From positions 1,674,001 through 1,738,000 of the forward strand of contig JAKFAO010000003.1 in NCBI GenBank assembly GCA_021527695.1: a stretch of 64,000 bases of DNA, given 5' to 3'. The notes beneath the pieces are model-generated. The model did no database searches and had not been told where the DNA came from. It saw only the letters and a program-made list of their open reading frames with translations. The DNA is from Naematelia aurantialba. Taxonomy: Eukaryota; Basidiomycota; Tremellomycetes; Tremellales; Naemateliaceae. Below are positions 1-64,000 of the stretch, piece after piece (within the stretch, counting starts at the first letter, position 1; each line of letters starts with the position of its first letter). The position numbers were made by a program, and so were the translations under genes.

Positions 1-336
1 ACGACCTAAGGTATGAAGAACGCAGAGGACAGGAAATGACAAGCGGGGCCCGTGTTTATCCAAATCGGGTTACAATTCGGTTCGCCCTTCCCGCTCGTTT
101 GTACTGTTTTATCATCATGCTGCCCGCAACAGAGACCAGCGGGCTTCGGAAACTATCCCCCTGATACATGCAGAGCTGCTGGACACGCAAACAAGCGGTG
201 TGCTGGCTCCGTCTTGAATCCCCGTCCTCCGCCCTCATCATCGCGCAAGGGATTCCCTCGCCTTATGGCTTTGGAGAAGGCATAGCTTAGACAGACGTGT
301 ACCACCAGAAATGTTCACCCATGCATGCTCCAGCTA
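1..336. other. No gene recognised at left edge
   Basis: The first 336 bases hold only short open frames on both strands, with no family motif, repeat or RNA fold that I could recognise. They lie downstream of the QCR8 stop codon, so they may be 3' untranslated sequence of QCR8 plus intergenic DNA. Confidence 0.4.
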
Positions 337-1241
337 TTAATGCCCCCCGTGCTCTTGTGCCAGCTTGTGGTGTCCCTCCTTGGAGTTGTTGTATGCGTAC
401 CTATACAGGTCAGAATGGCGGTTCCGCCGTCCTTGAGATTGGCTCACGTTTTACTACCCCACAGGTAAGCCGAGTATGCTGCTAGTGTCAGCGCTGCGCA
501 GTGTCGGACACTACAAGACGAGGCGAGTTGAATTCCTTTGCTGTTCGTCGCGCATGGAAACAGGACACAGGGGGAGGCTGGAGCGGCCCCCGAGGGGCTG
601 GATGCTGTCCGCGGCTCTTCGGCGGCGTGCTGGGAACTCGAAATGCGGACTCACCAATGCCAAATGGCACGATCCAGTAGGGCACCTGTGCAAGAAGACG
701 GGTAGATCCGTTCAGGATCCAGCCAGTGATGACGCCCTTGAAGGCTCGTTGTTGGTATGGCGAGACAGCTGTGGGGGGCGGTAAAACCCATAAGAAGCGA
801 AACGGATGATTCGAGAGACGAGAAGCGCAAGAGCCAGTCGAGTGGTATAGGTATATTCAACACATCAACATATCAAGGCAGTCACGAGGAGGGCGGTGGT
901 GAGAGGCGTACAAGGAGACGCGGAAATCAGCTATCTGGTCACACTGTATATGCGAGTGCACTGACTGTAAGTCACGATGCCCTTTTGCTTTCCGCCACCC
1001 ATGTCACCCCACCATCCTTGCTACACCACCAGTCAGTTGCTGTTAACATGCCCAATCTAGGGCTACACAGCCCATCGATGGTCCCTTGTCCGGTGTCCAT
1101 CCCCGAACAGCAAAGAGCAAGCAAGTGAAGAGGCACTAACCCAAGTCTTGCCTGAAAGGGTCATTAGCTTGCGCATCTTACGTCCAGCACAAGTCACTTA
1201 CCCGAAGGCATACCGCTCAAAGTCACCTGTGACGGCCTCAT
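337..1241 (-). CDS. QCR8: Cytochrome bc1 complex subunit 8 (QCR8)
   Basis: Small subunit of respiratory complex III in the mitochondrial inner membrane, next to cytochrome b. Model: complement(337..400, 448..481, 655..768, 966..1020, 1141..1151, 1202..1241), 105 aa. The N-terminus shows the family motif MPSGKTWQGWWGDMGG followed by KQKGIVTY and SPY, matching yeast Qcr8 (PSGKTYMGWWGHMGG). One membrane helix follows (about residues 60-80), then a short tail with NSKEGHHKL. The 11-nt exon at 1141-1151 is needed to supply the KT of the motif and keep frame. Its flanks are a branch-like ctaat site with a ttcag acceptor and a gttagt donor. The start is the first ATG in frame and fits family length (yeast 94 aa). 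It shares a 281-bp divergent promoter with the gene at 1523. Identity is firm; exon 5 (448..481) is the least certain. Confidence 0.9.
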
Positions 1242-1522
1242 GCTGCTGAGATTCTGCTCGTCCCTTGGCCTAGACAGTTGTCGTAGGAAGTAGTGACCGT
1301 CGTAGCCTTCGGAATGAGGGGTTGCAACCAACGGAAGCTGATTCGCAGCTCCAGCGGCGGCATTTCGGGAATTCGGCCCGAGTGGCACCCTTCCAACTCC
1401 CGCTGTCCACAGACCTGAATGGGCGTCTGTCTGTGTCTGATCTCGCTGCTTGCTTGTCATTGAACCGACCTTCTGCCTCGCGGGACCCCTCGGTTCAAAA
1501 AGGCTTGGGAGCTCGATTGAGG
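1242..1522. promoter_or_regulatory. Shared divergent promoter, QCR8 / two-helix protein
   Basis: 281 bp separate the start codons of QCR8 (minus) and the 93-aa membrane protein (plus). The arrangement suggests a bidirectional promoter. I see no TATA-like element that I would call with confidence. Confidence 0.4.
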
Positions 1523-2180
1523 ATGACCCTTCTCACCTCCATTCTCGGCTGGCAAGCTTTCGGCGTCGGCGTGCGGGCGTATCAATTGCGGTTGCAGCAT
1601 CGCGCATTATCAGATGGTACGTTTGTTCGACGCAAGCCGACTCTGGATCTGGGTCTCTTGGACATAAATCCCAAGATGACCCGGCGACGCGGTCGTTGAG
1701 ATGTGTTAGTGCATATATGGGCCAGGCGGCGTGCGCACAATAGTGCATCTGCTACATTTATTCGGACCGGATCTGTGCACATGTGCCGTTGAATTGCTCG
1801 AACAATGCGGTCGTTCAAGATCCTGCTGCAGCCGCCTCGAGCGTCTCTCTCTCTCTATCTCTCTCTCTCTTGCGTGTCCTGTGCTTCATGTGTGCTTTCT
1901 CTGTGTTCTTCGCCTGGGCGGAGGCGCAGCTGACTCGGGCAGCACCACATATCTACGGCCTGGTCCTGGCTGGCTGGGGAGCGCTAGGCTACGGCATGTA
2001 CCGCGTTGAACTGCGGCAGTGAGTCCCTCGCTCCGTGTGCTACCACACTGACAATCTCATTCCTGCAGAGAAGAACTTTTAGACAAATACGAACAGCGCC
2101 TCTCCGCTGCCCGTGAGCGTGAACGACAACAAGCCAAAGCCGGCGTCACTATTGGCGATGCTGCTGGTCAACCCGCATAA
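1523..2180 (+). CDS. Small two-helix membrane protein, probably mitochondrial
   Basis: Model: 1523..1616, 1943..2018, 2069..2180; 93 aa. Helix 1 is about residues 3-20 (LLTSILGWQAFGVGVRAY) and helix 2 about 34-50 (IYGLVLAGWGALGYGMY). A charged amphipathic tail rich in Glu, Arg and Gln follows. Exon 1 ends at a GTACGT donor after one base of a codon, and the acceptor at 1942 restores frame exactly. No other acceptor nearby does so. Size, Gly-rich helices and charged tail resemble small accessory subunits of respiratory complexes, and the divergent partner is QCR8. That points to the inner mitochondrial membrane, but I cannot name the family. The first intron (326 nt) is long for this locus and could hide an extra exon. 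Confidence 0.6.
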
Positions 2181-2632
2181 ACTGCATATGCATGTGGGAG
2201 GGGGCGCGCGGATCGCAGGAGCTGTCTGGGCTAGGCCGATGGAGCACAGCGAGAACAAGCGGTTTGTACGACATGCAGCATCTACATTATAACTGTCCGC
2301 GAGCGAGCAGGCATAGGCGGCTGGAGGTAGGAGGCTGGAGGTAGGATTTATTATATCCTGCAGCCTCGGCATGCTGGTATCATTGCAGGGACATGGGCCG
2401 ATATGGCGCACGCATGGAGGAGTCCTGTTTCTGAAATATTTCTGAAACTTAGACGCACTGAGATGTACAACATCTCAAGTGTAGACAGTCTTATCCTGCA
2501 TCAAAAGTGCAGCAGGCCACATCAAACGGGAAGCTTGGCTCAGCAGCTGCAGATAGGCGCTGGGACACGATAGCCCACAGAAGACAAGTCGATCCGGTGC
2601 ATGATGCAGACCTCTACTACCCAACCTACAGA
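2181..2632. other. Convergent intergenic region
   Basis: 452 bp between the stop codons of the 93-aa protein (plus) and eIF3i (minus). No coding signal. It contains a short direct duplication (ggctggaggtagga twice near 2320-2345). Confidence 0.4.
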
Positions 2633-4507
2633 CTAGACCTCCACCTCTGGCTCGAGATCCCCAAACGGCCGTGAGCGGAAATAAGACTCGTCAAACTACC
2701 CAGCCCGCATCAGCCCAGCCACATCTGCACGCCACGCTATGGTCACTCACCCAGTGGACTCGGACAAAACCGTCTTCTGCTCCCGAAGCGTACGCTTTAC
2801 CTTGTGGATGAACGGCGAGGGTGTTGATGGGGCCACTGTAGCATATCAGCATCCGACCCATCCAGTCTTCAGCCACATAGAGAAAACGTGCAACGCAACG
2901 CACAAGTGTCCGCGGACCCGGCCAACTTCCTCCTCGAACAGTTTGTGCCAGAACCGTGACTCGAATTTACCCGCTCGCTGAGATGTCGTCGTGACTGCCA
3001 TTGCATCCTGCCCGCCTCCAAGAATGACCTGTCGGATTCAGCTGGAAAAGTCCAACGTCACTGTCAAAGAGCTCACGTATGGCCGCAGAGGCGCAATGCA
3101 CGCGCTGTTCAAGGGCATCTCTGTAGCATACACCTTCATCTCCTCGAGCGTATCCGAGTCCCATATCTGCGAGTCGAACACATCAGCGCCGGCTACAACA
3201 CGCTCTGTACTCTGTTACGAGGCAACGTACCCGGGCGGTCTTGTCCTTACTGGACGTGATGAAGTAGGTCCCATCAGGGCTCAACTGGATGTCGGTAATC
3301 TCTCCACGATGTCCGTCCTCATTTGCAAGGACCTCCTCCCCTGTCTTGACGGAATATTTCGCAACTTTTCCAGATTCGTGGCCAGTCAGGATGTAGTCTG
3401 AAAGCGGAGCGAACACTGCCACGGTGGCTTTGGATCCGGTAAGGATCATGAGTTGGATCGGTTCGTCGGATTCTGGCATTGTCAGTACGAGTATCACCTC
3501 GCAATCCCCCTAAAGGCCCAGGGAGAGGAGGACAGGAGCAAACAGATAGGGCAGACTAGGCTCATCGATCCTCGCAAGTAACGAAGACCATCCATGATGT
3601 TAGAATGACGGGGAACTCACGGGTGGCACCGTCTTCTCGGTTGATAGCATACACTCTGTCTCGAATCAGCATCCCAATCTTTCATCACATCACCCAGACT
3701 GACCTTATGATCGACGGCTGTCCCTGACGCTGTTCGGTGATCCCCAGTACAAGCTCATCGTCCTCACTGCCGTCTAGTCAGCCAACGCCTCGTGGAACGC
3801 TTGACGCCGAAGCCCAGGGACACATACTTCCATGCAACGCGCTTGACAGCGGTGGGGTATTCCCATACTTTCAGGCATTTCCCCGTCGTCACTTCCCAAA
3901 GCCGCATGGTGTTGTCCGCGCCACCTGACACGAGGTATTTGGTCTCGGCTAGACGGGTCAGCGGGGCTCATTAAAGGAAGACCATGTCCTTCGCAACACA
4001 ACCGCCTGCGCCTGCACGTGAGGCAGAGGGGGATGTCTCTCTCTTCCTAAGCCCTCTAAACCTCCACGCCGCAAAAATCTCCGGCTCCAAGATACCTCGC
4101 ACCCGACCCTTCATCAAACTGCTCAGAGATGCCACGGAGTCATCCATGCTCTGTGCCCACAGTGTAGCAATTTTCAAACTCCGACAGCACTCACAGTCAC
4201 AGGCGACTGTCCACACTGTCCCATTATGTTTTGCCCCGCCCACAGCGCCGCCGTACGTTCCAAGTCGTTCGCCGTTCGAGGTGAACCAGGCATTGATGAT
4301 ATGGTCCTTGGACGCTGTGAACAGCAAGTCGCCCTCTGCGTTGAAGACGATCTGTGTCAAGGGTCGTTCATGCCCTATGACAGTTGTCAGATCATGCATC
4401 AGACTGGCAACAATTGAGGAGACGAACCCTGCAGGATGATCGGTTTCTAATTATCGTTAGCAGCAGTAGCAGCCGGGCCGGTACGCAGAGGATGATGTGC
4501 TTACCAT
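2633..4507 (-). CDS. TIF34: Translation initiation factor eIF3 subunit I (eIF3i/TIF34)
   Basis: WD40 propeller subunit of eIF3, which loads the 40S ribosome for initiation in the cytosol. Model: complement(2633..2695, 2751..2835, 2904..3028, 3077..3166, 3231..3472, 3621..3655, 3704..3766, 3828..3948, 4195..4374, 4428..4446, 4505..4507), 341 aa (yeast 347, human 325). Recognisable blocks in order: [67 protein letters not shown], and the tail [12 protein letters not shown]. Exon 1 contributes only the ATG, immediately followed by gtaagc; a 19-nt exon comes next. Between the first propeller strand (ERLGTY) and NGTVWTV there is an extra Gly/Ala-rich stretch (GGAVGGAK) where orthologues have about two residues. 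No splice signal removes it cleanly. Identity certain; the insertion is odd. Confidence 0.95.
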
Positions 4508-4734
4508 TTTGTGCAGATGCCTGGTGGATTGAATACCAAGAGACTTTTGCACAAAGAGCTGTGGCAACCAAACCATTCAACTTTCTCGCGTCCATATCAT
4601 ATGACGTGGCATTTTATTCGACCTCTTCTAAGGATGTATGTGCAAACGATGCATGGATTGACTATGCGGCAGGTATGGCGGTACAGAAAGAGGTATAAGA
4701 GGTGTACAAAAGACGAGCAATAATCACAAGAGCC

Positions 4735-5956
4735 TCAGAACCGCTGCTTCATACGAGCTCCAACAGTTTTGAGATGGTTGTATACTTTGCCTATAAAGAG
4801 TCAGCAATCGCTCTTTGGTGCGGCTAGACTCGGGAGCGGCAATGAAGACGTGACGCTTGGAAGAACAGGATATTCAAGCAGGCAGCAGAGAGAAAGCAGG
4901 CATGCTGGGCGGCTCTCGTGGTCTTGTACGCAGAGGATGAAACTTTTGGTGAGGCATGACGTTCGCTCCGCGGTGAAGACTGACCTGGTGGAGAACCGAG
5001 AATCAGAGAGACGATCGCGTCTCTGGCTATTTTGATGTTCTGCACCGATCCAAGGATGTGTATGTGTCTGGTAATAGTCAGCTTGGCTCTGTACCAGTCG
5101 ACACAGACTGACGTCTCTGCGAGAACGATTCGCGTCCGACTAGCGTTCTCAATGACAAACTTGGTCTTGCCTCCTTCGCCTGCTATACGACCTGCACGAT
5201 TGTCAGTTCTGTATCCGAGACTGCAAGGTGTTGGACGCACCGATCGCTCGGGAGAGATGGTCGCCGTGAAGGCTTTTGACATCTTTGATCTCGAACGAGT
5301 CAAGGTAGAGATCATCTAGACGTAAGAGCGCGAGAGCGTCCTGAAGTGGTCCATCAGCTTGCCGATACGAGGCGGAAGCCAGAGGCGGTACTCGGCGCAG
5401 GGGCACTCACATTGACGTCAAAACCCAAGGCAAATGCCTTGACAAAGTCGGCACCCTTCTGCACTGCTCCCGAATCGATCGTATGTCCGCTGGTCTGGCA
5501 GAACACATCCGTCAATCATGCCCCCTTTCAAATATCACGCGGCAGCACTCGACATACCTTCATCTCCACGGCACGGCGCTTGACGTTCATGCGCACCTGC
5601 AGGCCTAGCTGCTCTACCATCGGAGTGTACAGATTGACCCACTCGCGCTTCAACGGGGCCATACGATGTGCTGGCACGCTCACGCGGCGGAACTCGCCCT
5701 TTAGGACAGAGGACTGCGCAGAGGCAGGAAGCGGCGCAAAGCCAGACGACGAACCTGCTGAGATGGCCGTTGTAGCTGCTGATTTGGGTTGAGCGAGTGC
5801 GGACCCGGTAGACGAGGAGATGAGGACATCGTCGTCGGCATCGTCGATTTCCATCGAGGTGTTTGGTTCGGGAGGAGGGGCGGAAACGAGGGACACAGCT
5901 GGCAGTGGTTCCAGCTGCGATTGCAGCGCCTTTTGTCGGTGAGATTTGTGGGCCAT
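4735..5956 (-). CDS. PNO1: KH-domain pre-rRNA processing factor PNO1/DIM2
   Basis: Assembly factor of the pre-40S ribosome; in yeast it recruits the Dim1 methylase and shields the 3' end of 18S rRNA until Nob1 cleaves. Model: complement(4735..4790, 4985..5067, 5113..5191, 5241..5340, 5411..5494, 5558..5956), 266 aa (yeast 274). Residues 1-75 are an acidic, Ser-rich variable region. Conserved blocks follow: [70 protein letters not shown], and the C-terminal signature [18 protein letters not shown]. The last exon lies beyond a 194-nt intron; reading through instead loses the C-terminal signature. Divergent from the RING gene at 6200. Confidence 0.95.
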
Positions 5957-6199
5957 GGTGGTTCGGTCTTCCTCAGGTGGGCAGAGAGAGGCGGAAGACT
6001 GTGGACAACACAGAGGAACACTGGACGACTGTCCAACCTCGAGCAACTTTTGCGCGGAAGCAGATCTCGGGACCCTGAGTGGCAAATGGATTATGACGTG
6101 GCATTGATAACGACAGTATTTCATCTGTTTCAGAGAGTCAGCAGCCTCACACGACGTTTCGTTGTCACAATTCTCTGTACCATTCGGGACGAGCAAAGC
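5957..6199. promoter_or_regulatory. Shared divergent promoter, PNO1 / RING E3
   Basis: 243 bp between the two start codons, with no other gene. Likely a bidirectional promoter coupling a ribosome-biogenesis factor to a RING protein. No specific element called. Confidence 0.4.
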
Positions 6200-8259
6200 A
6201 TGCCGCCAGCTCCACCTTTGCGATCCAGCAAAGGTATCACTGTACCATATGATCGTCCTATCAAGTTGAAGAAGGATCACAACCATGCTGCTCCTGCAGA
6301 TGCGACGGGCTTGAGCGTCACGAGCCAGCCTAAGCGTGAAGGATCGGAGGCCGAGACCAAGTCTGGAAGGAAGAAGAGGAGGAAGAGCAAGTCACGTTCA
6401 GGCTCTGCCGTGGATGGACCTGTATCTCGTACCCCGACTACGAATGTGTCTTTGCAACCTATATCAAAGCCTGTTGCGGTCGACCTGCGGCCAAAAACCA
6501 AGGAGCAGATCTTCGCCGCCTACGCGCCCAAGGCTTCCACGCCTCTCAAAGCGACTCTGTCAGCCAACAAGTCCAAAGCCGATCCTCTGAGTCTGCACAA
6601 GACTCGAGTGGCTGTCTTGAGTGACAGTAAAGAGGATCGACAAGGCGACACAGACCGATTGAAGCGCCTCGAACGACAGCTCGCAGAAACTCGCGAGGAA
6701 GGAAAGAAGAGAGAAAGAATAGTGCAGGAAAAGGACGAAGAGAGGAGGGCAGCCGAGGCTCAGTTGAAAATCCAGGTCGAGCAGCTCGAAAGAGACCTCG
6801 AAAGACAGAAGGAGATCTTAGCGGCCGAGGATGAGAAGCATAGAGAAGCCCTCGAGCAAGCTGCGAAGAGCCAAAAGGATGCTCTCCGGGCTCAAGAGAC
6901 AGTAAGTCCCGCACCGGGTGGAAGGTTGGTGGGACTGTGTCTGATGATGAGCAGATCATCGAAGATCACGACAAGAGGACCGAGGCGCTTAGAGAGGCTC
7001 TCAGCTGCCATGTGTGCTTTGAGACACTGAATGATCCTCACATGTGCGTCGCGGGTCCTATGCCGGAGCAAAGTTGCTGACAGGTCGCTAGTCTGCATTG
7101 CGGCCACGTAGCCTGTCGGGACTGGTGGGAACATTTGCCTACAGACAAGTGGTGACGCTGATGCATGCTGCAGCTTGATTGGATGGTTTTCGACACCCGG
7201 CGCGTATGTGCATACGGTTCCGGACCCCATTCCGGCAGACTTCAAGCTCGCCTACCGGACCAAGCTGTGCCATGTTTGCCGCGCAACAGTGACGCGCCGT
7301 CCGGCAAGGATGTACCACCTACAGGCTTTCCTCCAGCCGCTCGGACTGGACGCCAACATGCCATCGGTTTCTCAGCAACCAGTCCCTGGAAGCGAGAATG
7401 ATCCTTGGATTCGTTTCTTCCCAGTCATGCCTGAGCAGTACCGGATCAAAGACGAGATCGACAACGTGTGGCGATGCCCCGAATGTCACGGAGAGATCAT
7501 GGACGGCATATGCGAGGCCTGCGATATCCAGTTTTCCGACGAAGATGAGTATGACGAGTTTGACGAGGACGGCCTGCTAGACTGGGACCAGGGAGGTGAC
7601 GGTACCGACGAAGACCAAGACCCAGATGAAGACGAGCTTGGTATCGTGGTGGGATCGTCTGGGTCTGAAGAGAACGCAGGATTCGGACTTGGAAGAAGGG
7701 CAGGCCAAGCTCTTCGTTCTCACGCGCGACGCGCAGCCCGTCGTCGACCGCGGGATATCGAGGGAGACGTAGAGATGACCGACGGCGGTAGTGATGTGGA
7801 TAGACACCGCGGCGACCGAGATCACATTTTCAACGTGCTAGATCTGTTGGCTGAAGAGGACTCCGACGCCGACGCCGATTCGGAAGACCATGAGATTGGC
7901 ATTGACGGCGAGGAAGGCGGAAGCGACTATGATTCCGACGATGAAGACAAGTACGGCGGCTCGTTTATCGACGACGGTTCGATGGAAGGTGGCAGCGATG
8001 TGGACAGTGCGTCGAGAGATGGCGAAGGAAGTGAAGTGGATGGCTTGGTCGTCGGCCGCGAAGACGAGTACGAGGTCCCTGCGGCGCGTCCGGTCACCCG
8101 AAATGCTCGGCGCGGGCGCCAGACACCGGTGCGCGGCAAGTGAGTGTTACGATGACAGAAGAGCTCACGAGATACTGATGTTTGGGCAGTGTTACTTCCC
8201 GAGCTGCAAGTACGAGGCGGCGACGTGGTGCAACCGAGTCGGAAAGCGAGTCTGGCTAA
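6200..8259 (+). CDS. RING-finger E3 ligase-like protein with coiled coil and acidic tail
   Basis: Model: 6200..6901, 6955..7043, 7092..7124, 7174..8139, 8190..8259; 619 aa. Layout: a basic Lys/Arg/Ser-rich N-terminus (nuclear-signal-like runs near residues 50-70), a long charged coiled coil (about 150-240), a C3HC4 RING (CHVC, then CGHVACRDC, then LCHVC), a second Cys pair (CPEC with CEAC) that may bind zinc, then a very acidic Asp/Glu/Ser-rich region and a basic tail. The sixth RING Cys is encoded across the exon 3/4 junction (TG+C). The frame open before the splice would give Trp instead, so the 49-nt intron is required for a complete RING. Probably a nuclear ubiquitin ligase. I do not recognise a named orthologue. 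Confidence 0.75.
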
Positions 8260-8512
8260 GCCCGGCTGGCCGTGTACGTCTATCGAGCGTGTGCTACAAG
8301 GGGGTGTATAGAGGGGGAGAAGACTCGGATGGTGTAGACTGCGGTGTGTATGTGTGCTGTTCCCCGCTCTATGTTGGTATCGTAGCATAGTCTTTCCCAT
8401 GGTGTAAACAGTATACATGCTGGATGTACATTGTACGAGCGCAGATCTGGCAACTCTAGGCACGAGCTTCTGGCTCTCTGGTAGTTTGGCCATATCCGCT
8501 TGTGACATTTGT

Positions 8513-10295
8513 TTACAGCTTGCTTGCCGTGTCGTTGCCCGCGATCTTGACGAGCCTATGAACACCGAAATCAGCATCTTGTCAGACAGGGATGGAATGG
8601 GTCGAGTCGGCCGGAGGCTCCATGTGGTATGGCGACGTACGTCTTGCCGTAATTCTTGCCATGATAAACCACCTCCATGCCCTCTGTGCACCTGCTCAGG
8701 CCGTTGCGGTCCCCCGTCCTCGGCTCGAGGAGATGGTAGTCGTACCGCATCTGTCCGCGCTGCTGCAGTTCCGCGAGGTACGTCCGTGCCTCGGTGTAGC
8801 GCGCCGCATAGTCGAATGCGATGAATCCCGTCATCGAGGCCTTCATCGCGATCAACGAGGGGGTGTTGGTCAGTGGGTACGGCTTCGTCGCGCTGAGCAC
8901 AACGGTAGCTATGTCAGTGTCTCGTGCGCCTCTATGATTGGCACCAAGGACGTGGAAGACTCACTTGTACTGGGAGATAGCGCCACAGCACACGATCCGC
9001 GCATGCGGATTCAGCTGCGCCAGAGCCATGTCTAGGATCTCCCCTCCCACTGTACAGCATCTGGGTCAGCCTCTGCCCAACACGGGGTGAGGCAGGAGAC
9101 ATGCAGCTTGCTTGGGAAGAGCGAAGCATCGCAAGCCGTCTGCGTCCCATCGGCTCGTCACGCACCATTGTCAAAGTACACATCTATCAGCCCGACCTTC
9201 TTGAACGCCTGCCGAAAGTCTGCGTCCTTGTAGTTCAGGACGACATGGCAGCCGAGCTTGCGCAGCTGGGCACATTTATCAGGCGAGCCTGCTATCGCCA
9301 CGACGGTGCATTTCGGATGCGCAAGCGCGATCTGCGTGACAATCTGCATTGCGCGTTACCCTTTGGTCAGCTCGTGTCCATGCGAGTGCGGTCTGATCTT
9401 GCTCGAGGTTGGGCAGAGCAAAGACGCACGAGACCGACCGATCCGGCCGCTCCTGAAATGACGACGCGCTCGCCGTCCTTCAAGCGCCCAATGTCGAATA
9501 TACCCTGTCGCCATAAGCTACCTGGAGCAACGAGGGAGGAACTGGTCCGGGCAGGTCGGGGGCGCAAGGATGCCTCACAAAGTACGCGGTAATTCCTGAG
9601 ATGCCGAAGAGACCCAGGTGATCCACGTCCCTTCCTCCTCTTGGAGTCCTGTTCGCTGTCACCCTCGGCCCCTCAGAGTGAAGCAACCGTCCTGACGGCT
9701 CTCGTTAGGCATGCACTCACTGGCGCCGTTCGAGCTGCTTGGCCGGCCCCACCCAATACTCCTGCCACCCGAGCGTACCGAACACCTGCCCGTCAAAGTT
9801 GCTCGTCAGTGCACTACGACGTAGAGAGGATCGCAACCCACCAGATCGCCGTGGGCGAAGCCCGACGCTCTCGAAGCGACAACTCGCCCGATGCCGCCTG
9901 CTCGCATCACCTCTCCGATCTCGACAGGACGCATGTAGCTCCTCGTCGGATTCAGCCAGTTGCGCATTGTCGCGTCCTATGGTATCATGAGCTTCTGCAG
10001 AGTTTCCTCAGCCGGCAAGTCATAGGGAAGTAGCACGGCAGCGGACATGGGACTGAGGGGAACGGAGAGGACTGTCACTGGGAGAGGACTGTCACTGGAG
10101 GGAGGAGGGGGGGATGGGACGGAGCACGGGAGACCAGCTCACGATGGAAACATATTCCACTCGAACGAGCACCTCTCCATCCTTGAGGTCGGGCACTGAG
10201 ACGGTTTCAAGGGAAAAGGTCTCGTCAGTCACTGGGCCTCTGGCGGGTCTTTTGTGAAGCACCAGTCGCTGCGAGGTCGTTGGAAGTGGAGACAT
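8513..10295 (-). CDS. MDR-superfamily NADP-dependent oxidoreductase (prostaglandin/LTB4 reductase type)
   Basis: Model: complement(8513..8555, 8641..8892, 8965..9049, 9166..9343, 9430..9504, 9579..9648, 9721..9785, 9842..9976, 10143..10295), 351 aa, the usual length for this zinc-free double-bond reductase family. N-terminal GroES-like half carries MRNWLNPTRSYMRPVEIGE. The Rossmann half has VVISGAAGSVG, then VVAIAGSPDKCAQLRKLGC and IDVYFDNVGGEILDMALAQL, then a CGAISQYN motif. The C-terminus ends GKTLVKIAGNDTASKL. It should reduce activated C=C bonds of enals, enones or similar with NADPH in the cytosol; the real substrate cannot be read from sequence. Nine exons, all in frame. Runs tail-to-tail with the RING gene (253 bp apart). 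Confidence 0.88.
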
Positions 10296-11103
10296 TGTCT
10301 GTTGGACAGAGTGGACAGGTTGTCTGTGATGTAAAGAATAGCAAAAATGTGAACACGGCTAATGCTGTTAACCGGGTGGAAACCAAGAATGCCACTGGTA
10401 CTGGCGTGTTTGGTGAGAGTCAAGAGCTCAAAAGTGACAGAGTCGCTGGGTTGCAGAGCTGCTGCATGGTGGAGCGACTGCCCAGAGGTACAAGCAGCAT
10501 CTGAGCGAGTCGTTGCATGAAAGCGTCATAGGCACAGAGGTGTTAGCGACGCAGCAGCCTCTTCAGAACATCAAGGCATTCAGACCCTGTCGTCGTGCAA
10601 TGACACGCGGCCCAGAAGTCGTGGTGTGGATTCATTCATCACAACGCCGGGCTAATGGACAGAGCAAGCAGGCATCTGAGCATTCCAAGCGTATCTGCGC
10701 AGCTACCGAGCAAGACTGCACAGATGTCGTGTGCTTCAAAGGCGTGGGGATAGTCGGGTTCGGAGAACGATGGCATCTTACCTGCCCTGCCCGAGTCCAT
10801 GATTTTCATGCAGCAGAGAATGTAAGCAGGGGCTTATCCACAGACGCGATACACTGAGCCCAGTGCTGTTATTCTCTAGCCAATCATGAGCACATGGACG
10901 TGTGGAAGCTCAACTACAGGCAGAGCACGGACTGGTGTTATCTAATCACGAAACGCGAAAAGGCCACCTCAAAGCACCAGGAATTTCCAGTTTGCTTTTA
11001 GCCTGTGGAGTCTTCAGCTCCTATTTACAAGCATTCCACCAGCAGTCGAGCTCACCAGGATCTACCAAGAAATAGCGTGTACTTCATCGTCTTCCTGTCA
11101 ACC
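10296..11103. other. Long divergent intergenic region
   Basis: 808 bp between the start codons of the oxidoreductase (minus) and the NDUFAF6-like gene (plus). Contains open frames up to 114 codons (10513-10857), but without conserved motifs or convincing splice context. No tRNA cloverleaf seen. Treated as promoter DNA for two genes. Confidence 0.4.
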
Positions 11104-12633
11104 ATGATGCGGCCAGGACCATCCACCTCCTCCCCGCTCATCGCCCTCACCGCTGTCCCTATTGCCCGATCGCGACTGTACCTTGGGCCATCTCGAACCC
11201 GACAGTACGCTACCTCACCGGCCAAACCAGCGCTCAATACCGCGACTACCTCTGGTGGTCCGGCCGACCCTCTGGCGTATTGTGCTTCGCTGGTGCAGAA
11301 GCTGGACTACGAGGCCTACCTCACATCTTATTTTTGGCCCAGACGGGAACGGGCGTGGTTCATGGCCTGGCGGGCGTTCAACGTCAGTCCACTTTCTCCT
11401 CGTCCAACTCTGACTACACCTGCTCGACGAATATTAAAGATTCTGGAGGAAGAAGACCGAGTCTTCTGGGAGGAGCGTAGTGGACGGTTGCGAGCGATAT
11501 TGCCGTAGCGAGGGGAGTGGATCGCTGATTTCGGGTAGATCGAGCTACATCTCATCACGACGACGGTCACGCAGCCGGCGCTGGCGGCCATCCGATTCCA
11601 GTTTTGGCGGGACGCGCTGGCGTCGATATGGGGTGGGGCAGAGGGTAAAGCGGTACCACAGCATCCTATTGCCGTGCTGCTCGCGGAAGCCAAGCAAGCA
11701 CGGCCGATCCAGCGATATTACCTCTCGCAGATGATCGATGTCCGCGTGAGTCTGGGGTCGTTCCTTCCTTCGTCCTGCTCCCTTTCCTGCTCCCTTCCCC
11801 CCCCCCCCCCCTCCCTTTACTCCTCTTCACTCTGAACCATCTGGGCCCTCCCCTTCCTCCTCCCTTCCCTCGCCTTTCCCCTCTTCCGCATTTGCGCGTC
11901 CTCTTCTGCTGCAGCACAAACTCACGACTATGCAGGCGAAGAACCTCGCCGCTCCACCAGCAGCGACATCGCTCGACGCCCACCTCGCAGCCCACAATCC
12001 TCTCCACTCCGCGCTCCTCCTCGGTCCTCTCCCCATCCTCCTACCTCCCACCCACTCGGCGACCTCTCATATCTCCCACACCCTCTCCCACCTCTCCACC
12101 CTGCTCGCGACCGTCTCTCTCCTCCGCTCACTGCCGGTACTCGTCTCTTCCAAGCGGCAGGTCAACCTGCCGGCCGACGTTTGCTCGCGACACGGTGTGG
12201 TCGAGGAAGACGTGTTGAGGCGGGGAGCCGAGGCGGTCGGAGTGCGTGATGCGTGCTTGCAAGTCGGGACAAGAGGCATGGACGAGCTCATCACTGCTCG
12301 GCGGGATCTCAAGGACACGCACGGCAAGGTCGAGCCAGCAGCCACCATGCCTCTGTTTCTACCTGCCGTGAGTCTTTGCTCGCTGCGTACCTGCCTATCT
12401 ACCTATCTACCTATGCGTATCTGCGTATGCGTTCCAGCCATCTGTATATCCCTTCCGCCAGAACCAGACATCAAGCTACGGTCCTGATACTGACCGGCGT
12501 CTAGGTCGCCGCGGAACGGTACTTGCATCGGCTGGAAAAGGTGGATTTCGACGTGTTCCACCCCGACCTCCAGCGACCCGATTGGATCCTCCCGCCGCGG
12601 ATATGGTGGCGTGCAAGCACCCGGCGGCTGTAG
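11104..12633 (+). CDS. NDUFAF6: NDUFAF6-like complex I assembly factor (squalene/phytoene synthase fold)
   Basis: Mitochondrial protein needed for early assembly of complex I; the fold is that of squalene/phytoene synthases, but no prenyl-transfer role is known. Model: 11104..11382, 11539..11745, 11915..12367, 12505..12633; 355 aa. Residues 1-45 are Arg/Ser/Thr-rich and look like a mitochondrial presequence. Conserved blocks: DPLAYCASLVQKLDYEAYL, AWRAFNIEL, RFQFWRDALASIWGG, RYYLSQMIDVR, a helix-rich middle with VSLLRSLPVLVSSKRQVNLP, then LPAVAAERYLHRLEKVDFD and the C-terminal WWRAS. The classical Asp-rich motifs of true synthases are absent, as in NDUFAF6. The third exon contains a Ser/His/Leu-rich low-complexity stretch. 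Intron 2 has a C-rich tract near 11800. Confidence 0.88.
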
Positions 12634-12712
12634 CGGGAACCGCTCTGAGCCGTGATGACCGTCCGGCTACACTGCTGGGACGGCAATCACAGCTACACGG
12701 CTACCACTCTCT

Positions 12713-12792
12713 CACATGGAGAAACTCGCATGCACACACCCTCACATGGAGAAACTCGCATGCACACACCCTTACATGGAAACTCGCATGCA
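12713..12792. repeat. 30-bp tandem repeat (about 2.6 copies)
   Basis: Unit of about 30 bp starting cacatggagaaactcgcatg, two near-identical copies and a truncated third. It lies in the 206 bp between the convergent NDUFAF6-like stop codon (12633) and the stop of the gene at 12840. Confidence 0.85.
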
Positions 12793-12839
12793 TACTGCAT
12801 CTGCATCTCATACCGACCCACAGCTTGGACCTTCACGCG

Positions 12840-14022
12840 TCACTCTTCCACATCCATCCAGCTGCCTTGCTGGGTCACGGCAGCCACAGCCATGGCCGCT
12901 GGATCCCCCATTCCCCCAGCTGAGATAGGCACCATCCCCCCCATCGACCATGGGTTCGCATTCGGGTCGGCAGACGCGTAACCGATTCCCATCCCCGCTG
13001 CGATCCCCGCTCCCATGCCTGCTCCCGTGTCTGCTTCCATACCCAGCCCCACGCCCCCATCCATGTCCACCTCGCTCCTCTGCTCAGCCTGCACCGTCTT
13101 TCCATCCTGTATCATCGCGTCACGGCGGGGCCAGTCGCTCATCTCTTCTTTGGCCGAGGCGTCGTCCTGCACCGCCGCCCAGATAAGCCGGAGTCCTTCG
13201 TCTTTGTTGCTCGAGGGATTGATAATGTGCCGCATCGCCACCAGCTGACCTTCACCCACCTGTGCCAGACCGTCAGGATTCCACCTTCACGAGTGCGACA
13301 CCGGACACCCGACTACCCGTACCTTCACACCTTACTTTTGCGTGTGAGAAAGTGAGAGCACGGTTATCACTGAGGTGAGGTAGAGTCGGTGAGGGCTGTG
13401 CTTGAGAAGCAGACCAGATTGGTATAGGTATCACTCACCATCCCAAACAGCGAGGCAATGACGTGGTCCACGTCTCTGCGGTCAGGCGAAGCGTAAAACA
13501 CCTCCTCCCATGCGCCGTGGTACCCCCGCCCGGGCTTGGGCCCACTGCAGGGGAGCACGAGCCGGTAGTCGGGCTGACGAAAGTCGCCTGCGTGGCTCAG
13601 CGCGTCAAGACAGGACAACAGGACAACCGAACGACAGATGAAGCGCCTGGTGTGATAGCACGTATCGGACAGACACTACAACTCAAAGATCTGACGGTTG
13701 AGAAGCTGGGAGGGGTTGCGGGGGAGACGTGAAGTGGAGGAGAAGGCAAGGGAGGCAAAGAGGACGGCAGAGAGAAGTGGACATACCAGGCTGGTAGATC
13801 CCCACGTAGCGGCACTACAGAGGCAGTCAGCAGTCTGTATGTAGGGGTGCATTGCAACGAGGTGGCAAAAGACACCGACGTCCCAGCTACGATACACCGA
13901 GAGAGACTTGCCTGTCTTTCGAAGACTTGCGCGATGAACGCGTCCGGGTCGGACAGGTCGCGCTCGGTCGGCATGCTCACGTCCTCCAGCTTCTGCGGCG
14001 TGGTATGCATGGGGCCGTCCAT
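12840..14022 (-). CDS. Hypothetical protein with Met/Gly/Ala-rich C-terminus
   Basis: Model: complement(12840..13259, 13439..13587, 13787..13814, 13814 is the exon-2 start, 13912..14022), 235 aa, not recognised. The N-terminal half is globular-looking: GIYQPGDFRQPDYRLVLPC, GRGYHGAWEEVFYASP, DHVIASLFGMVGEGQLVAMR and LRLIWAAVQDDASAKEE. The last 70 residues are a low-complexity Met/Gly/Ala region followed by WMDVEE. The first intron begins GC (gcaagt) after AAAGACAG; no GT donor in range keeps the frame. The start at 14022 is the first ATG of this frame. Upstream coding-looking fragments near 14300 and 14800-14980 might be earlier exons, so the 5' end is uncertain. Convergent with the NDUFAF6-like gene. 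Confidence 0.6.
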
Positions 14023-15236
14023 GCCCAGGTGCAGGCGATATCAGATGACTTTCAAGGAAGAGGGTAGCTTAGTCTCTGGTCTGGAGACTTCCTCTGGTCT
14101 CTGGTCTGTCGTCTGGTGCTGGTGTCTGGTGCTGGTGTCTGGTGTCTGATGTAGTGTCTGGTGTGGTGTCTGGTGGCCAACTAGGCGACCAATCAGTGCA
14201 AAGGTCAACTTGCCAGCGTGCCAATATACCAATCCGTCCAGCTTTTTGATGTCCAGTAGTCGGCAGATATGGACGAAGAAGGAAGGTGAGCGCCGCTTCG
14301 AGGAGAGGCTTTGTCGTAGCTGACGGAGGCGCGAGGACAAAAGAGAGCAAGGGTGCGCAAGGGTTGGCGAGTCAAAGGGTCTCGAGATGCAAGAAACGAT
14401 CGGGAAGTCCCGAGTCGGAAGGCAGAGAAGCGAGCGCGGGGTGTATGGCTGTACGACGGTCGACTGCACTGCTGTGCCAGTGTACGACTGTCGGCTGTAC
14501 GACTTCGCCAGTGTAGGTATGTCGCTGTAGGACTGTAAGCATGTAAGCATGGAGGACTAGGGCCGTAGCGCTGTACGAGGGTGCGGGGGGACCATCCCAT
14601 CGGTGGTCGCTGGGCGGGGGTCGAGACGTCCTTTGTCTTCCTTTGGTTCTTGCTTTGCCCAAAGTGGCCTCGTAAGCTCCAGACGATCAAACGTCCAACG
14701 GTGGTGTGGATCTTGCGCAGTCGCAGGTCATCCTTTGTGTTCGTCTCCCGTCTCGCTGAGACCCCCACCCACCGGCAAGTCGTCTTCGACCCTTGATCAT
14801 CCGAGCCACGGCATTCCTTGTACCCGAACCACCGCATTTCTTGTACCCGAGCCACAGCGACGATCAGCCCTCTCAGCCACCAACTTAGCCTGCTGGTTAT
14901 CCGAGTCAAGGAGACCGTGAAAATTCTTGCTTAGCTCGGCACGATCGTACAGCACCTCAGAGTCGGACAGCCCCACGCTCACCTCGCTACCCCCCTAGCG
15001 ACGTGTTTGCCCTCCGTGGCGAATGTGTGATGCGAATGTACATGATCATGATACTATATCGTCGTGGCCGTCTACATCTGCCCTCTCCTGAGCGGCAGAA
15101 TCACCCGTTTGCCTGCTCACCACTTCAGCCCTTCTCGTGACTCTACGCCTCCCCTTGTGGCCCTGCAACCCCCAACCTCGCGGCTAGCCTCCACCCGCCC
15201 CCTCCCCCGTGACTCTTCATCCGCACCCAGAACTCG
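14023..15236. other. Intergenic region with degenerate repeats
   Basis: 1.2 kb between the hypothetical gene start and the RAE1 stop (both minus). It holds a tct-ggt minisatellite (14086-14180), a stretch rich in gtacgactgt-like words (14450-14540), duplicated ccgagccac/ttgtacccga words (14800-14860), and a minus-strand open frame at 14797-14982 with coding-like composition but no known motif. It may contain unannotated 5' exons of the 12840 gene. Confidence 0.4.
14086..14180. repeat. Degenerate ctggtgt/ctggtct minisatellite
   Basis: Many imperfect copies of a 6-13 bp word (tctggtgctggtg, tctggtgtctg) directly upstream of the hypothetical gene at 12840. On the minus strand it reads as cagacaccag repeats. 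Confidence 0.75.
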
Positions 15237-16784
15237 TCACCGGCTCCCGAGTGGTTTCGTGGTCTTTTTGATATCCTCCTCCCGCACAGGGTGTAACATG
15301 ATCTTCGTGGCGCTTGCTGGTGGATTTGGCACACCCGCATGCCCCTTTGACCAATCGTAAGACACCGCACTACGACGACGTCAGCGGTGGACGAGGTAGC
15401 AGGACCGAACAGCTGACTAAGCAAGTATTTCCTGGTTGTGATTGAACGTAGACGACACGATCGGGATACCAAACTCAGGCGGCCGTGTCTCGTGATTCCC
15501 ATTGTTCAGTTCCTTCGCCGAATACGCTGATGCCGTGAACACGAATCGAGCATTTCATCTGGCGAACTCACCCTTCAACTTGGTCCTCGCCACGCCGTCC
15601 CAAAAGGTAATGGTGCCATCTGTTCCACCGGTGCAGAAAGTTCCCAGAGTTTTGTGAAAGGCGATGGTATTGACCGGGAAGACATGTTGCGAACTGGCAG
15701 TCGCGGGTGTACCAGGCATGCTGTTGGAGGGGATATCCAGTCGATGGCACTTGAAAGAATAGTTTTTGCTGCACAGGGTCAGTAGGCGCCGGCCTGCCGC
15801 AGATCAGACGCACGATTCCATATATGGATACCTACTTCTGTGTCAGTATGGGCGGCGTATGATGCAGATACACGCACTGGATTGCTACACGCCCCTCGAT
15901 ACTCCCAATTGCATACGCGTCCTGCGTAGGGAAACAACGTATTACACGGGTCTGCCATTTGAGTGGGGAGTCGATCGTCTGCGCAACGGCACAGTTAGCG
16001 GAACTCTCATTACAGCAAAAACGCTTTCGCTCACTTTGCGGATCACATTGGGGGCTGTCAACTCGATCAAGTGGATTTTCCGGTCGGCAGTTCCCACCAC
16101 CTACGACACTTGATCAGCCTCTACCGCACATCCCATACTGAGGAGGAGGTACCAGAAATTTATCCGTGGCATCCATAGTATATGCCCTCTCGCTCAAGTC
16201 GATCTCTCCCCATAGCGTCCTCGTTGACAGATCCCAGTACTGTCGGCGTCAGCTCCAGTCTGTGGATGTGACTCACCTTTAGCTTCTTGTCCCATCCCGC
16301 AGTCACGAGGTACTCCTGTCCGTTCCCCGCGGTAATTGTCAGACAACAGCTGACGGGTGCTGCATGTTCCGCGACCTGTGTGGATCCCTGGGCGGCGTTG
16401 TTGATATCGAACATCTGGACCGTCTTGTCACACGAGGCGGAGAACAATACTGTCCCACTCTATCCTGTGTAAACCTCGCGCAGTAGGGGTAATTTTTGTT
16501 CAGAGACCCACTTTTGACCAGGCGAGAGCCAGCACAGGCGCATTGTGCTTGTACATGGCTCGGGGCTGAGACTGACCCTGACTATTAACGTCGTATAATC
16601 GTACCTAAGGACGAAAATAAGCTGCATGCCAGACCAGGGGCCGGATAGATACCTCGTTTGCCCAGTCTCCAGATGCCAGGATATCCTGCGTTGGCGAGAA
16701 GAGGATGCAGGATACAGAATCTGACGGTGGTTGGACGAGCTCGACGTCTGGCTTGACATTCGTCCGCCCAAATGTGGACATCAT
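15237..16784 (-). CDS. RAE1: mRNA export factor RAE1/GLE2
   Basis: WD40 nucleoporin that binds the Nup98 GLEBS motif and promotes mRNA export at the nuclear pore. Model: complement(15237..15369, 15418..15526, 15572..15768, 15814..15831, 15878..15978, 16035..16100, 16153..16239, 16277..16459, 16512..16604, 16653..16784), 372 aa (human 368). Blocks in order: DSVSCILFSPTQDILASGDW, LFSASCDKTVQMFDI, LVTAGWDKKLKYWDLSTR, LVVGTADRKIHLIEL, SIEGRVAIQ, NYSFKCHR, FPVNTIAFHKTLGTFCTGG, DGTITFWD, and AVSYDWSKGHAG near the end. An 18-nt exon (15814-15831) restores the stretch between VAIQ and NYSFKCHR. The first two codons are both ATG; I used the upstream one. Confidence 0.95.
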
Positions 16785-17046
16785 GGCGAACCGCGGCTTT
16801 TGGGCACTCAATGTCTAACAGGAGCTACAGAGCAATGTCGTTTCTTCCACCTGACCGCTCCGCTGAGCCCTAATGTTGTGCGAGTATATCGAGGAGCAGA
16901 GGTCATACAATACTCGAGAGCGCGCAGATGTCAGTAGTGGTGTGGACTGTCGTGGCAACCGTGGGAGAGCTGCAGCCCCACTCATCAAAAGTCTGAACTA
17001 GGACTTCTTCAGCCGGCCTTGGAGAGCGATATCAAACGTACTCGAG

Positions 17047-19194
17047 ATGTCTGAGCTTGCCGAGCTGTTCCAATTCCTCGACTCGCCAAATCCGGCAGCC
17101 CGTCACTTGGCACTGACAAACCTCGTGGGGCACACGCCGAAAAACGCACCTCAGCGACACATCTTCATCCCTTCCTCCTTTGCTGGCGTGCAGGCCGATG
17201 GGGGTGGGCTGTTGCCGGAGAAGCGCAAGGCGGGACAGGAGGAGGATGAGAGTAAGCTGAAGGCTATCACGGATCTCGCTGCGCTTTGCCGGGACCAGGC
17301 TGTGAGTCGGGCTTCAGCTCTGTGGATAGTTCAATGGTTCTCAACAAGAAGGGCTGTAGCAGTTTACGTGCTGACGCGCGCTTGTAGTTCATCGCTCATG
17401 ATGCTCTATCTGCCCTGATCAATTTGACAGACAACCTGGCTGTTGCGAAGCATGTCGCGGACCGCGACTTTCTCATCTGGCTCGTTTCGTACACAGCTGT
17501 ATGTGACCTCCTCTTCTCGAGTCAGGGATGCGCACACGTTGCGTCGGACTCTGGATGACTGCTGACTTGACACGCCGAATAGAATACCACCTCGCCGCTC
17601 TCTCCATTGACGTCGATGCTGCTGTCGAACCTAACCTCGCACGCAGGTCTCATCCCCCTTCTAACACCGCTCACGATCCCCATCGTTCCCCTCTCCAAGT
17701 CGAAACACTACCCGCCGTACTTCCTTCCAGCGACGGCATCGGCATCTTCTTCCATCCACCCTGACTGGCGTGACCCTGCGCTGGGAATCAAATCCGACGT
17801 AGGGCAGGAGGACGAGCGCGAGATCGAGGGAGTCCGCGCGCTCGTGCAGGCTTTTGAGGATGGGGCGGGAGAAGGCGTCAAGGAGGGCAAAGGCAAGCGG
17901 AAGGGAGAGTGCCATTTCCTCGCTAGTGTGTTTGCAAATATCTCCATGGTGCGTTTTCCTCGCGACTAAGACTCGAGAAAGAGACAGGCTGGCGCCTGTT
18001 CGGTGGTTCGGTGGTACTAGCGCCGCCAGCTTGGTCTTGGACTTTTCGGATATTGGACAAAGCTGATGGTCCGTGACTCGTAGCTACCGTCAACGAGACA
18101 GGTCCTGCTCATTCCTCGGCCGCCGTTCCCGCAACCCTCGAGCGCAGAACCATCAGAAGACGACGAGCCCTTGCTGGCTAAGATTGTCGTCTACACCGAA
18201 CATCCAGATACGATCCGCCGTGGTGGTGCTTTGGGCTGTATCAAGAACTCTGCAATGGATAGAGCGAGCATGCCGTGGTTGTTGGCCAGCGAGCGTGAGC
18301 TTCTTCTCATCTCTTTCCTTCCTCCTTCCCCTTAGATTTCCCAACTTGATCACCGACGATCTCTCAGATGATAGAGTCCGGCTCCCCTCCGACCCGTCTA
18401 GGCGCGTAAAGGGCGTCGACGTCTTGCCGTGGGTGTTGAGCCCGCTCATGGGTCCCGAGGAGTACGATATCGACGTGTGTACTTTCCTCTCACCTCTCAC
18501 CTCTCACGCCTCTTGGAACTTGATTTGCTCTACCGTACACTCCGCTGACAGGGTTTAGGAAATGGAGCAGCTCCCGGCCACTCTGCAATTTCTGCCGTCG
18601 ACCAAGGAACGCGAACAGGACCCGGTGCTGCGTATGATGTGTGTCGAGATCTTGCTTCTCTTGTCTACCAGTATGTCGTCTCTCTCTCCGTGCGTTGAAC
18701 CTAGTCCTCAAGTTGAGGAGTGCTCTCGGTGGAGCAGTGGCATTGCTGGAGCCGTGGCATTACTGGGGCAGTGTCATGGCTGGAGTACTTGCTTCATCAG
18801 AGCCTGTTGGTTGACGCTGTTGCTTTGTAGCGTTTACCGGCCGCCAGTCATTGCGCAAGAGAGGGACTTACTATGTCGTGCGAGAACTGCACAAGGTCGA
18901 GCAGGATCAAGCGGTACGTGCCGGTTGTCTGGTCTGCTTGCCTGTCTCGCGACACCGACTTTCAGACTCAACTGTCGAATACCGAATCATGCAGAGGTCG
19001 ATGTAGAGACCGCCTTGACGACACTGATGCCGCTACAGATCCGGGACGCTATCGAGCGTCTCGTCGGTCTGCTCCAGGGTGAGGAAGGCCGCGATACGCA
19101 GGGAGACCATATCGAAGACTTGGTGCCGGCGCGACATGGGGATGGCGTCGATGCCGTCGAACACGATACAGAGCTCGATGTGGTCGAGGTGTAA
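17047..19194 (+). CDS. HGH1: HGH1 homologue (eEF2 folding co-chaperone)
   Basis: Armadillo-like cytosolic protein that works with TRiC/CCT and Hsp90 in folding eEF2 (established for yeast Hgh1). Model: 17047..17301, 17388..17498, 17583..17948, 18084..18294, 18368..18474, 18559..18670, 18831..18913, 18997..19194; 480 aa, longer than human (390) because of loops. Conserved blocks: SPNPAARHLALTNLVGHTP at the N-terminus, HDALSALINLTDN, FLASVFANISM, LLIPRPPF, RRGGALGCIKNSAMD, VLPWVLSPLMGPEEYD, LPSTKEREQDPVLRMMCVE and GTYYVVRELHKVE. The acceptor of the last exon (gcagag at 18991-18996) was chosen because gcag alone leads to an immediate stop. The C-terminal DVVEV and stop lie within the first copy of a 20-bp repeat array. 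Confidence 0.92.
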
Positions 19195-19312
19195 TGTCTG
19201 GTGGTGAGGTGTAATCTCTGGTGGCGAGGTGTAATCTCTGGTGGCGAGGTGTAATCTCTGGTGGCGAGGTGTAATCTCTGGTGGCGAGGTGTAGTCTCTG
19301 GTAGTCGAGGTG
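19185..19312. repeat. 20-bp tandem repeat over the HGH1 stop codon
   Basis: About six copies of a 20-bp unit (gaggtgtaatctctggtggc). The first, diverged copy contains the last two sense codons and the TAA of HGH1 (GAG GTG TAA). The array therefore begins inside the coding sequence and runs into the 3' flank. Confidence 0.9.
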
Positions 19313-19383
19313 GGTCCACATGATTCTCCAACACGGACACCTTGCTGGACACGCATGCATGCTCCCTGGGACACCTTGGTTGG

Positions 19384-22300
19384 TCATATCAAGAACCTGA
19401 ACCCCTTCTGCATGAGCGCGGCGTCGCGCACCGTCGTGCCCCCGAGTACAGCGGCGTTCTCAGCCTGGTCGCCGTGTAGTTCAAACGCGCGTTCGCCCTC
19501 TTCCAGCCTCTTGTTGGCCGTCACTAGGATCTGCCGGAACAACACATTGAGCTGTGGGTGTCAGCCAATACTGATGTCGATGTCCAATGTCTGACGCCCG
19601 ACGCCTCACGCCTCACGCCTCACGCCTGAAACCTCACGCCTGAAACCTTCGCCTCACGCCTGGCTCTAGAGCCTCGAGAAGGTCATGGGAGCAAGGACAA
19701 GGGAACATACGAGGATGGTCGCGCCAAACATTGCCAATACGATGCCATACGACTTGGTGTAGCTCCTACAGCGTCGTCAGGCCGGACCGACCCACCAGGG
19801 TTATCCAGGTTTGTGGGAAAGCACGTACGGTCCGAATCTGATAGGCCAGACATACTGTCCCTTCGTCAGATAATCTGAAACGAAGACGCTGAAAACTTTT
19901 GCTTACAGAGCCAGCAATATTCCCGGTCTGCGATAATGCGTTCTGCAAGGATCAATACTTGCGTCATGTACCTGAATTTGTTGCAGCTCGAGACGCACCA
20001 TGAACGCAAGCGCCACGGCACGCTTAGCAGGAGGGCGCGGGAACGAGCTGCTCATCCACGTGTACATCTATCATGTATCAGCCAAATGCCTCGAGGCGTG
20101 GTGATGGTGGCGACTTGCAATCACGTAGCCTGCACGGTGTGTCAGCGCACAGTGTGCTTTGCAAGAGACGCTGGGCGTCCAACTTACCCGCATAAGAGCC
20201 CGCTTGCAGGAACAACGCAAAGTACCGCGCGGCCCGCGCTTGGGTAGCTGCAGCATGTCGGCGTGTTGATAACACAACTTGCTGTCTCCAGAGAAGACGG
20301 CTGTGGCCACTACCACTTACCCATGGAGATGATGAACCCGATGATGCCCATGACCAATGGCCAGCTGCGCCTCGTTTCAGCGGGGTCCCAAGGGCAGGCA
20401 AGAACGGGGCCCGAAACGTACGTAGAATGCCAGAACTTCTCGCCTTTGGCATCCGAGTGCAGCGAGTTGAGCAGCGCGACGATACAAGCAAACTACCAAG
20501 CTCAGCGTGTTGCCAACGGAGCGGCACGAGGTCAAGTAGATGTACTATCCAAGGTGGCGCAGCCAGCAGCAGGGTCTCGGTCGTTCCGTAGCCCAGCGTC
20601 TTTGCCTAAGAGGGTCGTCAGTTTTGCCAAGGGCGAGAGTGGCACTCCGAACCAGAGTGGGAAAATAACTGTCCAGAGACGGTCGTCAGCTCTCATCCAT
20701 TGAAAGGACAAACGGGCACTCACATGTTGAACGACAGTCCCGTCACGCAGGCGGTCAGACTGAGCATGAGGATGTAGATCTTCCAGTCCTAGATCTGCAT
20801 CAGACTGTCCTGGATCGCCACGCATGGGGCACGTGGACGATCTGAAACGACCTCGGGAGGGCATGTTTGTCGCTGTGCAGGGGGAATTGGAAAGGTACAA
20901 GGGCGAATCGGAGCTGTGAGACAAGGTCGCGGAGACATGGAGGGACAAGCAGCGAGGTACGCACGGTCAAAGCTAGTACAAAGCCAGCATACCATTTGTC
21001 CTCAGACGAGTCCTGGTCCACCTCGCCGACCTTGTGCCACATCAGCAGCTCTCTACGCGCGAAACCTAGAACCAGGATAACGCACATCCTCCATCATCCT
21101 CAGTTGTGCGACTCGTCGCTCTTCGGGGCTGAAGCCGAAGCGGGTGTTGTGAGGGAAATCAGGAAGCATCAGTACCGCTGCCATGCGTCAGTGCGCCTGT
21201 CATAGCCTGCAGTCTGCGAGACTCCGATCAAATCCGACAGCTCTGCAGAGGATGTATCCGCACTCACCGACCAGGGCAAAGAACATTGTCAAACCACCCT
21301 CAACTACGGCCAGGTCAGCGGCATGTTACATGTTGGCGTCTTGTGCCGGTGAAGACGGACTGAAGAAGAGCCATCGCCACGCAGCATGACCCAGTTTGCC
21401 CTTCATGTTCGCCAATACACCGGCGGCAATGAGTGACCCAAAGGCGTTGGAGATCAGGTTACCGCAGTACAGAATCGTGTATCGAAGACTGTACCGTCGT
21501 CCGCATCAGCACCTCTTCCCGCTTGATTTTGCAAAGGGAGGCTGACACACCTGATCTCGTCTTTCTTGTACCATTTGCTACATTTCCAGCACGATCAGCC
21601 TCTTCACCTTAGTCAAAGATGGATCACTTGCCTGATGATGAACAGCGCCCCAGGCAGGAATGCAGCTTCCACGACGCCCAGCAGAAATCGCGTGGCAAGT
21701 GCTCCGCCATACGACGTCGTCACACCGGTGCAGGTGGATATTGCGCCCCACTACCCTGGGTTGGCGCGTGTCATGGATGAATGCAAGTCGGAGTTTGGGC
21801 TTACCACAAGCATGGCGGCAGGGATGTAGAGGGACGGGCGCCCGATCTTGTTCTTTAATCACGTCAGTGTATGGACTACCCTTGATGAAGGTACTTGCTA
21901 GCATCATGTTTGAAGGGACTGTGCGAGTTAGCTTGCTGGTGACCAAGTGTTGATAGCGTACCTTGAAACAAGATGTATCCGACCTGAGCAGTCAGCGCGC
22001 CAGCGACATACATAAATGGAAATATGGGAACGCGGAGCGCACATAGAGGATTGAGAGCAGGGTCTGAAACTCGGTGTCGGTGAGATGTAGATCCTCCTCG
22101 AATCCTTGGAGCCTGAGTCGAGTCAGCGATGGGCAATGACAACGGGCGGTCAATGTCACCTCGCTTGGCCGGGTGCATTGCGGTCAATGTAGTTCAAGAC
22201 TGCCTGATCAGCCCACCTCTCTTGCACAGTGAACTGTTAAACAGACTATAAATTATGCTGTGCAGGTAGGGGCTTAGCATGCACTCGTAGCTCCCGATAC

Positions 22301-22605
22301 TGTACATACATCTATGGCGTGGTGAGCTGGAAGCTGGCTGACTAGATAAAGAGTGAGGGAGAAGGGAGGAGGGCACATACGAGAATGCTGAACCTCAGGT
22401 CGAGCTTGAGTTTGAGCTTCTTCTCGATCCTCTTGCGCTCAGGACTTCCCTGGGCGTACACATCGTCCAGCAAGCCCTTTTCTATCCTGCCCTCCACGAG
22501 GTTATGTCCAGCAATGTCTTCCGAATGGCTCACTCCCGGCTTGTGGGTGTCTGCCGCTGCAGCCGTCGTGACTGACTGGCTGCCACTCAGGGGCCTTGCG
22601 TCCAT
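19384..22605 (-). CDS. MFS transporter, Dal5/allantoate-permease (ACS) family, 25 exons
   Basis: Plasma-membrane anion:cation symporter type; likely substrates of the family are organic anions such as allantoate, nicotinate or pantothenate (not decidable here). Model: complement(19384..19551, 19711..19765, 19829..19854, 19907..19942, 19999..20067, 20119..20129, 20188..20247, 20321..20370, 20422..20492, 20546..20605, 20653..20668, 20724..20788, 20965..21030, 21086..21177, 21268..21303, 21361..21488, 21551..21577, 21632..21750, 21805..21852, 21899..21918, 21962..21983, 22043..22112, 22160..22203, 22306..22311, 22381..22605), 529 aa. Motifs: NYIDRNAPGQARL, LLSILYVGYILFQVPSNMM, NKIGRPSLYIPAA, TRFLLGVVEAAFLPGAL, YFPTLAKTLGYGTTETLLL and the signature PRPPAKRAVALAF. 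Introns starting at 21898, 21631 and 20118 have GC donors. The 6-nt exon 22306-22311 in helix 1 is the least sure. Confidence 0.88.
19560..19675. repeat. cctcacg minisatellite inside MFS intron 24
   Basis: Repeated cctcacg and cctgaaa words of 7-9 bp fill most of the 159-nt last intron (19552-19710) of the Dal5-type transporter. On the sense strand they read as cgtgagg units. Confidence 0.8.
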
Positions 22606-23382
22606 CTTCGTGACTACTAGTAGTATGTCAGTGTTGCGAGAAACCGTTGAGCGTTAGTTGAGGGGCGGTCAATAAGATGAGCACGGAGACGAGTCAGTAA
22701 CCGACGACTCTTTATGACCGTCTTCAAGACATATGTAAGTCATGTGACCCAGCCGCCAGCGTCATCACCATCGTGGCTGAAAGTATGACAGCAGCATGGG
22801 TTCAGCTGATTCCATTCCAAGACGGGAATCAGCAACAAAGCGCCAAGAGACGCGGGCTGCGACCACAGCCGTCCACTGCCGTCCCACCCGGCAAATACGG
22901 GGGGGAGGGGGGACGAGGGGAGAAGTGGAGGAAGTGGAGGAAGTGGAGGAAGTGGAGGGAGGAGAGGGAGGAGAGGGAGGAGAGGGAGGAGAGGGCAGAA
23001 GTAGTAGCCGGACGACGCCGGCGGACACTGGTCACCAGCCCGTGCGAGATCGGCCATGTTCCGATCCACATCGAGTCGCTGGGAGCCGAGACGCTGCACG
23101 GTCGCTAGCGGGAGGAGCAGCAGCAATCACGAGATGCAGGCGTAGACAGGTATGTAGAAGACGTTGTGATCAGGACTGATTGCAGCAGTCGCCATGGATG
23201 CCAGCGACGTCGGCTCCCGGGCACATGATGAACACTGACTGGTACCTCGCAAGTGACCAGCCATCTCCATCCTAGCCACGCGCACTTGTATTTATCACTT
23301 GCATGCGTCTTGTATGCGCCTCGGCCTCTATCGACTTGCGAGTGTGCGTGGCTCTGCAGCTGCGGCGCGCTCGATAACCACC
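22606..23382. promoter_or_regulatory. Divergent promoter with polypurine tract
   Basis: 777 bp between the start codons of the MFS transporter (minus) and the peroxiredoxin (plus). At about 22900-22997 there is a nearly pure purine tract on the plus strand: a G-run, four gaagtggag units, then five gagggagga units, all with 9-bp period. Spurious long open frames on both strands arise from this tract. Confidence 0.6.
22900..22997. repeat. 9-bp polypurine tandem repeat
   Basis: Purine-only strand of about 95 nt made of two adjoining 9-bp families (gaagtggag then gagggagga). Sequence of this kind can form triplex or G-rich structures; that is inference. Confidence 0.9.
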
Positions 23383-24730
23383 ATGCCACATGGACTGATC
23401 GGCAAGCCAGCACCACCGCTCGAGCTGCCGTCTATCCCTGAGGGTGCGCCGTACAAGCTGCCCATAGGCGAGAAGGTGGGTCTCTCCGCCGTGGACGAGA
23501 CTTGGATACTAACGTCTCCACCTGCAGCCAATCGCACTCTTCTTCGTGAGTCGAGCTCGGTGTTCCCACATTCAGTAGGGGGATGGTGTTCCCTCCCTTT
23601 CAACCCTATCATATTTCCTCGTCTCACTCTCGGGGCAGACACTCTTGCTGCTGTTCAAGTGGCCTGTCCATCCTTCTCAGCCACTGAATCCGGCGCAGTT
23701 CCCCAAAGCAGGCTCGACTGGCTGCACCCTCGAGGCATGCTCCTTTCGCGATGCCCAGACCAAGAATGTGACGTTCAAGCGACACCCCGAGCTAGCCGTC
23801 GTAGGCATCAGCAGCGGTATGTTGACAGCCTTCTTCCCTCTTCTTCTTCTCCACCTCTCCTTTGTGTTACTTCCCCTCCGCCTCGACTTTGTCTTACTCT
23901 CCCTCTTGCCTTTCCGGCTTGCTCTGACTCCTTGTGCTCTTCTCGCCCACCGCCGGTCCAGGCTGCGCTCCACCGCTTCCATCTTCAAACGCACCCCGTT
24001 CCGAGCTGACGCACCTCTTCCATGCCGTCTCCTCAACCTCGCTCGTGGCATCCCTGTCGCCCGTCCTCGTCTCTGTTCCCGGCCACAGACTCCACGGCCA
24101 AGCAGCAATCGTTTGCGGACCAGCACTCCCTGCCGTACCCGCTCGTGTCGGATGCCGACTCGAAAGCCCGAGAGGCATATCAGGTCGACAAGGCGTTCTT
24201 CGGTCTTGCACCAGGTGCGTCTCTCTCCCGTCTTCTCTCTTCTCCCTTCTCTGGAACCACTCACCCCTAGCTCTCTGCTCGTACTCTTTCACCTCTTCAC
24301 CCTGCCCTTTCTCCATCCAAACTTCCCTGCCTTGCACATTCTGAATCCCGGGCAGGCCGCGCAACTTTCTTCATCGACCCCAAGGGCACTATCACAGGCG
24401 TGTGCGACAAGATGTTGGATCATTCGTATGTGTCCTGTTCTCCGCCTCTCCCCGTTGCCCCTTCTGTCTCCCCTTCGTTGCCCATCTCCTCGTCTCGTCC
24501 ATATCTCCTTCCTTGTCTACTTCCGTGCATAATCTCCCCCGTCCTTCTCCCAACCTACTCTCATCCGCCCAACTCTATCTTCAATCCTGCTCAGCCCACC
24601 CCCTCTCCTTTCTTTCCCCTTCTCTACAGTTGGCGTTGCGCACCCAGGTGATCATGGCTCATCGCCTAGCGCACATGTCAAGTTTGTCGAAAAGATGTTG
24701 GCTGCGCTTGAAGGGTCTGCAAATGCTTGA
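23383..24730 (+). CDS. Peroxiredoxin, BCP/DOT5 (PrxQ) type
   Basis: Thiol peroxidase that reduces H2O2 and alkyl hydroperoxides. Model: 23383..23475, 23528..23545, 23699..23816, 24089..24214, 24356..24425, 24670..24730; 161 aa. Exon 3 has FPKAGSTGCTLEACSFRD: peroxidatic Cys about 46 and a second Cys five residues later (about 51), the atypical 2-Cys spacing of BCP/PrxQ enzymes. Downstream are VVGISSDSTAKQQSFA, LPYPLVSDADSKAREAY, RATFFIDPKGTITGV and AHVKFVEKML. The C-terminal acceptor at 24669 was chosen because the nearer one at 24629 shifts frame. Three introns are unusually long (about 140-270 nt) and pyrimidine-rich. Fungal Dot5 is nuclear; I see no clear signal here, so location is open. 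Confidence 0.9.
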
Positions 24731-25321
24731 GGGCTGCAACAGCTTGAGGGATAGCAACAGCTCAAGGACAAGACAAGCAGCACCTGAGCCACGATGGCGT
24801 CTGCAGATCTCCAGATCGGGAAACAAGAGTAGTCTGTGGGTTCTGCAATGCCCCCATCTCACATCTGAACCTGGGCTTGTCGGACATGGGTCGTCGGCGT
24901 GTTTCCACGGCGGCAAATAACAGCGATCAGACGGCACCGAAAGACAGATGGGTCCACGATGTATTTACTGTCCTATGTATAATGCCTGGAATATATGCAT
25001 GCCTATGCCTGATGAGAACCAGCCTATGCGGACGCTGCTATCCCGCCATCGCTCACTGCCGCACGGACTCGACCCTACCCCAGCCTACTCCTATCGCCCG
25101 CCCCGACCGAAGCCTCCCCCGCATCGACGCACACGCTCCGTCACCTCGTGTCCTCACCTCCTGAATCGCCGTTCACTCGTATAGTATCCACATTTGGTGC
25201 TACCCCCCTCATATCGTATCCACAAATCGTCCTACCTCCCCTCAACCCCCTCATATCGTATCCACAAATCGTCCTAGCTCCCTCATATCCCTCATATAGT
25301 ACCCACAATTCGTCCTACCGC
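24731..25321. other. Convergent intergenic region
   Basis: 591 bp between the peroxiredoxin stop (plus) and the YME1 stop (minus). The right part is occupied by the 32-bp repeat array described separately. The left part shows no gene. Confidence 0.45.
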
Positions 25322-25348
25322 TCATATAGTGTCCACAATTGGCCCCAC
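25175..25348. repeat. About 32-bp tandem repeat over the YME1 stop codon
   Basis: Five or so imperfect copies of a unit like ctcatatcgtatccacaaat plus a cgtcctacctcc spacer. The copy at 25321-25348 encodes the last YME1 codons and stop on the minus strand (IVDTI then TGA). Array copies are therefore diverged duplicates of the gene's own 3' end. Confidence 0.88.
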
Positions 25349-28300
25349 CTCCCCTCTCTTCTCAGCTGCACCCATGAGCTTGGCGCCCTCCTCGGCCCCT
25401 AGCCGGTCCAGCTTCTCCCCCCGCAAGACCGTCTTCACTTCCTCCAGACTCAGCTCTTCGTACTCTACCAACGCTTTCGCCAGCTGCCCCGCATCAGCCC
25501 CATCACCCCCTCCGGGCTGTAGACAGAACGCTCACCGTATGTAACTCTTGTTCGTGGTCTTTCAGCAACTTGGCCGCCCGGTCCATCGAAGCGTTCAAAA
25601 ACCTGTCCCCGAGTCAGCGCGGGCTCTTCGTTCTCCCGTCATGGCCAAAGCCGTCAAGTGGACTCACGCCCTGACCTCCCCCTCAATCACGTCCTTCTGC
25701 TTGCCGCTCAAGAACTGTGATTCCTCGTCGCCAAGTGCAACAAGCCCGACTTTATCACTGAACCCGTAACTCTTCGAGATGTCAGCCCGACGGATCCTAG
25801 ACCCCAACCCTAGCTCAGAGCGACAGGATTGCATGATAGGGGCGTGTCACTGACCCGGATCATCCGTGCAGCCACATCAGTTGCGCGTGTGAGATCGCTG
25901 GAGCACCCAGACGTCGTATCGTCCCTGCCATATATCATCTCCTCTGCCGCACGCCCACCGAGCGCCACGTCGATCATGGCGTTGTACTCGCGCCGGGTAT
26001 ACGAGTCTGCTCGTGTCAGCAACGCCCGATGCGGATGCTAGATGGACTGGCCTTTGTCCTGTTCTGGTAGTTGGAAGGTAATCCCGAGCGCCTGTCCACG
26101 CGGCATGATGGTGCTATCACCGCATCAGCTCGGGGACAGCAGAAGCCACAAAGCCTGTGACCGTACACTTTGTGCAGTGGCATGGCGCCAGGCGTGTGCA
26201 GTGCCACCAGCGCGTGTCCGCCTTCATGGTATGCGGTTGCTCGTTTCGACTCTTCGGTGACATAGTGGCTTCTGCGTTCAGCGCCCATCAAGATGCGGTC
26301 TGTCGATCAGCATCGGCGCCATCACCAAGCAGCCCACCTTTTGCCCATTCAAAGTGTTTCAGCTGGACCGCTGATGACCCCTCACGAGACGCCTTGACGG
26401 CAGCCTGACCATATCAGCATCAACGCTGGCCGGTAGTGAGCCACCCACCTGGTTGACCAGATTCTGCAAGTCCGCACCGCTCATTCCTGGTGTGCCTCGC
26501 GCAATGACGCTGGGGTCCACATCCGTATCGTAGTGAACGTTCGACATGTGGTATTTGAGGATCTCCATGCGACCCCGTACATCTGGCAAGCCCACGTTGA
26601 CTGCATTGCATCAGTATGGACCTTGAAGGGGCGGGAGTGACACACCATGTCGGTCGAATCGTCCTGGACGGGTCAAAGCGGGATCAAGCGATTGCGGAAA
26701 GTTGGTAGCAGCGACGATGATGACTCCTTCGGAGCCCTCAAAGCCGTCCAGCTCGACCAGCAGCTGATTCAGAGTCTGCTTCATGTAACTCTGGGCGGAA
26801 TCAGTACAGAACTCAGCCGTGGGGATGCTACGGACGAGGTCTCTGGCACCGCGCTTTGAACCGAGAGCGTCCAGCTCGTCGATGAAGACGATAGCTGGAG
26901 CCTTCTTCTTGGCCGCTGCGAAGAGCTCTCTGATGCGTTTGGCTGTAATTGACGTGATCAGCATGTAAGTCGAGCATGACGATCGAAAGCGAAAGGCAAG
27001 GAAGACGTGAGAGAAGGGGTGTAGAGGGAAGAGAAAGGCAGATGAGAGAAGAAAGCAAGACCGCATGGAAGAGAGAAGAAAGCGCAGATCATAAGAGAGC
27101 ACAGAACAGAAGAAAGCGCAGACGCCAGAAAGACACCCACCTCCAACACCAACAAACATCTCGTCAAATCCACTCCCACTGGCAAAGAAGAACGGCACCT
27201 CTGCCTCTCCGGCAATAGCCTTTGCCAGCAGCGTCTTTCCCGTCCCAGGAGGACCCGTGAGAAGGACGCCCTTGGGTAATCGACCGCCGAGGTTGGAGAA
27301 CTTTTCGGGGTTCTTCAAGAACTCTACAATCTCCTCCAGTTCCTACCGATCACGCGTTAGCTGAGGAAGGCTGTGTAACTGGCGTCAAAGCTCCCCACCC
27401 CACCCCTCCTCCGTCTTCCCCCTCCACGAGAGATTGTCTCTCACGAGACTTGGACTCCAGGAAGCGCGGATATGGACGGTTGCCTCTGAGAGTCGGGTTG
27501 CAGGGTGTACAGATACTCACGCCTTTGGCTTCGTCGCACCCATGCACATCTGAGAACCGGACCCTCTTGCCTTCTTCCGGCATGAACTCCTGTGGCCCAG
27601 GACCGGCCTTCATCAGCCCCGTGCTCTCCATGACCATGCTGACGATCGTGAGGATCAGGAAGCCCCACAGCAAGAGTCCGAGGACGTAGCGTATACCCCG
27701 CCATGCGTTGGCGCTCGCCGGAGGAGGCGCCAGCTGGACGTGGATCGGGGAGAGGGGTGTGCCGGGTTGTGCGAGTGGGTTGCTGGCGGCACCAGACGCC
27801 GACGCAGAAGCGGTTCCGGCCGGCGGAGGGGCGGTGGATTTGTTGAGCGAGGCGACCAGAGGCGAGACTGTCGGCGGTTGCTGTGGCTGTGACGAGGACG
27901 ACGAGGCGGAGTCTGCGCTGGCCGGTGTGGTCGGGGGTAGGGCACTAGGAGTAGGAGTAGGAGTAGGGGCCGGGGCAACCGAATGGACGAGGAGAGCGTC
28001 TCGCCTGCGGACAAACTTGGCTGCCTCGGCGAGCCTGCCGGCCTTGCCGAGCGCCTCGAGGAAGATGCCCCAGCCCGCTTCGCTGCCGAGCAGAGCTGCG
28101 CTCCTGCCCGCCTCGCTGTCGCCCAGCGCCGTCGCCTCGTAGTACCTGCACAGCCCGGCGTACTCTCCTCCGTCTAGCAGGGCGCGCAGCAGCGCCAGCT
28201 GGTCCGACAGCGATTCCGGCGCCTGGATCACCGCCGACTCGAGCGCCGCGATGTGTTTCTGGAACTCGGTCAGAGGGATATCGGGGAGGCTGTCGCTGTC

Positions 28301-28655
28301 TTCTTCTGCCGAGGTCGAACTCTCCGTCGAGGCGGCGGAGGCAGGGGTGCTGGAAGCGGAAGGAGAAGCACCTCCTCCGGGAGGAGAAGAAGGGGGTTTC
28401 GAGCGCGAGAAGAGCGCGAGAGATACCCGGCTACTATGCAGTGCCCGGTACCTCAGCGAACACTGCGACACCTACAAGCACGCTCAGCACCGCCTACCTA
28501 CAATACCACACCAGGCCACAATATGACATGTTGACCGGGGGCCAGAGGACACAAGACAAAGAACTCACTCGAGAGGCGCCAGCCCGCAACGCCTGCGTCC
28601 GCCCAGCCAGCCCAAGCAGCTCGCCGCCCAGCATCGGCAGTCCACGGAACGCCAT
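25322..28655 (-). CDS. YME1: Mitochondrial i-AAA protease YME1
   Basis: FtsH-type ATP-dependent zinc protease of the inner membrane, facing the intermembrane space. Model: complement(25322..25483, 25536..25602, 25668..25771, 25855..26006, 26052..26113, 26167..26299, 26338..26404, 26449..26600, 26646..26942, 27141..27342, 27521..28462, 28569..28655), 808 aa (yeast 747). An Arg-rich presequence with signal-like [14 protein letters not shown] is followed by a long Pro/Ser/Thr-rich linker, a membrane helix (about 287-309), Walker A GPPGTGKT (about 373), Walker [12 protein letters not shown], the second region of homology [13 protein letters not shown], zinc motif HEGGH (about 607) and [15 protein letters not shown]. 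The intron starting at 26051 uses a GC donor: only that position gives [19 protein letters not shown]. Exon 1 is inferred from the targeting sequence and a good splice pair. Confidence 0.95.
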
Positions 28656-29039
28656 GGCCCACCACTCGGATAGCTCTGAACGCCTTTTCTTGCACTGCTG
28701 CGCTCACAATCGCAGCCACAGGGGTATCTCGAACAAAATGTAAATGCCAAAAAAACAAAAGTCAGACCTAGAGCACTCGTTTGGCTTTGCTGACAATCGG
28801 AAATTATGGAATGGAACGTTTCGGAAGCCGTTTCGAACTGGGTGGCCACAAAAGTGGCAGCAATCCGATTGTGCTGGTCTACTTGCGTTTCATCTCCTAA
28901 TCCAGAGGGCCAGGCTGTCCAGCAGCCTGCAGCGAGGGTAGACACCCAGTCATGGTCACACTCGAAAGGTGGAAGCATGGGATGTTGCCAGCAAGAGAGA
29001 CATGCAAGCGCGTTACTCGTCAAACAGGTAGTGTCCTCG
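28656..29039. other. Upstream region of YME1
   Basis: 384 bp between the stop of the gene at 29040 and the YME1 start, both on the minus strand. It should carry the YME1 promoter and the neighbour's 3' end. No repeat or further gene seen. Confidence 0.4.
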
Positions 29040-30777
29040 CTACTGATACATCTTGTATCCTGGTGCCGTACCACGTTGTACCGGGCCATACGCCTGCGCC
29101 TGCCGTGGCACCGAATCCTGTCCATAACCATAACCTGCACCAGCTGCGCCATATGCTTGCTGTGCCTGTGGTATCGCATACCCATACTGGACACTATTTT
29201 GATGGTACCCCGGACGCAGGTGGTTCGCGGCCCGCATTTGGTGCCAATACCACTGGGCGTAAGCAAGCGTCCCCGGCGGCGCTGGTGGCCCAGAAGGCAC
29301 ATCCACTCTATGGCGAAATCGGCTCCGATGTGATGGGTTGAGTCGAGAGTCTGGATTCTCCGTTAAAAAGGCAGCTTGGTCCGCCGGCGAGAGCCGCGAG
29401 AATGCCAGAGCCTGAGCAGAATGTCAGCTGACCAACAATGCAAGAGGATCTCAGGTTTCAGCGAAACGGAATAGAAGGGGATTGCTGCCTGCAACTCACA
29501 TCGGCATCGTTTTGCCGTTTATGACGCACCCCCCACACGGTCAAAACAATCAGCATCAGCCCTAACACTCCCCCCGCCACTCCCAGTCCTACAGCCAAGC
29601 GCTCCCCTTTCGTCGGATCGTGCGGATCGACAGGTAAGGCCCCGGGCGTCTTGACGGCCACAGTAGCAAAGTGTGTATATGCCGTAGTGGGCGATGGAGG
29701 CTCGGGCCCATTGGTCGTTGGTAAAGGCGCGACTGAGAATGTCTGTGAGGCGAAGAAATTGCGCTGTCCTAGGAGGGGGTTGGCACAGGTATTGTTGTCG
29801 GTCTGTGGGGTCAGTGGATACCTGCATCAGGAAGGAAGGACAGAAAGGAAGGAGAGAAACAGAATGAAGGAAGGAAGGAGGACAGGGCCGCAAGACGACA
29901 GAACTTACAACGTCTGCCTGGAGCCAAGTTTGGTTCACCACAAACATATACCATCCCGCTTTCTTGAAGGTAAACGGGTATCCAATTGGAAACGCCTCAG
30001 CCGTCGCGCCACATAGGCCATCACTGCCGAACGGTACCGCTCCAGAATCATTCACGTTCGACTGTCCTGACGAGGGAAACACATTGACCTGCGTAGCGCT
30101 AGTGAGCTTGTGTGATGTTCTAGAAGAAATTCAAGAAGGAAGACGCAAAGGAACATCAAGAGGGAAGCTCGGGTCGCTCACAAGGTAGCTGGGGAAGATG
30201 AGGAGCGGCTGGACTTGGCGCAGCCACCCTCCGACGGTAGGCGCAGGGTGGGGGACGGTATCGACGAAACCAAACGTGTAGTTCAAGTCTAGGCTGGCCG
30301 TCAGCGGCTTCCCTCAAATGGTCATGCAGTCAGACAGGCAGAGTCGGGACGAGACAGTGCAAGCGGCGATGGACGTGAGCAAGTGGCGATGGTGAGGCGG
30401 CATGGAGGCATACCGACGTAGACCGGCTGGAAGGGGTCGGGCATGATGAGACCGATGGTTGGCGCCAGTGGAATCGGTGCCGAGGCAGGACGTAGCCTGA
30501 TTGGAGCGGTAGGAGTAACAGAAGACGTCGCTGAAGTGGCGATACCGAGGTCCGTGGTAGACACACCGAGAGTCGAGGTGGTTCCTTGCCTGCGGACGAG
30601 GTTGTTGGACGTGTAATGGGGTGGTGAAGCTGTGCTGGGTATGGGTTGATCATTTTCCAATTCGGGAAGCGAGGTGGCGGCAGCGTCGATGCTGGCGGTG
30701 AGAGAGAGCGAGACGGTGACGGGTGATGCTGTGGCGAGACCTATATACACAATGCCGAGCAGGACATGGAGCAGCAT
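29040..30777 (-). CDS. Type I membrane protein with signal peptide, single helix and Tyr/Gly/Gln-rich tail
   Basis: Model: complement(29040..29411, 29500..29802, 29909..30088, 30182..30288, 30414..30777), 441 aa. Residues 1-18 look like a signal peptide (MLLHVLLGIVYIGLATA). A Ser/Thr/Pro-rich ectodomain follows, with possible N-glycosylation sites (NYT, NDS, NQT). It contains FGFVDTVPHPAPTVGGW and FPIGYPFTFKKAGWYMFVV. One membrane helix (LAVGLGVAGGVLGLMLIVL) lies about residues 285-305, and a basic HKRQ stop-transfer follows. The cytoplasmic tail is rich in Tyr, Gly, Gln and Ala. The fold of the ectodomain resembles fungal cell-surface proteins of unknown function; I cannot assign a family. 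Tandem with YME1. Confidence 0.75.
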
Positions 30778-30954
30778 CAGACGTCAGTAGTATGTGTTAG
30801 TAATCACAACGTCGTCGAGAATCAATTAAAATCGCAGCACCGCCTGATCAAAGGGATGCCTCGGCCAAAACAAAAAGTGTGTACCATCCTCTACCTTTTC
30901 GACGCACAGACCGCCTCACTAGGGTTACGTAACCATGCCTATGACATATGCAAC

Positions 30955-32808
30955 TCAAGCATGCCCATTCGGCTTGCGGCCTTGGTCCAGCCTCAGCCAC
31001 TGCACCAGCGCGACGATCAACAGGCTCTGACCATAGGGCACTGGGACGCGTGCGATCGTCTTGTAAAAGTCGGCATCCTGGCTGACCGGAGTGCCCTTCG
31101 AAACGTTTGCCACTTGGCCGTTTGGCTGCACTTGAGCGATGGATGCTTTCAGTCCGGCAAGCGCGGGCGGGAGATACCGCTCGGCATCTAGCAAGCCCTA
31201 GAAGCTGTCAGAACCGTTACGGAGCGTGGTGGTTTCACGGATGCGCGTGCGAATCGACGGATCGAGCGGCGTAGCGCAGGAGGGAGAAACAGATATCGGG
31301 ATGTGGAACAAGAAGAACGAGGAGCAGGAAGGAAAGCAGAGTAGCTAGAGCAGCTAAAGCACGAATGGAAGCGGACGTACCAGTCGGATGCCCATGAGGA
31401 TCCCGCCGACGAAGCCTGAAGTGGCACTGGTCTCGACATAACTCGTCGGATCATTCAACAGCGTCCGCCACAGCCCCGTCTCCTCGTCCTGGAGGGGCAA
31501 GAGTCCGTCGACCTGTCTCTGAAACGTGGACACCAGCGCGCGGTAGACCGAGTCGGTCTTTGGCAGCTGGACGAGGTCGAGGAACATGGGGATAGCGAGT
31601 GTCACCTGCGGCTGTCAACACACGCGCCAACGCCATCCCCGCATCCGTAGGGTCGGCAAGATGAGGTAAGCGACTCGGTACTGACCCAGCAGTTTCCACG
31701 GCCCCAGAGCGCTCGGCCGTAGTTGTGCCCTGAACCCTTCCCGTCGAATTCCCAACCATGGAACCATAGACCGGAAGTCGTGTCCATGAGGTACTGCGTA
31801 TGGACCAGGAATTGGTATTTGGCTTGGACGCGTCAACCCAAATCACGTACAGCAGGACTTTGGGGTGGAAGGGGCAGGACTCACCCTCTTCAACGTAGTG
31901 TGGCCGATTTCGCAGGACGCCGATCTTCGCCAGAGGCATCACTGTCATCATGAGCGTGTCGTCCCACAGTTGGTTCTTGTTCTCCAACCGGAAGGTGACT
32001 GGGGTCAGTGCCAGCCCCGAGGGGTCGCTCACGATGCTGGAACCCGCCCTGCTCTGTCCCTGCGATTCACCATCAGCGCGCTGCTCTGAATGCCCGTGAA
32101 AACGCCCTGTCCACGGTATCCACGGTATCCACCGCGCCCGGGATGTCCCGACGCCCACTTACTCGGAAGATCATGCATCACCCACTCGGCCCAGTCCTCC
32201 ATCCACCCTTCGAACCGCACCCTCTCCTCGCTACTGAGGATCGACCCGCCCCTCTGCTCGTCGAGCTCGACAAGGCTCGCAACAGAATAGAGCACCGACA
32301 TGGTGTTGATGTTCTTCGTGGTCGTGCCCTCGCAATGTCTCGCCTCGTACCAGTCTTTCATGATCGTCAGTGTTTGTGTCGCCCTGGGGGACTTGGGATC
32401 GACCGTCGACGTGAGGATATAGTACTGTCGAGGTTCAGCCATGTTCTTTGAGCCTCCACGGCAGCTCACATCAAGGAGACCGTTCAGTCCGATAGCCTGG
32501 GGCCATTCCCAAAAGTTCCAGGTGATGCTATCGATGATCCGCCCGTCGGGCACTGTTTGTCAGCCCGGGGAATACTAGTGAGCACCGTAAATGAGCGACC
32601 TACGTTGGTATCGCCAGCGGCCGGTCTCGTCTTTGATATTCACCAGCGCTTCGGTGACTTGATCAATGACCTTGACCACCTCGCCCGCTTGCAGGGTGTA
32701 GGTGCGATAGTCGAACGCGGGAGGGGGGATGAGCTCCTCGACCCCTTTGTTGCTGAACATCTGGGCCGGGGCATTGTCAGCCGGGTCGACCTTGACCGGG
32801 GTGATCAT
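30955..32808 (-). CDS. GH105 unsaturated glycuronyl hydrolase
   Basis: Removes unsaturated uronic acid from the non-reducing end of oligosaccharides left by polysaccharide lyases (rhamnogalacturonan or related glycans). Model: complement(30955..31197, 31381..31605, 31686..31822, 31885..31998, 32033..32053, 32163..32424, 32470..32552, 32604..32808), 429 aa. Signature stretches: WNFWEWPQAIGLNGLLD, the catalytic-loop motif LWDDTLMMTVMPLAKIG, SGLWFHGWEFDGKG, HNYGRALWGRGNCW, and TSATSGFVGGILMGIRL. A 21-nt exon (32033-32053) supplies QGGFQH just before the TFRLENKNQ segment. No signal peptide is visible, so the enzyme is probably intracellular, as is usual for GH105. It is divergent from an ACS-type MFS transporter at 33760, suggesting uptake followed by cleavage of oligouronides. 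Confidence 0.9.
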
Positions 32809-33759
32809 CTCTTGGAAAATTGACAGGACGAGTTAGGCCGCGTGGACTCGATGGATGTATCGCAAGACGTGTGATTTGTTGTGTGCTGTGTGTTCTGAAG
32901 CTAAACTCTGTACCGCAGGGTAGCAGACTGGGACAGCGTTGGAGTGTAGGCGCGATTGGCAGGTAGACGGATAGACAGGTGGAATTTGGCGACTCTGTGT
33001 CTGAGAACAGTGCAAGAACAGCACAGTGACACGGACTCTGAATCGAGCGCAGAATCACCCAACAACAGGATCCTCTTTCGGCCCGTGGGGGGATCCACTT
33101 CGGACCGGCGCGCTAATCCACCACGGCGAGCTTGCTGTGGCTTGGCGTCCCTCGAGATGGGTATTTTTGAACGCGCACTTGCCGGGTCTGTCTCTGCCTG
33201 GCTGCTGCCTCGGCTCAGGCAGGAGTCTCATCAGACGGCCGGGGCCGAGAGTTTAGGGTTCCGTATCTTCCCCGGACCCAAGCAGCGTCCGAGGCGCAGG
33301 AGTCCCCGTGTGGTATCCACCCGCTTTGGTGGGTCCCCTTCGCGCAGTAAAATCTCCCACTCGCATCGAGGCCAAGATCACGAGATGTTGCTCGCTGTTC
33401 CTGCACTTTTGATCGCTTCCTGAACTTGCTGTACTTGCTGCACTTGTTGTCCTTCCTGCTCGCGGCGTCGGTGCTTGGCATGTGCTTGGCAGGTCCGGTG
33501 CTGCTAAGATTCAGGCGGAGAGGGGAGACGGAGGTGGATACCTCCACGGGGCAATGGAGGTTATCAAGGGGCACCCACGGGGTCGTTCAGCAGCATTCTT
33601 CCCTCCCCGAGCTCTCTGCACCCCAACCTCTAACTTACCAGCCCGTCACTGGTCTTAAGGTCTACCATCTCCCCTTTGTACCACCAGAATTCAGCTCACT
33701 CACCTTGCTACTGACTGGCACTGGCACTGGTCTCGACGTGAAGAGTGACAACCTGCAAG
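32809..33759. promoter_or_regulatory. Shared upstream region, GH105 / MFS transporter
   Basis: 951 bp between the divergent start codons, long for this locus, without a convincing gene inside. It is a natural place for catabolite and inducer control sites, although I could not identify a specific motif. Open frames on both strands (for example 32956-33423) lack family features. Confidence 0.45.
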
Positions 33760-36177
33760 ATGTCTATCGAGCCAGCACCGCTGCCCGCATCGACACATCT
33801 CGATGACGAGACGAAAGACCTGGAGCTGCAGCACATGGAGATCGCTGCTGCGACGGCCGGTGGCGCTTCAGGTCGCACTCACCGCGCCAGTCGTGCAGAG
33901 GACGACGCGGCGCAGATTATTCGCGAGTACGGTGCCGTCGAATTCACCATCGACGAGGACAAGGCCGTGCTCCGCAAGATCGATATCAGAGTCTGCAGTA
34001 TGTCGTGCTCTTCCTCTGTGTCTCCTGCGATCCACCCACGGCGGTCGACGTAGATTACGTAGATTGGCAATCCACGCCACTTGACCACGATGCGCGCGTC
34101 AGCGACTGACAGGTCTAGTTCCGATGATCATCATGTACACGCTCAGTCACCTCGATAAGAACGCACTCAGCTACGGCGCCGTCTTCGACCTCCAGACAGA
34201 CTACCACCTCGTGGGATCGCAGTACAGCTGGCTCGGATCGATCATCTACCTCGTGCAACTCGTCGTGCAGCCCCTAGCCGCTTGGGCGCTCGTGCGCCTC
34301 CCTATCGCTAAATTCGTCATCGCCAACGTCTTCATCTGTAAGCCACGTCGAACAATGCCTGCCCCTGTGTGTCTCTGGCAGTCACTCATGTCCCGCAGGG
34401 GGCACTGCAGTCGCATGTATGGCCGCTACCAAGACCTTTGCTGGCCTCATGGTGACCAGGGCGTGAGTCCAGCCGGGTCCAGGTGTGACCGCCACATGGC
34501 CGCGCTACCACGTTACCACGCCGTCACGCTGACACGAACACGATGCAGTATCGTCGGTGCGGCAGAAGCACCAATCTCGCCTGCGTTCATCGCGGTCGTC
34601 CAGCTGTGGTGGCGACGCAGGGAGCAGACAAACCGGAACATGTTCTGGCTCCTGTCCAGCCCCATTGCGTCTTTCGTGAGCCCCGTCCCTGTCTCCTCGC
34701 TACCTCTTTCTCGCCTGTCCTCCCCCCGAACCCCGGCCTCCCCGGGCTGTCTCCAATGTATAGCCCTGCTTGTGGTGCCTTGCCGTGCTGACGGCACGCA
34801 GTTTGGAGCTATCATGGCATTCGGCATCGGACACGTCCACCGCGGAATCACACCGTACCAGTCCATCTTCATCTTCCTCGGCGCCATCTCCATCGTCCTC
34901 ACCCCGCTGCTGTGGTGGATGATGCCAGACGACATTGCCTCGGCACGCTTCTTGACCCAGCACGAAAAGGCCATCGCGGTCGAGCGACTGCGCGCGAACA
35001 ATACCGGTACCAAGACGTCGGTGTGGAAGTGGCACCAAGTCAAAGAGACGTTCCTCGACCCGAAGACTTATATCTGGGGCCTCATGCTGTTCTGTACCGC
35101 TATCCCCTCGTCAGGTTTCGGCGTGTTTGGCACCCTCATTACCAAGGGCTTCGGATTCGTGAGTACCGTCGTCGTCTTGCTCGTTATCACAGATATTCCT
35201 CGTTCTTACCGTAACTGACCGCACACGACAATATAGTCAGACCTGCAGTCCATCCTGTTCCAGATGCCAATCGCCTTTGTGGAAGGCGTTTTGATCCTCG
35301 TCGGTGGCTGGGCGACCAACCGTTGGAAGAACCGATGGATCCCTCTCATGTAAGCCACTGCCAAGAATACCCGATCCATTCCCGTGGTGTAGCATCTGAC
35401 CTCCTCAGGGTCGTCACTTCGCTCCCAATGGCGGGTGCTATCGCTCTATGCTACGTCCCTCGCACTAGCATCGGTGGTCTCCTAGCTGCATACTACTTTG
35501 TCAAGCTTTACAGCGCTATCCGTGAGTCCATCCCGCCATCCCGCCATCCCGTCATCCCGTCTATTCATTTCCGCGTACTGACGTCCCCAGAACCCCTGCT
35601 GTACTCGTGGGCCAACTCCAACGCCGCCGGCACGACCAAGCAGCGATCTCTCGGCGCAGTTCTCTTCATCTTCCAATGCGCCGGCAACGTCGTCGGCCCG
35701 CAGGTCTGTAAGTGGCAAAGACTTTTCAGCTCCCTTGATCTCCAGTGTCCCTGAGCATTGCTGACCCGCGCGACCATAGACCTGACCAAAGAAGCGCCCA
35801 TCTACCGCACCGGCGTGGTGACTGACGTCTGCTGCTGGGGCGGTCTTATGGCCCTCACGATTGTCATGGCTGTCTACCTCAGGTTCCTCAACCGTCGTCA
35901 AGCCAAGCGACGCGCCGCGGCGGGCCTGGAAGCCGATGTCCAGGACACGTCAATCATGACGATCGCTGAAGCTGCGGTAAGTGTATCTGCCTATCCCCAA
36001 CCCCAGCCGCCGTCGTAGCATCAAGTGCTCTCTCCGTCAACCGCGGACAGCATCTGATGCGGCACATCATAGGCGTACAACAAGAACCTCTCGACGACCG
36101 CTACGGCCCCAGTCAACCAGCGAGCATACGAGGATTTGACCGACTTTGAAAACCCAGAGTTCCATTACGTCTTCTAA
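33760..36177 (+). CDS. MFS transporter, ACS (allantoate permease-like) family
   Basis: Model: 33760..33997, 34113..34337, 34399..34462, 34549..34675, 34802..35158, 35237..35349, 35409..35521, 35591..35707, 35780..35976, 36073..36177; 551 aa. A hydrophilic N-terminus (about 75 aa) is followed by 12 predicted helices. Motifs: MIIMYTLSHLDKNALSYGA in helix 1, GSIIYLVQLVVQPLAAW, VGAAEAPISPAFIAVVQLWW, RREQTNRNMFWLLSSPIAS, and YLTKEAPIYRTG before the last helices. The HLDKNALSYGAVFDL pattern is typical of the anion:cation symporter branch. The tail ends FENPEFHYVF. Neighbour GH105 is divergent, so oligouronides or related acids are a reasonable guess for the substrate, but family substrates vary widely. 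Confidence 0.87.
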
Positions 36178-36668
36178 GTCGCGCAAAAAATCGAGGAAAG
36201 AGGAACGGCAAGAAAAAGTATTTCGTTGTAGGAGCTGGCGTAAGTTATGTGGTGCGTTGGGCGGAAGTGGCAGGCATCGATGCGGGTGGCGTCAAGTGGC
36301 GGGGGTTTGAACTTGATGTGTACATGGTCTCCGTGATGGAATCTGGGCCGAGTTGCGTAGTCTAGCAGTATGTATCTCTGAGGTCAACTGGAATATACTT
36401 GTGGAATATACTTGTGTGGTATACTTGCTGTTCTGCATTTGGTCATGAGCTCTTGACTATTGCACTGATGAAAGCGCACCGACTCCTTTCGCCACTACAT
36501 CACTCTTACGTAAGCCGGCCACAAATGACGTACCCGAGACCGAAAGGATGGGTCGCGTGAGGCGTCAAAACTTGCACGTTTGCACCGATTTCTTCATTCC
36601 TTCCTTCCTTCCTTCCTTCTTCCTTCTTTCCTTTACTGCTCTTTCATCCTTACCTTCATATCCTCAAC
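36178..36668. other. Intergenic region
   Basis: 491 bp between the ACS transporter stop and the start of the next plus-strand gene. Contains a ttcc/cttcc microsatellite just upstream of that start (36598-36640) and a duplicated ggaatatacttgtg word near 36395. No gene seen. Confidence 0.4.
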
Positions 36669-38104
36669 ATGTCGTCCGTATTCGATGGTATTGTCATCAA
36701 GGTATGTCCTCTCTCTTCTTCCCCAGCGTGTGTGCAGGCTCAGTCACGCCGCGATGGCAGCCCTCGTGGCGTGGCCACTCGCTGGCCGTGGAGGACGAGC
36801 AAGGTTGAACGCCTTTGGCGTCTGGAGAGCAACGGCTTGGATGACTGATGGACGATGGATGGACGCAGTGTGTGGACCAGAGCTGATATGTTAGGTGGTG
36901 AACATTCTAGTCTTCGCCATCTCCCTTGGAAGCAATGTGTACTCTGTTGCAGGGCCGGAAGACATGTACGGCTCCTCCAAGGTCACGTATATCACCCCGA
37001 GGTGTGTCCCAGTCCTTTACGTTCATGTCTGTCGCTGACGAGCCTCTTCTCTCCCCTTGATTTTCTCTCCCCCCCTCCCGTCTCGCCTACCCTTGTGTCT
37101 TCTCTCGCTCTTACCCCATTACGATGTATCCATCTCACGCTCCCTCGCAATCCGTGGCCTCAATGTACTGCGTCTGGATACCTTGCCTCCCGCCACCATC
37201 TTGCCGATCACGCCACCTTGCCCATCCAGCTACTACGCCTTTTACGTATGGTCCCTCATCCACCTGCTCCTCCTGGGCACCATGGTCTTCCAATTCACCG
37301 CCCGCGGCAAGGAGATCATCGTCGACTCGATCTCCTGGCGCTTCGCCCTGCTCGGTCTCTTGAACTCGGTCTACGTCTTCTTCTGGGCCCGACACTGGTA
37401 CATCCTCGCCTTTGTCTTGTCCCTCCTCGTCTCGGCGACTGTCTCGCAGATCTACTATGTCGTCAAGAAGAACCATTCGAACAAGGAGACCCTCGCCGAG
37501 GAGGCGTTTGTCCACCTTCCGTTCTCTCTCTACCACGGCTGTAAGTCACATCAAGGCTCCACTATCATCCACACTGGGGAATTCTGAGTCGAACGCCTGA
37601 GATTATATCCCTGTATTGTCTGCCCCCGTTGCAGCAGCTGACAGGACCAGGGACCATTGTACTCGTTGTGCTCAGCCTGTTCGAGGCGTTTGGAGTCAAT
37701 GCCCACACCCACAAGGCCGGTATCTGGACCAAGATTTTCGTTTTCCTCGCCTTTGTCTTCCTCGAGACTACCGCCGCCGCGTATGCCTTTGCCAGCCGAG
37801 AAGGTGACGCCGCCGGTGCGGCCGCCATCACCTGGGCGCTCTTTGCTATCTGTGCGTTCTCGAGTAATGCCAGCACGCGTCGAGGTCGTCACTGACAGCT
37901 TGATAGTCATCCACCAGACCAGCAGCAAGTTTATCCACTGGTCGGCATTCGCCTTTTTCATCCTCTCGCTCTTTGCGATCGTCAAGTCGCTCATGTGAGT
38001 ATTGCCGGCCCCGTCTACTCTATCTGTTGTTTGATTTCGTTCTATGCCTGACCCTACTGGTGCTCTTATTCGGGCGATTCCGTAGTGGACCAGGGCTTGG
38101 CTGA
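36669..38104 (+). CDS. Multi-pass fungal membrane protein of unknown function
   Basis: Model: 36669..36701, 36895..37001, 37230..37540, 37651..37851, 37907..37994, 38086..38104; 252 aa. About seven hydrophobic segments: [106 protein letters not shown] and the last near [33 protein letters not shown] loop faces one side. It resembles the uncharacterised fungal DUF1774-type proteins, which is recall rather than a search result. Exon 1 encodes only 11 residues; the last exon codes for five residues and a stop. Confidence 0.75.
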
Positions 38105-38451
38105 CCCGAATGTAGTGCCACGATCCGCGGCGGTGGCAATTTGCTGCACGACGAGGAACGAGCGCCGCTCGTCCCCGGCTCTTCGTGAGCAAATCCATGG
38201 CAAGGATCAGATGCGGATGAGGCGAAGTGGCATGGGAGGCGATGTGGAAATGGAGGTGACGTGGAGCTGGAGCGAAGGGGAGGTGGAGGCTTGATCGAAG
38301 CGAATGCACATATGGTGTTGGAGGAGTGACGATCCAAATGAACTCGGACGAGGTGCAGCTGCAAATACTTGATGAGGGTGGATAGCTACGGAATGTGGAT
38401 AGGTATGGAAGGCACGTATGTCATGATTAATTATTGCAGAGATACGCGACA

Positions 38452-40073
38452 TCACGGTTTGCGTCGCTTGCTACGTCTTTTGCCTGTATCTGCTGGGGCA
38501 GGATCTGCCGCGGGGGGTTTGTTATGCGTGACCTTGCTGGCCTTGACTGGAGGTTTTCTGTTCTGCGCCTTCTTCGCCTTCTTCTCTGCTGGCTCGGCGT
38601 TGACTGCCGCGGCTTCTGGCACAGCGTCATTCTCAGACTTGCGCTTCCTCGATTCCTTTTCCTTTGCGCTTACGCCCTTGCCGCCCTTGCCGCCCTTGCC
38701 GCCGCCACCTTTGGCAGAAACGAGCCCCTCCCAGCCGCCTTTTGTGCCGAGGAGCTCGATCGTATCGAACGCAGCCTGGTCGACGGGCTGTACACCTGTG
38801 CGAAGGGGTTAGCCATTGAGCATTGGACTGGAATGAAATGAGACGAGCGGTGTGATTAGTAGGTGCGGAACGAGGGTAACTCCAGTGCAGGGTGGATCGA
38901 GGAGTAGCAGTAGGGAGAGGAGTGCGCTTTAGTAGGGGTGGAAACGAGTAGCAATAGGGAGAGGCAGGGACACAGAGAGAGGTGGGACGACTCACTCAGC
39001 CTCCCGCGGTTGACCAGTGCCATACCCCTGAGAGCCTCCAGCCCGCCCTTGCCGATATACGACACCTCGTCCGGCAAAGACGACGGCGGTAGCCCCGCGA
39101 GGTGCCGGACCAACGCTAGGGTCGGGGGGTGGGCGAGTCGGGATAGGAAGCGGAGGTCGATCATGTACCATGTTGGATTGGCCTGCGAGGACTTGGGGTC
39201 GTAGTACGGGTGGGTGCTGGGTTGTCATTCCGGAACGACGGAAGAACGAAGAGAACGACGGGAGAACGAAAGGAACGACGGGAGAACGAAGGGGGCATGA
39301 CAGAGCATGAGAGGGCGTGAAAGAGTGTGTGAGGGCGAGAGAGGACATTAGAGGATATGAAAGGGCATGAGAGGGCGAGAGCGGGCATGAGAGGACGTGA
39401 AAGAGCGTGTGAGGGGATAACGACATACGGATCCCAAGCTGTATCTGCGGTCGAGCAGCCTCAGCACATGTCTGACGGTTCGGGTATGCCGGCACGCTTG
39501 GGCCGCACACGCACAATCTGGGTACCCCTCGCGGGCGACCTCGGCAAGCGCGTAAACGCCCGGCACCTTGGTATTGCTATGGTAGAAAAGCACCTGGGCG
39601 TCTGTGAGCGCGACGGGATGACGGGAGCGCGCAAGACGGCAGACGCGCCTTGTCCCCGACTTTCATCTTGCTCTTCATGATGTTCTTCGCCTCGTGGTTC
39701 CGGACACCTGAAGCTCAGCGTATACCGTAGGGATAGACGGAACCATTGCGCAACAGAGTACGAGCTTGGAAAGTTCGAGCTGTGGAGAATGTAGAGAATG
39801 CGTGGAGAAGAAGGGCGAATGCGAGCTCCAAAAGGCGAGTTGCAACGTAAGAGCTGCGCAACCTACCGTCCCACTGCGAAGTCCTACACACACAAGTCAG
39901 TGTATCTCATCTGGGGATCATCCGGAAAACGACACAACCCACCCCATCGCCTCAAAGTCGTCGACAGAGAACTACAAGCTCAGCTCGCACAGCTTATGAC
40001 CCCAGCTGCATACCTTGACATCCTTCCCTTTGACCACCCTCGAGTCCGGCTCAGCCTTCATCAGCCATGGCAT
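38452..40073 (-). CDS. EVE-domain protein (THYN1/Thy28-like) with Lys-rich tail
   Basis: EVE domains belong to the PUA-like superfamily and are thought to read modified bases in nucleic acids. Model: complement(38452..38795, 38996..39216, 39429..39444, 39515..39593, 39649..39707, 39867..39883, 39943..39971, 40014..40073), 274 aa. Blocks: MPWLMKAEPDSRVVKGKDVK, FSVDDFEAMGTSQWDGVRNH, MKVGDKVLFYHSNTKVPGVY, EVAREGYPDYTAWDP, WYMIDLRFLSRLAHPPTLA, then ALVNRGRLSVQPVDQAAF. A roughly 90-residue tail follows with Gly-Lys repeats (GGKGGKGGKG) and several Lys/Arg clusters, likely nuclear or nucleic-acid binding. The intron starting at 39648 has a GC donor (gcgcgt) and gives VGDKVLFYHSN exactly as in the family. 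A GT alternative at 39644 would insert four residues. Two exons are only 16 and 17 nt. Confidence 0.9.
39236..39420. repeat. Two minisatellites inside EVE-gene intron 6
   Basis: The 212-nt intron 39217-39428 is mostly repeats: about three copies of cgacgggagaacgaa (39236-39295), then degenerate copies of gagggcgagagcgggcatga with gaaagagcgtgt variants (39300-39415). The intron remains in a position where splicing is needed for the conserved WDP-THPYYDPKS junction. Confidence 0.85.
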
Positions 40074-40269
40074 CTTGCTCGCTGCCCTCACTCGCAACAA
40101 CAACAACACCACCACCACCACCATTCACCTGCGGGCCACCGGCCTGGTGCTACTCTCCCACGGTGGCTGGATATACCTCCGACGGAAGTGTAAATCCTCT
40201 GGTCCAGTTCAGCAACAATATTTTCAACCGACCTCTGATTTCTGTCCGTTCAGACAGCAGCGAGCAAGC

Positions 40270-43200
40270 ATGGGGGAGAAGCGCAAACACATCACATTCG
40301 ACGACGCGGCGCCAGCATCTGCGCCTGCTGCTGCTGCGAGCAATGTGCATCCTTCCCGCGCAGGCATAGTCCCACCTGAGCCATCAGCGAAGAAATCCAA
40401 GGTCCGTTGCTGTGCTCCGCGTCCGTGACTGACCCGTGCAGACCAAGACGGCCGCGAAACAGAGGTACCTGCTGAAAAAGGCCAAGCGGCATCGTACGCT
40501 CGTCAAAGCGCGGAAAGCCGCTGCGCCGAAGAACAAGAATTGGCAGCCTGCCGACGGTTCAGTAGCGAACACGGATTCTGGAAACGACACCGACGAGGAT
40601 GCCGAGGTGCTCAGTCGCGCTCCACGATCGAATGCAGAGGCCGGACCCTCAAGGATAACTTCGACGCATGTACCGTCCACGGAGCCGGTGTCGTCTACAA
40701 ATGGGACATTGGCGGGACCATCGGGAGAGAAGGGAAAGAGGAGGCAGAAGGAGACAACGGAGACCGCAGTGGTAGCGACGGACGGGGACGATTCCGAAGC
40801 GGAGAGAGCCAGGAGGAAGGAAGAGAAGCGCCGAAAGCGGGAAGAGAGGGATAGGACCGCTCGGAGGGAACGGAAAGCAGCAGAGAGAGCGAAGAAGGCA
40901 CAGCAGGCACAGCAAGCTCAAGCTCAAGCACCGTCTGCACCGGAAGACGATGGTCTTGAGAAAGCAGGAGAGACCGAACAGGCGCCGCAAGACACACAGA
41001 CGGAGGACGACGAAATGGTGGACGGGGAAGACGAAATGGTGGACGTGGAAGACGAAATGGTGGACGCGGAAGACGACGGTGTGCTGGAGGAAGGGGAAGC
41101 TGAGACTCCCGCAAAGTCAAAGTCACCACCCCCTCCAATTCTCGAAGCATTCCCCCTCCCGACGTCAGCGCCCGCACCCGATCCAAAATTACTTTCGAGG
41201 CAGGGTCTCCCAACCGGTCTAAAAGACGCAGAATTCATCGACCAAGACCTCCGGATGGCGGTGGACGAGGTCGACGGGTTGTCGGACGATATGAAGAGCA
41301 AGCTCAAGAAGCTTGGCGTCGAGGACTTCTTTGCAGGTGTGCATCTCACTAAACCCTATACGTTCCACTCACACTAGAGTTCTCCAGTGCAAGCTGCATT
41401 GCTGCCCCACCTCCTTCCTCTGCGGCTCACCCCGTTCCCGTATGGGCGACCGAGCGACCACCTCGTCTCTGCCCCCACCGGCTCAGGCAAGACGCTGGCG
41501 TACTCTATCCCCCTGATCGAGATTCTGCGCCAGAGGGTCATTCCCCGCCTGCGCGCACTCATCGTCCTCCCCACTCGCGACCTCGTTGTCCAAGTGCGCG
41601 AGACGCTCGAGATGCTGGCCAAGGGCACTGGACTCACCGTGAGCATTGGCGACTACACTGGTTTCAGGAGGGTAAACTGATCTCGACCGTGGTAGATCGG
41701 CAGTATATATGGTCAACACAGTATCGCTCGCGAGCAGGAGATGATCGTGGCTGATCTCAAGTCAAAGTGAGTCTCCCCAACCGGCCGAACCGCCGAGTAC
41801 TGAGGTCGACTAGATTACTTGGGGGGTCATCAAAGGTCGATATCCTGATCGCAACGCCTGGACGGCTGATTGACCATCTTGCGCAAACCCCAAATTTCAG
41901 CCTCCAACATCTTCGTTTCCTGGTGAGTCTCGACGTCTTGTCCGAGCTTCAGGCCAGACCTCTCCGGCAGTATACTAGCGGCCGGCCTGTCCTGTGGCTC
42001 GCCCTGCATCCCTCGCCTGTCCCTCTGAATCCGGGTGCTCTGGGGAATGCTAACGACGGAGTGCATAGATCATCGACGAGGCCGACCGCTTGCTCAACCA
42101 GTCATTCCACGATTGGCTTGCCAAGGTCCTTTCCCACGTCGTGCCTCCTCCCGAACCCAAGCACCTGCCCGAGGGATTCGTGCGCGACAAGCTGGACCAT
42201 GTCGCCCAAGCCTGGATGGAGCACTTTGGCCTGGCCAACCCAGACTGGCAAGGACACGAAGAATACCCCGTACCCGTGCGTTCGGATCCAGGCGAAACGC
42301 GTCGGGTTTCACCACAGCTCACACCTCGTCTGCGTGTCCCGAATCACAGCTGACGTGCTCGTCTCTCGCAGTGCCAGAAACTGTTGTTCTCCGCCACGTT
42401 GACCCGCGACCCGTCGTCGATTGCGTCCCTGCACCTCCGGAATCCGAAATACCACATTGTCCAATCGTCCTCGTCGGCGCCGGACGTGGCCGCTGTCGGC
42501 GAGACGTTCGCGCTCCCCTCGACGCTGTCGGAACGAATGGTCATCCTCCCGCCGGCCGTGAAGCCGCTCAACCTCATCCACCTGATCCACCACGCGCCGT
42601 ACCGCGCGCGCGGTCTCGTCTTCGTCAAGAGCGTCGAAAGTGTTGCGCGGCTCGTCCACCTACTCGAGTACTTTGAGGCAGCGTGGGCAGGGGAGAAAGT
42701 CGTCGTCAGGGGATACACGTCCGAGATGAAGGCTGGCGAGCGCAAGCAACTGCTCGACGATTTCACCGCTGGCCGAGTCCACCTGTGAGTTGAGAGTTTT
42801 TCACACACCCTTCGCCACATCTCGCTCCACATCTGCGCCGCGCTCGCGACCTGCGACGTGCGATTCGCTGCACGAGCTGATGACCGACAGGCTGGTCTGT
42901 TCAGACCTGATTGCACGGGGCATGGACCTGCCCGCCGTGTCGCACGTGATCTCGTACGATATCCCGCTCGACATGCGCAAATACGTCCATCGTGTGGGCC
43001 GCACGGCGCGTGCAGGCCGCGAAGGCACCGCGTGGAGTCTGGTGGAGAAGCAAGAAGTGAGTCGGCCTGCACCTCAGCTCACCTGCACTCCATAGAGTCT
43101 GCTCTGTAGCGTCGTACGACTGCTGTGTGTGACAGTTCTGATGTGACCAGGCGATACACTGGAAATCGATGCTCAAAGGCGCCGGCCACGAGAGGCGGGT

Positions 43201-43355
43201 CAAAAAGGTCAAGATCAAGGACGACGAGCTCAAACAGTACCACGAGGCGTATCAGGTGAGCAGTGGTTTCTCACGCTTCTCACGACGGGATCCGCGAGCT
43301 GAGTCGGCAGACGGCGATGAAACGCCTCAAGGCGCTGTATGCCAAGGATTATTGA
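40270..43355 (+). CDS. DBP6: DEAD-box rRNA helicase DBP6/DDX51
   Basis: Nucleolar ATP-dependent RNA helicase for 60S ribosome assembly. Model: 40270..40401, 40442..41336, 41388..41638, 41696..41766, 41814..41922, 42069..42275, 42372..42784, 42891..43056, 43151..43255, 43311..43355; 797 aa. Residues 1-340 are an acidic/basic low-complexity extension with a DEMVD-type triplet repeat. Helicase motifs: Q-motif region, motif I APTGSGKT (about 371-378), PTRDLVVQV, ATPGRLIDHL, motif II IIDEAD (about 487), SATLT, LVFVKSVESV, DLIARGMDLPAVSHVISYD and HRVGRTARAG. An insertion between DEAD and SAT (KHLPEGFVRDKLDHV) is typical of DDX51. Donor at 42276 (gtgcgt) preferred to 42270 (gtaccc); both are in frame. 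Ends AMKRLKALYAKDY. Confidence 0.94.
41017..41080. repeat. 21-bp coding repeat in DBP6 (three copies)
   Basis: Three near-identical 21-bp units encode DEMVDGE, DEMVDVE and DEMVDAE in the acidic N-terminal extension. The length keeps frame. Confidence 0.9.
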
Positions 43356-43829
43356 TTGGTGCATGGTTCTACTTGTGTATGTCAGATGGCCGGGTTGTGT
43401 CTGTCCTGGCGTCCAGGGACGACGATAACGACGGCGGTGATGAAGGCAACAGGAGGCGGCACGTTGTAGGCTGCATGCAATCTTCACACTTGAGCAATAT
43501 GCCGCCTCCCCACCTGAGCCATGCAGCATTCATACCCGCGCCATGCGACCTTCATACCTGAGCCCTATGCCACCTTCATACCTGAGCCCTATGTCACCTT
43601 CATACTTGGCGATGAGGCGTCGGAGAGTCCAGCGAGTCGAGCTGCTGAGATGCTCGACCAGCTGTTCGCGGGACGATATCGGCGCTGCACGGTGTCTCCC
43701 TACACGGTGTCAGGTATCGGCCTCGTGTCCCACAGGTCGGGGTGCTTACCATGCTGGCACATGAGCCCGCGGTGCTCAGAACGCCGGACGTCAACGCGGC
43801 AATTCTTTCCGGCCATGTGCTCTGGGCGT
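43356..43829. other. Convergent intergenic region with 24-bp repeats
   Basis: 474 bp between DBP6 (plus) and VPS51 (minus) stop codons. At about 43497-43608 there are four degenerate copies of a 24-bp unit containing cttcatacctgagccctatg. No gene otherwise. Confidence 0.6.
43497..43608. repeat. 24-bp tandem repeat, DBP6/VPS51 intergenic
   Basis: Units such as accttcatacctgagcccta in tandem, the middle two almost identical and the outer ones diverged. Confidence 0.85.
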
Positions 43830-45198
43830 CTACCCTTCCTCAGCAGGGAGTCCCGCCAGAACCTCCTCGAGCTCTTTAAGGAGAGCATTCTCCGAGTCTG
43901 CCCCGTCCTTGCCCCCGTCCACGGAAGCGCGTATATCGTCTCGCAGTTTCTCGGCCACTGCTCGGACCTTCTCGGGCGGTTCTGGGCCTGTCACTACGGC
44001 GCTTCACCACGCGGATGGAGATGCGACAACCTACCTTCTGCGGCAGCCATCAGGCGGATCCGACGTAGGCGGTTCTGCCACGCTCCCTGTCCTGCTCCCG
44101 GTGCTCCCTGGCGCTTTCCTGCCTGCGCAATGGGTGCTGCCGGAACATCAGGCATCGCGACCTCGTCGACCAGCTGGCTTATCGTCGAGAAGCTCTGCTG
44201 GAGCGAGGTCATTATTCCCAGGAGCTGCGGGGTGCGCGAGTTGAGGTGCGAGATCGTGTCGCCCGCTGCGAAGAGCTGCGGGTCGAGCGGGAATGGTCAG
44301 CGACACGGAGGAAGCAACGCCCAAGAGACGGCGAGATGCAGGCCGAGTACACGAGTACAGCACAAGCAAGTATAACACAAGCAACATGAGGCAAGTGGTG
44401 ACCACGCACTCACCTGGTGGTGGTGGTTGTACACCAGACTGTGCCGATCACCATGCAACTTGCCAATATCTACAACGCATCTCAGCACCGTCCTTGCTTG
44501 GACAAGAGGGGACGTACCGGCCGAAAGCGACGATGCGGCTTTCATGAGCTCCTCGAGGGTCGATTTGTGGAAAAGATCGTCGTAGTACCCTTTTGCGTCG
44601 AATGCCACGCCATCTCCAGGGCGTCAGTCAGGCCTTGCTCAATGACAATCCCCTCTTTACTTTCATCCCCTCTCCTGTAATTTCATGCCCGCCTCGTGGA
44701 TAAATCCGCCAAAGCTCGGGGGAGGGGAGCCACCGAGGTGACGGGAGAGGGAAAGAAGACAGGAGAGAAGACGGGAAAACGACAGGAGACCGGCATGCCT
44801 CAACAGATGACAGTCTAGTACTTACTGATATCCCGCTGATCAGCAGGCAGCGCTCCTGCAGCCTCCTTGCCCTCCTTGCCCTCCTTAACCCCCTTTCCAT
44901 CCTTGACGCCTTCCTTGAGGCCATAAAAGTGACGGAGCTCTGCCCGACGCGCGCGGCGCTGTTCAGCCGCTGCGCTCGTTGCAGACGCGGACGGGGGCGC
45001 AGAAGTGAGGTGGCTCGACCGGCGCGTAGGCGTGGGCGTGGGCGTAGACATGGGTGTGCTGAGGTTGGACAGTGTCCGGGGGAGGCGGCCGTGCGCCGAG
45101 GTAGGGGTCGGCGACCAGGTTGACGCTGAGGTTGATGGGGTGTGGGGAGGGGGGGAGCGCAGTGCCGATGGACGGCGCGTGGGCGTTGGCGCGGCCAT
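43830..45198 (-). CDS. VPS51: GARP/EARP tethering complex subunit VPS51
   Basis: Tethers endosome-derived vesicles at the trans-Golgi and binds the SNARE Tlg1 in yeast. Model: complement(43830..43987, 44035..44275, 44414..44469, 44518..44613, 44826..45198), 307 aa. Residues 1-90 are Ser/Thr/Pro-rich. The Vps51 signature follows: RHFYGLKEG, FDAKGYYDDLFHKSTLEEL, then HSLVYNHHHQLFAAGDTIS, where the NHHH motif is characteristic. Coiled-coil-prone sequence continues (LLGIMTSLQQSFSTISQLVD), and the C-terminus is EKLRDDIRASVDGG with a helical LLKELEEVLAGL. The acceptor at 44614 (ctggag) was chosen because it alone yields the FDAKGYYDDLF frame. Fungal Vps51 proteins are short, so the size fits. Divergent from the RING gene at 45533. 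Confidence 0.88.
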
Positions 45199-45295
45199 CG
45201 CCCTCGATGCGCCAGGCAGGTGATGCAGATGGTTCTACTGACAGACCTCACATAACACCGCTGCAGTACCAGTGATGAACCCCGCGGTAGCCAGT

Positions 45296-45336
45296 TATCA
45301 GGCTCACCTGGGGGTATACTCCGGGTGAGCCTGATA
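45296..45336. promoter_or_regulatory. 41-bp near-perfect palindrome in divergent promoter
   Basis: Perfect 13-bp inverted arms (tatcaggctcacc at 45296-45308 and its reverse complement at 45324-45336) flank a 15-nt centre containing the palindrome gtatac. Located between the VPS51 start (45198, minus) and the RING gene start (45533, plus), roughly 100 and 200 bp from each. It could be a binding site for a dimeric regulator or a cruciform-forming element. Confidence 0.8.
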
Positions 45337-45532
45337 CCTTGCCTCATGCCCGGCATCCCGCTCACTCGGGGTTACCGGTGATCGCGTGGTGTTTGATGGC
45401 ATTCAGACGCCGTTGTCCATTCGACTCTGGGCTTTTTGTCTACTCGTGGAGCAGGGAGAGCAAGGGGATCAATAATGTGATGCGCTACTGACAGAGCACT
45501 CAAGTACAACTACAACTACAACTGCAGGCGAC

Positions 45533-46985
45533 ATGTCCGGCGGCGCTTCGTCCTCTGTGACTCTCGGTCAGTCAGGTGCCGAGCTAGACCGGGCCAGAGC
45601 CGCACGACGTCTGGGCGCGAATGCGAGGGCAAGTACTGGTACTGGCACCAGTACAGTTACGAAGGCGAAGCCCGCTCCTCTTGGCCAAAGGGACCACAGC
45701 GCCAGTATCAGCGACACGAGCGATAGTGCCATTATCAGCGACTGCGTCAGCACGTCTGACCGGTCAGCTTCCATGTCGCCGTCGCCGTCGCCGTCGCCGT
45801 GGATGTCCGTGTCCATGCCCATGCCCACGTCGGTGCGGCCCATGGAGGAGGTCGAGCGGCCGCTGCCGCTGTGCCTGGTGTGTCTCGCGCGACCACCCAG
45901 TGCCGTCTTGCTGCCTTGTGAGTCGTCGTACCCAAGTCCCAGTCGCCGTCACCCAAGTCTCCGTCCCCCAAGTGGCCATACACAAGTCGTCACACCCAAG
46001 TCGCCGTCATCCAAGTCGCCGTTCACCACTGACCCCCACCCACCAAGAAAAGACGACTGTGCTTGTCCCTGGAGCTGACCTCTGACCTCCAGGCTGCCAC
46101 TTGAACCTATGTTACCTCTGCGCGCCAGCGCTGTTGCATCGACAACACCGGCAACGCGGTGCGGCCCCGTCTCCGTCGCAGGTCGAAACGATACCGGAGC
46201 ACAGCACGGGTCGGGTGGACGCGTCCCCTTCTGGCTTGGCATCGACTGCCGGTGATCCAGCGCCGTCTCGCGTGCAGACTGTCGGTCCGGCGCTCGTAAG
46301 TGCTGCAATCCCCATCTCGCCGTCAGCTGAAACCACCGAGCAGTCGAATGCGGGGCGTCACGAGCAGCCCCCACCGCCGACCGAAGAGATGAGGACCGAC
46401 TCATCTGGAGAAACAAGGACCGACTCCTCCGGAGAAACCAGGATTGACTCCTCTGGAGAGACGAGGACCGACTCATCTGGAGAAACCAGGATTGACTCTC
46501 CTGGAGAAACCAGGACCGACTCATCTGGAGAAACAAGGACCGACCCCCGCCTCCCGTGGTCGACCATCCTCGCCCGCGCAACGGCCAACCACCCTGCGGC
46601 CCGCCGCCTCTCGAACGGGGGATACCTCCCGCCCGTCCCTGGCTCCCGCGGCGCCGAGATGCGCGGGCCCGACCTGCTGCCTCGAGCGATTGCGGTGGAG
46701 TGTCTGGAGGTGCACGGTACACATTGTCAACACAGTCTACACAGTACACACGGTCTACACAATGTGACCTCTCACGACGGCCAGGACGTCCCCGACGTCC
46801 CCGACCGTCCGTTGGCCGCGGACGCGGACACCCGTCTCGACCCAGACCACACCCGCCTAGGCTTCTCCCGCAAGGTCAGTCCCGACGGCCAAGTCACCCT
46901 CGCCTCGAGCGTACCCGGCGGCGGGGCCAGGTGCCTCGTCTGCAGGGCCGACGTCCATGGCTGGCTCAGAGTGTATACCGGCTAG
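45533..46985 (+). CDS. MUL1-like RING protein with RING split by a repeat-bearing insertion
   Basis: Model: 45533..45917, 46093..46985; 425 aa. Residues 1-115 are Ser/Thr-rich low complexity. The RING begins LCLVCLARPPSAVLLPC, continues CHLNLCYLC, and closes only at the C-terminus with CLVCRADVHGWLRVYTG, the ending typical of MUL1/CGRRF1-type RING proteins. Ligand pairs 1-3 and 4 are therefore about 270 residues apart instead of about 10-15. The insertion holds seven tandem 8-residue units (RTDSSGET and close variants) plus disordered sequence. Cys129, the third ligand, is encoded across the splice junction (T+GC). The 175-nt intron is itself repetitive. A missed intron in the insertion is possible, but the frame is open throughout. 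Confidence 0.72.
45925..46035. repeat. 14-bp repeats inside the RING-gene intron
   Basis: Imperfect copies of caagtcgccgtcac-like words fill the intron 45918-46092. The donor gtgagt and acceptor cctccag lie just outside the array. Confidence 0.8.
46387..46551. repeat. 24-bp coding minisatellite (seven units)
   Basis: Seven copies of about 24 bp encode RTDSSGET, RIDSSGET or RIDSPGET in the insertion that splits the RING. Unit length preserves frame. Confidence 0.93.
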
Positions 46986-47518
46986 TCCCCGTATTGTACG
47001 TGTATCAACAGCGGCAAAGCAGCACAGTTATCAATAGCGTCAAAGCAGCACATTTATCAATTTAACTCAAAGCACCCAAAACGGCCAACATCCAACACGG
47101 CTACGTGACCTTTCAAGGCGGTCTGGTCTCGGGTACCCGCTTTCAGTGGTCTCAATCTGTCTCACTGTGTCAGCACTCTGCGCATGTACCAAGTCGTATC
47201 AAGCCGGCCAACATGCTGATGCATTCTAACATGCAGTAAGATCGTCCACATCTCAACGTAGACATGCTTGGTATATGCCTCGCTTGCTCCAGCCTGCCAC
47301 GGTCTGACCTCTGCCTACTCTGACCACCTGACCCCAGACCCCACCCACTGACCACCCTGACCCCGACCACTGACCCCGACCATTGACCCCGACCCGACCA
47401 CTGACCCCGACCATTGACCCCGACCCGACCACTGACCCCGACCATTGACCCCGACCCGACCACTGACCCCGACCACTCTGACCCCGAACACCCTGACTCT
47501 GACCTCGACACCCCGGCG
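46986..47518. other. Convergent intergenic region
   Basis: 533 bp between the RING gene stop (plus) and the UBA3 stop (minus). Early part has a duplicated agcgtcaaagcagcac word (47010-47060). The right part is a 31-bp repeat array. No gene seen. Confidence 0.5.
47330..47485. repeat. 31-bp tandem repeat beside the UBA3 stop codon
   Basis: About four copies of a unit like ccattgaccccgacccgacc plus actgaccccga, preceded and followed by degenerate accccga words. It ends about 35 bp from the UBA3 stop at 47519. Confidence 0.88.
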
Positions 47519-50500
47519 CTAGACATACGTGATCCCCACCGTGAGCGTAAACGGCAACCCGGGATCAGTAACCACCACCTCGTCGCCCTCGCTCAACAGA
47601 TCCGGCAGCACCTTCTCCAGATTCTTCACCGTCGCAGCATGCAGTTGAGGTGGGGCTTGGTAGTAGAGCGGCTGGCCAGAGGAGTACGCCAACGACGGCC
47701 GCGAGATTTGCCTAGGCATGTCAGAATGTGTTACAGTGGCAAGAGAGCACGGGCAAGAGAGCAGCGCCAACAAAGAGCACTGGCAAGGGAGCACTGGCAA
47801 GGGAGCACTGGCAAGGGAGCACTGGCAAGAGAGCACTGGCAAGGAAGCACTGGCAAGAGAGCACTGGCAAGAGAAACAGCACGTACAGATCCTGACGCGC
47901 TGCAAGCCAGTCGACCAGTCTCTCCAATGTCCAGTCTTTCCCGACTTCCGCGACGATCGACTCCCCTCCACACACCGGGCACTCTGGACGGCGCTCGTGC
48001 TCAAACGTGTATGCATAAATCGAATCGTTGCCCACGTACTGCGCTGGTCAGCATGGCGTAGATTCGCACAGTCAGCTAACCATCATGTAGTTGTTGAGCG
48101 ACGGCGCCGCCGTAGTCGCCAACTTGAACGCCTCGTTGCAGCAGGACGCTGTCAAGTGAGCTGGGAAATTGTCATGAGCTTAAGCGGGCTCACCCGCAAC
48201 GATAGCATTCGTGCTGGCGATTGCTGGAATAATGTTCTTCACCACTCCCTGAGTAAGAGTCCAAGTGACGCCCTCAATCTTGAACTCCGCTGCACGGGCC
48301 GCAGCCTGCTGATAGAGCCACTCGATATGATCAGGGTCATCTGTGTCCAGCTTCTTATCTGTTCGTGATCAGCTCAGCTCACCTCGCATCAAATTGTCTT
48401 ACCTTTAAAAACCTTTGGCCACTCGAGAACGCTAGCCCACTCGATGCAGTGTTCAGGTAACCGAGGGGTATTGGCGATGGTACAAATCGGATACGCCGTC
48501 GGAGGCGTGAGCATGTCGATCTGCAACCATGTCAGTTGTGTAGCGTAACAAGACGCAAGAAGCTGACAGAACACTCGTAACATGATGACACAGTTGGAAG
48601 GATGACTCTAGCTTGTCCCTTGAAGCCTGACAGTCATTAGTGGGAGCATTACGCAGCATCGAATAACCTGCCTTCTGTGCCTCCATCAATAAGAGGCTTG
48701 AGGCTATCTGGATCTTCCTCGTCCACCATCTGAACCAGAGTAGCATTGATCCACCTGCGAGCCGAGATGGAATCGAGACCCGCAATGACAATGTCGAATT
48801 TCATGTAAAACGATGGCGGATGATCTTGGATCTTGCCATGATATCTGCCGAGCGCCTCAGCACCTCCGTTCAAGCAGCACTGCGACAACCTAACGGCGTG
48901 ACTTTTACACCCGGAACCCGCTTCATGACGAATTCCGCCGCCGTGACAGCTTTGGATCTACCAACATCTGCTTCTCTTGTACTCGTAAGCTGATTGCGTA
49001 CACGAAGATACCCAACTTACCGAAACAAAAACTGCCGATTGAGGTTCGAAATATCTATCGTGTCCATGTCGATGACATGGATGTTCGAGAAGCCAGCTTG
49101 GACACATATCAGCACGCGAATCGGTTATGAATACAAATGGCACCCACTGAGAGCAAGATTCTGCAGAATCTCGCAGCCGAGTCCACCTGCACCAATGACT
49201 AGTATCTTTGCCTTGGTTCGCAAAACGTCCTTCGTCTGCGCCATGTCAGTATAATCACGATCGCCTGCTGCTCGGCGCGTAAATCACCTCGTGACCACCA
49301 ACAAACCGCTCATCCGTCCACGGTCCAGGTTTGTCCAGTACCATATCTATGCTTTCCCATCTTCCTACATTCGCCAGATAATCACGCGACGGTGATCTTC
49401 CAATGCCGTGTAGGTTCACCATCTGCGGTATATCCAACGTTTCCTTTGCCGGCTCCACATGCTGAGGCAGATCCTGCAGCATCATCCTCCATATTGCCCA
49501 GCCTACTCTGCCAAACCCTTCACCGCCCGTACCAAACTTCCCACCCAGCCGCTGACGAGCCTCATGAGCAATGGCAGAGTCGAATATGCCCTGTTGTTCC
49601 CGGTAGTCGACCATCTTGGAGACGATGGAAGGGGTGAATTCGGGGTGTCCTTGAACAGTGAGGATCTGAGCGAGTGGGTGGGCTGAGGTTGATGCTGGGT
49701 GGTACTTGACCATGGAGTGAACTGGATATTTGGGTGTCCTGAGGAGAAGATGAAAGTCAGGTGGAAGAGAAGGAACATGATCGCGGTGCTGCGTTGCTCA
49801 GTTTTTCCCAGAATGCAAACAGAGACTAACCATTTGTTCGATATACTAAATGGTGCTGTCAGTTTGGCAAATGGAGAAGCGGTCGTCCACGCACAACCTT
49901 GTCGCTCCCTCCTTGACCCTTCACATCCCCACACCACCAGTAGTTTCCTTCTTCAGTAACGTCGTTGCCGTAGACACCAATCTCCCAGCCGTTCTGCCCA
50001 GCCACCACCGTTCCTCCCATTGCCAGCGAGACGATCTGATGACCAAAGCAGACGCCGACGATACGGATGTGCTGAGTGGCTGGGTTCTTGGCAACCCGCG
50101 ACACAAAGTCGACCAGTGGGCGGATGAAGGCTATTGAAGAGTCGTGTGCCGTGTGTTCTGCTCGTGTCAACTTGGCCTACGTCTCACATGGTGCTGAGCT
50201 CACTTGAGCCAGTCATCATCACTACGTCATATCCGTCCACAGAGCCAGCCAAGAGTCGACTGTCGGGCGGGAACTCGCCCCGCTCAACCACATCGTACCC
50301 ATCAACGATGAGTTCGATGTTAGAAGCAATCGACGAGTCTGGGTAAGAAGCGAGGGAGGAAAGAAGCCATTCTCGGTATATGTCCAGATCTACAAAACCG
50401 TGAGTTGATAGGAACAACGAGGGAGACGGTCAACAGTTTCCAGACACTCACATGTACCATGCTCGGCGACCACCACAGGTAACTGTACACATTACTCGGG

Positions 50501-50584
50501 ACGTGCTCATTGCGCTTTGCATGACCTCGTACTTACAGGGGTGTCACATAAGAGAAGAGCCACGCGAGTTGTGCGCTTCGTCAT
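47519..50584 (-). CDS. UBA3: Class I glutamine amidotransferase fused in frame to NEDD8-activating enzyme UBA3
   Basis: Model: complement(47519..47711, 47887..48038, 48081..48148, 48194..48358, 48403..48520, 48568..48626, 48672..48844, 48895..48975, 49021..49096, 49148..49235, 49288..49788, 49831..49845, 49895..50157, 50204..50389, 50452..50482, 50537..50584), 738 aa. Residues 1-285: GATase1 (YLR126C-like) with nucleophile motif VGVCFGHQ (Cys about 125) and GHPEF (His about 229, Glu about 231). About 323-738: UBA3, starting [19 protein letters not shown], nucleotide motif [45 protein letters not shown], catalytic [15 protein letters not shown] (Cys about 520), and a C-terminal ubiquitin-fold-like domain. 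Exon 49288-49788 spans both parts with no stop. UBA3 alone could start at an ATG at 49422. The intron at 48671 has a GC donor. Confidence 0.85.
47755..47880. repeat. 14-bp minisatellite inside UBA3 intron 15
   Basis: About eight copies of gagcactggcaagg and variants occupy most of the 175-nt intron 47712-47886. On the sense strand it reads as ccttgccagtgctc repeats. Confidence 0.92.
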
Positions 50585-51290
50585 AATGAATAGCCGACTC
50601 GATGGAGCCGACGTTCTCAAGACAGACCGGACGCTGCCTTGATGGATGTACAACAGAAGCCACTACTCGATGACAGAAGAGATAGCAAACGGTGTCGAGA
50701 GCGAGGAGAGCGAGGAAAGGAAAGAAGACGACCTCCACCTCTGGGGTTAGGCGCGGTGTCACGGCAGGAGATCAGCGCACGCCTTGGGGTCGTCTCGGCC
50801 ACAGGCAGATGCACAGGGTACTGCCTGCATGCATGCATATAAGATTGCGTGAAGCTGTCAACAGGAGCGTGCATGAAGTTGCAACTGTAGTGAGCGATAG
50901 TCAGTCGCCATGTCCCACGTGTCACAGATGAGAGGGGCCGCTTCGAGACACGAACGCAGTCCCGTCACGCCCGGGGAAGGAGCAGTTACGCCTCGGGACT
51001 CTTCTGATCTGTCTGGGTGTGTGCAGTGCAACGGTGTGGTGCTCGTCGAAGGAAGCCCCGCGGCGCTTTGGTCTCATGTCGCCACCTCATCAAAGGATGG
51101 CCCTCCTGCTTTTGCCGCTTTGGACGAGAATGTGAAGCGAAAGGTTTTGGTGCCAGGCGATGAGGCCGTGAAGGCGACATTGTGGTCTTAAGGACTGACT
51201 CGCGTCCGCATCGTCTTGATCAAGTCATCCCCCAAGCACCGTACACTATACCGCATCTGGTCGAACAATAGGCCAACGACAAAAGACGAG
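50585..51290. promoter_or_regulatory. Divergent upstream region
   Basis: 706 bp between the GATase-UBA3 start (minus) and the tail-anchored protein start (plus). A plus-strand open frame at 50910-51191 (94 codons) could be a 5' exon or uORF of the latter, but no splice pair joins them convincingly. Confidence 0.4.
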
Positions 51291-52197
51291 ATGCAACGTC
51301 CGACTGCAGGCTCTCCGTCCACCTGTCCCTCGATTTCTGCACCAAGCACGGAAGCCGATACACCGTATACGGCGGAGACTTGGAGATCAGAGCAGCTACT
51401 GCCTCAGCTTGTGGTTCACGGACGACAGAGCACCGAGGATCGCAAGTCGATCAATTCCGTCAGGCGAAAACCTGTGCCCGAGCTCGACACGGATTCCTTG
51501 GCCGACGAGGGCAGCGCGACCCCCTCGTCTTGTGATTCGCTTCCGAGCCAGCCTGAACATGCTGGACACTGGGCAGACTTCTCCGCGCCGACGTACCATG
51601 CTGATGCTGATGCGGTATCGCCACGCCTCCCATCCGAGCCAGTAGACGCTCCATCGGCATCGGCACAACCGCCGCGATACGTGCTGCCCGTCGAGCCGCC
51701 TTTGCCGTCGTACTCCTCCGCTCAAGACTCCTCTTCCGGCTTGCCTACACAGCTCGGCCAGCCCCTGACCCCCAGCACGACGCACGAAGATCTGCCGCGC
51801 TACGCAGCGGACACTCAGACGGAGCCCAAGACGCTTGCGCGCAGCCTTTGGCAATGGGGCTGGATATGCCCCCTCTTCTGGGTGATCGGCTTGTGCATGT
51901 GAGTTCTCTCCATACCTGCTCTCCCATGCGCCAGCGAAGCTTGAGCTGACTGAACAGATTATGGATCCCGCTCAAACCGACTGAGGAGGAACTGGACCCT
52001 GAAAAGGCCCAGAAGCTGGAAGAGATGATTGTCATCCTTCGTGAGGTGAGACGATCAAGGCAGAGACACGAATAGCGTGCTGACTGGACCAGACTGAGCT
52101 CAAGTACGCTCGCCGATGTTTGTGGGGTTTTATTGGCTTTCTGGTGCTTGTAGTGCTGGCCGTATTGGTCGTGGTGGTCGTGACACGCTTCGTATGA
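51291..52197 (+). CDS. Ser/Pro-rich protein with C-terminal membrane helices
   Basis: Model: 51291..51898, 51958..52045, 52093..52197; 266 aa. Residues 1-190 are Ser/Pro/Thr-rich and look disordered. The segment WQWGWICPLFWVIGLCMIL is hydrophobic, then comes a charged helix (PTEEELDPEKAQKLEEM), and the C-terminus is a strongly hydrophobic anchor (GFIGFLVLVVLAVLVVVVV) followed by TRFV. The topology suggests a membrane hairpin or a tail-anchored protein with its long N-terminus in the cytosol. No named family recognised. The start is the first ATG in frame; the frame is open upstream without ATG, so an earlier exon is possible. Confidence 0.65.
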
Positions 52198-52462
52198 TCG
52201 TGGTGTTGCATACTATCTTTCGTATACCTTTCGCAGCCATGTCGAGACACTCTGTAGATGACCACGATAGTGATGTGATGTACCGAGAACAGTACCATGC
52301 CTGTCGAAGAATGCCACGTCTGGAACATTCCAATTTGATTCCGCTCCTTGTCCTTGTCTCCAGTGGCGATGGTCAAGGCTGAGTTGTTGTCGTTGAGCCA
52401 CCTCTACAGCCCTCTGTCTTTGCGATTGCCGTGGATTCAGCCCCGCCCTTGTTGTCGTTGAG

Positions 52463-53477
52463 ATGGCCGACGCCGAACTGCAGACGTACCGAGACCAACT
52501 GGCCTATGTGAATCTGTCGTTGGAGACCGATCCGACCAATGATGACTTGCTCAAGCTCAAGACCGAGCTGGTGGAGCTCATTGAATTGACGCAGACTGCG
52601 CTGGGGCCTGCAGCAACCTCTTCTAAGCCGGCTGAGGCAAGCAAGGCCAAGGGAAAGGGCAAGGAGACGACGAATTGGCAGGAGAATGGGCAGTATAAGG
52701 CTGGCATGGACTGTATGGCCAAGTACAAGGACGGGAAATGGTGAGTGTCTATATTGCGAGGCAGCGAGCAGTTGTGCGACTCCGTGGGAGTTGAGCGAGT
52801 CGGAGGGAGTGGGGCAGTACCTGTGGTACAGATAGCTAACGAGACCAGGTACCCTGCGCGGATATCGGCCGTGACGGGCTCGCAAGAGTCGCCCTTGTAC
52901 ACCATCACCTTCAAAGGCTATACCTCCACTACCAACGTCCCTCTCTCCTCGCTTCGGCCGCACGATCCCAGTGCGCCCATCCCGCAACCTCAGAAACGAA
53001 AGCCGGACGAGCTGTCAGAGCGGGAGAAGGAGCGGAAGAAGAAGAAGGGCGAAAAATGGATGGAGAGCCAAAAGGCCAGGTCGGACGAGGTCAAGGATAA
53101 GAAGAATGCGTGGGAGAAGTTTGGAAAGAAAGCGACCAAGAAGGGCATCCACATCTCTGGGTATGTTTACACTCTCCAAGCATCCAGTCTCGTCCGACTG
53201 CGTGCTTTCTCTCAGTGCCGTCAACTGACGAGTCGCAGTCTGGAAGGCAAGTCCGTGTTCCGAACACCAGATAATCCATTTGGTGAGTCATTTTATCACC
53301 CTGTTCCTAGATTTAGGCATGGCTGACGCTGCTTCGCAGGTCGAGGTTCGTGTTTCCTCCTTATATCCTTCGCTGGAGAGCTTACTGATGTCGGCAGTCG
53401 GCGTGGTCGGCTCAGGCCGGGGAATTACAGAGTATGAGCGGATGGGCAAGCACAAGTTTGACGCTGAAGAGGAATAA
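52463..53477 (+). CDS. SPF30: Splicing factor SPF30/SMNDC1 (Tudor domain)
   Basis: Tudor-domain spliceosome factor that binds symmetric dimethyl-arginine on Sm proteins and is needed for tri-snRNP joining. Model: 52463..52740, 52849..53160, 53239..53282, 53340..53345, 53398..53477; 239 aa (human 238). N-terminal helices QLAYVNLSLETDPTNDDLL are followed by a Tudor domain from about residue 80 (GMDCMAKYKDGKWYPARI, then YTITFKGYTSTTNVPLSSL), a basic helical region with KKKKGEKWMESQKARSD, and the C-terminus SVFRTPDNPFGRVGVVGSGR ending in an acidic tail. A 6-nt exon (53340-53345) supplies the Arg of FGRVGVVGSG and keeps phase on both sides. Without it the frame breaks. Confidence 0.92.
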
Positions 53478-53943
53478 GCTGTGGGCTCGGGCTCGGCCTG
53501 CACATCAGAGTCATCCAAGCTGGGCGGACGGTGTGGGCCCGTGGTCACCGGCACGCATCGGATCAGGCGCGATATGTGTCAGCATTTCATTTTTCCTTCA
53601 GTGTCCCTCGCGATGTCGCGCTGAGTACTTTGTATCTCCAGCACAGCCGTGTGCCTCGAGGCGTCCCGCTGTGTGGCGGTTATGCACGCTATGCATCGTC
53701 GGGTATCAACAACAAGCAGCATTGAAAGTACAGCATCGTCCATGTCAGCCACAAGCAGTACGGAAGCTAACGAGCAGTACGGATAGGTGAATGGACAGTA
53801 CGGACAGCTAACAAGCGGTACGGATAGCTGAATCACAGTACGGAAAGACACATAAGCAGTCCAACGCTAAAGACGCCGGGCAAAGTCCCTTCGGTGTCGG
53901 CTGACTGACCGTATCCACACCGCGTGACCTGATCCGCGACAGT
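53478..53943. other. Convergent intergenic region with short repeats
   Basis: 466 bp between SPF30 (plus) and the membrane protein at 53944 (minus). Around 53754-53848 there are about five degenerate copies of a 20-23 bp unit containing cagtacggatagct. No gene. Confidence 0.6.
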
Positions 53944-55112
53944 CTAGACGGTCCTACGAAAGAGGCGGTTCCAGCCGCTGGGCTGTCTCGGCTCGTCTAC
54001 CGTGTACTTCTGCTTGGTCTTCCTGTCCACGTACTGCACCGCCACGGTCGGCCAGCGATACGAGTACGCCGCGGGGACGGTGAGGATCCATATTGCGGAG
54101 AGAAGGATGCCAAAGATGATTACGCTGAGGTGGTGTCAGTGACCGGAGACGGAGACGTTTGGTCTCGCGCGATGCCGATGTCTGCCTCTGCGAGATGGGC
54201 TGTGAGGGTGGATGGTCGAGGTTACCCTCGACGCTCCCCACAGACGGTCGGGGGGTAGCGTCGGGTAGCGTCGGGGTAGACAGTGTATGAGGGTGGACGG
54301 TGTGAGGGTTCAGGCACTTACATGTACCCCAGGGCGGTGGGAGCCAGGTCCTGGCCCCTGTTCCGAGCGATGATCCACACGATCGCGTCTCCCCACGCCA
54401 ACATGAACACCAGCAGTCCCAGCAACACCTCGACGAAGCCTAACCACCGCGGGGGGATGCGGATGACCTCGGAGTTCCGGGTGGACATGTATCGCCACAG
54501 CAGGAAGAGCAGGAAGAAGGCCAGGACGAGTGCTAGTACAAAGTGGAGCAGGAGCAGGACTGGGATGCGCGATACGGGCGACGGCCACGCTGAGGGGGTG
54601 TCGTATAGCCATTTGGGCTTGCTGATCGCATTTATCAGCTCCGGCTCTTGCGCCAGCCTGGATGATATTCCATGGAGACTGAGGCGCGGACATCACGACC
54701 GAGACCGAGGCAGACTGCGAAACCGAGACCGAGAGAGAACGAGACACACAGACAGCGAGACACACAGACAGCAGGGGAGAGCGAGAGAGCGAGATAGACA
54801 AACAGCGGGAGAGAACGAGAGAGAGAGAACGAGAAAGAGAGAAGGAGAGAGAGAGAAGGAGAGAACGAAATATGAGACACAACGAGAGAGGAGCACTGAC
54901 AGATGATCGCCTCCAATCGAATAACTCGCCGCACCAATATGGTAGGTCGTCCCGCCTGCGGTGTAGGTATACACGGATATCCACCGAACGCCCGCTAGCA
55001 TCAACAGCGTGGCGAGTAGGAGCGGTATCACCGCGAAGATGATGATCTGCAGCGCTGGGCCGCAGTAGAAGCAGCATGAGAGGAACGAGGAGGACCGCGA
55101 TTTCTTGCCCAT
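53944..55112 (-). CDS. Multi-pass membrane protein, Sur7/PalI-like topology
   Basis: Model: complement(53944..54124, 54322..54621, 54901..55112), 230 aa. N-terminus MGKKSRSSSFLSCCFYCG is basic and Cys-rich, then helix 1 (IIIFAVIPLLLATLLMLAG), an extracellular loop, helix 2 (PVLLLLHFVLALVLAFFLLF), helix 3 (VLLGLLVFMLAWGDAIVWII) and helix 4 (VIIFGILLSAIWILTVPAA). The tail ends in basic PSGWNRLFRRTV. Four helices with a first extracytoplasmic loop resemble fungal Sur7/PalI/claudin-like proteins. I see no diagnostic motif, so that is only a shape match. Intron 1 (279 nt) carries a long GA/CT microsatellite. Confidence 0.65.
54715..54892. repeat. GA-rich microsatellite in intron
   Basis: About 170 nt of gagaga, gagcgaga and gaacgaga words on the plus strand, read as ctctct on the gene's sense strand. 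It lies wholly inside the first intron of the gene at 53944. Confidence 0.9.
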
Positions 55113-55687
55113 CTTGCTCGCGCTTCAACTTTGAGAGGCAGGCGTCGAGAGTCGAGGGTCAAGTCTGAACCGTCTCTATTCGATCAGTACCGAGTAGAAC
55201 ACTCTGCAATTCCGCGGAGCACTAGGCCATGGATGCATCACTGCGCTCGCTGTTCATTTGCTCTGTTGCATGCCTGTGACGCTCTGCCTAGCTCGTACAC
55301 GGAGTCCGAGGCAGAAAGGTAGGACAGCAGAAAGGTGCCACCTTCAAGTCACGTGACTCTTCCCAGCCAATTTCGGAACGCAGCGAAAGGGCGTCGAGAC
55401 AAAGGGGAAGGGGATTATTGTAATCCTGCGTCTTGCTCTACTGTGTTGCTTTTGTCCACATCAGCGACTTCTATCCCAGCCTTGGACTAGAATTCGAGAT
55501 CCACCCAGCACTCGCAGTACTCGACTCTCGACACGGATCGCCCGACCAAGAAGAGAAGCGCGTCCAAGAATCTCCTTCCAGCTCGGACATCTCTAAGAAC
55601 CTAGGAAACAGCTAGAGCGATCCGCGATTTCGAGATCTCGACTCCATCGCTCTCCCATCGCATCCTCGCATCACTCTAAAAAGCGCT
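55113..55687. promoter_or_regulatory. Divergent upstream region, membrane protein / eIF4E
   Basis: 575 bp between the two start codons. Just upstream of the eIF4E ATG the sequence is C/T-rich (55640-55687), as expected for a fungal 5' leader. No further gene. Confidence 0.4.
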
Positions 55688-56899
55688 ATGGCGACCACAC
55701 TCCCGCCTGCCGCCGCCAAGGCCAACGAGAACACCCTGTCGGAAGCCCTCGCCGCCGCCTCGATCTCATCTTCCTCCCCCGCTTCCGAGCCGAAGGAGCT
55801 CTCCAGTGCGGCCGACACCACCCTCGAGGAGGGCGAGATTCGCGATGACGACGCTGCCGATGCCGATGCAGAGGAGGACGACGGGAGAGTGAAGACTGTA
55901 TTTGACGATGCTAACCGGTTCAACGTCAAGGTACGTCCCTCGTGTTCAGAAGATACGGAGAGAGAGGCGAGTGCTGATGTGTACTCAGCACCCATTGTAC
56001 TCGCAGTGGACGCTTTACTTTGACTCTCCGCAATCCAAGCTGCTCCCGAAAACCCCATCATCCACGCCCGCAACACCGCAAGTCGCCCACGGCGGATGGA
56101 TGGACGACATCCGCAAAGTCGTGGCATTCGACAGTGTCGAGGAGTTCTGGGGGCTGTACAACAACATTGTCCCTCCATCCCAGCTTCCAGGCAAAGCAAA
56201 CTACTACTTGTTCAAGGTCAGTCCGGACGCTACATGTGATATGTGTAGCTGAGCAGCCTAGGACGGAATCATGCCCGCTTGGGAGGACCCGGCGAACAAG
56301 AACGGTGGCAAGTGGGCCATCCAGCTGCCCCGCGAGAAGAGCAAGGCAAATATCGACAGAATGTGGATGTACACTGTGAGCTCGAGGTCCTTGCGCCGGC
56401 GACCTCTTCGTGCAATCCCAGCACCTGGCTCACGGCTTGTCTCAGATGCTTGCGGCCATCGGGGAGACGTTCGAAACGCCTTTACCATCCAAGGATGGGA
56501 AGGAGGCTCCGGTGCCGCTCGAATCTGACCTCGTGACTGGTGTTATTGTCTCGTCCCGTCCAAACTTGTCGGTACCATCCTGTCTAGTCCTCCATGGCCT
56601 GTTCGTCACTCATGCCGCGCAGCTACCGGATCGCCATCTGGACCCGCGAGGCACCCGACACCTCGTTGACCGAGGCAGATCCACTCGTCCGCCGCATCAT
56701 GACCATCGGCCGGCATTTCAAGACCTCGGCATTGGGGTACGAGCCCGAGCAGAAGGTAGTCAACAGCGGACTGGCGTCGGACATTGCTTTCGAGAGCCAC
56801 AAGGACTCGGAGAAGAAGGTTGGGCCTCTCGGCCTGTTGGGTAGCGTGGCTGTTGCTGACTCGTGTCTTCAGGGGAACAAGAACCGGTTCACCGTTTGA
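55688..56899 (+). CDS. CDC33: mRNA cap-binding protein eIF4E
   Basis: Binds the m7G cap and eIF4G to start cap-dependent translation. Model: 55688..55930, 55989..56216, 56262..56375, 56446..56567, 56623..56818, 56873..56899; 309 aa, longer than yeast (213) because of an Ala/Ser/acidic N-terminus of about 80 residues. Core motifs: HPLYSQWTLYFDSP, SVEEFWGLYNNIVPPSQL, GIMPAWEDPANKNGGKW (the second cap-stacking Trp), RIAIWTRE and IGRHFK before the C-terminal NKNRFTV. Both cap-stacking tryptophans and the eIF4G-contact region (SVEEFW) are present, so it should be functional. The last exon codes for only eight residues. Confidence 0.94.
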
Positions 56900-57278
56900 G
56901 CCGGGGCTTCCGAGCATTGTCCCGCTGGTAGCGGTAGGGTTGATCTGTACGTGCGTATCGAGACCGCGTCCAATGTGCTTGATCTGCTGCTGTACATGCC
57001 CATGTATGCACATGTAAACTGTACTGTACTACGTACACCCATCTGCTCGACGGGAGCAATTGCCGAGCTGGACTTTATTTACGGAATCGCAACGTTTGTT
57101 GGATTTGGTGCGAACCCGTCTCTATCGCCAGATCGTCCAAGGTCCTCTTCTCCTTTTATCTAGAGCATACACAACTCCGCCGCACTGCTGTGCACTGCAC
57201 TGGAGGGCATTGGACCACAAAGCAGATTGCTTTCATCATCCCATCGCGACTGTGAAGCGACACCAAGTGCCGAGCGCG
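56900..57278. other. Intergenic region
   Basis: 379 bp between the eIF4E stop and the next plus-strand start. Contains tgtactgtactacgtaca near 57015; otherwise no signal. Confidence 0.4.
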
Positions 57279-59045
57279 ATGGCCGGCCAAATGCGTCTCC
57301 GTCCGACGCCCACAGCCTCAGCCTCTCCCGATGCTGTTCGGCCGCGCAACCTCGGGAGCGATCCGCACCACTCGTCCTCCTTCACGCCAACGACGAGCTA
57401 CTCGGACCTCTTCCCCTCTGCCTCGAGCACGGATGCATCAAACCAGTCGAGCGGAGGCACGAATGTCTACTACCTCGTCGTGAGTTGACCTCGGACTGCG
57501 CATGCACTGCCACTCGTGCCCGCGCCCTTCCCCTTCCCGGTCGTCGTTTTGTGCCTCCCCGTCCGTCATAGTGGCCCGTTCGAGCCCGTTGAGAGGCATC
57601 GCAATGGGCCTGTCGGTCGACTCCCGCTTCCATCAGAGCGAGAGGGCAGAGAGGGGAGTCGAGTCGTGGGGCAGGCGCTAGGAGTACAACACCCAACACA
57701 CAATGCTCGACGCAGCAATGCTCATGGTGTGGACTTGGGCATGGGCTTGGGCTTGGGAGTCGTGGCGTGGGCTTGGGAGGCGTGGTGTGGGCTTCACCGA
57801 CCGCGCTGACACCACCAGTTCCTCGGCGTCCTCATCGTCCTCCTCCTCCTCGCTGCATGCCTGGCGTATCGCGCCTACCGCATCCGGCGGCGGTACCGCA
57901 CCGCCGCACAGCTCGCCATTGCCCGCGGCCAAGCCCCGCCGCCCATGACAGAGCAGTACTGGGGTCTCGGGCGGCTCAGCGGCTGGACGCCGACCGGCCT
58001 AGACCGGTTAGGGGTCGGTACGGTGTGGGCGGATCCGACTATCCGCAGCACGGCAGGGGGCAGGTGGGTCCGCGTGCCCGAGCTGTGGGAGGCGCAGGTC
58101 GCCGATGGTATCGGCTATGGCGATGGCTATGGCGATGGCGATGGCGATGGCGATGGGGCGCTGGAGGACAAAAAGTACCAGAGGGAGGATGGCGGTCATG
58201 GATTGGCGGTGAGGGATGTGGAGGGGGATGCGGCCGACGGGGATGTGTGGCAGAACGCTCAGGTGAGTCTTGGTGCCGCCGCTCCGCGCTCGCCTCGACG
58301 GGGCGCGGACTCCCAGCTGGCGGGCGGTGTCACGGTACGTCTAATATGCTTGTTGCTTTTGTTGCTGGGATGGAGGGGAGATTATAGATCAGAGAGGTAG
58401 AGGGAGGAACGGAAGAGGAGCAGGGAAAGCAGGAAGGAAAGAAAAGTGTTGCAGTCAGGCGAGCAACTTTCGAGTGGAGGTCCGGGTTGGCGCGTGCGGA
58501 TATGTAGATGTAGGGATGTAGGGCGCAAGCGCTGACGTGTCCAGCCACTGATGGTGCAATCGCTGCTGGCGATCGACGATCCAACTGCGCCAGCTACGCC
58601 CGACGAATTCGCCGTGTCTCCGCACCAGATGGGCCCGCGCCCTCATCCGCCCGCATCGTTCAGCCTGGCCATCCTGGCTGCGCGCCGTCGGCGCGCCCAC
58701 GCAGTGCCTGACGAGCCAGCCGCTCCGCAGCCGGTGAAAGAGCAGGACCGCGTGCCAGTGCCCGGCGAGCCGGTCCGCGTCGCCGTTGTCATCCAGATGC
58801 CAGTCGAGATGGGCGCAGGCGCAGGCGCAGGCACGGACGACGGCCGCCGCCGCCGACAACCGACTGGTACCGGGACACCTGGGACGTCTGGGGCACTTAA
58901 TGGGATACACGGCGTCGGCGTCGGCGTCGCTGCCGACGGGCAAGACGAGGACGAGGACGAGGACGAGGCTGGCTGGAACGACGGCATGGAGCTCGCAGTT
59001 TGGGAGGGTGTCGTGCGGCCCGACAGCTCCCGCAGCACGCCATAG
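57279..59045 (+). CDS. Single-pass membrane protein with acidic Gly/Asp repeat
   Basis: Model: 57279..57479, 57819..58262, 58317..58334, 58545..59045; 387 aa. A Ser/Pro/Thr-rich N-terminus (about 65 aa) leads into one membrane helix (FLGVLIVLLLLAACLAYRAY) with a basic RIRRRYR stop-transfer. The cytoplasmic part has a short GYGDGYGDGDGDGD repeat (hexanucleotide gatggc), SGWTPTGLDRLGVGTVWAD, and a C-terminal half rich in Pro, Gly and Asp/Glu. No signal peptide is evident, so it may insert with the N-terminus outside. Unrecognised. The first intron (339 nt) is long and contains tgggcttggg repeats. An 18-nt exon (58317-58334) is inferred from good flanking sites. Confidence 0.6.
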
Positions 59046-59338
59046 AGGACTGCATGCGGTGGCACTGATTGTTTTGTAGCATATCTCTGCATCCTTGGTC
59101 GATCGGGCATTCTTCCCCGACGGACCCCACTGCTGATGGATCACCGGGGTGGTTATCTGCTTCCTTGCTGATTGGGCTTGGCGTCCCGCACTGACTGGAC
59201 CGCGGTCGTGTCAGATGGCGGCCGACCATCTCGAATGGCACTGGTGACTGATTACACTTTACGAGGTGGCTACATTTTGGAATCACTCTTCATAGGTGGT
59301 TACACTTTGGAATCACTTTCCTCGGGTAGTCGACTAGA

Positions 59339-61958
59339 CTACACTATTGAATCGCCCGAATACAACTCGTCGCCGCGCCGTGAAGGGACCGGCGCCGCAT
59401 GTCCTACCTCGACGACGGCCTCTTCCGAGCCTCGCAGATCTAGCGGCACATCCTGCACCGCGACTGTACATGGTGCGGGACCGTCTCGGACGTTCACGCG
59501 CTCCACAAACGCCGCTTGCGACTTTTCCTCGCCGTGTCCGCCGCGCCCGTCGGCGCCGGCACCACCTACGACGTCGTGGCGGTTCTTCCCCGTCCCCATC
59601 TCCACGTCGTGCTGGCCGTTCGTCTCGCGACGGGCGGCGCGGGCGAAATGTAGCGTCCTCGGTGGGCTAGGCAAGGTGCTCGAGGCGTCGCTGTCCCTAT
59701 CGCTTTCCGTTTCCAGTGAGCAGGGCGCAGGTGCGCGGTGTGCGGTATCGGCGGCTTCAGTGCCGCGAACGCGTGGGCTCGCGTCGTCCGCGCCCACAGC
59801 CAAGGCTTTCTCCACGTCCAAGCTGGGCAGAGTCCCGCTCTGAAGCATCTCGAGCAGGTTGACCCGCCGATCTGGGGGATGGTCTGCTTCCTGCTTTCTA
59901 CTCAGCCGCGTTCTGAGGCACGGGGGTGGACTGACCGTGCGTCGGTCAGTAGCAGACTGTCGCCGCGCCTGCCATGCGGCACTGATGCCCTGTTGCCCTC
60001 AGCTCCATGTAGCCCGGAGAGAAGCCACGGCTCGACTCACCCGACGCAGGCTCGGATCAGTGAACAGCGCAATCTGGGTGTATGAGCCGCTGTCTGTCAG
60101 GCGGGCGATACAGACGACTGACCACAGCAAAGGGGAGTCCTCGGCCGCCGTAGACCATTTGGTAGGCGCAGAACCAGATGTACTGCCTCTTATCGAGCCG
60201 CGTATGGTTGATCAAATAGTACAGGTTCCCGCCTGCCGCATGTCAGCCTGGCCAGGCAGCGAAGAGACGAGGCGAGAACAGCGCCGAGCCAGACTCACCC
60301 TCGACAATGGAGATGACGACGATCATGGTGATGGGCAAAACGGACACTTTGAGCGCAATCTCGAGAAAGCGATCCTGCAAGTGACCTAGGGGGGCGGGCC
60401 GAGCTCCTTGCGGTCCAAGGCGGTGCCATATATCTGCCGGTCGGTTATGGGTGCGGGTGCGGGGGCTGTCGCCGTTGCTGTTGCTGTTACCGTTACCGGT
60501 GCCGGTGCCGGTGCGGTATTCGGACAGATCGCAGTCGAGCTGGTGATGCCCGCTTGCTCGGATACGGCCGGTGGCTCGGCTCTGGCGAAATATGTGCACC
60601 AACACCTGGCGCTCCATGAGTGTGGATACATAGACGGTGGCAAGACAACTTGGTGAGAGGTGGGGACTGACGGCTGCGACGCAGACGATGGTGATCAGGC
60701 AGCTGAGGATTTCCCAGGCATACTAGGCGTCGATCCGTCAGTTTTGGTCCCTTCGACGGTGAGGGGGCGGCGTACCAGGATCAGCAGCAATTCGCGAACT
60801 TGAGCGTGTTTGTCGGCTGTGGAGTTATCCAGATCAGCACGACCGTGTCGCTCACTAGACGAAGGGCACGGGACATACGGGCTTTGAGGTAGCTGAAGTG
60901 GGAGCCGGGGTCAGCGTGGCTGCGAGGCACCTGTCGGGAGGGCACGTACCAGATTCCCGAATTGGGTTCCCGGCCGAAATCGCCTCTGGCCATGGGGATG
61001 ACCGGGATGCCATAGCCCAGAAACAGCGCGACGAGGACGTACCACCGTTCGAGCCCTACCTAGCCTCAGCCGCTGCCTGTGTCTCTATGTCCGCGTGGCT
61101 GCCTGCCTGGGGTTCAGAGAAGACATGGCGGTACGCACGTCTGTCGATGGGGTTGATGTCGAACACGACGGTCAAGCAGAGGTTGATGGCCATGGCGGCA
61201 CAGAACCAATTTGCCCTGCTGGTCAGCCACGGGCATGAGAAATCAGAGCAGATAAGCGCCAGGACCGAAGGACCCGCTGGCGCGAGAGCAAGTGGGGGCG
61301 GTGGAGAGGTAGAGGATACGCACGCCATCATGCTTCCCCAGTGCAGCCACATGAGCGGCCCACATGCGGGCGACGAGCCGAGGAAGAGGGCTGTCTATGC
61401 GATGTTAGCCACTTATGGTCAGCGAGTTACCGGCAGCGAAGCTTCGTCTATCTTCATCTCTTCATCTGAGCGCCCTTACACTGCGTCTCTGTGGACTTGA
61501 GTGGGACGAGCTGGACACGATGGGAGATCGTCCGACGGTGTAGGTGGTACGCTAAATGGGGAGAAGTCTGATGACTGACCTTCCAGTCGGAGTAGAGCAC
61601 GATGAAGAGCAGCGCATACAGCGCTTCGGCAGCCATGAGCCAGCACAGGAGGCGGAACGAGACCCTGTCGAGAATGTGGCGGGCGGCCGGGGTCGCGTAC
61701 ACCCACAGCGAGGAGAGGAGGACGAACAGCACAGCGACGAGGGTCACGCCGGCGACGCACGAGATGGCGATGTTCAGCCGCTGCGTGCGTCAGCGGCGCC
61801 CTGGCCGCAGCGGACATGTCTGGTGTCTTGGGAGAGAGCAGGGCGCAGCGGCGTATGCTTCGCATAGCATCCTGAGAGCGAATGGAGGCGCTGGACCCAC
61901 TCACCGCCAGTTTGTCGAGCGTAAAGTCAAACCGTCTAGTGGCAAGTCCATCGCTCAT
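59339..61958 (-). CDS. Seven-helix G-protein-coupled receptor, fungal cAMP-receptor-like class
   Basis: Model: complement(59339..59893, 60041..60073, 60123..60232, 60299..60605, 60672..60722, 60856..60892, 60950..61055, 61139..61218, 61324..61394, 61580..61780, 61905..61958), 534 aa. Helices in order: NIAISCVAGVTLVAVLFVLL; DRVSFRLLCWLMAAEALYAL with LLFIVLYSDW; WFCAAMAINLCLTVVFDI; WYVLVALFLGYGIPVIPMA; YAWEILSCLITIVCVAAVVL; LEIALKVSVLPITMIVVISI; YIWFCAYQMVYGGRGLPFAV followed by ALFTDPSLRR. DRVSFRL after helix 1 and the TDPSLRR end of helix 7 are typical of this fungal class. Intracellular loop 3 is long with Gly/Thr/Asn repeats. The 190-residue tail is charged and probably cytoplasmic. The helix 3 acceptor is a cagcag pair. 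The start and the last acceptor (gaaag) are less certain. Confidence 0.78.
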
Positions 61959-62324
61959 GGTGGTTTCGTTTTCGCCACTCGTCACCAAAGCGAAGGCGAA
62001 GGCTCAGGCGAAGCAGCGGCGCGTAACACAGGATCGACAGGATCGACCGCGGTGAAGCGTCGAGGGCAAGGCGTTGTACGGCGCCAAGGTGTCAGCGTAC
62101 GTGGTGGTGTCGTGTTCGGGGATTCAGTGTACCGCCGTATGCAGGTACTGGTGTACTGGTGTACGCAGTACGGGTGAGCAGTGTACGTAATGTCGTGGTG
62201 GTGGCATGGGTCGTCAGACCCAGTCGGACTATATCACTATGCATCTCGTACCGCCTCTCCCTTTCCGGATCGCCACCGATCATACGAGACACGACACGGA
62301 TCCCATTACCGGCGCCGAAAGCGA

Positions 62325-62432
62325 CAAGTACAAGTGACAAGTGACAAGTGACAAGTTACAAGTGACAAGAGGCAAGTGACAAGTGACAAGTTACAAGACA
62401 TGAGAGGTGAGACAAGTGCCAAGTGACAAGCG
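62325..62432. repeat. acaagtg heptanucleotide repeat
   Basis: About twelve copies of acaagtg and near variants (acaagtt, gcaagtg) in tandem. Confidence 0.9.
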
Positions 62433-62884
62433 ACCAGCGAGCGCCTGGACGAGATCTACACTCTTTTCCGTCCGGCGGCCAAGCGGCAGAGACGCCGGTT
62501 CCGGGACGCCACGAGTCCCCGAGCCTGAGTCTGGCTGTACCAGTGCAGAGTCGTCCGGATCGGCACGGAACGATGTGGGCTCGGTGGACGTGCTGCGGGA
62601 ACAAGGCGGCTCGCTAGTTTCAGTCTCGATTGGAATGTCTCGACTGTTCTCTCTTTCGTAGTCTCCGCGTCTCAGCGCCATGCACCATGTACCGCGCAGC
62701 ATGCACCGCGCAGTATGTTGCGCACGGCATGTCGCGCACCATGCGCTGCGCCAAGCCCCCGCATCACGCATCACGCGTCCATAACCCAACCTGTGAGATG
62801 CAGACCTGCTTCCAGCGCTTCCAGTGCTTCCAGCGACGCATTCTGCGACCGTACCTGCAACTCGACTGCACTCGAACCCCGCGA

Positions 62885-63035
62885 CTCGTTCTCTGCGCAA
62901 GATGACACGCATGACGTGTGTATCGTTGTCTGCGCAAGATGACAGGATGACGGTACGTATCGTTCTCTGCGCAAGAAGCATGACGAATGTATCGTGCTCT
63001 GCCTCAAACATGCATGACGGGTATGTATGCTACAA
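62885..63035. repeat. Four degenerate 33-38 bp repeats
   Basis: Each copy begins cgttctctgcgcaagatgac or a close variant and ends with acgtgtgtat-like sequence. Copies start near 62888, 62926, 62962 and 62994. Confidence 0.8.
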
Positions 63036-63562
63036 GTCTAGACACCATTTCCATTTCCAGCGAGGCTTGACGCATCTCAGCGCGGCAGATGCAATTCCCC
63101 CGTCTCCCCTCTGCTCCCTTACCTTCAACGCTCCCCCCTCCATATCTTCAATGCCTCCTCCCACATCAATCAAGGTCAACAACCGAGGGGGCGAGGCGGT
63201 GGCGATCGCGGCGTAAGCATCACTCTCCCGAAGCATGTCGATGCAACAATTGAGATTGGCCCTCGCTCCCACTCCCTGGGAGTCGTGGTTCCACACTGCG
63301 TGAACCAACCATGTCGATATCCACATCCACATCTCCATCCCCACCCCCATCTCCGTCCTCGTCTCCTTCCGCCAGCGGCAGCTCCTCAAACTCCCGCGCC
63401 GCCTCAATGTCCACTTCTCTTCGTCCTCTCCTATTGCGTCTGCTACGTGATGTGCCAAGCCCTGCGCCCCAAAGTCAGCGCGAGCCCCTCGGCAATCACA
63501 AGACAACGAAGAGCCATCAACAAGATGGACATTTGCGACTCCTTCCACTCACTCGCGAGTTC

Positions 63563-64000
63563 CTATTGTTCGTGTCCCCCCACGGCATTATACGTGCCGC
63601 GCATACTCATCTTCCTCCTCCTACCACCAAACACCCCATTCACCGCCTCTCCTATCCGCGAGATGATCCCTCCCTCCCGATCGGCCCTGCCGGGGATTGG
63701 CGACGGCTTCCGTGAAGTCGGTAACGACGGTCCAGCGGATCGACTCCGTCGTCCTAGTCGGCTGCTCGACCGACTCCCAGTCAGCATGGACGAGGATTCT
63801 GAGCCCTCCTCGCCATCCTCGCCATCCTCGTCGACGCCATCTACGTCATCGTCGTCTTCGTCCTCGTCCTCGATGATCTCGTCGCCAAATAGCCTGTCCA
63901 TCTCTTCCAGTGGGACCCCTCGGGTCTCAGGATAGAGGAAGTATACTGTTTGATGTAAGCTACCGTGTTTTGGGACGAGGGAAGAGAAACATACCGAGCA
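63563..64000 (-). CDS. Sugar transporter (MFS, SP family), C-terminal part
   Basis: Partial: complement(63563..63945, 63995..>64000); the rest lies beyond the right edge. The last coding exon starts VYFLYPETRGVPLEEMDRLF, the PETRG signature that follows helix 12 in sugar porters. A cytoplasmic tail of about 110 residues follows, beginning with an acidic run (DEIIEDEDED and further Asp/Glu), then Ser/Arg-rich sequence and a Tyr-containing end. The acidic tail is unusual for the family. The acceptor caaacag at 63946-63952 and a gtatgt donor at 63994 frame the last intron. Confidence 0.85.
   Translation of the reverse strand, partial: CSVCFSSLVPKHGSLHQTVYFLYPETRGVPLEEMDRLFGDEIIEDEDEDDDDVDGVDEDGEDGEEGSESSSMLTGSRSSSRLGRRSRSAGPSLPTSRKPSPIPGRADREGGIISRIGEAVNGVFGGRRRKMSMRGTYNAVGGHEQ

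Follow-up and report, generated by a model that had tools for sequence, protein, structure and literature searches.

Ubiquitin-like E1 enzymes are deeply conserved, and solved UBA3, the NEDD8 E1 subunit, carries an ATP-binding motif, a catalytic cysteine, paired zinc cysteines and an E2-binding domain. The Arabidopsis gamma-glutamyl peptidase 1 (GGP1) and the free fungal class I glutamine amidotransferases (GATases) of its group have a common fold with Cys and His-Pro-Glu motifs, and are not joined to an E1. Enzymes of the GMP-synthetase type consist of a class I GATase plus an adenylating domain, with the GATase placed ahead of the adenylate-forming part. GATase is also counted among the promiscuous domains of fungi, and ThiF is not mentioned in the part of that source available to us (PMC4102429).

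We analyzed a stretch of 64,000 nucleotides from the edible jelly fungus Naematelia aurantialba (contig JAKFAO010000003.1, positions 1,674,001 to 1,738,000; hereafter the window), where a gene on the minus strand at 47519..50584 joins a class I GATase to UBA3. The GATase half has the motifs and, judging from the predicted structure of a relative, the fold of GGP1 and the free fungal enzymes, and differs from them in being attached to an E1. The UBA3 half has all the listed elements of solved UBA3, from which the window protein differs by approximately 320 extra N-terminal residues that contain a second enzyme domain. The order of domains recalls GMP synthetase, but ThiF/UBA3 is not an amide synthetase. 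Our search of open-licence full text, including a YLR126C-directed search, found no report of a GATase–UBA3 fusion among the papers listed. Sequence comparisons indicate that the conserved gene fusion is real and that it gives UBA3 an apparently new domain architecture. We consider it probable that the locus is a single gene encoding one chain, in which a short flexible linker connects a gamma-glutamyl-peptidase-like GATase to a complete UBA3.

Gene model and domain composition

Splicing the minus strand by hand from the ATG start at 50584 to the stop codon ending at 47519 yields 16 exons in a single frame of 738 codons plus the stop, a model matched by four full-length relatives. The 501-nt exon 6 (49288..49788) joins the end of the GATase to the opening of UBA3; its frame 0 is open throughout, while each of the other frames contains five stops. 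The hand-built model thus reproduces the extent, exon number and stop-free exon given in the preliminary description, including its observation that the GATase has no stop of its own ahead of the UBA3 part. Given the base composition of exon 6, an open exon of 167 codons has a chance of ~0.0008, but an open linker of 40 codons alone has a chance of 0.18. The weight of the fusion claim therefore rests on the same join in other species rather than on openness.

Fourteen of the 15 introns are GT-AG, and intron 10 (48627..48671) is GC-AG. The donor of intron 9, GTTAGG, is unusual. Intron 15 (47712..47886) measures 175 nt, compared with 42–62 nt for the remaining 14, and consists for the most part of a 14-bp tandem repeat of 9.7 copies at 47737–47874. 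Further repeats lie downstream of the gene: a G+C-rich tandem array of 31-bp and related units at 47320–47513, directly 3' of the stop codon, and a 24-bp tandem repeat of 6.4 copies at 46385–46544, within long open frames on both strands. The published gene set of N. aurantialba NX-20 was built with Augustus and homology, and RNA reads are not mentioned in the portion of the article at hand (PMC8777972); a later paper, as far as its accessible part goes, assigns NX-20 to the N. sinensis clade (PMC13085929).

Pfam places the domains in the order GATase (residues 111–235; 33.3 bits against a cut-off of 22.8), ThiF (356–645) and E2_bind (655–734). The GATase half (PF00117) comprises residues 1–285, encoded at 49477..50584 by exons 1 to 5 and part of exon 6. 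Its nucleophile Cys125 is encoded at 50048..50050 within the motif GVCFGHQ, and His229-Pro-Glu231 at 49639..49647 within GHPEF. The UBA3 half comprises residues 320–738, encoded at 47519..49374 by the end of exon 6 and exons 7 to 16; residues 323–732 match solved UBA3 (1tt5) with an E value of 3.2e-129. The ThiF domain (PF00899, 195.6 bits) has the ATP-binding GxGGxG pattern as GAGGLG at 363, and the E2-binding domain (PF08825) scores 84.7 bits. Cys520 (codon at 48482..48484) lies in a CTIA motif aligned to solved UBA3, where we take the cysteine to be the catalytic site; CYEC at 503 and CPVC at 644 are also present and presumably supply the zinc ligands. Both active sites are thus intact at the level of sequence, as had been proposed. 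An amide-synthetase partner domain is absent from the chain, in which the Pfam search shows GATase, ThiF and E2_bind only.

Residues 286–319, encoded at 49375..49476, form a poorly conserved linker. In four relatives the linker is 21–45% identical to that of the window protein over 34, 34, 25 and 11 aligned residues, against 57–66% for the GATase and 72–85% for UBA3. Such low identity is as expected for a spacer. The corresponding residues 293–321 of P0001, the relative whose structure was predicted, have pLDDT below 50 and are predicted to be disordered. The P0001 model as a whole (mean pLDDT 80.0, pTM 0.47; alignment of 42 rows, with the partner subunit absent) has a confident GATase and a UBA3 with several weak stretches. 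The top match of its UBA3 part is solved UBA3, with a poor overlay (rmsd 12–13, TM 0.30–0.54 by target), and at this pTM no contact between the domains could be read from the model. A bulky fusion partner at the N-terminus is not necessarily detrimental to UBA3, because an MBP–UBA3 chimera has been solved in a trapped activation complex (PDB 2nvu).

We searched the genome (20,997,016 bases, 15 contigs) for further copies of both halves. The best candidates scored with the fused protein contained no second UBA3: they comprised this locus, exon by exon, and three weaker pieces matching UBA3 residues 360–534. A search with a divergent N. encephala GATase hit only this locus among the best candidates scored, and so revealed no second GATase of this type. 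That query, P0147, is a second, free GATase of N. encephala located on another contig, 51% identical, with no counterpart found in the genome of the window. Ten other places in the genome, distributed over contigs C3, C4, C9, C12, C13 and C14, match PF00117; the PF00117 genome search skips the locus itself, where the GATase is spread over six exons.

Distribution and history of the fusion

The preliminary description had suggested looking for the same fusion in related genomes, and it is found in proteins of Tremellales and Trichosporonales. A homologue search with the full protein scored 7992 candidates, 3058 of them above threshold. Among the best 120 listed, four cover the query at 100% with all three domains: P0001, P0002 (Tremellales sp. 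Uapishka_1), P0003 (Vanrija albida) and P0004 (Cutaneotrichosporon spelunceum), at 64–74% identity. These share the three domains with the window protein and differ from it in the length and sequence of the linker. The GATase half of V. albida, searched against proteins of fused size, found six matches: the same four, query included, and two without UBA3, one of them from Marchantia and the other, which has a different additional domain, from Coniferiporia. The gene model P0162 of Coniferiporia weirii joins the same type of GATase to PF11779, perhaps through a model error. Where database names are given for the fused relatives, they refer to the NEDD8 enzyme only or read 'hypothetical'.

Other records carry parts of the join. 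In Cryptotrichosporon argae (Trichosporonales), model P0006 begins inside the GATase and extends through UBA3, while the GATase front is carried by a truncated model, P0148, on a contig of equal length; annotation seems to have split the fused gene within the GATase. P0168 and P0230 are single-exon ORFs that cross the same junction and end soon past the position of intron 6. The GATase models of N. encephala, Saitozyma and Papiliotrema are tagged 'partial'. In N. encephala and Saitozyma the 'partial' GATase and the UBA3 models apparently come from the same contig, which is indirect evidence of fusion in each species; the Papiliotrema model has no UBA3 model paired with it. N. encephala also provides the closest UBA3-only protein among the matches listed, with 91% identity over 59% of the query. 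Counting against the fusion, UBA3-only models exist in Tremellomycetes outside Cryptococcus/Kwoniella and Filobasidiales (P0005, P0007, P0008, P0016, P0018 and P0039). Tremella mesenterica and Kockovaella are listed with UBA3 alone, in a comparison of protein models. The earlier statement that GATase and UBA3 are normally separate genes agrees with the remaining homologues in the list, but needs qualification for the several Tremellales and Trichosporonales that have the fusion in common.

Cryptococcus and Kwoniella have GATase and UBA3 as separate genes. By a rough pairing of contigs, with values taken from protein clusters and a hand-made list in which some pairs perhaps represent different strains (as in two Schizophyllum rows), the separate genes share a contig in five of the six paired Cryptococcus/Kwoniella species, 16–41 locus tags apart (C. 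decagattii being the exception), and lie on different contigs in 15/15 Agaricomycetes. Phylogenomics with Trichosporonales as outgroup, in the part of the study available, resolves two clusters within Tremellales, the first with Cryptococcus and Kwoniella and the second with ten further genera, and sets Phaeotremella apart (PMC7147457). Naematelia presumably belongs to the second cluster.

Constraining the fused rows to a single clade is not rejected by the GATase (p 0.28 and 0.265) or by UBA3 (p 0.401), and is marginally rejected when both are joined (p 0.047). The fewest state changes number three on the GATase tree, two on the UBA3 tree and two on the joined tree. A history of two fusions needs the same number of changes as one fusion followed by a split, and the gene trees do not decide between them. 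We favour an early fusion with one split because the separate genes are still linked in Cryptococcus/Kwoniella: a single fusion probably preceded the divergence of Tremellales and Trichosporonales and was later broken in the Cryptococcus/Kwoniella line.

One chain or two products

As the alternative to a fusion, the preliminary description had proposed an internal promoter, with UBA3 starting from one of two ATG codons. One, at 49422, is Met304 of the linker (codon at 49420..49422); the other, at 49244 (49242..49244), falls within intron 6 and, since it shares the frame of exon 7, would start a truncated UBA3. The locus would then consist of two overlapping units: most UBA3 would be free, and the GATase would be terminated through readthrough or an undetected splice. 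A start at 49422 would place 32 residues ahead of GPWT in UBA3, a length that falls in the 26–39 range of eight free Cryptococcus/Kwoniella UBA3 rows, and the UBA3 of N. encephala is indeed annotated from a linker Met. However, the linker regions of the window and N. encephala align without gaps (23/39 identities), and in this alignment Met304 is replaced by Thr and the annotated Met of N. encephala corresponds to Ile301. A linker Met is present in four of the six fused species, as well as in P0168 and P0230, but the linkers of V. albida and C. spelunceum have none past the end of the GATase. A start at 49244 loses the conserved UBA3 opening, the segment GRWxxID...GPWT. Both internal starts are disfavoured on these grounds, and separate translation of UBA3 appears unlikely. 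A linker too short to accommodate separate tails is not evident: the 30 residues from GATase core to GPLT in C. spelunceum are about equal to the shortest free GATase tail and UBA3 lead together (5 and 26).

A hint of a fused message comes from comparing P0001 with two other proteins. P0151, from the same source as P0001, has extra stretches at four intron sites of the window gene model, after residues 16, 27, 88 and 176, and P0156, from another source, has one after residue 89; these inserts look like introns translated unspliced. All 15 intron sites are free of insertions in P0001, whose nine extra residues are confined to the linker. Since the intron-derived inserts of P0151 are missing from it, P0001 was probably read from a spliced fused transcript, although its contig, at 3,958 bases, would also leave room for introns. 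If P0001 does derive from spliced RNA, the fused message is real in that species. Such a transcript, like the lack of a GATase stop in exon 6, runs against two overlapping units, an arrangement to which we assign a small chance.

A join of this kind might also arise as an artefact of assembly or gene modelling, neighbouring genes being open to merging by automated pipelines, or the two proteins might be made separately from one polycistronic mRNA. Polycistronic mRNAs are reported as widespread in some mushroom-forming fungi, where readthrough transcripts, in the part of the report available, have several stops in all frames between their ORFs (PMC4503453). Exon 6, by contrast, has no in-frame stop between the halves, for which reason we rejected a polycistron, and the same join recurs in the records of other species, which speaks against an artefact. 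Either origin is scarcely credible for this locus. For the single fused gene, we infer from the sequence that a fused mRNA and protein are made in this fungus, with both halves active.

Predicted chemistry of the GATase half and its relation to neddylation

The best solved relative of the GATase half by sequence is GGP1 (E value 1.8e-12). The GATase of the P0001 model matches structures 9k7i–9k7l with TM 0.81–0.87 by target at 23–24% identity. The matched structures include an H192N gamma-Glu intermediate, and the GGP1 histidine that is Asn in 9k7l aligns with His229 of the window protein. Free GATases of Cryptococcus/Kwoniella are 48–67% identical to the window GATase. The window protein retains both motifs, Cys and His-Pro-Glu, as do 31/31 other GATases checked, a set that leaves out the truncated model P0148. 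The domain had been suggested to be a dead GATase used for regulation, an idea that we rejected in view of these conserved motifs. The other suggestion, that the fusion ties glutamine hydrolysis to neddylation, loses ground as well: gamma-glutamyl hydrolysis is likelier than glutamine hydrolysis because the GATase is closest to GGP1, and no link to neddylation was found. Amidation of NEDD8 fuelled by glutamine, in the manner of GMP synthetase, was likewise rejected, the chain having no synthetase domain and its nearest structure being a gamma-glutamyl peptidase. Homology at 23–24% identity thus makes an active gamma-glutamyl hydrolase likelier than either an inactive domain or an amidotransferase supplied with glutamine. 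Loss of GGP1/GGP3 in Arabidopsis leads to accumulation of glutathione conjugates, according to the accessible part of the study (PMC11449216).

For the single chain, we envisage one polypeptide of ~80 kDa, the size estimated at the outset. Its UBA3 half would pair with the NAE1/Ula1 subunit and carry out the usual activation of NEDD8 for transfer to cullins; the genome contains three cullin neddylation domains and therefore likely substrates for the pathway. Its GATase half would hydrolyse a gamma-glutamyl bond, most likely that of glutathione or one of its conjugates. The join would hold the two enzymes at equal dose in one place, and would require no cross-talk.

Alternatively, the GATase might regulate neddylation from within the chain, for instance by deamidating NEDD8 or a cullin or by stripping glutathione off the E1 cysteine. 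A bacterial effector family reportedly deamidates a glutamine of ubiquitin and NEDD8. The catalytic motifs are intact, the fusion persists in two orders, and cellular glutamine amidotransferases are able to deamidate proteins, as stated in the available text of one source (PMC8092204). Against such a role, Cryptococcus and Kwoniella manage with separate genes, the linker varies in length and sequence, no fixed arrangement of the domains is predicted, and the closest solved structure belongs to a gamma-glutamyl peptidase of metabolism. We regard a regulatory GATase as quite improbable. The more specific proposal, that the tethered GATase deamidates NEDD8 or cullin, or clears glutathione from the E1 cysteine, and so couples gamma-glutamyl and redox metabolism to cullin ligase activity, is a long shot. 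Of what was originally put forward, the fusion itself is upheld, and the functional coupling is possible but unsupported.

The fusion may serve as a phylogenetic marker. It also carries a warning for annotation, as gene models seem to split the gene in C. argae at least. If the halves prove independent, the locus would be a clear example of a stable, neutral gene fusion. In this fungus the sole UBA3 copy found carries a second enzyme, an association apparently undone in Cryptococcus/Kwoniella, and together these lineages would constitute a natural experiment on the link between metabolic state and neddylation.
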